Part shown: piece after piece, positions 1 through 26,360 of the stretch
Layout of the letters: the number at the start of each line of letters is the position of its first letter
Numbering within the stretch: the stretch's first letter is position 1
Origin: a virus
Reading direction: 5' to 3' (one strand)
DNA length: 26,360 nucleotides
IMG/VR virus record: IMGVR_UViG_3300025073_000157
Span: 1 to 26,360 of that record
Notes under the pieces: generated by a model
Told to the model about the DNA's origin: nothing
Databases searched by the model: none
The model's input: the letters and a program-made list of their open reading frames with translations, nothing else
Program-made: the position numbers and the translations under genes

Positions 1-548
1 AGGCCATTGGCATCGAAAGTCAGATAAGACGAAGCCCTGCTGACGGCATCGTCCAAGGCACAGGCTGCCTCTACTGTTGAACCGTCAGTAATAGGCACAC
101 GCAAAGATCGGTTTATCTGCTCCTGCAAGTCCTGTATCTGCATAGTCAGCTTATCGTAGCGGTCCTCCAGCGTTTCGGCTGGTAGTGTATCGCCCGTTAC
201 AAGATCGGTGGTTTGCGTTTGTGGGGTTGACCGGCTGATAGTCAAGGTAGAAGTGGCGGCCAGAGAACCCACCAGCGTAACCGTACCCCCTGTATATGGG
301 CTGGAGCCGGTCCCGCTAATAGTATAGTCGGTGGTCTCGGTCAGCGTAGCCTCGGCCCCCGTAGCCGTTACGCGGGTAGTAACTATCAAATCAGATGTAT
401 CAAAAAAGTCTAAAGTAATAGTGAAGGTCTGGCCGACCACACCACTACCCACAAACGGCCCATCTTTACTGTAAGCCGCGACTGTAGCCCCAGCAGTCAG
501 GGGCCAGAGTAAAAGACAGAACAAAGAGACTAGGAGTAATCTTTTCAT
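1..548 (-). CDS. Tail fibre protein, N-terminal part (cut by window edge)
   Basis: About 182 codons are present; the C-terminus lies beyond position 1. After an N-terminal hydrophobic stretch (MKRLLLVSLFCLLLWPLTAG), which looks like a Sec signal peptide, the protein has the plan of T7-type fibre N-terminal domains that attach fibres to the tail: a small beta domain (TFTITLDFFDTS, then a TDYTISG-like strand), then R-x-TP-Q-TDL, a PAE-x-LED step and a helix with LTMQIQDLQEQINRSL, the usual start of the fibre shaft. The ATG at 548 follows GGAGGT and lies one base after the stop of the tail tubular B gene, so the two are probably cotranscribed. The receptor-binding part is not in the window. The signal peptide is odd for a protein expected to assemble in the cytoplasm. 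The fibre assignment is by recognised pattern; the exported status is inference. Confidence 0.8.
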   Translation of the reverse strand, partial: MKRLLLVSLFCLLLWPLTAGATVAAYSKDGPFVGSGVVGQTFTITLDFFDTSDLIVTTRVTATGAEATLTETTDYTISGTGSSPYTGGTVTLVGSLAATSTLTISRSTPQTQTTDLVTGDTLPAETLEDRYDKLTMQIQDLQEQINRSLRVPITDGSTVEAACALDDAVSRASSYLTFDANG

Positions 549-549
549 G

Positions 550-3087
550 TCAGGCCACCTCCGCAAGTAATACCAAGGCCGTTACAGCCAAAGGCAAGGG
601 TTTATCGGAACTGATAACCAAAGTGCTTTCGGTGTCGAATCCACCAGGGAAATTCAAAGCCTTTGTGCCTGTATAAAGAGGCACAGCCGTATCCATAAGG
701 TCCGGGCCTTCCCGGAACTCGATTTCTTCCAGATGACTGGTATCTCGCCCAAATTGCGCATAGCCGGTTTTGTAGAACATGGCCGCTATATGACTGATGC
801 GTTTGGGAGAGCCCAAAGCCAATGTTCCGTAGGGCATTTTCATCGTTTCGACTATGGAAGTATAAGGCAATCCGACTTGAACGACTGAGGCAGAACGGTC
901 TAAAGTAATCTGCCCACCAGATACGACCTTGCTGGGATGCGCTCCGCCATCGGCCAAAATAGCGACTGTTTCCCCTTCCAAATGGCTCAGACCGGTAATG
1001 GTGGTTGTTGGTGTGCTGTCATAGGTCAATCCGCAATCCACGAAAAACGCATCTTCTTGATCATCGCCCCAGTCCCAGGGCATTAGTTTTTCGACATAAC
1101 GTTTGGTGACCCCATCAATAGTCCTGTTGACTACAAACCATACCTCATCTTCAGGATCGCCCGGAATAACGGCTACGGATTCATAATTCCCGGCAGTAAC
1201 ATGCTCAGCCCAACAGACTACATCTTCTTCACGCAGATAAATCAGGCTTATCAACTTGCCTTCGTTGGTAATCCCCCAAAGGATAGGCTCCGGTCGTTTC
1301 TGGAAGGCTATTTCTTTTATACCACCTTCGGTAATTTCATTGGCTAAGCGGGTCATATCTACCGCCACAAGTTGGTCTTTTTCCCAGTTATAGGCCAGTT
1401 CATTGACCTTGCGGCTGCCGCGTTCAACGAATAGATAGCCCACTGCCGTTTTGACTGGCATTAGAGATGCCGAACCTTGTATGCCCGCCTGCTGTGGATG
1501 ATTGACATTGGTTGGGGTAATTGGCTCTGTGGCGTTGCTGGCCCCCAGCGTATATTCGCCGCCTGCTGTGCCGACAATAAGCCGGCTGCCAGCGGTAAGC
1601 CATTTAATGGGGTCTTGCTGGGCTTCGGCCATAGTAAAGACAATGGCCTCATCATCATTAGGACCAGCTTGGAAGTTATGGTAATCGCCGCCAGGTAATG
1701 ATTTGCTGGCCCAAAGTGTGGCCGGTTCGTAACTGCTTCCACCAAACCATATTCTTTGCTCAAAGAAAGTAACTGCCGCTGGATAACCCCGATAATCGCT
1801 CCAAGCTCCTTCGGCCCATAAGGTTGTCAGAGAATTGCCATCCCCGAAATCTACGACTACGCGGCCTTCGACATTGTTGCTGTCTGTAACAGTTTCAATT
1901 TCCACTATGCCTGGTTTTTTGAAAGATTGCGTTACCAAGTTGTACTTACAAGTCCCTGATGTATAGGCAGTCATGTTCAGGCGATAAATAGCATCCTCGA
2001 CATCGTTCAATTCGTGGAGTTCTACATTGCCATCGGCCACATAAGAGACCTGATAAATGGTATCCCACATCGTCCCGCCATCATAGGATACTTCCAATAC
2101 CAGTGTGCCTGTCCAAGTTCCATGCGTATAAAGGTCAAGTTTCTGGTTATAAGCTACTTCAATGGTGCTGGAGGTGGTGGCGCTGGTGAATGAACCGTTG
2201 ACGGCCTGCGAAGATTGAGGAAATTTCAGTTGCCATAAGGCCCCCACATGCTCGGAATTGAACAAAGGCGCGGAAGAGCGCAACTTCAAGAGACGACCGT
2301 TGCTGCGGTCCGGCCTTACTTTGCAGGTAGGCGCTCCATCGGCAGTTACCGACTCCGAAGCTATGACAGTTATAGTGAAATCAGGGGCGACATAAGCTAC
2401 ATCGGCCACTGTGAAGTTGCGTTTATTGGCGGCGACACTTCCGCCGAAAACCCTGATGATGGAGGCCGGCTCGATATAATTGCTCAAATCGCCTTCGCCG
2501 GAGATAACAAAAGAACCGCCAGCACCAGCATTGACAGTATCAATCTCATAGGTTCTGGTCCAAATGGTTGTATCGGTGTCGTTTTCGCTTAGAAAAGGCC
2601 CATAAACAAAATTCACTTCCTCTATGGCCCAACTATTATGGTCGGTGCGGATCAATCGGCGAGGATGATAATCCGGCTGAGTGTTATACATCACGTCCCC
2701 GGTTTGAGCGAATTGCAGCAAGGCTAAGTCTGCTGAAGGATAAGGGCTGACTATGTTGGTTACGGTACTTCCGTCATCATCGAGAATAAGACCTGAAACA
2801 CCACTTACAGTCCGGAAAAACCGTATCAGCAAATCGCTGAATTCCAAGATATAAGCATCGGTATCAGAATATAGAAAAGGGATAAGGCGGGTGATATTAT
2901 CACTGTTGGGCACTTCGGCGATGTATTTGCTTCCTGGCCTTTTAAAAGCCCCACCTTGAGGCCAGACTAGAAAGTTCTGCAAAGTTTTGCAGGCGCTCTG
3001 GTATTTGGCCAAGTCTGCCCGGCCAGCCATCCTCCCGGACCACAAACCTGAGTTGAAGTTGCTTTGTATAAGAGTTTGTTTTGCCAT
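550..3087 (-). CDS. Tail tubular protein B-like / tail nozzle protein
   Basis: A protein of 845 residues from the ATG at 3087. It matches a large phage family that takes the place of T7 gp12 (tail nozzle). The N-terminus has the typical QSNFNSG...GRADLAKY...LQNFLVWPQGG...RPGSKYIAEV block (about residues 8-58), followed by RLIPFLYSD and YILEFSD. The middle has the family's GYPAAVTFFEQR-x-WFGG and ASKSLPGGDYHNF segments (about residues 435-475), then IKWLTAGSRLIVGTAGGEYTLG and ERGSRKVNEL. The start codon overlaps the upstream stop as TAATG; a TTG three codons earlier is possible but lies too close to the only purine-rich site. It sits downstream of tail tubular A and just upstream of the fibre, the normal T7-like order. 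It should form the distal tail tube through which DNA leaves. Confidence 0.85.
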   Translation of the reverse strand: MAKQTLIQSNFNSGLWSGRMAGRADLAKYQSACKTLQNFLVWPQGGAFKRPGSKYIAEVPNSDNITRLIPFLYSDTDAYILEFSDLLIRFFRTVSGVSGLILDDDGSTVTNIVSPYPSADLALLQFAQTGDVMYNTQPDYHPRRLIRTDHNSWAIEEVNFVYGPFLSENDTDTTIWTRTYEIDTVNAGAGGSFVISGEGDLSNYIEPASIIRVFGGSVAANKRNFTVADVAYVAPDFTITVIASESVTADGAPTCKVRPDRSNGRLLKLRSSAPLFNSEHVGALWQLKFPQSSQAVNGSFTSATTSSTIEVAYNQKLDLYTHGTWTGTLVLEVSYDGGTMWDTIYQVSYVADGNVELHELNDVEDAIYRLNMTAYTSGTCKYNLVTQSFKKPGIVEIETVTDSNNVEGRVVVDFGDGNSLTTLWAEGAWSDYRGYPAAVTFFEQRIWFGGSSYEPATLWASKSLPGGDYHNFQAGPNDDEAIVFTMAEAQQDPIKWLTAGSRLIVGTAGGEYTLGASNATEPITPTNVNHPQQAGIQGSASLMPVKTAVGYLFVERGSRKVNELAYNWEKDQLVAVDMTRLANEITEGGIKEIAFQKRPEPILWGITNEGKLISLIYLREEDVVCWAEHVTAGNYESVAVIPGDPEDEVWFVVNRTIDGVTKRYVEKLMPWDWGDDQEDAFFVDCGLTYDSTPTTTITGLSHLEGETVAILADGGAHPSKVVSGGQITLDRSASVVQVGLPYTSIVETMKMPYGTLALGSPKRISHIAAMFYKTGYAQFGRDTSHLEEIEFREGPDLMDTAVPLYTGTKALNFPGGFDTESTLVISSDKPLPLAVTALVLLAEVA

Positions 3088-3911
3088 TATAACCAAAATC
3101 TCTTTGTGTAAGTGATATAAAAATTGGCGAAATATAAGGTTGTATTGTGGTCTGGATTTGTTGCTCCACCACTGTCAATGGAAGAAGAAAATTCAAGTTG
3201 AACGAGATTGCCTGCGGTTAATGGAAAACCGGCCAAGCTGCCTGTTATGCCAAAAGTATTGGCATCGAAATCGCAGGAACCGACCGTATGCCTCAGAACA
3301 TTGGCCGAACCACCGCCGATGACCAAGGTAGTATTAGGAGTCCAAGTGTCGGGAGTTACCCAAGTGCCGAATCCTTCCTTCCCGGCAGAAGGTATATTGC
3401 GACGTGCCGTAACGCCTATAGTAGCTGCCGTAGCTGCCGTAGAGTTATCCACCACCACATAGGTTGAAGACAGATGCAGAGTCAAATCGGAGCCTGGTTT
3501 GTAATCGCCGGGCAAGCGGAAATTGCAATGCCAACGGTTATTGGCCGCGCCTGATCCGCCTAAAGAAGTCCCGGCATAAATCCAAGCTAAAGTTTTCCAG
3601 GAACTTAGGGCCGTTCCCCATTGAAATAAACCTACCGCAGTGCCACTATTGGCAACAACCAACCTTGCCAGCGCCACATTAGCCCCCGACTGATATTCGG
3701 TGAACATCTCCCCCAGTGGTAAATCTATGTATCCTGTCGATTCCAAAGGGATAGATACCGTTTCGGCGGCGGTCAATCCTGAAAGCTGGAATTGAGCTTG
3801 TTTGCTATTGTCGAGATTATCGTAAAGGGTAAAGAGGGCATCGTTGAACAGATTGTTCTGAAGCGTGTCCGGGCTACGTTGGATTTTTATGTTCTTGACA
3901 TCGATAATCAT
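3087..3911 (-). CDS. Unknown beta-rich virion protein between tail tubular A and B
   Basis: A protein of 274 residues rich in Thr, Ser, Gly, Ala and Asn, with alternating hydrophobic residues that suggest beta-sandwich folding. It has no signal peptide or membrane segment. I do not recognise a family. The N-terminus is MIIDVKNIKIQ and the C-terminus ends in aromatic and basic residues (YFANFYITYTKRFWL), as often seen where a virion protein docks to a partner. The start directly abuts the stop of the tail tubular A gene (TAA then ATG) with no strong ribosome binding site, and its stop overlaps the next start, which points to coupled translation within the tail operon. By position it could be a tail accessory, decoration or adaptor protein; this is inference. 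Confidence 0.7.
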   Translation of the reverse strand: MIIDVKNIKIQRSPDTLQNNLFNDALFTLYDNLDNSKQAQFQLSGLTAAETVSIPLESTGYIDLPLGEMFTEYQSGANVALARLVVANSGTAVGLFQWGTALSSWKTLAWIYAGTSLGGSGAANNRWHCNFRLPGDYKPGSDLTLHLSSTYVVVDNSTAATAATIGVTARRNIPSAGKEGFGTWVTPDTWTPNTTLVIGGGSANVLRHTVGSCDFDANTFGITGSLAGFPLTAGNLVQLEFSSSIDSGGATNPDHNTTLYFANFYITYTKRFWL

Positions 3912-4529
3912 TTAGCTGTTTCTAAAGTACGTTCTGCCATTTCTCGTATCTATACCTTGATGCCAGTAAGGTTTCCCCTTTTCATCCGGGATATAGGTTT
4001 CTTCGGCATTGGTCATCTTGGCTTTGGAGAGAACTGCCTCGTATTCCTGCAATAGCTCTAGGGATTTTTGAGCGTTTTGCGCAATGCGTCCGGCCAAGAC
4101 GCTGGCCAGTAATGTATAAATGGCCTTGACCAGCAAGAGGGGATACTTGGTTACATCGGCAACGCTTTGAATATAACGGATATGGCAATCTTCTTGGTTG
4201 GTCAGGATATAACTGCCTTCCCGTAGCCATTCGGCGTCTGGCAGGTCGTATTCATCGTGGACTACCGCCAAGATTTTCAAAAGATTGTCCGGCAGTTGAT
4301 ATTGGTAATCCCAGCCGAAGTCAGGATCGGTAGCGACTTGGGTAAGTTCCGTACGGGCAATGGCGAATTTCCAATCCACGCCGGCTTCGCACAGGACTTC
4401 ATCGCGCACCTGTTCATACCATAGTTTGCAGAGATTGGCCGTTTCGGTGGCCTCATCTATATCGCTGATGCGGTAACTGCCAAAGAGCGAAAGTGCAAAG
4501 TTACATATTTCCGTGGACGAGAGGGCCAT
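3912..4529 (-). CDS. Tail tubular protein A-like (gatekeeper / adaptor)
   Basis: A protein of 205 residues resembling T7 gp11-type tail tubular protein A, the ring between portal and nozzle. Supporting features are the N-terminal LSSTEICNFALSLFGSYRI, a helical A-x-LCKLWYEQVRDEVLCEAGVDWKFA block, Y-x-YQLPDNLLKIL, an ILTNQEDCHIRYI strand, then a long C-terminal helix (LLASVLAGRIAQNAQKSLELLQEYEAVLSKAKM). The length is near the family's usual 190-210. The ATG is preceded by AAGGAG at good spacing. Downstream are the unknown beta-rich protein and tail tubular B. The alternating helix and loop pattern and gene order make this assignment firm. Confidence 0.83.
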   Translation of the reverse strand: MALSSTEICNFALSLFGSYRISDIDEATETANLCKLWYEQVRDEVLCEAGVDWKFAIARTELTQVATDPDFGWDYQYQLPDNLLKILAVVHDEYDLPDAEWLREGSYILTNQEDCHIRYIQSVADVTKYPLLLVKAIYTLLASVLAGRIAQNAQKSLELLQEYEAVLSKAKMTNAEETYIPDEKGKPYWHQGIDTRNGRTYFRNS

Positions 4530-4547
4530 AACAAACTCCTTCTAGGA

Positions 4548-4832
4548 TTACGGTCCTTCGAGGTTCAGTTCTAATTTTATGCCTATCCTGACCAGATTGC
4601 GTTCTATTCTGGATAAGGATTCTATGGCCATATCGCTTCTGACTTTTTCTTCGGCGCACATCCGGTCCCTGGCATTTTTCCGTTCCTCGGTCTGATAGTT
4701 CATAGAAACCATTTGTTCCTGCATTTTGGTTATCTCCATCCAGTTTTTCTGCGTCCTGGTAGCTACCCATCCCGCGAAAGGAATCAGAAAGGCTAAGACG
4801 ATTCCGTATAGAAATTGCATCCATTCCGGCAT
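4548..4832 (-). CDS. Small membrane protein with coiled-coil tail
   Basis: A protein of 94 residues with one hydrophobic segment near the N-terminus (FLYGIVLAFLIPFAGWVA, about residues 7-24), then a charged, helix-prone stretch to the end (MQEQMVSMNYQTEERKNARD and on) that is likely to be a coiled coil. The ATG follows AGGAG. It lies between an 88-residue unknown protein and tail tubular A. One N-terminal anchor with a long hydrophilic helix is compatible with an inner-membrane spanin subunit or an accessory holin, but no sequence signature decides this. A more typical lysis cassette is found at 18057-19049, so this may have a different role. Confidence 0.65.
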   Translation of the reverse strand: MPEWMQFLYGIVLAFLIPFAGWVATRTQKNWMEITKMQEQMVSMNYQTEERKNARDRMCAEEKVRSDMAIESLSRIERNLVRIGIKLELNLEGP

Positions 4833-4860
4833 AGTATCATCTCCTAAGTTGAGGCCCCTG

Positions 4861-5127
4861 TTATAATGGTTTTTCTACGACTATCTGAGCATCCAAGATG
4901 GCCCGCATTTCCGCCGATGTTTTTAGTTGCAGCTTTCCTGCATCCTCGGCGTGGACTATATCTCTCATTTCTGAAGGTTTGAGGAAGCAATTCTTAAACC
5001 AGGCCCGCCCGTCTTTAAGAATCCCGGTATTAGCACCCTCGCTTAAAGATGGAGGAGTAAGACCGATAGGATATGTGCTTCCACTTTTCAAAAGCACGTA
5101 GATATTTATGTTGCTATATTCGGCCAC
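4861..5127 (-). CDS. Unknown small protein, GTG start
   Basis: A protein of 88 residues starting at a GTG (MAEYSNINIYVLLKSG). The start is chosen because AGGAG lies nine bases before it and overlaps the stop of the LamG-domain gene. The N-terminal half looks beta-structured; the second half (LKPSEMRDIVHAEDAGKLQL...EMRAILDAQ) is helical. It has no signal peptide, membrane segment or cysteine cluster. No family is recognised. Its place after the fibre-like genes suggests a small virion or assembly factor for them, but nothing in the sequence proves this. Confidence 0.6.
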   Translation of the reverse strand: MAEYSNINIYVLLKSGSTYPIGLTPPSLSEGANTGILKDGRAWFKNCFLKPSEMRDIVHAEDAGKLQLKTSAEMRAILDAQIVVEKPL

Positions 5128-5138
5128 TTTATTTTCTC

Positions 5139-6548
5139 CTACTTAAAAGGCCCTTGTGCTCGCAGGGCCAACATATCCGCTTCCGCATTGGCTATAGAAA
5201 CATTTTTAGTCCCAAATAACGCTTTGAATAATTGGCCCTGGCACGGGTTCGCACCGTCCGCAGCCATTAATTGCAATACTTTGGTAGTAGTCAGATCGTG
5301 AGCCGCGCTTCCTGTAGCTTCCTGCACACCGTCAATATAGAGATTTACCGTATTGCCGTTTCGCAGCAGAGAAAGTAAATGAGTAATTCCATCTCTGACA
5401 TCGCTTGTTCCCATGATGTCTATAGCACTATTATCAGCCACAAATTCCAGCTTTCCGACATTTGGTCCGCCTCCGGCAAAGGTTAGAAACCATTCTGCCG
5501 CTGCTCCTAATCCTTTTCCGCAGATATTCGATGCTGCCGCCACACCTACAGGGATGTTTGCCCAGACGTGAATCTGATAGGGTGCGGTTCCGAATATGAG
5601 ACTTGCAGCGTTGGCCACCTGTAAGCAATCATCCACGCCGTCAAAGAATCTATAACCTGAATTGAAACTATCCCCGCTGTTGGCCGTTCCTGCTGCATTT
5701 CGGGCATCGCCGCCGTTGGCCGCAGTAATAAGAGAATTCCAAGTCGCCCCCGTCATCGTCAAATCTCTGCCTGCCGTGCCTTCGGCATTATCAACCGTTC
5801 CATTGACATCTTCCTTGCAAAACCAGTAAGCATCCAGTCCACTAGCTGCTAACCAGGCTTGAGGGAAATCGTGGAATCTCTGGGCATCGACAATAGCCAA
5901 GGGTGTATCTACACCGCCAAATCCCAGCCATTGCAGATAGCCTTTGAAATAATAATCACCCCAAGTCGTGGCTCCGAACCTCTGGGTAGTGGGTACGTTG
6001 GCTGCAAAAGTTCCCTGGCTAACATTGCCACTGAAAGCCCCCATTGCAAAAACTGCACCATCCAACCAGACGCTGGCAACGGGAGTCCAGGGACTAGCTG
6101 CTCCCAGATCAACCATAATTAAAAGGCTATGCCAGCCGGTTTCAGGAAAAACATTCGTACTTACCGAAACCCTATCAGTATCGCCAGAAGCTCCGGCCTT
6201 GAGCCTGATTCTTAACTTATCACTAGTATCTATTAGAAATTGAAATCGGTGTTCTGCCGAACCATTCCAGTTTTCAGCATAAATAGTGCGCGTTACTTCC
6301 ACGCCTGTCGTAATGACATAAATCCAAGCAGCCGAAACAGCATATCTGCGTCCCGAAAGTGCGTCCCATAATGTGCCTGGAGTGGCAATATCTCCTGCAC
6401 CATCAAAATATAACGCCGGCACGCCGTAGATAGTCCCGTGATTGTTCTGACCGGATAGATCAAGAACAGTCCCCCTTCGTTGTTCAGGATGTCCTCGTCC
6501 GGGAAACCACAAGCCCACACAACTATCAGGTATGAATGGTCTAGGCAT
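5139..6548 (-). CDS. LamG / concanavalin A-like tail or fibre protein (two domains)
   Basis: A protein of 469 residues from the ATG at 6548, which overlaps the stop of the preceding gene as TAATG and follows AAGGAT; the reading frame stays open upstream but that part lies inside the preceding gene. Two similar jelly-roll units are visible. The first, about residues 10-210, has DLSGQNNHGTIYG, ALYFDGAGD and GWHSLLIMVDLG...VWLDG. The second, about 270-455, has RFFDGVDDCLQV, IHVWANIPVG, HLLSLLRNGNTVNLYIDGVQ and LFKALFGTKNVS. These are the D-x-SG-NNG, FDG-D and LYIDG hallmarks of LamG/laminin-G folds, which often bind sugars. In this place in a phage operon it probably decorates the capsid or tail and helps adhesion to surface glycans. 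There is no signal peptide. Confidence 0.78.
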   Translation of the reverse strand: MPRPFIPDSCVGLWFPGRGHPEQRRGTVLDLSGQNNHGTIYGVPALYFDGAGDIATPGTLWDALSGRRYAVSAAWIYVITTGVEVTRTIYAENWNGSAEHRFQFLIDTSDKLRIRLKAGASGDTDRVSVSTNVFPETGWHSLLIMVDLGAASPWTPVASVWLDGAVFAMGAFSGNVSQGTFAANVPTTQRFGATTWGDYYFKGYLQWLGFGGVDTPLAIVDAQRFHDFPQAWLAASGLDAYWFCKEDVNGTVDNAEGTAGRDLTMTGATWNSLITAANGGDARNAAGTANSGDSFNSGYRFFDGVDDCLQVANAASLIFGTAPYQIHVWANIPVGVAAASNICGKGLGAAAEWFLTFAGGGPNVGKLEFVADNSAIDIMGTSDVRDGITHLLSLLRNGNTVNLYIDGVQEATGSAAHDLTTTKVLQLMAADGANPCQGQLFKALFGTKNVSIANAEADMLALRAQGPFK

Positions 6549-7519
6549 TATTGTATCCTTGCCAGTCTTCCTGTTACGGTGGCGGCATCGGAACGATAGT
6601 GTAGCGCCGTGCCACTGGGGATGGTAATTATCTGCGTATCGCCTGCGGGGATGGTCCACAACACCGCCGAATCAGCGGCCTGCACATCGGCTACGCCCAA
6701 GTAAATAATGCCATTTACCGCAGTTACCCGATAGACTGCTGAGGACACAACTGTTGCCGAATAGTCTGTGGCCGCCAGCGTACAAGTCAGAAGCTGTCCA
6801 CTTCCCGCCACCGCTACGCCTTTGGCGACATTGCTTATGGGCAACTGAACCGTATCGTCTGTAGCAATCGTAACTGGCATAGAAGCGGCCATAGCCGCAC
6901 TTCCCACAGCGGCGGGAAGATTATCTACGGCCTCACCGATATACCGCAACTGAACCGTAACGGCCCCATCGACATCTGCTGCTCCGCCAACCGTCCCAAG
7001 TTTGGTGTCTATGCTGCCCGTATCGACATCCATGGTTGTCAAGATAGCATTGCCGGCGGTATCAACGGTATAAAGTTCACCAGTGGCATTTGTTAGCAAA
7101 GGCACATAATCGCCTGCTGCTCCGGTAGATGTTGGGGGAGTATCATCGCGGACGGCCAGAGCCATTATGCCCGCATCAGTAGAAACGTGAGCAGCATCTT
7201 CGGCTTTAATAGCCGTAGCGATAGTTGTAGAACTGGCATCGACTACCAGCAACTTGCCAGAAGTATCGATCATCAAAGGCCCGGTATCGCCGCTGGTTAC
7301 GGTATTACTCCCATAGACGCCGCCCATAAGCAGGTGCGCTGAACTATCTGAGGTCCAATCAGCGTCATCGGTATAACTGACAAAACCGATATTCTCCGAC
7401 ATATTATCGGTAGCGTTCAATTTAGTTGAAGGACCGGCCTGAGCAGGCCAAAATAGCAAACCCACCATCAAAATAAGCAAGGGGATCAGCCAGACTTTCC
7501 ATTTCCATATTGTTTGCAT
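6548..7519 (-). CDS. Secreted-type virion appendage protein with signal peptide
   Basis: A protein of 323 residues. The N-terminus MQTIWKWK, then a hydrophobic core (VWLIPLLILMVGLLFW) and PAQA is a textbook Sec signal peptide with cleavage near residue 28. The mature part is low in Lys and Arg, rich in Ala, Thr, Asp, Val, and contains GIMALAVRDDTPP and DYVPLLTNATGELYTVDT, phrases I associate with structural proteins of environmental phages. The C-terminal part (IIYLGVADVQAADSAVLWTIPAGDTQIITIPSGTALHY, read in segments) resembles a small beta domain. Its ATG follows GGAG, just after a strong stem-loop at 7538-7580. It belongs to the fibre-like group with the 814- and 469-residue proteins. Function is inferred from context. 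Confidence 0.7.
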   Translation of the reverse strand: MQTIWKWKVWLIPLLILMVGLLFWPAQAGPSTKLNATDNMSENIGFVSYTDDADWTSDSSAHLLMGGVYGSNTVTSGDTGPLMIDTSGKLLVVDASSTTIATAIKAEDAAHVSTDAGIMALAVRDDTPPTSTGAAGDYVPLLTNATGELYTVDTAGNAILTTMDVDTGSIDTKLGTVGGAADVDGAVTVQLRYIGEAVDNLPAAVGSAAMAASMPVTIATDDTVQLPISNVAKGVAVAGSGQLLTCTLAATDYSATVVSSAVYRVTAVNGIIYLGVADVQAADSAVLWTIPAGDTQIITIPSGTALHYRSDAATVTGRLARIQ

Positions 7520-7537
7520 ATTAGACTCCTATAGGTC

Positions 7538-7580
7538 GGGCCAGAGCGAGGAGAAAGGAGAAAAAACCTCGCTCCAGCCC
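7538..7580 (-). other. Strong intergenic stem-loop
   Basis: The 73-nt gap between the 814- and 323-residue genes holds two 14-nt arms (7538-7551 and 7567-7580) that pair fully on the minus-strand transcript, allowing two G-U pairs: GGGCTGGAGCGAGG with CCTCGCTCTGGCCC, loop 15 nt. The T-rich run is in the loop, not after the stem, so this is not a classical intrinsic terminator. It may stabilise or process the mRNA, or reduce read-through between two fibre genes. Confidence 0.7.
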
Positions 7581-7593
7581 AAAGAACGAAAGA

Positions 7594-10038
7594 CTATTCG
7601 GCGCCATCCGCATCGTTAACCCAAGTGCCAACCTCGGAGAGCACTATCCATTCGGTAGCGTTGACCGCCACCAGCGTAACGGACTGTTTGGCGGCATCAG
7701 TGGCACACATATAGTATTGCCCTGCCCCGCCGCCATTGATGGTATCATCGCCTGTGGCTTTGATAACCAAGTTGATATTAGCTCCAGCTTCCACATCGCA
7801 GAAGCTAAATACCAAACCAGCAGCTGCTGCGGGCAAGGTAAATATTGCTACGCCGGCATCGCCGTTATTGGTGATTACCGCGCCGCTTTGTGTGGCCTCT
7901 ATAGACTCGTCTGCTGTATAATCAGCTACTGCATAGGCGAAATTTATCAGATTGTCGCCGGATAAGCTGATACCCGCCGTGCCTGCATTGAGCGTAATTC
8001 CGCCGGCTGCATCAGAGGCTACCAATCCTATGGCATCGGCCGCAGCCTCAGCACTGTCGATAGATATGCCACCTTCAACATCGAGGACATACTCATCGCC
8101 GATGGTCGCGGTATAATCACCTGCTGCTGCTCCGGTAGCGTTTATGGCTACCGCCCCGGCGGAAGATGTCAGGGTAATGCCTCCAAGATCCGTAAGCAGA
8201 TAAATTGAGGCTGCTCCGGTTCCGGTATCGTTGAAAATTGTAATACCGGAGGACGTACTTCCATCAGCCATAATATTAATGGCATCCGCCGCATCCAAAC
8301 CGGACCATAATTCAATACTACCGGCATCGCTGAGTAATTGCACAGAAGCTGCCTTTTCAGTAGTGCTGGTTCCCTGGTCGTTATAGATGGTGATAGTACC
8401 CGTAGCGCCGCCGTCATTGGTGATATTGATGGCATTAGCTAAATTTGCTGTTGACCTCAATTCCACACCGCCGGCGGTTGACAGGATAGCTACCGAGGCA
8501 GCGCCTTCCGTAACCGATGTACCTTGATCGTTGTTGATGGTAATAGCTTCGCCGGTTCCACCACCGCCCGTGGTATCAATGGCAATAGCCGCAGCATCGT
8601 TTTCCGTGGCCCGCAAAGCCAATGAGCCACCAGAGTTGGAAATAATAATATCTTCACCAGCCTCACCAGTAGTCGTAATGTCAATGTCGGCTAAAGAAGT
8701 AATCTGTATGCCACTAGCAGCACCGGAAGTGATAACAATACCATCGTCCACAGAGGCTTCTGTAGAGGTGATATTTACCGAACTGCCCGTAGCCACGATG
8801 TCGATGTCTTCACCAGCACCGGCTCCGGCAGCGCTAATGTCAATTCCGCCTATAGTAGAGGAAATGACAATGGAAGTGGCAACCGATTCTCCGGCGGTGA
8901 TATTGACAGACCCGTTGGTGCAAGCCAAATCCAAATCTGAAGCAGCAGCGCCGTCAGCTGTGATATTAATGCCGCCAGCGGAAGCGTTCAGGACAATAGC
9001 ATCTTCTATGTCTTCGGCAGCAGTAACAGTGATTGAAGTGTTAGAAGCCAAATCTAAATCTTCTCCAGCCACAGCGCCAGCAACGGTTAGGTCCATACCA
9101 CCAGCGGAGGTAGAAACCTGCAAGGCGTCCGCGCCAGTTCCAGTAGAACTTACTACTAGACTGGCATCAAAAGCCCCGGCAACACTGATAGTCAAATCTT
9201 GGGCCGCACCTGTACTGGTTAAAGTAATACCAGAGGCCGCAGCATCGAAGGTAATATTGCCTACGCCCGTCAGGTCATCTACCGTACCCATAGCCAAGGC
9301 GTTGACGCCTAAAGTCGAACTCAGGGTAGCGGTATTGGCGTTAAGATAGACGCTCAAATCTTCGCCGCCATCGGTGAAGGTAAAGTAACCATCTGTGGCG
9401 TTAGCGATTGTGCCGCCGTTGGTCAGAGATAGACTGACAAATGTGCCCACACCAGCCTTAGTAACCGTCCAAGTGCTATCTGAGCCGAGAACATCTGCGC
9501 CCGTGCCGTTGCTGTCGAAGCTAAGCAAAGCTCCAGTTCCGGCACTGACAATAGTCTGAGCCACAGCACCAGCCGTATCCTGCTGGTCAAGAGCTAAGAC
9601 GACATTATTGGCCGCATTGGTGGCCGTCAAAGCCACAGCACCGGCATCTACCGTAATGGTTATGCCACCATCATAAGCCGTATCCAAATCAGTTATACCG
9701 GAAGCACCGGCAGTCAGGTCCACCCAAGCGCCATTGGCATAGACGTACAGATTATCATTGTCGCTATCATAATACATAACGCCTTCGGCTACTGTACTTG
9801 GGACCGCCGAACGCGGAGCGATATAGAACCACTGCACGCCCGCCGTGCCTTCGAGGTAGGTTTCGACTTCTTTTAGGAAATTGAAGCCCACATCCTTTTG
9901 GGCATTGCCGCTCCACCAATAAGAGGTGGGTTTTTGCACATCATTTACAGAGGTAGTCATGGCTGCGTATATGGGCGCTATTAAACACCCAATACCTAGT
10001 CCTATGACCACACAGAAAAGAAACTTTTTGAGACTCAT
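7594..10038 (-). CDS. Large repetitive fibre-like protein with signal peptide
   Basis: A protein of 814 residues from the ATG at 10038 (AGGAG seven bases before it). It opens with a signal peptide (MSLKKFLFCVVIGLGIGCLI then APIYAA). Residues about 75-110 have the EGVMYYDSDNDNLYVYANGAWVDL-type element that starts many phage fibres. The body is acidic and made of short beta strands with GG turns: about residues 335-470 hold three imperfect repeats of about 43 residues (D-I-VLNASAGGINITADGA, then DLDLA, then GSVNIT), and about 473-620 hold three repeats of about 50 residues (AINITNDGG, ITIYNDQGTS, AASVQLLSDAGSIEL). This suggests a long beta-solenoid shaft. The C-terminus has a FTLPAAAAG...INLVIKATGDDTINGGG module common at fibre ends. 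It is likely to be a long virion fibre, with unusual export signal. Confidence 0.8.
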   Translation of the reverse strand: MSLKKFLFCVVIGLGIGCLIAPIYAAMTTSVNDVQKPTSYWWSGNAQKDVGFNFLKEVETYLEGTAGVQWFYIAPRSAVPSTVAEGVMYYDSDNDNLYVYANGAWVDLTAGASGITDLDTAYDGGITITVDAGAVALTATNAANNVVLALDQQDTAGAVAQTIVSAGTGALLSFDSNGTGADVLGSDSTWTVTKAGVGTFVSLSLTNGGTIANATDGYFTFTDGGEDLSVYLNANTATLSSTLGVNALAMGTVDDLTGVGNITFDAAASGITLTSTGAAQDLTISVAGAFDASLVVSSTGTGADALQVSTSAGGMDLTVAGAVAGEDLDLASNTSITVTAAEDIEDAIVLNASAGGINITADGAAASDLDLACTNGSVNITAGESVATSIVISSTIGGIDISAAGAGAGEDIDIVATGSSVNITSTEASVDDGIVITSGAASGIQITSLADIDITTTGEAGEDIIISNSGGSLALRATENDAAAIAIDTTGGGGTGEAITINNDQGTSVTEGAASVAILSTAGGVELRSTANLANAINITNDGGATGTITIYNDQGTSTTEKAASVQLLSDAGSIELWSGLDAADAINIMADGSTSSGITIFNDTGTGAASIYLLTDLGGITLTSSAGAVAINATGAAAGDYTATIGDEYVLDVEGGISIDSAEAAADAIGLVASDAAGGITLNAGTAGISLSGDNLINFAYAVADYTADESIEATQSGAVITNNGDAGVAIFTLPAAAAGLVFSFCDVEAGANINLVIKATGDDTINGGGAGQYYMCATDAAKQSVTLVAVNATEWIVLSEVGTWVNDADGAE

Positions 10039-10061
10039 GTTCAAACTCCTAAAAAGAAAGA

Positions 10062-10505
10062 CTACTTCAAATTACTCAACACTTCATTGCTATTTTGATA
10101 CATTCTGTGTTTACTTAGGTAGCCAATAGCATTACTGAGTATTTCTGTGCTATCTAAACAATGGCCGAGGACCCAATTGCATTTAAGACACAGAAGACCT
10201 CGCACTTTGCCTGTTTTGTGGTCATGGTCAATACATAATCTTTTCCTCAATTCTAAATGACTTACTCCACAAATGGCACATTTCCCATTCTGTTTTCTAA
10301 ACATTTCCAAATAATCTCTTTCAACAATCCCAAGACGTCTATTCCTTCGGTGATCAATACGATTTGGGCGTTTTTTACCTCGGTTTCTTTCGTATGCAGC
10401 TTTGCATTGTTTACAATGAGACGTCCTCCCGCTTTTTCTTGTATTGTCTTTGCCAAACTCAGAAAGAGGTTTTTCTGTTTTGCATTTAGTACATATCTTT
10501 GTCAT
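10062..10505 (-). CDS. HNH endonuclease, recombination endonuclease VII type
   Basis: A protein of 147 residues. The N-terminus has a zinc knuckle (C5, C8, C31, C34) followed by a basic linker. The catalytic part has C76-x2-C79, then IDHDHKTGKVRGLLC (D93-H94-D95-H96, C106) and C109-N110, the signature of endonuclease VII/HNH enzymes that cut branched or specific DNA. Phages use such enzymes to resolve junctions, or carry them as mobile homing endonucleases. Its position alone between the cement gene and the fibre genes, set off by a stem-loop, favours a free-standing homing endonuclease inserted in the late operon. Only a weak purine-rich site (AGAG) precedes the start. Confidence 0.85.
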   Translation of the reverse strand: MTKICTKCKTEKPLSEFGKDNTRKSGRTSHCKQCKAAYERNRGKKRPNRIDHRRNRRLGIVERDYLEMFRKQNGKCAICGVSHLELRKRLCIDHDHKTGKVRGLLCLKCNWVLGHCLDSTEILSNAIGYLSKHRMYQNSNEVLSNLK

Positions 10506-10530
10506 AACTTACTCTTTGCTGTTATGGAGT

Positions 10531-10560
10531 AGGGAGATGAAAGCAAGGCAACATCTCCCT
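10531..10560 (-). other. Intergenic stem-loop after the cement gene
   Basis: Perfect 9-nt arms AGGGAGATG (10531-10539) and CATCTCCCT (10552-10560) with a 12-nt loop lie between the cement gene and the endonuclease VII gene. No T-run follows on the minus strand, so it may be an mRNA stabiliser or a weak terminator that limits expression of the endonuclease. Confidence 0.6.
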
Positions 10561-10578
10561 GCCCCAAGTTCAACTAAG

Positions 10579-10995
10579 TTAAGACGGCTCGTTCTGGAAG
10601 TTCCGCTGCGGATTGATGGGTTCCATACCCAACCAAGAATCCACATTGGCGGCACTAATGTCCGTACCGACATCCTCATACCAAACGCCGACCCAGCGAA
10701 GGACGAGTTGTAGCGGAACGCAAATACTAAAACCTGCCCCAATGGCGGTTCCTTGAGGGATATAAATTTCCGCCAGAATAGTGCCATCGTTGGCGCTGGG
10801 TTCCGTGGCTTTAGTTATCAAACTTGCCCTAACTGCTGTAGTGCCGACCACGGCGGTCGTTATCAGAATGTTCCACCAAACAAATCCAAGGTTTTTGTAG
10901 GCGGTGTTCGCAAAGTCAAGAACATTAGTGCTTATGGCACTGGCCTTGACATCCTGATTGTCAGAAAACTCCAATTTTGAATCAATCAAACTCAT
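10579..10995 (-). CDS. Bbp16-like capsid cement (decoration) protein
   Basis: A protein of 138 residues. The N-terminus SLIDSKLEFSDNQDVKASAI followed by STNVLDF matches the start of the Bbp16 family (cement protein of Bordetella phage BPP-1: IIDSQ-x-x-FSDAQAVTASAASTNVIDLG). The middle has the usual beta strands (ILITTAVVGTTAVRASLITK) and a late AEIYIPQGTAIGAGFSICVPL segment, then YEDVGTDISAANVDSWLGM. Such proteins bind the outside of the capsid and lock the subunits. The gene follows the major capsid gene by 33 nt, with GGGAGA before its ATG, as in BPP-1-like phages. The family call rests on remembered motifs. Confidence 0.75.
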   Translation of the reverse strand: MSLIDSKLEFSDNQDVKASAISTNVLDFANTAYKNLGFVWWNILITTAVVGTTAVRASLITKATEPSANDGTILAEIYIPQGTAIGAGFSICVPLQLVLRWVGVWYEDVGTDISAANVDSWLGMEPINPQRNFQNEPS

Positions 10996-11028
10996 GGTAA
11001 ATCTCCCATAAAAAGGGTTACTTTTGTA

Positions 11029-12036
11029 CTAGGCCACTACTTCCTCAGTATTGAGGATGATGTTGTTGTCCAACCTCCTGCAAGGCACTCCGCTAAAGGT
11101 CATGATGGGCAAACCGCCAAGACCTTCAGAGGTTGACCAGTTGACATTGCTCTTGTCTTTGAGCCTGATCTGGCCTTGCGTGGCAATGGTTTTGTTCATG
11201 TAAATCCTGGTTCCTGGGCCTTCAAAATGCCCAAGATTAAGCACTTCAATCAACTTGTCCTCATCAAAGGTGTATTTGCCTGACCCGCTGGTTATGTCGA
11301 TATTGGGCACTCGTCCGATGGCCAGTTCGTCTTTGACTGCCAAGCCGACATACCACTTGAACTGGGTAACATAGGCATAGAACTTATTGTCAGAAGCATC
11401 GAGACAAGGTTCTGTACCTTTATCTACTGTGGACAAGCCAAGTTTGCCACGCTTGGCGGCGGCAGCAGGATAGATGCAATAAACCGTATTGCGGCCCCAG
11501 TTGACCACATAAATCGAGGTCAAAGTGCTGGCAGTAGTGCCTCCATTGTCAACCACGGTCGTCAGGCTGAGAGCAGCCAGTCGTTGTTGCAGACCTACGA
11601 TTTCTTCGGGGGCTACGACAGCCGAACCTTCGGTAGTTCCCCAGATAAGGGTTTTGGCAAATTCCTGGGACAAACCTTCGACAAAGGCCAAATCTTCGTT
11701 CCGCCGGAATTGAACAGGATTGGGGGCATTATCAACCAAAGCCTCGTCAATCTCGCTGCGGGCTTCCAGCAAGGCCGTAGGTTCGACCGCGACCTGCTTG
11801 CTGGCCGCTTCCTTGGCCACGCCACTGTTCACTTTGCGCCAAGTGCCATGCGGAAGGGTAGCTCGGCGGGCCACCTTTTCGGACAATATCTGGTTACATT
11901 CGTACCAGGGAATATCCTCCAGGATTCGGCCCTGATTAGCGTTCATCACCTCGGCAATGTCGATCATGCCTTTGTCTAAAATAGACTTAGACAATTCCAG
12001 AAAAGTCAGTTGTGAATTGGGATATAAAGTTGACAT
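11029..12036 (-). CDS. Major capsid protein (HK97-like fold, BPP-1 type)
   Basis: A protein of 335 residues. Recognisable parts are the N-terminal helix with IDIAEVMNANQGRILEDIPWYECNQ, then RRATLPHGTWRKVNSGV, the segment FRRNEDLAFVEGLSQEFAKT followed by LIWG, the central STLTSIYVVNWGRNTVYCIYP strand and the C-terminal GLGGLPIMTFSGVPCRRLDN, which follow the layout of the major capsid family found in BPP-1-like and P22-like podoviruses. It has no protease-cleavage domain. It sits between scaffold and cement genes. Expression should be high: a consensus-like promoter lies at 12426-12454 and a 189-nt structured leader precedes the ATG, with AGGAG eight to nine bases upstream. Length is typical for the family. 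Confidence 0.85.
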   Translation of the reverse strand: MSTLYPNSQLTFLELSKSILDKGMIDIAEVMNANQGRILEDIPWYECNQILSEKVARRATLPHGTWRKVNSGVAKEAASKQVAVEPTALLEARSEIDEALVDNAPNPVQFRRNEDLAFVEGLSQEFAKTLIWGTTEGSAVVAPEEIVGLQQRLAALSLTTVVDNGGTTASTLTSIYVVNWGRNTVYCIYPAAAAKRGKLGLSTVDKGTEPCLDASDNKFYAYVTQFKWYVGLAVKDELAIGRVPNIDITSGSGKYTFDEDKLIEVLNLGHFEGPGTRIYMNKTIATQGQIRLKDKSNVNWSTSEGLGGLPIMTFSGVPCRRLDNNIILNTEEVVA

Positions 12037-12225
12037 TTAACACACTCCTAAAAGTTGTTGAAAAACGACTCATTTAACTTTTGCGGAGGGTGTCCAGATG
12101 TCTGGGCCTGCCTGCGTTTATAGCTCGCTCAGCTCTGACCTTTATCTGTCGGTCATGCAGCCGGGTCCGTTAGGAGTGTCCGGTAGATATGATTTCATCT
12201 GGTTTCCCTTGCGGGGCAGATGGAA
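12037..12225 (-). promoter_or_regulatory. Structured untranslated leader of the capsid gene
   Basis: No gene is readable in this 189-nt gap. On the minus strand it contains GACC...GGTC and CATCTG...CAGATG pairings, an AGGAG site before the capsid ATG, and a tiny open frame of 18 codons without a good ribosome binding site. It lies between a small gene and the major capsid gene, so it acts as the capsid mRNA leader. Confidence 0.45.
12196..12222 (-). other. Stem-loop after the small gene
   Basis: CATCTG (12196-12201) pairs with CAGATG (12217-12222), and inside it CCC pairs with GGG around a short TTGC loop. It begins three bases after the stop of the 58-residue gene. No T-run follows on the minus strand, so an mRNA end or processing site for the capsid transcript is more likely than a strong terminator. 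Confidence 0.5.
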
Positions 12226-12402
12226 TTATTTATTTTTCTTCTGTTTTTCCTTATAAACACATCGGCGTTTGACACAATTTACTACGCTGCCCATTCCTCG
12301 TCGTTTTCCTTTTGAGTTTTCACATTCGCGCCAGTAGCGCTCTACGGTGCTGACATCTAAACCATGTTCCTTGGCCAATGATTTCATGAGACCCGAAGGC
12401 AT
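12226..12402 (-). CDS. Small basic phage protein upstream of the capsid gene
   Basis: A 58-residue protein reading MPSGLMKSLAKEHGLDVSTV and so on to a Lys-rich end. The start at 12402 is set by AGGAG nine bases upstream, and the gene is the first after the promoter at 12426-12454. The N-terminal LMKSLAKEHGLDVSTVERYW resembles a group of short phage proteins (LIKKLAKK-x-G-x-S-x-x-EVE-x-x-W) that are often encoded near capsid or maturation genes; I recall this pattern but cannot name a function. The helix-turn-helix-like segment and C-terminal basic run (KRRCVYKEKQKKNK) might bind nucleic acid. Confidence 0.65.
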   Translation of the reverse strand: MPSGLMKSLAKEHGLDVSTVERYWRECENSKGKRRGMGSVVNCVKRRCVYKEKQKKNK

Positions 12403-12425
12403 TAATCATCTCCTATCTTACCCAT

Positions 12426-12454
12426 ATTATACCTGTTTTTTCTGTCGATGTAAA
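12426..12454 (-). promoter_or_regulatory. Promoter for the head genes
   Basis: On the minus strand TTTACA (12454-12449) and TATAAT (12431-12426) are separated by exactly 17 nt. Five of six and six of six bases match the sigma70 consensus. Transcription would begin near 12419 and run into the 58-residue gene, the major capsid gene and the cement gene. This lets the capsid genes be expressed above the portal and scaffold genes. Confidence 0.7.
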
Positions 12455-12460
12455 GGATTA

Positions 12461-13219
12461 TTATTTCCGTCTCATGCTTGGATAATCTAACATTCCGGGT
12501 TCGCCAGTAGGCGCTGGTCCTGCCCCCGGAATGAGATTGTCTTCGGCTATTTTTTCCTTATAGACTTCGTAAAACGCTTTCAAAACGACAGGATCGTTGT
12601 CAATGCCTTTGGTCTTGAAAAGTTCCCGCAAGGCCGCTGTGCCATAAACCTCAAAGGCTTTCACTACTCCGGCCATATTTTTCTCAAAACTTGCACCCCA
12701 TTCCGTTTTCAGAGCATTGCCGGCCTTGATTACGGCTTCTTTTTGGGCTGCTTCCTCTTGTGCTTTCAGTTGAGTTTGGGTCTCTTGGTTGGCCTTGAAT
12801 AACTTTGTCTGCCAATTATTATAGAATCCTACAGCAACATCCATTTGTTCTTGATTCCAGCGAGCTTGATGAGCCACATCTTTGAATTGTTTTACGGCTT
12901 CTTCGTCCCAACCCATACCCTCCGGCAGATCCGCCGGTTTTTCAATCTTGTAATCTTCAGCTTTCGCGGGCCTGCCAAGTTTGGTATAAATAGAATCATA
13001 TTGTTTCGTTTTTTCCTCCGGCGAATCATCATCTTTCGGCAAACTGATAGACCGCCCTCGAAGTTGTTCAAGATTTACATGGCCTTTGAGGGCTTCTTCG
13101 AGCGATTCATAACGACCCAAGACCTTTATTGCGCCATCATCTAGATCGTAATCGTTGGTCCAATGGTCCTCGCTCAACTTTGCCTCGTCTAACAAGCCTG
13201 TGGTTCCTTCGTCAGCCAT
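12461..13219 (-). CDS. Capsid scaffolding protein
   Basis: A 252-residue acidic protein. It has the shape of phage scaffolds: a disordered acidic N-terminus, then YTKLGRPAKAEDYKIEKPAD followed by LPEGMGWDEEAVKQFKDVAHQ, a common scaffold block, and a long charged helix (residues about 120-170; QEQMDVAVGFYNNWQTKLFK then Gln/Glu/Ala-rich). The C-terminus ends with Arg-Lys residues (PSMRRK), the part that often binds the coat protein. AAGGAG precedes the ATG. It lies between the Bbp19-like gene and the capsid promoter, the usual place for the scaffold. It guides prohead assembly and then leaves. Confidence 0.83.
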   Translation of the reverse strand: MADEGTTGLLDEAKLSEDHWTNDYDLDDGAIKVLGRYESLEEALKGHVNLEQLRGRSISLPKDDDSPEEKTKQYDSIYTKLGRPAKAEDYKIEKPADLPEGMGWDEEAVKQFKDVAHQARWNQEQMDVAVGFYNNWQTKLFKANQETQTQLKAQEEAAQKEAVIKAGNALKTEWGASFEKNMAGVVKAFEVYGTAALRELFKTKGIDNDPVVLKAFYEVYKEKIAEDNLIPGAGPAPTGEPGMLDYPSMRRK

Positions 13220-13230
13220 TGATTTCTCCT

Positions 13231-13536
13231 TTATTCTATTCTCAAAAGGTTATCAACTATTTGTCGCATATTCTGAATCCTGCCGTCAGGATAACGTTTG
13301 ATGATTCCCATTAGATTCAATATGCCGATGGCCTGATTATGTCGGTGCATATCGCCTTCCTCGCGTATCAGGTCGAAGACTGAGGAATGGTCCAGCATAT
13401 CCGCCAGGACTTCGCGCCCCGTATGGCTGTTGAAAGTGGCCCGGTAAGAGGCCGCCAATTTCTTCGGCGGCTCAAAGCGGTTTGAAATAGCTAGAGCGGC
13501 CTGTTGTTTTTCGTATGGTCCTTGCGGTTCGGGCAT
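13231..13536 (-). CDS. Bbp19-like phage protein
   Basis: A 101-residue protein resembling the Bbp19-like phage domain: a YRATFNSHTGREVLADMLDH segment, followed by variable residues and an HRHNQAIGILNLMG helix, equivalent to the family's F-x-T-x-EGR-x-VLADL and N-x-x-x-x-EGxR parts. Its role in the virion is not known; it is always seen between portal and scaffold in BPP-1-like genomes. The ATG comes one base after the portal stop (TAA A ATG), with GGAG inside the portal end, so translation is coupled. Assignment is by motif memory and gene order. Confidence 0.65.
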   Translation of the reverse strand: MPEPQGPYEKQQAALAISNRFEPPKKLAASYRATFNSHTGREVLADMLDHSSVFDLIREEGDMHRHNQAIGILNLMGIIKRYPDGRIQNMRQIVDNLLRIE

Positions 13537-13537
13537 T

Positions 13538-15208
13538 TTACTTTCCTGCTCCTATCATGGCGGCCAGTGGAGATGTCGGGTCGGTTTTTTTCTGGATGCT
13601 AGGAATTGTCTTAGCTGCTTCCTGTAACATTTGGGCCTGCATCTGTGCTTGCTGAGCCATCATTCGCTGCTGCCTGATACCGGCGACTTCTTCATCACTC
13701 TTGATTTCTTCTTCCGGCCAAGAACCGTCTCTGGCTATGCGGGTGGCAGTTTTATCAAAGTCAAAATAATCCAATACTTGGGGAGCCACGGCAAACAGCG
13801 GTTCCAGTTGGCCGATGACTACTTGCGTGCGTCTTATCTCACGCTGCTGGCGTTGGGCGCGTTCCAGTAGGCCGTTATATTCGACTTCTATGCGTCCATT
13901 ACTCTGTTCCAGGACTATATCCGGCGGCTGGTCAATCCAGTTATTGCGCAGGGCGATGTCGAAAATCCGGTCGTGGTGGGCATTGAACAGGTCGTTATTG
14001 AGCCTGCCTATCTTGGGGGCCAGCATGATACCGCGTTCATTGGCCCGCTCTACGACTTCCGTAGCCGTAAGAGTTTTTTCCGTTCTGGCCAGCATGAGGA
14101 AGAAATCAACATTGAACCAGCGGTCGATGGCGGCGGCGGCCCGATCCTCGCGGTCGGCCCCGTAGGGGTATTTGATGTCGGTATTGATAGGCTCCGGTTT
14201 ATGTTCCGGCCTGTGGCCCCAAGTGAATCCGCCAGGACCGATATGTACCTTGCCTCTCATTTCAGCATGGGCATACATGGGCGGCTCTACAGAGAGATGG
14301 CCAGCCCGGAGCATGACTTCGGTTATGGAGTTTATGCCAAATATATCCACCAAGGCAAAGCAACCTAAGCCTACGCCATAGACACTGCCGGGGCTTTTGG
14401 CAAACCGCCAATAACTAAAGGGTTTGGAAAAGTAACCGGCGATCCGCAGAGGTCTCTGCTTGTCTTCCGGGACTTCTTCCTGAATATAAACACTTATCCA
14501 TTCTCGGTCGGGCAAGTCTGTAATCCCGGCGAATATGCGGTCGGAGCGTTTATGGCAGACGTGTATGAATTTGAATCTTTTCAGCGGGTCTTTTTCTATG
14601 GCCTTTTGCAGAGGTTCGCTGAGTAATTCTTTATCGAAAGATTCGCCGGCATTACGCGCACTAAGTGGGTAATACCGATAGAAGGTGTCCACATTACTGC
14701 CGGAGTCTTCATCGACATAAATTTCGCGGGGATGAAAATTAAAACAAGCCAGACCGTTGCCTTGGGCATTTTCCTCTATCCAACTTGGGGCGTCGCCTAT
14801 GCTGCCGGCATCACGGAAGATAGGTCCAAGATGGGAATAATAGTTACTGTTTCTCATCAGGCCGTAGATGACTTCTTCCACACCCTGGAGCCATTTGCGG
14901 ACTTGAACATTCTTGTCCAGCTTCTTATTGCCCATGCGGTAGATGAACCAGTCGAGACTGGAAGAAACCAGGTGTCCTTGCATACCGTCGGCCCAATTTT
15001 CCAGGGCTTCCTGGGGGGCGGCATTGAAAACGGTCAGATTGGGCTTTTTGCCTTGGTCGGATATTTCCGTATCGTCCCATAAAGACAAATCAGGGCGGAG
15101 AAGTTGAATTACTTCGCGGCGAAGATTTTCCCAAGGTTTGCGGACATCCTGCATGGCCGAGAATCTGGCTGAAAGCCGTTTATAAAGATTGTTTTCGGAT
15201 TCCGGCAT
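13538..15208 (-). CDS. Portal protein (head-to-tail connector, podovirus type)
   Basis: A 556-residue protein of the head-to-tail connecting family that forms the dodecameric portal. Key parts: N-terminal LYKRLSARFSAMQDVRKPWE and L-RREVIQLLRPD, the FNAAPQEALENWADGMQGHLV segment (residues about 60-80; the family's LAS-x-x-x-G-x-TSP-x-x-PWF region, here LVSSSLDWF), the FRDAGSIGDAPSWIEE turn, HPREIYVDEDSGSNVDTFYR, and YFSKPFSYWRFAKSPGSVYG then VGLGCFALVDI. The C-terminus is Gln, Met-rich (QQRMMAQQAQMQAQMLQEAAK in pieces). GGGAG precedes the ATG and the end overlaps tightly with the Bbp19-like gene. Length fits the family (about 520-560). Confidence 0.88.
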   Translation of the reverse strand: MPESENNLYKRLSARFSAMQDVRKPWENLRREVIQLLRPDLSLWDDTEISDQGKKPNLTVFNAAPQEALENWADGMQGHLVSSSLDWFIYRMGNKKLDKNVQVRKWLQGVEEVIYGLMRNSNYYSHLGPIFRDAGSIGDAPSWIEENAQGNGLACFNFHPREIYVDEDSGSNVDTFYRYYPLSARNAGESFDKELLSEPLQKAIEKDPLKRFKFIHVCHKRSDRIFAGITDLPDREWISVYIQEEVPEDKQRPLRIAGYFSKPFSYWRFAKSPGSVYGVGLGCFALVDIFGINSITEVMLRAGHLSVEPPMYAHAEMRGKVHIGPGGFTWGHRPEHKPEPINTDIKYPYGADREDRAAAAIDRWFNVDFFLMLARTEKTLTATEVVERANERGIMLAPKIGRLNNDLFNAHHDRIFDIALRNNWIDQPPDIVLEQSNGRIEVEYNGLLERAQRQQREIRRTQVVIGQLEPLFAVAPQVLDYFDFDKTATRIARDGSWPEEEIKSDEEVAGIRQQRMMAQQAQMQAQMLQEAAKTIPSIQKKTDPTSPLAAMIGAGK

Positions 15209-15409
15209 TTATTCTCCCAGTTTCAATTTCCCAAACAGTTTAGGATTAAGCAGGGCCGGGGATTCAAAAAGCAATCCTCGGCTCACTAGACTGGCACTTC
15301 TGGCCATCGCCCTCTTGCGGCGGATAATTTCTTCCAGTTTACCGCCGGTGGTTTCTGCCGGTATCATGGTCGGGGGTGGCACTCTAGGTTTTGAACCGCC
15401 GCCAAACAT
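15209..15409 (-). CDS. Small portal-adjacent phage protein
   Basis: A 66-residue protein starting at the ATG at 15409 (MFGGGSKPRVPPP), chosen because GAGGAGG lies nine bases upstream; a longer frame exists but lacks a good site. The pattern of Gly-Pro-rich N-terminus, then a basic helix (KLEEIIRRKRAMARSASL) and a Leu-Gly C-terminus (NPKLFGKLKLGE) is typical of short phage proteins encoded just before the portal. Its function is unknown. The stop directly abuts the portal start, and the start lies in the end of the upstream coiled-coil gene. Confidence 0.7.
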   Translation of the reverse strand: MFGGGSKPRVPPPTMIPAETTGGKLEEIIRRKRAMARSASLVSRGLLFESPALLNPKLFGKLKLGE

Positions 15410-15701
15410 TATACTGCCTCCTCTCTGGTGGTGGCCTGAGCAGGTTTGTCCCTGCATCGAACACACGTTTTGATACCTGCTCACCTGCTATTTCGTATAT
15501 GGTTTTCACGATTTCGTTTGTTTTATGGTTTATAATCCTGGTTTCGCGTAAAATACCATCTATTAAAATACCCTCTCTCAATTTTACCTCCAAACAATGT
15601 TTGTCTTTTTCTGCCTGATCACGCTGCTTTCGCAAGACCTCGTTTTGACATTCCAGAGCTTTTATGTATTCTCTGTCTTTCTCATTGTTCCGGAATCTCA
15701 T
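15384..15701 (-). CDS. Unknown coiled-coil protein
   Basis: A 105-residue hydrophilic protein. Residues 1-45 (EYIKALECQNEVLRKQRDQA and following) look like a coiled coil; the rest has ILIDGILRETRIINHKT and a basic C-terminus. There is no signal peptide or membrane segment. It begins inside the end of the large terminase gene as ATGA and has GGAAGGA before it; its end overlaps the start of the 66-residue gene by 26 nt. I do not recognise a family. Place and size fit a small packaging or assembly accessory protein, which is inference. Confidence 0.6.
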   Translation of the reverse strand: MRFRNNEKDREYIKALECQNEVLRKQRDQAEKDKHCLEVKLREGILIDGILRETRIINHKTNEIVKTIYEIAGEQVSKRVFDAGTNLLRPPPERRQYNVWRRFKT

Positions 15702-17236
15702 ATTCTTTTCCTTCCGACTTCAAGCATATCCGCATGGCCCGGTCCATACCTGGTCAAACTGTAAGTCAGGGGGTTATAATTATCAGCCGGCGAATAATCC
15801 TCTACGGCCCGCAAGGGGGCTGGATAGCCGATGCGGACATTGTTGACCAGCAGTTCATAGCGGTAGGTCATGGCTAGGACTCTGAAAGCGGAACTGACAT
15901 GTTCCGTCCAATCTCGGATGGGATGTTCAAAATATATGGGCCTATCGGTGGTGGAGAGGTTGTTGTTTATCTGCCGTCTGAAACTGCGCATAGCTTCGAT
16001 GCCTTCTTCGCACTTGGGCTGATGGAATTGGCAGAGGTAGAGCAAATCTCTGACGGCGGCGATGGAATCTTTCAAGTCGTACTTTTCATTGACTTGAAAA
16101 TCTATGCCTAATTCATGTGCGGTATCAATTAGGTATTTGCCGGTTTGTATGTTTTTGGCATTAGGGCCTTTGACATCCCAAGGTGCGAAATGATGGGCAT
16201 AGACATAAGGTTGGCGTTGCAACATAGCGGCATGTTCGGGTAAACCCAGTCCTTTGGAATCATAATAGAAGTCGATAATGCGGATATGGTCTCGGACAAA
16301 CTGAACGAACCAGATGACGGTATGGACATGGCCTATATCCCAGAAGGTATAGACTTTGGCTGTAGGTTCGTAGGGATAGAAACCTATCTGGCCATTGAGC
16401 ATGATGGCGTTCATTTCCTTGCCGAAGTAGGTGCTTTCGCCGTAGTCAGGCAGTTCGCCCATGATGCGAACGCGATATTCATTGGAATTTTCACCATATT
16501 TTTCACGGAGGTCTTGTTCATATTGGCGACCAGCGACGCCGGGTATGAGTTCCTGGCCGGTAATAAAGTTAGGGGTATCTTTGACGGCGATGGCTATTTG
16601 GTTCCACCCGCTTTCCGGCTGGAAGCACTCGGCGAAGTTTCCTTGCGGACTGGTGGGGTTGCCTATAACCAGCCAACGGGTAAAACCAGAAGTCAAGAGG
16701 TGCTGTGCGGCCTTCCAGAGTTGGGGCATGATCCCGGCAGCCTCGTCAAAAATAACCATTACGGAATCATTGTGATAGCCTTGAAAGGCGGTGGCTTCGA
16801 GCGTAACCGTATCAGGTTTGGCGGCGAAGCCCAGGGCGTACCATTTCTTGCCTATTTCGTCCTGAAGGTCTAATTTACACCGGCTGATTCGTCCGCCCAG
16901 TGGTATTTTAGCGTTGGAATGTGCTTGACGAATTTCACGCCAGAGAATTTCGATTACTTGACGAAATGTGGGACTGGTAGTTATTACCGTGGCTGGATTA
17001 TGGCAATAAAGAAACCATAAAGCCAACCTGGCAGCACAAAAAGTTTTTGACACGCTATGCCCCGCACGGACGGCGGTGCGTGGATTGTCTCTAACGCTTT
17101 CGGCGATCTCCGCCATTTTGCTCCAGACATGGCCAGGGGCCACGTCCAAGGCTTCGGTCAGGAACCTGATAGGATTGTCTCTCCAAATCTTCCGGCGTTT
17201 AGAGAGGCTCTGCGGGCTTATGGTTTCTAGCGGCAT
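15698..17236 (-). CDS. terL: Terminase large subunit (TerL)
   Basis: A 512-residue packaging motor: it translocates DNA into the prohead by ATP hydrolysis and cuts concatemers. The ATPase part has a Walker A-like RAGHSVSKT (residues 57-65), Walker B with catalytic glutamate VMVIFDEAAG (159-168, D164-E165) and the coupling motif LVIGNPTSPQG (about 189-199). The nuclease part has VYTFWDIG (D300 as metal ligand), IDFYYDSKG (D322, D326) and RDWTEHVSSAFRV (D442, H446). All expected motifs are present. The ATG overlaps the small terminase gene by 38 nt and has only a weak binding site, so coupling is likely. The Walker A is of the non-canonical G-x-x-x-SKT form, usual for many phage terminases. Confidence 0.92.
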   Translation of the reverse strand: MPLETISPQSLSKRRKIWRDNPIRFLTEALDVAPGHVWSKMAEIAESVRDNPRTAVRAGHSVSKTFCAARLALWFLYCHNPATVITTSPTFRQVIEILWREIRQAHSNAKIPLGGRISRCKLDLQDEIGKKWYALGFAAKPDTVTLEATAFQGYHNDSVMVIFDEAAGIMPQLWKAAQHLLTSGFTRWLVIGNPTSPQGNFAECFQPESGWNQIAIAVKDTPNFITGQELIPGVAGRQYEQDLREKYGENSNEYRVRIMGELPDYGESTYFGKEMNAIMLNGQIGFYPYEPTAKVYTFWDIGHVHTVIWFVQFVRDHIRIIDFYYDSKGLGLPEHAAMLQRQPYVYAHHFAPWDVKGPNAKNIQTGKYLIDTAHELGIDFQVNEKYDLKDSIAAVRDLLYLCQFHQPKCEEGIEAMRSFRRQINNNLSTTDRPIYFEHPIRDWTEHVSSAFRVLAMTYRYELLVNNVRIGYPAPLRAVEDYSPADNYNPLTYSLTRYGPGHADMLEVGRKRI

Positions 17237-17663
17237 CTATTTCGTCCAGCGAGTTAAAGGCAGATGCAAGGGTTGTTATGGTCATCGAGCTTTCTACTTT
17301 TTCTGTCCACATTTTCAGGTGTTTGCCTAGAAGTTCCAGGGCGGCATGGGCGGTTTTAGGGTCTTTGCGATAAAGGGTAATTGAACCATCTCGCCTTTTA
17401 TATTCCTTGATTTCCAAACCGTATTCGGCCATCTCTTTTAATTTTCCAAGAACGTACCTAGCGTTGATTCCTAATTCAGCCAAGAGTTCATTGTTCAATT
17501 CTTCGAGCCGTTCCTGGATTTGAGGAAGGGCCAGCAATTCCTTCGCTTTTTTGCCGGCCACCGAAGGTTTGTAGCCAACACTGATAGCCGCCTGCTTGCC
17601 ATTAAAATCCTTGACGTAGGATTGCGCGAAGCGTTCATGGCGGATTTTACTCAGAGGAGGCAT
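17199..17663 (-). CDS. terS: Terminase small subunit (TerS)
   Basis: A 154-residue DNA-recognition subunit of packaging. The N-terminal HERFAQSYVKDFNGKQAAIS followed by VGYKPSVAGKKAKELLALPQ is the Terminase_2 pattern (helix-turn-helix with A-I-x-x-GY-x-x-x-x-x-x-x-A-x-x-LL-x-x-P-x-x). It is followed by a helical oligomerisation region (LEELNNELLAELGINARYVL) and a hydrophilic C-terminus (LGKHLKMWTEKVE). GGAGAA precedes the ATG. The gene overlaps the TerL start by 38 nt. Length is standard. Confidence 0.88.
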   Translation of the reverse strand: MPPLSKIRHERFAQSYVKDFNGKQAAISVGYKPSVAGKKAKELLALPQIQERLEELNNELLAELGINARYVLGKLKEMAEYGLEIKEYKRRDGSITLYRKDPKTAHAALELLGKHLKMWTEKVESSMTITTLASAFNSLDEIDAARNHKPAEPL

Positions 17664-17841
17664 CTTTTAATTCTCCGAGACTTTTAGCATCATCAGGTTT
17701 ATCCTGCGGGTTCTGATTTGCCGGAGCAAGCACTGGACAAGCGGACTCAGGTTTATTTCGCAGACACCACCAATTTCGCCCGCGCCATTCTCGATAGCCA
17801 CAACTACTAGCTTGCTTGTTCGGACAAGGACAAGGCTGCAT
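17647..17841 (-). CDS. Possible small cysteine-rich protein upstream of TerS
   Basis: An open frame of 64 codons reading MQPCPCPNKQASSCGYREW, then GRNWWCLRN. Five cysteines and two tryptophans lie in the first half; the second half is polar (NQNPQDKPDDAKSLGELKDA). It overlaps the TerS start by 17 nt. GGAG lies 11 bases upstream, farther than ideal. A competing frame (17667-17861) starts at ATGCCGGAG with weaker support; only one of the two can be real. I favour this one because of its cysteine pattern, which could bind a metal. Confidence 0.4.
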   Translation of the reverse strand: MQPCPCPNKQASSCGYREWRGRNWWCLRNKPESACPVLAPANQNPQDKPDDAKSLGELKDASSE

Positions 17842-18056
17842 CTTTGATTAAGCTCCGGCATTTTCGGTTCTCAGAAAACCCTTGGGGCCTGGGACTTTAT
17901 TTTCTTGGGGAACATTGCTCCGTTGGCCCCTTGGGTTATCAACTTTCAAGAAAAACCATAAGCAAAACAGACAGGAAACTTATCAGCCATCCAAAAAAAA
18001 ACCAGAGACAATTTGCAGGGGAGTTATTTTTTGCCAGTAGAAATACAATTTCGCAC
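17842..18056 (-). other. Gene-free gap before the terminase genes
   Basis: No gene of useful size is readable in these 215 nt. They contain T-runs on the minus strand and a possible long-range pairing of GGCCCC/GGGGCC arms (with a two-base mismatch and CCC/GGG outside) near 17878-17937, followed on the minus strand by TTTT, which could act as a partial terminator between the lysis and terminase genes. No clear promoter was found. Confidence 0.35.
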
Positions 18057-18272
18057 CTATTTCGGAGGCGGGGTGGCCAACAGCGTTTTCCGGCCCTTCA
18101 CTGACGAATAAACGCTGATAGCTACCAACAGAATCGCACCTATGCCGTTGGCGGCTTGACCGGCCAAACTTTGACTTTCCAAAGAATCCATACCCAGTTT
18201 AGCAGCCAGAACCCAGGCAATTCCGCGAGTTACCAAACCAATGACCCAAGCTATCAAAACTTTGTTGTCCAT
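18057..18272 (-). CDS. Holin-like small membrane protein
   Basis: A 71-residue protein with two membrane segments: about residues 5-24 (VLIAWVIGLVTRGIAWVLAA) and about 39-57 (GQAANGIGAILLVAISVYS), separated by a short polar turn, then a basic tail (SVKGRKTLL). This is the layout of class II-like phage holins, which form pores that release the endolysin; the phrases ISVYSSVKGRK and AWVIGLVTRGIAW look familiar from such phage proteins. GGGAGG precedes the ATG. It clusters with a lipoprotein and two other small genes, but no endolysin was found in the window. Confidence 0.6.
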   Translation of the reverse strand: MDNKVLIAWVIGLVTRGIAWVLAAKLGMDSLESQSLAGQAANGIGAILLVAISVYSSVKGRKTLLATPPPK

Positions 18273-18306
18273 CTTAAAAGCCTCCCAAGCGAGTTTAAGA
18301 AAACCA

Positions 18307-18636
18307 CTAAAGACTCACGCCAGCAGCCGCCAAAGCTATGGTCAAGAGTATCTTCATCAGGCCCATTAACGCCGCTTTCCCCAAGTCGTTCTGGGCCTTG
18401 TTCTCTACATTCGCCGCCTGCCATTCTGAATTGATCTTTCCCCATTCCGTCAGTAAATCTGAATTTGGCAGTTTTTTGAGAACATCGGTATAAGCCGTAT
18501 AAATATCCCCGGAAATGATCTTGGAAAGCCAAGCCTGAAGTTCCTCGGCCGTCATCGACAGAAACGCCGGCCCGTAAGTAACAGCCCAACTCGATAGCTC
18601 CGGAGGTAGTTTCCCTTTTAACTCGTCTAACATCAT
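18307..18636 (-). CDS. Small protein with C-terminal membrane segment
   Basis: A 109-residue protein (MMLDELKGKLPPEL). The start at 18636 is chosen because GAGG lies eight bases upstream and the ATGATG overlaps the stop of the zinc-type gene as ATGA; a longer TTG-started frame has less support. The first 85 residues are hydrophilic and helical with several Trp (WAVTYGP, LQAWLSK, LTEWGKINSEWQ). Residues about 88-108 (LMGLMKILLTIALAAAGVSL) form a C-terminal membrane anchor. It lies within the lysis-like cluster. I do not recognise the family; an accessory lysis or superinfection-exclusion role is possible, unproven. Confidence 0.65.
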   Translation of the reverse strand: MMLDELKGKLPPELSSWAVTYGPAFLSMTAEELQAWLSKIISGDIYTAYTDVLKKLPNSDLLTEWGKINSEWQAANVENKAQNDLGKAALMGLMKILLTIALAAAGVSL

Positions 18637-18809
18637 GCCAAATTCCTCTTTTTGTAGGCGAGGTAGGCGCAATCCCGTTCACAAAATAAACCGCCTTTTT
18701 CTGGTTTGAAAACATAAGCGTCCAATTGACGCAGACATCCGTTGCACCTACTCCTTTTAGGCGGCGCTAGTTGGTATTCACCTCGTAGGGGTTTGTTAAC
18801 CAAGGCCAT
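18633..18809 (-). CDS. Small zinc-finger-like protein
   Basis: A 58-residue protein, with coding features stronger than its size suggests. It opens MALVNKPLRGEYQLAPPK and contains C22-x2-C25 (CNGC) and C43-x3-C47 (CERDC), a four-cysteine zinc ligand set around a short hairpin. Residues near the end are basic (YLAYKKRNLA). GGAG lies seven bases before the ATG and the stop overlaps the next start as ATGA. The role is unknown. It sits between the lipoprotein and the 109-residue gene. Confidence 0.75.
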   Translation of the reverse strand: MALVNKPLRGEYQLAPPKRSRCNGCLRQLDAYVFKPEKGGLFCERDCAYLAYKKRNLA

Positions 18810-18812
18810 TTA

Positions 18813-19049
18813 TTACTCCTTTCTGTCCCTGGCATCACGAAACCGCTGCCATGTCGCCGCCTGCAAATTCAAGGCGTTGACCATCTCTGGCTGGCTCAGT
18901 GTACCTTGGGTCGCTCTAAGGGCCGTCTCTTGCGACAAGGCCGCCGTACGGTCCAGCAAGTCAGAATACTCGCTCGACATATAAACGCACCCAGACATCA
19001 AAATTATCAAAACAATCATCACCCCAAAACAACCAATATTCTTTGCCAT
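18813..19049 (-). CDS. Small lipoprotein, possible outer spanin
   Basis: A 78-residue protein from the ATG at 19049, with GGAGG eight bases upstream. It has a lipoprotein signal peptide: MAKNIG, hydrophobic core FGVMIVLIILM, and lipobox LMSGC (Cys at about residue 19). The mature part of about 60 residues (VYMSSEYSDLLDRTAALSQE and following) is helical and hydrophilic. Phage lysis clusters often carry such an outer-membrane lipoprotein (o-spanin) that fuses membranes with a matching inner-membrane partner. The presence of an outer membrane in the host is implied. The partner could be the 94-residue protein at 4548 or the protein at 18307, but this is only conjecture. Confidence 0.6.
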   Translation of the reverse strand: MAKNIGCFGVMIVLIILMSGCVYMSSEYSDLLDRTAALSQETALRATQGTLSQPEMVNALNLQAATWQRFRDARDRKE

Positions 19050-19091
19050 TACAGAACCTCCACTTTGACCATATCCCCCATCTACCCCCAT

Positions 19092-19119
19092 GTTATACAC
19101 TTCCTAATTCCCAAGTCAA
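19092..19119 (-). promoter_or_regulatory. Promoter for the lysis and terminase genes
   Basis: On the minus strand TTGACT (19119-19114) and TATAAC (19097-19092) are spaced by 16 nt. Five of six bases match at each site. A run of A and T bases lies upstream (19120-19140), like an UP element. Transcription would begin near 19085 and reach the lipoprotein gene (start 19049). This is a candidate late promoter. Confidence 0.6.
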
Positions 19120-19180
19120 ATAAAAAATCCAAAAAAAAAATTAACCCTAACGCTAAATGTTACCTCACGCCTTTTGTTAC

Positions 19181-19208
19181 ACTATATATGCTACACACAA
19201 TATATAGT
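19181..19208. repeat. Perfect 9-nt inverted repeat
   Basis: ACTATATAT (19181-19189) and ATATATAGT (19200-19208) flank a 10-nt spacer. It lies between the HNH gene (stop at 19224) and the promoter at 19092-19119. No T-run follows, so an operator or an mRNA 3' hairpin is more likely than an intrinsic terminator. Confidence 0.5.
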
Positions 19209-19223
19209 ATGCCCCAAAATTTG

Positions 19224-19643
19224 TTATTTGCCTAATCTTAACTTGCGAGACTGTCTTTCTGTCAATAAAATGTCTTTTTTGCCGCCGTTACATTCCTGGC
19301 AAGCCGTTACAAGGTTGGTTTCTATAGATTTACCACCATTGCTTTGTGGATTTATATGGTCAACAACGAGTTTTGCTCCGTCTTGAGGTGTTTTTCCGCA
19401 ATATTGGCATGTAAAATTGTCTCTGGCAAGTATGTTAAATCGCAAAGATAAATATGCCGGTTCTTTAGCAGGCGAAATTTTACGGCGAAATCTGGCTGCC
19501 TCGCCTCGGCATTTGTCCGAACAGTATTTCTGCCCTGGCCTACGGATTTTAGTGGATGTCGAAATGTACGAATGGCACATTACACATTTCGGTAAGCCTA
19601 TTGTAAAATCTATACCTGGAAATTCATCCCGTCTTTTTAACAT
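19224..19643 (-). CDS. HNH endonuclease with N-terminal zinc finger
   Basis: A 139-residue protein. Cysteines C20, C23, C41 and C45 form an N-terminal zinc finger. The catalytic part has FTCQYCG (C79, C82), VVDHINPQSNGG (D95-H96), N110 and C115-x2-C118, matching the HNH motif with structural zinc. Such free-standing enzymes in phages cut DNA at specific sites and often act as homing endonucleases; a packaging role is also known for some phage HNH proteins near terminase genes. The ATG has AGGAG seven bases upstream. A promoter is present at 19681-19710. Unlike typical TerL-linked HNH proteins this one is separated from terminase by the lysis genes. Confidence 0.83.
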   Translation of the reverse strand: MLKRRDEFPGIDFTIGLPKCVMCHSYISTSTKIRRPGQKYCSDKCRGEAARFRRKISPAKEPAYLSLRFNILARDNFTCQYCGKTPQDGAKLVVDHINPQSNGGKSIETNLVTACQECNGGKKDILLTERQSRKLRLGK

Positions 19644-19680
19644 CTAAAACTCCTAATTTTGGCCTATAAACGATTATTTT

Positions 19681-19710
19681 ATGGTAAGTGGTCCCCATCC
19701 GCCTTGTCAA
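19681..19710 (-). promoter_or_regulatory. Minus-strand promoter before the HNH gene
   Basis: TTGACA (19710-19705) and TACCAT (19686-19681) are separated by 18 nt on the minus strand. The spacer resembles that of the promoter at 22675-22703 (both contain GGATG and GACCAC), so the two seem to be copies of one promoter type. It would drive the HNH gene starting at 19643. Confidence 0.55.
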
Positions 19711-19721
19711 GAATATTGTTT

Positions 19722-19745
19722 CATCCTACGCAATCCTGGACAGCC
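19722..19745. repeat. 24-nt repeat, copy 1
   Basis: This stretch is the same as 25802-25825 except for one base (A instead of G at the seventh position). It begins CATCCT, includes GCAATCCTGGACAGCC, and lies 12 bases upstream of the -35 box of the minus-strand promoter at 19681-19710. The function is unknown. Confidence 0.7.
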
Positions 19746-19952
19746 TACAGCAATCGTAGTACCAATGCTAAGACTACTAAACATCTATTTCCCAAAAATC
19801 CCCCAAAATTTCCACGGAGGGGGTACTATGATGCAAGTCGGGGGCCGCAAACCTGGGGGTGGGGGGGGGCCTCGGCTGGGAAAGCATGCTTTAGTATTTG
19901 GTAAGCTGGAGGGTTTGGGTAAGATAGGCAGTCTATAGGGCCTGTGCAGTGG
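19746..19952. other. Gene-poor stretch with G-rich tract
   Basis: No minus-strand gene is readable between the promoter region and the 54-residue gene. The stretch includes several G-runs on the plus strand near 19816-19870 (runs of five, five, five and nine to ten G), enough for a G-quadruplex, and a small plus-strand frame. Homopolymer length here may be affected by sequencing error. Confidence 0.5.
19828..19938 (+). CDS. Possible short plus-strand ORF with strong ribosome binding site
   Basis: A frame of 36 codons (MMQVGGRKPGGGGGPRLG then HALVFGKLEGLGKIG). GGAGG lies seven bases before the ATG, better than many real genes here. It runs against the direction of the surrounding genes, and its Gly tract comes directly from the G-run, so indels would destroy it. 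It may be a remnant or a chance frame. Confidence 0.25.
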   Translation: MMQVGGRKPGGGGGPRLGKHALVFGKLEGLGKIGSL

Positions 19953-20117
19953 CTACATCGTCATCTTGCGACCAATCTGTAATCGAAACTGCTTGCCATA
20001 TTCTGCGTGATCTTGTGTGCGTACTAAGTCAGCCCATAATCGTTTGAATATACGTTGTTCGTTGTTGATTATCTCTTGTTTTGAAGTTTTTGTTTTTTTT
20101 GCATCTGATTTGTCCAT
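19953..20117 (-). CDS. Small basic unknown protein
   Basis: A 54-residue protein reading MDKSDAKKTKTSKQEIINNE, followed by QRIFKRLWADLVRTQDHAEY. It is highly charged, helix-prone and has no membrane segment. The codon use looks like that of the other genes, which is the main reason for calling it; only a weak GAG precedes the ATG at 20117. It lies downstream of the replication genes on the same strand. Function unknown. Confidence 0.45.
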   Translation of the reverse strand: MDKSDAKKTKTSKQEIINNEQRIFKRLWADLVRTQDHAEYGKQFRLQIGRKMTM

Positions 20118-20147
20118 TATTAGCTCAATATCGAGGGTTACTGGTAA

Positions 20148-20300
20148 TCATAAGTCGCTATTATTATCTGACACGCCATAGGTTACATAAAATACTGCAT
20201 TACAGCGATTGAAAAACACATACCCATACGGGCCACCTATTTCTCTCGCAAGGGCACCGCTAGGCCCTACTACGCCAGCCAAGAGCAGACGTAGCGGCAT
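20148..20300 (-). CDS. Possible short ORF after the 202-residue gene
   Basis: A 50-residue frame (MPLRLLLAGVVGPSGALARE, then YGYVFFNRCNAVFYVTYGVS) starting two bases after the stop of the 202-residue gene. The N-terminus is hydrophobic and could be a membrane or signal segment. There is no clear ribosome binding site, so it would need coupled translation. Existence is uncertain. Confidence 0.35.
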   Translation of the reverse strand: MPLRLLLAGVVGPSGALAREIGGPYGYVFFNRCNAVFYVTYGVSDNNSDL

Positions 20301-20302
20301 AG

Positions 20303-20911
20303 TCAGAGCGTGTGTGGCGGTATCCAGCCGCGATGTGTGCGTTGCAAGCTGGCGATCCAAGACTCGATGGGCTTGCTTATGGCTGGATTGGCGATGAGCT
20401 GTGCCAACATGGTCGTGGCCTGGACAAGCTGGCTGTTGTGGGCTGGGGCTTCGAGCCGTCTGGAGTCGATGAAGGCGTACAGGCTGTCGGCGATGGTTGC
20501 TAGTTGGTTACACGCTGGGAGTAGGCTCTGGGTTGACTGCACGAAGGTATCGTACTCTATCTTGCCTATATTATCTAACGCATCCAGGCGGGAAATTGTC
20601 TCGAGATTGCTCGCATCAGATCGAGAAACATCCCGACGAAAACCCCCAGCACCATGAAAGCCGCCCACCACATCACAAGGCTCAACGCCGACACCACTAA
20701 TACGCGTAATATCGCTAGAAACCGTGCTTCTACCATCTTTTCTCCCTTCTATAATTTGCCCATTGTTAGCCGTTGTTAGCTCAGATTGCAACTCGTCCTG
20801 AGACGTCTTTAGCTGTTTTTCGCGTTTTCGCCTGCGATAAAGACGTTTTGCTATTCTCCAATAAGTTCTAGCTGAATCATCCTGACTTGTTTTTTCGTTT
20901 TCCGTTTCCAT
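20303..20911 (-). CDS. Unknown protein of the replication operon
   Basis: A 202-residue protein. The N-terminus is strongly charged (METENEKTSQDDSARTYWRI, then KRLYRRRKREKQLK), followed by a Gly and Ser-rich middle (ISGVGVEPCDVVGGFHGAGG) and a helical C-terminal half (LPACNQLATIADSLYAFIDS, TMLAQLIANPAISKPIESWI). The ATG comes one base after the stop of the zinc-type helicase-loader gene (TAG T ATG) with only a weak binding site, so it is probably coupled. I do not recognise the family. A membrane segment is not apparent. Plus-strand frames also cover this region, but operon context and coupling favour the minus frame. Confidence 0.6.
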   Translation of the reverse strand: METENEKTSQDDSARTYWRIAKRLYRRRKREKQLKTSQDELQSELTTANNGQIIEGRKDGRSTVSSDITRISGVGVEPCDVVGGFHGAGGFRRDVSRSDASNLETISRLDALDNIGKIEYDTFVQSTQSLLPACNQLATIADSLYAFIDSRRLEAPAHNSQLVQATTMLAQLIANPAISKPIESWIASLQRTHRGWIPPHTL

Positions 20912-20912
20912 A

Positions 20913-21686
20913 CTAAAAGGGAATAAGGTCGCCTTTCATCAGCGAATTAGGATTGAAAGCGTCTTGATTGATTACTGTTTTTTGCAATCCTTGAGTTATT
21001 ATACTACCAAGAACCCCCCTATCTTCCGTAGGTTCCTTCCCCCGTTTTTGTTCGCATTTGGCCAAGATTGTTTTGATGCTGGCTGGCGATCCATTTTTGA
21101 TTCTGTCGAGATAGCACTGGTAACAGAATTGCCTGCAGGTTCCGGCTTTGTGTAGGCAGATAAAACAGGTTTGGGGATTGCAAAGTTTAGCGTCGTGGAG
21201 TATTTGCCGGGCCTTGTTTTTGGCGTCCAGGTCGTTTGGGCTGACATAAGCTATCCAGTGTCCACCTCGTCTATGGGTATAATCCTGGCAATGGCGGTGT
21301 AGGTAATCCTGGCTCGGAACCATCCATTCGCCGTTTTCGTTTAGCTTAGCCAGCCATTCATAGGTTTCCATGTCTCCAATATGTCCTTTGCCATTTTCGT
21401 CTAATCGCTCACATATAAAGCAGATATAAGAGAGTTTTTTCGGGATTCCGCGTTGCGGGCTGTCGGTCTGCCAGTCTTTGAGCAGGTCTAGGAAGTCCGG
21501 GAGTGGCGGTTCTATCCTTTGCCCACCTTTGATCTTATAGAAACGCTCTACGCAAGCCAGGGCAGCTCCCAGGCCGTAGGGCAAGAGAATATCAGCCCAT
21601 ATAGCCTCTTGATCGGTATTGGCTGTCCAGCGGGGCCATAAAGACTTGAGTCTAGCTATCACCTTTCCTGTATCTGCTTTATTCAT
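20913..21686 (-). CDS. Helicase-loader-like protein with cysteine-rich zinc region
   Basis: A 257-residue protein. Residues 1-70 (KADTGKVIARLKSLWPRW, then AIWADILLPYGLGAALACVE and PPLPDFLDLL) resemble the N-terminal domain of phage helicase loaders/inhibitors (G40P loader type: T-x-x-x-I-x-x-L-x-x-x-YP-x-x and W-x-x-x-L-x-x-x-x-x-x-x-x-x-x-x-x-x-x-x-x-x-x-x-PP-x-x-x-D-x). The rest is cysteine-rich: CFIC (C89, C92), C133, and C169, C174, C177, C184, C188, C191, giving at least two zinc sites. The ATG overlaps the stop of the replication initiator as ATGA and has AGGGA upstream. It probably helps load the replicative helicase at the origin; the fusion to a zinc region is unusual in what I know of the family. 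Confidence 0.6.
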   Translation of the reverse strand: MNKADTGKVIARLKSLWPRWTANTDQEAIWADILLPYGLGAALACVERFYKIKGGQRIEPPLPDFLDLLKDWQTDSPQRGIPKKLSYICFICERLDENGKGHIGDMETYEWLAKLNENGEWMVPSQDYLHRHCQDYTHRRGGHWIAYVSPNDLDAKNKARQILHDAKLCNPQTCFICLHKAGTCRQFCYQCYLDRIKNGSPASIKTILAKCEQKRGKEPTEDRGVLGSIITQGLQKTVINQDAFNPNSLMKGDLIPF

Positions 21687-22429
21687 AGTATTTTCCCTGC
21701 CTTTTTGAGTTTATCACGTTGTTCGAGTCTTTCGGTTATTGCTGCTGCGTCCTGTTCGACGGTTAGCCTGGTTGGTAGAGCCTTGGCTTCCCGGATTCGC
21801 CTGGTAAGCCAGTTATTGATGGTGAGTTTATGGTTTCTGGTTTTAACTTCTTTGGGATGCTGTAGCAGATAGTCCTCCAGCTCCAATATCATTTCGTCTA
21901 TGGCGATTTTAGTATGTTTTGCTAACAGCCAGTCATAGTCGGTCTGTGTTAGTCTGACAGCTTGGCAACTATCGAAAACTAAGTAGGTCGGTACAGGAGG
22001 ATTACCATAATCCGACCCCATTACTATACTATCCTTTCCTTTAACCAATCCTTTAACAGAAAGAAGGGATTTACTGCTATTGTAGGATTCCGGTAGGTCT
22101 ATCGTACTGCTATCGTAATTAGGATATTTACTGGGACGTGGTTTCTGGATATATTGCAAATCTTTCCAATTGGGGATAGCTAGATAGTAAGTGTCATTGA
22201 CGGCGTACTTTATGATAGAGCCTACCCGTACCAGTTCTGTCAATAATAGACCGATCTTTACCTTGTTACTGGGGAAGATTAGGCTCCTGATGAGTACCTC
22301 ATCCCATTCACCCCTTCCCTCATCATCACAGTAATTATTGAGACCTAAAAGTAAAAGTCGTGCCCACGGCGACAGTTGACGTACTCTTTTCCCTGCCCAA
22401 AACTCTGGACGGAGGCTTCTAATTCGCAT
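21683..22429 (-). CDS. Phage replication initiation protein
   Basis: A 248-residue protein. The N-terminal MRIRSLRPEFWAGKRVRQLS, then ARLLLLGLNNYCDDEGRGEWD and LIRSLIFPSN is a well-known phage replication-protein opening, with a winged-helix DNA-binding domain to about residue 90. A Ser-rich linker follows. The C-terminus (KTRNHKLTINNWLTRRIREA) matches the short helix block that ends many phage O-type and DnaD-type replication proteins and interacts with the helicase. AAGGGAGG lies seven to eight bases before the ATG. Together with the helicase-loader-like gene it forms the core of a replication module. Confidence 0.8.
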   Translation of the reverse strand: MRIRSLRPEFWAGKRVRQLSPWARLLLLGLNNYCDDEGRGEWDEVLIRSLIFPSNKVKIGLLLTELVRVGSIIKYAVNDTYYLAIPNWKDLQYIQKPRPSKYPNYDSSTIDLPESYNSSKSLLSVKGLVKGKDSIVMGSDYGNPPVPTYLVFDSCQAVRLTQTDYDWLLAKHTKIAIDEMILELEDYLLQHPKEVKTRNHKLTINNWLTRRIREAKALPTRLTVEQDAAAITERLEQRDKLKKAGKIL

Positions 22430-22547
22430 TTTTACCTCCCTTCAGATAAATATCTAACAAATACCGTTGAATTTCAGACGCCTGTAATCTTTTCTTCTGC
22501 CATCGCGGGTCTTTCAGCTTTTGCAGGTATGTTGTTGAATTGGTCAT
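22419..22547 (-). CDS. Short ORF leading the replication operon
   Basis: A 42-residue protein (MTNSTTYLQKLKDPRWQKKR, then QASEIQRYLLDIYLKGGK). It resembles the N-terminal part of many HNH-type phage proteins (YLQKLKDPRWQKKR-x-x) but stops before any nuclease motif. AGGA lies seven bases before the ATG, and the end overlaps the replication initiator start by 11 nt, so it may be a leader peptide or a small regulator that couples translation. It is the first gene after the promoter and structured leader. Confidence 0.55.
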   Translation of the reverse strand: MTNSTTYLQKLKDPRWQKKRLQASEIQRYLLDIYLKGGKNAN

Positions 22548-22566
22548 AGTCGGATCCTAAAAACAG

Positions 22567-22629
22567 GCCAAGCCCGAAACAGATGACTCAGACATACGGT
22601 TAAGGCATGTTTGACTGTCCGGGCCTGGC
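22567..22629 (-). ncRNA. Structured leader RNA of the replication operon
   Basis: On the minus transcript GCCAGGCCCG (22629-22620) pairs with CGGGCTTGGC (22576-22567), 10 pairs with one G-U. Inside, ACAG pairs with CTGT and ACAT with ATGT, leaving an 11-nt apical loop. The element lies between the promoter at 22675-22703 and the 42-residue gene, whose AGGA site follows directly after a run of T. It may control translation of the replication genes; it matches no RNA family I know. Confidence 0.5.
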
Positions 22630-22651
22630 ATTTTTCGGTATTGGTGATATT

Positions 22652-22672
22652 CCGTTATCCGAGTCATAACGG
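22652..22672. promoter_or_regulatory. Inverted repeat at the transcription start (operator candidate)
   Basis: CCGTTAT (22652-22658) and ATAACGG (22666-22672) form a perfect 7-nt inverted repeat with a 7-nt spacer. It begins three bases downstream of the -10 box of the promoter at 22675-22703, where a repressor dimer would block transcription. A 5' hairpin in the mRNA is an alternative. Confidence 0.5.
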
Positions 22673-22674
22673 AC

Positions 22675-22703
22675 ATGGTACGTGGTCTCATCCTGCGTGT
22701 CAA
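22675..22703 (-). promoter_or_regulatory. Promoter of the replication operon
   Basis: TTGACA (22703-22698) and TACCAT (22680-22675) are separated by 17 nt on the minus strand. The -35 is perfect; the -10 matches four of six. The sequence around it is like the promoter at 19681-19710 (both have GGATG, GACCAC and TACCAT). Confidence 0.6.
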
Positions 22704-22757
22704 GCATCTTTTTATATTTTCTTCGGGGCGTTACAGGTTTGGCAAGGGGTTTGACAG

Positions 22758-23168
22758 CTAATCAAACAAACCAAACTGAAAATTAACAGGGATTCTTGTC
22801 CATTTGTGTTTATTACATTTTGAGCAAGCGACTCTTATATTTCGGTAAGAATGTTCTCCACCTTTAGACAATGGCCAGACATGGTCCATTTCCCATTTAT
22901 CGCATAGGACTTTCTGACCGCATAAATAGCATTTTCCCTTACCCCTGGCATATATCTCTCGCCTGTCTAAAACAGGTAAATGCCGACGATATAAGGCTCT
23001 ATGTCGAGCTACATATTTTTTGCCAGTCTCATATCGCTTAATTCTTCTCCATATTACAGCCTGATCGTCTTTTGATAGTGCATACAGACTTTTTAGCTTT
23101 AGTGTGCCAAAATCCGGTCCGGCACGCCAGATTATGGTTTTTACTTGGGCCGATAATCTTTTAGGCAT
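22758..23168 (-). CDS. HNH endonuclease
   Basis: A 136-residue protein from the ATG at 23168. The first 75 residues are basic (MPKRLSAQVKTIIWRAG, WRRIKRYETGKKYVARHRAL). The HNH part follows: C80-x2-C83 (CYLCG), EMDHVWPLSKGG (D95-H96), NIRVACSKCNKHK (N110, C115, C118). All catalytic and zinc residues are present. The role may be a homing or defence-like DNA-cutting enzyme; in this position it separates the replication operon from the divergent control region. Its binding site is weak and a TTG start eight codons upstream is possible. No promoter was identified for it. Confidence 0.8.
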   Translation of the reverse strand: MPKRLSAQVKTIIWRAGPDFGTLKLKSLYALSKDDQAVIWRRIKRYETGKKYVARHRALYRRHLPVLDRREIYARGKGKCYLCGQKVLCDKWEMDHVWPLSKGGEHSYRNIRVACSKCNKHKWTRIPVNFQFGLFD

Positions 23169-23187
23169 TTTTCTACTAATCAATAAA

Positions 23188-23285
23188 GCCAAACCCGGCC
23201 AGGATGCAAGCTATAGTCCCGAAGGAATAGCACTGGCGCAGGTTTGGCATATTTTGTATAAGGGGATCGGAAAGATAGCTTGCAT
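23188..23285. promoter_or_regulatory. Divergent control region with nested inverted repeats
   Basis: Arms ATGCAAGCTAT (23204-23214) and ATAGCTTGCAT (23275-23285) are perfect complements of 11 nt, 60 nt apart. A second pair, GCCAAACC (23188-23195) and GGTTTGGC (23241-23248), crosses them. A UCC-UUCG-GGA hairpin can form on the minus strand near 23216-23226. The region divides the two transcription arms. It could be an operator array, a structured leader RNA for the HNH gene, or part of the origin. Confidence 0.5.
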
Positions 23286-23431
23286 ATCAATATGATAAGG
23301 GGAATCCTGAACGAAGTCAAGAAATTTATCCTTCAACAATTCTGAAGATTCTTTTTAGCCATAAGTCTATTGTTTGGCGATGCTTAGTCAATCTCTATCA
23401 AATATATATCATTTTGTCTCAAGATTTATAA

Positions 23432-23460
23432 TTGACATTGACGATAACATATATTATGAT
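23432..23460 (+). promoter_or_regulatory. Promoter of the plus-strand (early) cluster
   Basis: TTGACA (23432-23437) and TATGAT (23455-23460) are separated by 17 nt. The -35 is perfect and the -10 matches five of six bases. The surroundings are AT-rich. It lies 28 nt before the first plus-strand gene (23488). Confidence 0.75.
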
Positions 23461-23487
23461 TCAAGATCAGAAAGCGAGGTACAAATC

Positions 23488-23739
23488 ATGAAACTCAATT
23501 ACAGAAGCATCGGCCAGCGATGCACAATGGATACGAAGACTGGCAAACGGTGCCGACTACCCGCAGGCATGATAGCCGGCGGATTGGCTGTGTGTCCTTA
23601 CCACGTTCACGCTGCTGAGCGGCTGTTCCGAGAAGTCTGTGAAAACAATAAAAATAACCCGGCGTTTCAGCCTGTTGCGGCTGCTGCTGCCCGGGATCAG
23701 TCAGAGTGTAATTACTATCATAGCTTCAACCAAGTATGA
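23488..23739 (+). CDS. Small zinc-type protein, first gene of the plus cluster
   Basis: An 83-residue protein; the start at 23488 follows GAGGT and the promoter at 23432-23460, while a longer upstream frame covers the promoter and is unlikely. It has a C-x-x-x-x-x-x-G-x-RC-x-LPAG...VCPYH pattern (Cys12, Cys22 and CPYH near residue 37), like short zinc-binding modules that start with RCTM-x-x-x-TGKRC. The C-terminus is Ala and Asn-rich. Function unknown; as the first early gene it may modify host functions, an inference from position. Confidence 0.65.
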   Translation: MKLNYRSIGQRCTMDTKTGKRCRLPAGMIAGGLAVCPYHVHAAERLFREVCENNKNNPAFQPVAAAAARDQSECNYYHSFNQV

Positions 23740-23783
23740 TTCGGGCAGTATCGAACATCACTTTTAGGATAGGAGATCAAAAC

Positions 23784-24185
23784 ATGAACACAGCAGAAAC
23801 GGTAAAAGTATTTGGCGGGCCGATTTACTCTTATAGCCGAGCATGGGCTATCGAAGACGGAGTCCTGGTTGACCTGGGGCAAGATAAAATGCTAGAAGTG
23901 TGCCAGCAGCACTATAAACATCCCATAGCGTGTACGGCGGCTGTTTGGGGCATTATGGAGCGGGCAGTGGCTAACAAGCGACACGGCAACGATTTCGCCG
24001 GTGTTCTGCATGATATGTTATGGATGAGCCGGAAATACTGCCGTAAACTGGATGAATCAACAGTGATTTATCCAGTTTACGGCAGTATTTCCGGCTCATC
24101 CATAATTTATGATTTCAAGTTACTTGTCGGGCCAGGCGACAATGCCGAGCCAGTGATTACGATTATGCTGCCGACTGAAGATTAG
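23784..24185 (+). CDS. DUF6573-like protein carrying a large palindrome
   Basis: A 133-residue protein from the ATG at 23784 (AGGAG before it; an ATGA-coupled start at 23736 would add 16 residues). It resembles the DUF6573 family: YSRAWAIEDGVLVDL near the N-terminus (residues 17-31), HPIACTAAVWGIME in the middle and LLVGPGDNAEPVITIMLPTED at the end. Such proteins are common in phage and plasmid DNA; their activity is unknown. Codons for residues 79-108 lie wholly within the palindrome at 24018-24105, so half of that segment is dictated by the complementary half. The frame is intact and the family ends are on both sides, so the gene is still whole. Confidence 0.72.
   Translation: MNTAETVKVFGGPIYSYSRAWAIEDGVLVDLGQDKMLEVCQQHYKHPIACTAAVWGIMERAVANKRHGNDFAGVLHDMLWMSRKYCRKLDESTVIYPVYGSISGSSIIYDFKLLVGPGDNAEPVITIMLPTED
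24018..24105. repeat. Near-perfect palindrome with 41-bp stem inside a gene
   Basis: Arms 24018-24053 and 24070-24105 are exact reverse complements for 36 nt. Next inward one G-T wobble (24054/24069) and four further pairs (24055-24058/24065-24068) follow, with a 6-nt loop AACAGT. The left arm includes GAGCCGGAAATACTGCCG and the right one its complement. The structure lies inside the DUF6573-like frame. Such a long exact palindrome is rare in coding DNA. Confidence 0.95.
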
Positions 24186-24218
24186 GGCTTGTATCACCGG
24201 GCCTGAAGGAGCTAATAA

Positions 24219-24464
24219 TTGAAGATAAACAAGACAACTTTCGCGGGTATAAGCAAACGGTATAGATATTTTCGCGTAGAAAAACACAACCGCCCGGAGT
24301 GTCCACGACCAGTTTATGATTTAATCAATAATCGGTCAGGGGATTTATTGGGAGAAATATCCTATTATGGCTTATGGAAACAGTGGGTTTTTATTCCCTT
24401 TGAAAATACGGCTTGGAGTATTGATTGTTTGATAAATGTAAAAGATTTCATGGGCAGCCTATGA
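24219..24464 (+). CDS. Conserved small phage protein, TTG start
   Basis: An 81-residue protein. The TTG at 24219 is chosen because AAGGAG lies seven bases before it and no ATG is suitably placed. The C-terminal part has YYGLWKQWVFIPFENTAWSI then DCLINVKDFMGSL, resembling a widespread phage or bacterial small protein whose usual form is W-x-x-WRQYCFFP-x-x-x-x-x-x-x-x-x-CL-x-DI-x-FI. The first part is basic (KRYRYFRVEKHNRPECP). The role is not known. It is cotranscribed with its neighbours; its stop overlaps the next start as ATGA. Confidence 0.65.
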   Translation: MKINKTTFAGISKRYRYFRVEKHNRPECPRPVYDLINNRSGDLLGEISYYGLWKQWVFIPFENTAWSIDCLINVKDFMGSL

Positions 24465-24604
24465 GAAATAAGCATTTGACTGAAGATGGTAAGGTCGTAA
24501 GTTTGGCTCGCAAGGACCTGATGGCCGAAGGTGGGAAGTGCGAGGTCGAGTCAAATGGTATCCTGGAAACTGTTGGATATTTACAAGTTGGCACAGACTA
24601 CTAA
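24461..24604 (+). CDS. Short unknown protein
   Basis: A 47-residue protein (MRNKHLTEDGKVVSLARKDL, then EGGKCEVESNGILETVGYLQ). The ATG overlaps the previous stop as ATGA; no separate binding site is seen, which suggests coupled translation. It is followed 15 nt later by the next gene. Function unknown; codon use and tight packing support that it is real. Confidence 0.5.
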   Translation: MRNKHLTEDGKVVSLARKDLMAEGGKCEVESNGILETVGYLQVGTDY

Positions 24605-24619
24605 AACGAAAGGGATAAC

Positions 24620-24829
24620 ATGGATAATACCCAACGGTCGAATCAAAGTGAGATTATGGAAAACCTAAATTATCGATTAGGTGAAATAGAAAAGCTAAAA
24701 ACCATAGCCTGGGATGTACAGCGATATGGTCTAAATGCGCGTAAATTATGGGACCAGGTCGCAACTTATGGGTCTGATATTAATCGCCTGGCTGGTGAAA
24801 TGAAATTGTTATGCAAGGACGGCTACTAA
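24620..24829 (+). CDS. Small helical protein
   Basis: A 69-residue protein with a polar N-terminus (MDNTQRSNQSEIMENLNYRL) and helical remainder (KLWDQVATYGSDINRLAGEM), probably coiled coil. AAAGGGA precedes the ATG. Its leader sequence is nearly the same as that of the next gene. No family is recognised. Early position suggests a regulator or host-interaction factor, unproven. Confidence 0.55.
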   Translation: MDNTQRSNQSEIMENLNYRLGEIEKLKTIAWDVQRYGLNARKLWDQVATYGSDINRLAGEMKLLCKDGY

Positions 24830-24846
24830 CACGAAAAGGAGATAAC

Positions 24847-25140
24847 ATGAAAGCGAAATACACACCTTGGACCATTGTAGAGCGTAACAATGACAAAATG
24901 ATTCCAATGGTCAATATAGAAGGCATAACAAGCGGGGGCCACCCTATTGTTATTAGCCAAGTCTGGGAACGCAGCCAAGCTCGCCTAATCGCCGCCGTGC
25001 CGGAGATGGTCGAGGTGTTGCGGGATATTAGAGATTTGGCCCAAGCCTGGATTGATGGCACTTATCTGTACAACGCCTTGACCGCTGCAAAGTTTCGAGA
25101 GCAAGCTCGCGCCGCACTTTCCCAAGCTGGCGTGGAGTAG
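24847..25140 (+). CDS. Ead/Ea22-like small phage protein
   Basis: A 97-residue protein, start 24847 with AAAAGGAG upstream. The phrase ARLIAAVPEMVEVLRDIRDL is shared by many small phage proteins of the Ea22/ead type (ANARLIAAAPELLEALK). The N-terminal WTIVERNNDKMIP and GGHPIVISQVW segments are beta-like, the C-terminal half is helical. These proteins are usually in early or accessory gene clusters; their function is poorly known. The protein ends with AALSQAGVE. Confidence 0.65.
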   Translation: MKAKYTPWTIVERNNDKMIPMVNIEGITSGGHPIVISQVWERSQARLIAAVPEMVEVLRDIRDLAQAWIDGTYLYNALTAAKFREQARAALSQAGVE

Positions 25141-25233
25141 GTGATAAGGATATCAACCGCTCGGAGATCGTTGACCCTGGCGAAACGTGGCGAGCCGATG
25201 TACTCTTATAACTGGGCGACGGAGGGGTAAGTA
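25141..25233 (+). other. Short interval with gene-like remnant
   Basis: This 93-nt interval contains no confident gene. One frame lacks a start codon but reads DINRSEIVDPGETWRADVLL before a stop; another frame reads on to MYSYNWATEG. Coding-like frames without a start suggest a broken or shortened gene. A 29-codon GTG frame (25141-25230) is also open. Confidence 0.3.
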
Positions 25234-25557
25234 ATGAAAATTGAATTGTTTTGTGCAGAATGCGGCAAGCCTTTAAATGTACTCGTCAAGCTTCCCAATG
25301 ATGAAAAGTTTGACAGTTTTTCAAAACCAGCGCTATTGTTATATTGCAAACTATGTGAGGCGTGTATTGATAATATATGGAAAGAATGCTGGGGCGATGC
25401 GAAAAGGAGTTTTCTCCACGAGCTAATTTCGTTTCCGCTGACCGATGAAACTGTTCAACAATGCTGTTTATGCTATGGTGGGAATAGTTTTCCCGATTCG
25501 ATGAGAAAAGTATTAGAATATCATTTGCAAATTCTTGGAAAAAGAGGACACGAATAA
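25234..25557 (+). CDS. Cysteine-rich unknown protein
   Basis: A 107-residue protein. Cys-x2-Cys pairs lie at residues 7/10 (FCAECG), 38/41 and 44 (YCKLCEACI) and 77/78/80 (QCCLCYGG), so one or two zinc sites are likely. GGAGG lies nine bases before the ATG. Its end overlaps the next start as TAATG. No family is recognised. Confidence 0.6.
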   Translation: MKIELFCAECGKPLNVLVKLPNDEKFDSFSKPALLLYCKLCEACIDNIWKECWGDAKRSFLHELISFPLTDETVQQCCLCYGGNSFPDSMRKVLEYHLQILGKRGHE

Positions 25558-25766
25558 TGGGTTGGTGCAATAAGGACCGTAAATATGTTGATGGCCGATA
25601 CCGCTACAGTTGTGAGCCTTGGATTAAATGGCGTTGTCGAAAATGTCAATACTTCCAAAAAGTTGGCAAAGGTTATTCTTTCCTTGCAGCATTAAAACAC
25701 AACAACAGATTAATCAGAGAATCAAGCGAAAGAATTGCTGACGAAAATGGACAATACCCCGAATGA
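25557..25766 (+). CDS. Small cysteine and aromatic-rich protein
   Basis: A 69-residue protein (MGWCNKDRKYVDGRYRYSCE, then WIKWRCRKCQYFQKVGKGYS). The cysteines C4, C19, C27 and C30 may bind zinc. It starts inside the previous stop and its stop overlaps a possible next start as ATGA. Function unknown. Confidence 0.6.
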   Translation: MGWCNKDRKYVDGRYRYSCEPWIKWRCRKCQYFQKVGKGYSFLAALKHNNRLIRESSERIADENGQYPE

Positions 25767-25801
25767 CTAGGTATCAATGTATCACTCGCCCAAAGCTATC
25801 G

Positions 25802-25825
25802 CATCCTGCGCAATCCTGGACAGCC
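25802..25825. repeat. 24-nt repeat, copy 2
   Basis: This copy of the 24-nt repeat (see 19722-19745) lies 34 bases before the ATG at 25859. The two copies are 6 kb apart and differ at one base. Confidence 0.7.
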
Positions 25826-25858
25826 GATCTGAGAGCAAATTACCAAAAGGAGCTGAAA

Positions 25859-26134
25859 ATGAAGTTTGGGGAACACCTTCAACGGTACGGGCCGAGCATA
25901 AAAGAGTTGACAGAGATGCCACTCGAAAAAAGACGACTTCGTGCTTTCCATGTGTTTAATGACTGGTTAACTTGCAGACCAGAGCAGTATAGCAGAGCTT
26001 TTCTTGAGGCTTTTGACTTAGCCACTGAGGTCATGGTTTTTATGCATGTCGCCCAAGAGGCGCGGGCAGCAAAAGAGGAGGAGGGTTGCCCCCGTTGCGG
26101 TCAAATAGATAATGACTCAGGCTTCCAAGTTTAA
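25859..26134 (+). CDS. Unknown protein with C-terminal Cys pair
   Basis: A 91-residue protein. I favour the ATG at 25859 because AAAGGAG lies seven bases upstream; an ATGA-coupled start at 25763 would add 32 residues, but that stretch contains the 24-nt repeat and looks non-coding. The protein is mainly helical (MKFGEHLQRYGPSIKELTEM, AFHVFNDWLTCRPEQYSRAF) and ends with CPRCGQIDNDSGFQV, a single Cys pair. Function unknown. Confidence 0.55.
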   Translation: MKFGEHLQRYGPSIKELTEMPLEKRRLRAFHVFNDWLTCRPEQYSRAFLEAFDLATEVMVFMHVAQEARAAKEEEGCPRCGQIDNDSGFQV

Positions 26135-26360
26135 GCAAATGATCGACCGCCAGGCGACAATGGGCAGCCGTAGAAAAACCTGAAAATAAACCATAATTTA
26201 TCTTGTTCGTAACTTGATATAGTATAAGATATTATGATGACGCAAGGAAAAATGCGACGATTCTTATCAATGACTTAATAGAATATTCTCAAAGAAGCGA
26301 TTTGGTTTCAATGGAAAGAGGCAGGATGAGGCTTAGATACAAAAAAGCGGGAAAGGAGAT
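26135..26360 (+). other. AT-rich right end with possible promoter and gene start
   Basis: No complete gene is readable. TTGTTC (26203-26208) and TAAGAT (26225-26230), 16 nt apart, are a weak plus-strand promoter candidate. A frame without a clear start reads DDARKNATILINDLIEYSQR from about 26236, then has an ATG at 26311 and is open to the window end. AAAGGAGAT at the very end is a good ribosome binding site for a gene starting just beyond the window. Confidence 0.3.

Follow-up and report, generated by a model that had tools for sequence, protein, structure and literature searches.

Predicted Sec signal peptides on the tail fibre of an uncultured podovirus, and on nozzles of its relatives: a possible case of tail parts joining outside the cytoplasm

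What are export signals doing on the tail fibre of a phage, when the textbook picture has tailed phages built entirely in the cytoplasm? The question is raised by a 26.4-kb IMG/VR virus fragment from an uncultured podovirus, hereafter the window (the whole stretch of DNA analysed, 26,360 nucleotides). A host search of genome contigs returned a single remote alphaproteobacterial MAG locus. The window phage has a GP7-type capsid related to those of BPP-1 and epsilon15, with its major capsid gene (11029..12036, minus strand) matching PF20911 (E 4.8e-70), 3j4u (3e-42) and 3j40 (3e-36). Also on the minus strand are the genes for the portal, or head-tail connector (13538..15208; PF12236, E 1.2e-88), the tail adaptor, or tail tubular A (3912..4529; phrog_394, E 4e-47, and phrog_9239, ‘tail tubular protein’), and the tail nozzle, or tail tubular B (550..3087; phrog_376, E 2.4e-194; 8ck1_A, Tail Nozzle, E 1.5e-87). 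None of these proteins carries a signal peptide. Genes for an 814-residue fibre-like, beta-repeat-like protein (7594..10038, minus) and a 323-residue protein (6548..7519, minus) lie between the capsid and tail genes. The tail fibre gene (3..548, minus) follows the nozzle gene and runs past the window edge, leaving the N-terminal 182 residues.

Several other features of this region were recorded. An endonuclease VII/HNH-like gene (10062-10505, minus; PF02945, 8e-24) is located between the genes of a 138-residue protein and of the 814-residue protein. A stretch of ~600 bp that contains it (10055-10654) is missing from the otherwise near-identical contig IMGVR 3300009285_002072 (G003), and the endonuclease gene thus behaves like a mobile insertion. 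At its position 3831, G003 also lacks 566 bp corresponding to window positions 11972-12537, i.e. the 5' end of the capsid gene. The in-frame stop in the G003 capsid gene is the product of this deletion joining at the 5' end of the gene, and recoding was rejected. Adjoining the 323-residue gene, a gene at 5139-6548 (minus) codes for a 469-residue protein with Laminin_G_3/concanavalin-like domains (3.5e-13) and no signal peptide. The 94-residue protein encoded at 4548-4832 (minus) combines a single hydrophobic helix at its N-terminus with a charged tail and might be a lysis (holin/spanin-like) protein.

The three minus-strand proteins starting at positions 548, 7519 and 10038 have the n-h-c organization of N-termini handled by Sec and signal peptidase I (SPI), preceded by ribosome-binding (SD) sites. 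The 814-residue protein begins with MSLKKFLFCVVIGLGIGCLIAPIYA^AMTTSV (predicted signal peptide, residues 1-25, 9964..10038, minus; cleavage IYA^AMT; SD AGGAG) and the 323-residue protein with MQTIWKWKVWLIPLLILMVGLLFWPAQA^GPST (residues 1-28, 7436..7519, minus; AQA^GPS; SD AGGAG). The fibre begins with MKRLLLVSLFCLLLWPLTAGA^TVAAYSK (residues 1-21, 486..548, minus; AGA^TVA; SD GGAGG). In an AF2 model of the 323-residue protein, residues 4-23 form a helix. All three proteins have a positively charged n-region, an uncharged hydrophobic h-region and small residues at -3/-1 according to a rule-based test of our own, used here in place of SignalP for all signal-peptide calls. The description in the initial annotation of basic residues, a hydrophobic core and a plausible cleavage site on all three N-termini was thus borne out by sequence inspection together with the SD sites.

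The rule passes 12 of 6236 internal Met windows (about 0.2% false passes) and 8 of the 531 called starts of ORFs of at least 250 residues, several of these eight belonging to the same signal-bearing group. Among five E. coli control proteins, three scored above the cut, MalE below it, and PhoA was missed; given this imperfect sensitivity, our signal-peptide counts are lower bounds. The probability of at least three passes among ~27-30 genes is about 2e-5 at the internal-window rate and 0.008 at the called-start rate, making a chance origin of the three signal peptides unlikely. Near the three starts, no other in-frame ATG, GTG or TTG has an SD; only the first start does, so that the hydrophobic segments do not result from start codons called too far upstream, and mis-called starts were rejected. 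The production of two forms, one exported and one cytoplasmic from an internal start, was likewise rejected, as no internal ATG has an SD. An ATG is found at or beside the cleavage site in the 814-residue protein and in two related fibres described below, and none is present there in the window fibre or in a related signal-bearing nozzle (G001, below). All three proteins are found at 100% identity in the independent contig IMGVR 3300025117_000280, and the 814-residue protein also recurs at 100% identity in G003. By every available sequence test, then, the three Sec signal peptides are real, and they are predicted to be cleavable.

The case is strongest for the fibre, whose signal peptide is joined to a recognizable docking domain. 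The fibre matches phrog_1640 (E 6.7e-26) and, by profile, the fibre of 8ck1/28lx (3e-41), with profile positions 1-129 corresponding to residues 1-130 of the Carin-1 fibre chain. The AF2 model has a beta domain with a pLDDT of about 95 (ten-residue blocks, 88-98), its first 20 residues not being confident. With this model, Foldseek returned the Carin-1 fibre (8ck1_B) as top match, followed by other podovirus tail complexes including that of T7 (7ey9). No match of the window fibre to Pfam Phage_T7_tail was obtained. The domain initially annotated as a T7-type fibre N-terminus is thus of the fibre type, its closer counterpart being the Carin-1 fibre and not T7 gp17. The rest of the fibre gene is found in the near-identical contig L004, whose fibre ends in a Gp53-like_C tip (E 4e-15) and is 94% identical to that of the sister contig L002 over the 210 residues that they share.

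Residues 30-153 of the window fibre match phage fibre families with a shift of about 20 positions, which is accounted for by signal-peptide-less homologues starting at the predicted mature residue. In an alignment with 30 relatives, 28 of which have no signal peptide, the latter mostly begin with MTVSS or MTISS, exactly at the predicted cleavage site that leaves TVAAY in the window fibre. All but two homologue lineages begin at the docking domain, whereas the window fibre has 21 residues ahead of it. The profile offset equals the length of the signal peptide in the signal-bearing fibres (window residue 34 on profile position 14; residue 35 on 13 in the related fibre of L122) and is absent from the signal-less fibre of L127 (residue 10 on 11). 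In the Carin-1 tail (8ck1), the docked fibre domain likewise begins at the position equivalent to this predicted mature start. Homologues that start downstream of the hydrophobic stretch, which the initial annotation had regarded as an argument against an export signal, do technically exist. Nevertheless, as they begin at the predicted mature residue, they speak for a cleavable export signal and not for a wrongly placed start. Since the window fibre gene has no downstream start at all, they point to the gain of an export signal rather than to mis-annotation.

The 814- and 323-residue proteins are less readily classified. Neither has a Pfam match or a significant PHROG match, and the 814-residue protein has no relative in the phage collection. 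A 40-residue motif of the 323-residue protein (residues about 183-222) is common to structural-type proteins of the phages L018-L023, which are devoid of signal peptides. The AF2 model of this protein was poor (single-sequence, mean pLDDT 40.8), and only its N-terminal helix was used. Based on gene position, beta-repeat-like composition and small motifs, it is plausible that both proteins are virion parts. A C-terminal module common to the signal-bearing 814-residue, L153 and L127 proteins was suspected by eye and was unsupported by BLASTP. Antisense to the 814-residue gene is an open frame of 272 codons (8531-9349, plus), most likely a by-product of repetitive codon use.

Two related contigs, 3300005323_000363 (L006, L121 and G001 in our set) and 3300005323_000090 (L122), carry signals on the fibre and on the nozzle. 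Their fibres have different signal peptides before the same docking domain, MKNRVFKSITGFLALCLFIPTFAFA^MVADNY in L006 and MKNIFRLFLGVLAVCMIARAACA^MVADNY in L122; these are the fibres with an ATG at or beside the cleavage site. Of these signals, that of the L122 fibre is the weakest: it contains an Arg in the c-region near its end and fails our rule. The same fibre has only a sub-threshold match to Phage_T7_tail. The nozzles of G001 and L122 also begin with signal peptides, which end exactly where signal-less nozzles begin (‘M-AK’). That of L122 is homologous to the solved Carin-1 nozzle 8ck1_A (E 1.4e-35) and matches phrog_376 (3e-108). G001 has a single nozzle gene, and the L122 stretch likewise contains no further copy. 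The nozzle of contig L124 is 77% identical to that of G001, and neither it nor the L124 fibre has a signal peptide. Between G001 and L122, 9 of the 21 signal-peptide codons of the nozzle are identical, 7 differ synonymously and 5 are replaced, compared with 249 synonymous and 70 replacement differences over the 680 codons of the mature part. The nozzle signal peptide thus changes in sequence faster than the mature part and keeps its signal character. As G001 and L122 are close relatives, the pairing of signals on nozzle and fibre counts as one evolutionary event. A reverse transcriptase gene (RVT_1, 1.6e-21), possibly part of a diversity-generating element, is present in the G001 contig at 27489-28571 (11690-12772, minus, in L114 numbering).

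We then surveyed all homologues with complete 5' ends in the fetched loci with the same rule. No capsid (48 examined), portal (45), terminase (33), adaptor (64) or internal virion protein (32) had a signal-peptide-like start, compared with 2 of 72 nozzles and 3 of 102 fibres (those of the window, its sister contig and G001). Thus, within this survey the signals are confined to late-joining or external parts. They are rare, with two fibre lineages and one nozzle lineage among the homologues, indicating that the tail machine in general does not need them.

Within the structural region of other podovirus contigs, additional signal-bearing proteins are encoded that are fibre-like or of unknown type, and not all of them need be virion parts. 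G005 has one of 609 residues encoded after the capsid gene. L127 and L132 have proteins of 200-207 residues that are 73% identical overall with diverged signal peptides, and a viral scan with this family returned only those two contigs. L127 also codes for a 452-residue fibre-like protein with a match to a virion-structural family, and L164 for a 443-residue protein whose C-terminal half matches Synechococcus-phage tail fibres. In L159, five consecutive genes with signal-peptide-like starts, one with the fibre motif SPQLGGDLSLNGKNLD, are found upstream of the portal gene (1467-4648, plus). Three consecutive signal-bearing genes (565, 142 and 352 residues) similarly lie ahead of the portal gene in L147 (260-3447, plus). 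Noted separately, a 114-residue signal-bearing protein of L144 (21285-21629, plus) has a decoration-like ‘VVTTAGTAVALGTNQSVDIITICAETNNTGTI’ stretch.

How might these observations fit together? P22 spikes have long been known to be able to attach to completed heads outside the cell. T7 adds its adaptor once the DNA is packaged, then the nozzle and finally the fibres, and the portal, when closed, can retain the DNA (PMC6702177). In our set, the bona fide tail parts that bear signal peptides are the last added (window) or the last two (G001 and L122). Relatives that export both nozzle and fibre would fit late joining, as these are the last two pieces of a T7-type tail. The chances appear about even that the window fibre, and probably also the 814- and 323-residue proteins, are exported, trimmed and docked late to heads made in the cytoplasm. 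DNA-filled heads with portal and adaptor would form in the cytoplasm as usual, while the fibre and probably the other two proteins would be exported to the periplasm. Signal peptidase I would trim the fibre, leaving an ordinary Carin-1/T7-type docking N-terminus, and the exported last-joining or outermost parts would attach once lysis opens the inner membrane, or would do so across it. A wider version, proposed somewhat more tentatively, is that of a two-compartment virion in which packaged heads, portal and adaptor are made in the cytoplasm, Sec-exported nozzle, fibres and surface appendages gather in the periplasm, and the two sets join once the inner membrane opens or later. The predicted signals on both nozzle and fibre of G001 and L122 favour such joining outside the cytoplasm. 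That the nozzle of the window phage has no signal peptide counts against late joining as an explanation. We infer from the sequences that the proteins are exported, cleaved and, once mature, present in virions, and likewise when and where they join. If true, part of the tail would be built outside the cytoplasm and join late, and this lag would by itself leave the particle free of receptor-binding fibres until it is released. Late joining predicts that only last-added or outermost parts may be exported, which held across the homologues surveyed here.

The main rival is that the exported proteins are not meant for the virion and act in the envelope. In the periplasm or at the cell surface they could bind the phage's own receptor or glycan, block re-infection or shield progeny from debris, in the manner of T5 Llp, or they could be secreted adhesins. 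Known exported phage proteins such as SAR endolysins and Lom do work in the envelope, the Gp53-like_C tip of the fibre is a binding module, and many of the extra signal-bearing proteins of L127, L132, L147 and L159 are products of accessory genes for which no virion role is required. However, a receptor blocker needs no nozzle, and in G001 and L122 the signal is on this essential channel part, of which no second copy was found. Moreover, the signal-bearing fibres keep a complete docking domain whose exact start is restored by the predicted cut, and no second, signal-less fibre with the same docking domain was found in the partial stretches examined. We consider action in the envelope unlikely.

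Alternatively, the segment may stay uncleaved as a hydrophobic helix at the N-terminus, where it would lodge in the virion or would anchor the tail to the inner membrane while the particle is assembled or extruded. The predicted hydrophobic helix 4-23 of the 323-residue protein would suit this, and cleavage is in all cases a prediction. Nevertheless, small -3/-1 motifs are present at the predicted cleavage sites (AGA, AQA, IYA and AFA), the signal peptides diverge in sequence with their character conserved, and the predicted cut agrees exactly with the N-terminus of signal-less homologues. In addition, the fibre domain docked in 8ck1 has no such segment ahead of it, as profile position 1 falls on chain residue 1. 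We regard an uncleaved helix as improbable.

There is a similarly small chance that the signals serve to hold the proteins co-translationally at the inner membrane, with the virion assembled across or at it, for example with release without full lysis, instead of after lysis. Signals on the nozzle and fibre of the same phages, with none on the adaptor, would draw the line precisely between adaptor and nozzle. Nevertheless, such a particle would need to get through the membrane, and no export channel or extrusion gene (pI/pIV-like) was recognized in passing. Lastly, an artefact of sequencing, assembly or gene calling is very improbable even though all the contigs are from uncultured sources, as the window proteins are identical in independent contigs, different contigs have different signal peptides, SD sites are present and the nozzle signal peptide has a coding-like substitution pattern.

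The closest known tail is that of Carin-1 (PDB 8ck1: Tail Nozzle and Tail fibers Dpo36), homologous to that of the window phage in both nozzle and fibre docking domain (E-values above). The major capsid proteins are also related (8cjz), but the Carin-1 fibre chain begins at the docking domain without a signal peptide. The GP7-capsid podoviruses BPP-1 and epsilon15 share the major capsid (PF20911; 3j4u, 3j40) and nozzle families with the window phage; in contrast with the signal-bearing phages, the surveyed capsid, portal, adaptor and nozzle relatives of this group are devoid of signal peptides. T7 gp11-gp12-gp17 offers the same series of portal, adaptor, nozzle and fibre, with the same inferred order of addition (PMC6702177), whereas the T7-type fibres and nozzles surveyed have no signal peptides and the window fibre does not match Phage_T7_tail. 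According to a study of phage diversity-generating elements (DGRs), the phage target proteins lack the signal peptides of the bacterial, surface-displayed ones (PMC6199706). Our search of the open-access literature turned up no account of signal peptides on the fibres or nozzles of tailed phages, nor of outermost virion parts that are exported and join the particle outside the cytoplasm.

Among tailed-phage proteins, SAR endolysins and Lom use host Sec export, as the window proteins are predicted to do. T5 Llp is an exported phage lipoprotein that also depends on host Sec. Unlike the window fibre, these are lysis or envelope proteins and not virion tail parts. The filamentous phage coat proteins pIII and pVIII are virion proteins with cleavable signal peptides, joined at the membrane. 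The use of host secretion by filamentous phages is described in PMC4823517. Nevertheless, they belong to an unrelated class of viruses, whereas here the predicted signals are on the nozzle and fibre of tailed dsDNA phages.

Follow-up and report, generated by a model that had tools for sequence, protein, structure and literature searches.

Results

A long palindrome nested in a DUF6573 gene

The window analyzed here is the whole of a 26,360-nt stretch of viral DNA (IMG/VR record IMGVR_UViG_3300025073_000157). It is a phage contig encoding the small and large subunits of terminase, a major head protein, and a head-tail adaptor. The ORF at 23784-24185 on the plus strand encodes a protein of 133 amino acid residues that matches DUF6573 (PF20213) with a Pfam E-value of 2.8e-21 and a score of 76.4 bits, the gathering cut-off being 27 bits. 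The gene is intact, has relatives of equal length, and contains a long palindrome with the reading frame kept, as the first-pass annotation of this DNA had stated. No mention of DUF6573 was found in the literature searched. A protein search of the INPHARED phages gave no match, and a fold search with the protein model gave no significant match in the PDB (best E-value of 0.088). In the same window, two HNH endonuclease genes (19224-19643 and 22758-23192, minus strand) flank a replication-initiation-like gene (21683-22429), and the HNH gene at 22758-23192 weakly matches recombination endonuclease VII.

The near-perfect palindrome is 88 nt in length (24018-24105). The reverse complement of 24070-24105 is identical to 24018-24053 at all 36 letters. 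Inward of these 36 pairs, there is a single mismatch (24054 G opposite 24069 T), and inside the mismatch five pairs (24055-24059 with 24064-24068) close a 4-nt loop, ACAG (24060-24063). The span, the 36 exact bases on each side, and the five inner pairs had thus been annotated correctly at first, but not the 41 unbroken pairs with a 6-nt loop, since there are one mismatch and a 4-nt loop.

In an inverted-repeat search of the window, this was by far the longest inverted repeat (50-nt arms, 92%, with a 4-nt spacer). The predicted folding energy of the palindrome is -48.6 kcal/mol as single-stranded DNA, compared with a mean of -7.1 kcal/mol for shuffled sequences (z = -20), and that of the RNA is -74.9 kcal/mol (z = -19). 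In a scan of the window and related phage loci (246 kb), the palindrome scores 38 and the next best inverted repeat scores 15 or less, while the same scan of 465 kb of other loci found no inverted repeat scoring above 22. It is the most extreme inverted repeat across the approximately 710 kb of window, related loci, and other loci. That the palindrome is real in the sequence, and far outside what chance would give, agrees with the earlier claim. The accompanying argument that long palindromes are usually lost through SbcCD cleavage was overstated; E. coli tolerates an 85-bp interrupted palindrome even without RecA, the growth of the SbcCD+ recA strain being unimpeded, and SbcCD was considered not to cleave that palindrome during replication (PMC3315005).

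Near-clonal contigs have a non-palindromic right arm

Is the palindrome present in related phages? Three IMG/VR contigs from other metagenomes (3300025009, 3300009285, and 3300025117) were compared. They encode the same protein with 90-92% identity over the whole length, and their genes (L001-L003) have the same length as that of the window, except for one additional codon close to the start of L003. This comparison of related DUF6573 genes, which had been proposed in the first-pass annotation, revealed that the left arm is identical in L001-L003 and the window, while the right arm is different and non-palindromic in all three and is common to them. Base by base, the L001 gene matches the window up to 24069 and again from 24106 to its end; only 24070-24105 differs. 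This block reads TCCAGGTCAAAATCACCGGGGCCGGTCGCCAATCTG in the relatives and ATCCAGTTTACGGCAGTATTTCCGGCTCATCCATAA in the window, 36 nt each.

The similarity extends well beyond the gene. Over 8.2 kb, the clear differences between contig G003 and the window are the 36-nt block and a small indel at 23809, plus one alignment-edge base. Over 8.8 kb, contig G001 has one further internal base different between 15777 and 24069, besides a diverged end (15696-15776). Between 23407 and 24993, the 36-nt block is the only difference between contig G002 and the window. Judging from these alignments, the window and the three contigs are near-clonal.

Some other differences were noticed in these alignments. 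The indel at 23809, near the start of the DUF6573 gene, is a small in-frame difference (GTATTT versus GAGATTTTT in G003). The alignments of G001 and G003 stop at 24534, while G002 stays identical to its end at 24993, which marks a mosaic breakpoint between near-clonal phages. A 200-bp stretch (19983-20182) lying within near-identical sequence is strongly diverged from G002, with several gaps, and is a probable local replacement. By inspection, the clusters of differences at 11452-11483, 15696-15746, and 19983-20182 look like ordinary divergence or mosaic edges. Positions 1-111 of the window exactly match the end of G003 (L036:14842-14952), though G003 starts at window position 16322; this would fit a genome map that is circular or circularly permuted.

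The palindrome was then sought elsewhere, as had also been suggested at first. An exact 31-mer scan of IMG/VR found the derived state in one contig only and no palindrome elsewhere, three contigs being matched by the left arm alone; the same scan of GTDB contigs gave no match. Since the records closest to the window may be absent from the scanned collections, these scans would miss a second copy from the same sample. The arm has no other copy in the window either. A foldback mobile element, one of the origins first considered, would have long and perfect inverted arms like these. Its insertion is refuted by the equal gene length, which leaves no net insertion; moreover, target duplication is absent, both arms come from the DUF6573 gene itself, and no further copies were found. 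This origin is scarcely conceivable.

A selected functional element was another early proposal. The very stable RNA fold would suit an RNA or cruciform hairpin that controls the DUF6573 gene or is processed by RNase III. However, no comparable hairpin was found there in the three near-clonal contigs or in the other scanned relatives, and the data fit an origin in one step, so recent that the palindrome is missing from near-clonal relatives. A selected element is thus very improbable and unsupported by the related loci, and the hairpin itself is most likely functionless.

The right arm is the derived state

The 24070-24105 block encodes FQVKITGAGRQSV in the relatives and YPVYGSISGSSII in the window, and 11 amino acid residues are substituted between residues 96 and 108. 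The segment of the relatives has the motif ITGAGR. The counterpart in L004, which is 68% identical, is FKVIITGAARQRN, and bacterial relatives at about 45-50% identity have ITGAGRKRN or ITGTGQKR. The sequence YPVYGSISGSSII is unlike any of these motifs. Since counterparts of ITGAGR exist in L004 and in distant relatives among bacteria, this is the ancestral motif, and as judged from these motifs the right arm of the window is the derived state.

The Pfam score of the window protein is modestly lower than that of the ancestral-type L001 protein (76.4 versus 83.3 bits). The AlphaFold models of the two proteins, derived and ancestral, differ little in their elements and in confidence (pLDDT of 84.1 and 83.7, respectively), although this similarity is weak evidence for a kept fold because such alignment-driven models are insensitive to changes of this kind. 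In both models, the altered residues lie at a predicted beta-hairpin, whose strands in the derived protein are residues 93-102 and 105-117. Replacement may be tolerated at this beta-hairpin position.

Anatomy of the replaced block

The left arm (24018-24053, plus strand), unchanged from L001-L003, is the putative template of the copied segment and runs from point 3 to point 2 of the four-point notation. The next 16 positions (24054-24069), G, AATCA, the loop ACAG, TGATT, and T, are identical in the relatives and form a pre-existing hairpin nucleus, with point 1 lying after 24069. The derived right arm (24070-24105) follows, a 36-nt reverse-complement copy replacing 36 ancestral nucleotides; the next best match of this new 36-mer in the window is 10 nt, and there is no other source there. 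The return point (point 4) lies at the start of an ancestral outer patch, TTTATGAT (24106-24113), which is the same in the relatives and has five fortuitous pairs out of eight with 24010-24017. From 24106 onward, the sequence is identical to the relatives to the gene end and, in G002, to 24993. The inner junction (24069/24070) reads GTGATTTATCCAGTTTACGG and the outer junction (24105/24106) reads TCATCCATAATTTATGATTTC. The four points are thus ordered 3 (24018), 2 (24053), 1 (24069), and 4 (24106), that is, 3-2-1-4.

The switch point at 24069/24070 is one base past a stem of 5 bp closed by a 4-nt loop (AATCA-ACAG-TGATT), a kind with only 106 stem/loop entries in the 26-kb window. In the ancestral sequence (L001), the stem forms part of an imperfect hairpin of 10 pairs, CTGGA-tg-AATCA-ACAG-TGATT-t-TCCAG, which at 28 nt ranks in the top 0.9% of the 28-mers of the window for stability. 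The ancestral arms as a whole are paired at 10 of 36 in-register positions, which is the chance level, so that only a short inner hairpin existed. No microhomology was found at the return junction (CCATAA versus ancestral AATCTG).

Discussion

An exact copied block, a derived right arm, an equal length, an in-frame outcome, and a small hairpin that already existed at the switch point were found at this locus. It is likely that one recent double template switch in a phage lineage left this palindrome as its footprint. I infer a switching polymerase as the cause, an intrastrand rather than an interstrand route, and an event that took place in vivo. In the proposed course, during synthesis of the plus strand, the 3′ end (...TGATTT) would fold back onto its own new strand, TGATT pairing with AATCA over the 4-nt loop. 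The extra base can form a G-T wobble, so that the growing 3′ end could use the strand just made as its template. The polymerase would then copy 36 nt of this strand, from 24053 back to 24018, and rejoin the original template at 24106, the position that would otherwise have been reached. Since 36 ancestral bases were swapped for 36 copied ones, the reading frame was kept. Because point 2 comes before point 1, an intrastrand switch is possible. The 3-2-1-4 order is one of the two majority orders of template switches in great apes and gives single inverted repeats (PMC7954356), and 4-nt loops are enriched among template-switch-like changes in rRNA hairpins (PMC8794818). Ripley's model of such switching was derived from phage T4 rIIB and yeast CYC1, and genetic work on E. 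coli thyA supports it (PMC7202029). Template switching had already been listed among the possible origins, and the unswitched close relatives strongly support it; the idea that it simply perfected a weaker long palindrome does not hold, given the chance-level pairing of the ancestral arms.

An assembled contig normally requires several reads across both junctions. Could the palindrome nevertheless be a laboratory or assembly artefact? Fold-back priming in library preparation, amplification, or end repair may create a chimera that enters an assembly, and fold-back artefacts at short inverted repeats have been documented in NGS libraries (PMC10908179). The palindrome exists in this contig alone and is absent from the three other near-clonal contigs; because a single contig carries it, the derived state is not independently replicated. 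However, chimeric reads of this type are described as soft-clipped and low in frequency (PMC10908179), and they would not be expected to rejoin the colinear sequence at precisely the right position, while here two novel junctions are crossed, 36 bases stand for 36, the frame stays open, and colinear sequence resumes, the right flank being identical to G002 for 888 bases. A laboratory artefact, including the amplification chimera among the origins first named, is unlikely because the return to the original sequence is exact in length.

The template switch may also have reached the same product by another route, as a sub-mechanism overlapping the one described above. An interstrand switch, in which the opposite strand of the fork is copied, fits the 3-2-1-4 order as well as an intrastrand one does (PMC7954356). 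In hairpin gap repair, the right arm of a folded strand would be excised and refilled on the left arm, which would account for the exact length; the replacement of 36 bases by 36 with no microhomology at the return, and the weak outer pairing (5/8, 24106-24113 with 24010-24017), would fit this as well. On the other hand, ancestral in-register pairing at the chance level leaves little to hold a long folded hairpin, and the inner 5-bp stem is directly suited to self-priming on a nascent strand. Such routes are a real but minor possibility, and self-priming on the nascent strand is preferred here.

Under self-priming, one feature stands out. The simplest double-switch model does not predict an exact-length return without junction microhomology. 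Microhomology at the return junction is common, but the four-point model does not require it. Selection for the frame accepts any multiple of three and therefore explains the exact length only in part. The patch with five pairs in eight outside the return point might have held the register. As a bolder and rather doubtful reading, a single switch may have written 36 coding bases and changed 11 residues in one step in a replicating phage, with length, frame, and fold kept, through a route that preserves length (hairpin gap repair, for example). Phages would then have a route to the block replacement of protein segments, beyond small corrections.

These near-clonal phage contigs, set apart by one templated block, provide an unusually clean natural before-and-after case. 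If the event is real in vivo, a dozen codons in a phage gene can be exchanged by template switching in one step, above what has been reported for coding genes of yeast, and a long palindrome in a gene is not necessarily an element or a regulatory structure. The locus also provides a concrete sequence for asking why some template switches keep length exactly.

Comparison with known systems

The palindrome is most likely a large and clear instance of a known mutation type, the quasipalindrome template switch of Ripley's model, and not a new genetic element. In the quasipalindrome mutations of T4 rIIB, yeast CYC1, E. coli thyA, and the lacZ QP reporters, the copying of one inverted-repeat arm onto its partner yields a more perfect palindrome, starting from a small hairpin at the switch point, as seen here; the examples of Ripley in 1982 include phage (PMC7202029). 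The QP reporters, however, fix only a few bases in a short palindrome (a 4-bp frameshift beside an 18-bp QP; PMC7202029), whereas here only a hairpin of 5+5 bp was present before a new arm of 36 nt was written. The four-point short-range events of great apes likewise include the 3-2-1-4 order with one inverted repeat, each recognized as a single event against a near-identical ancestor (PMC7954356). Unlike those events, the present one is in a phage, the replaced and replacing segments are equal in length, and the ORF is kept.

In coding genes of Saccharomyces, template switching causes multinucleotide changes that homogenize the arms of inverted repeats and alter neighboring amino acids, as in the DUF6573 gene. 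The maximum there was five replacements in one gene with a final arm of 16 bp (PMC8604942), compared with 11 replacements and a copied arm of 36 bp here. Long perfect palindromes in translated genes are also known from the mitochondria of Nematomorpha (PMC6649704). Those palindromes are numerous, some are common to several species, and both arms encode conserved residues (PMC6649704), while the phage window has a single, recent palindrome with one arm newly written.
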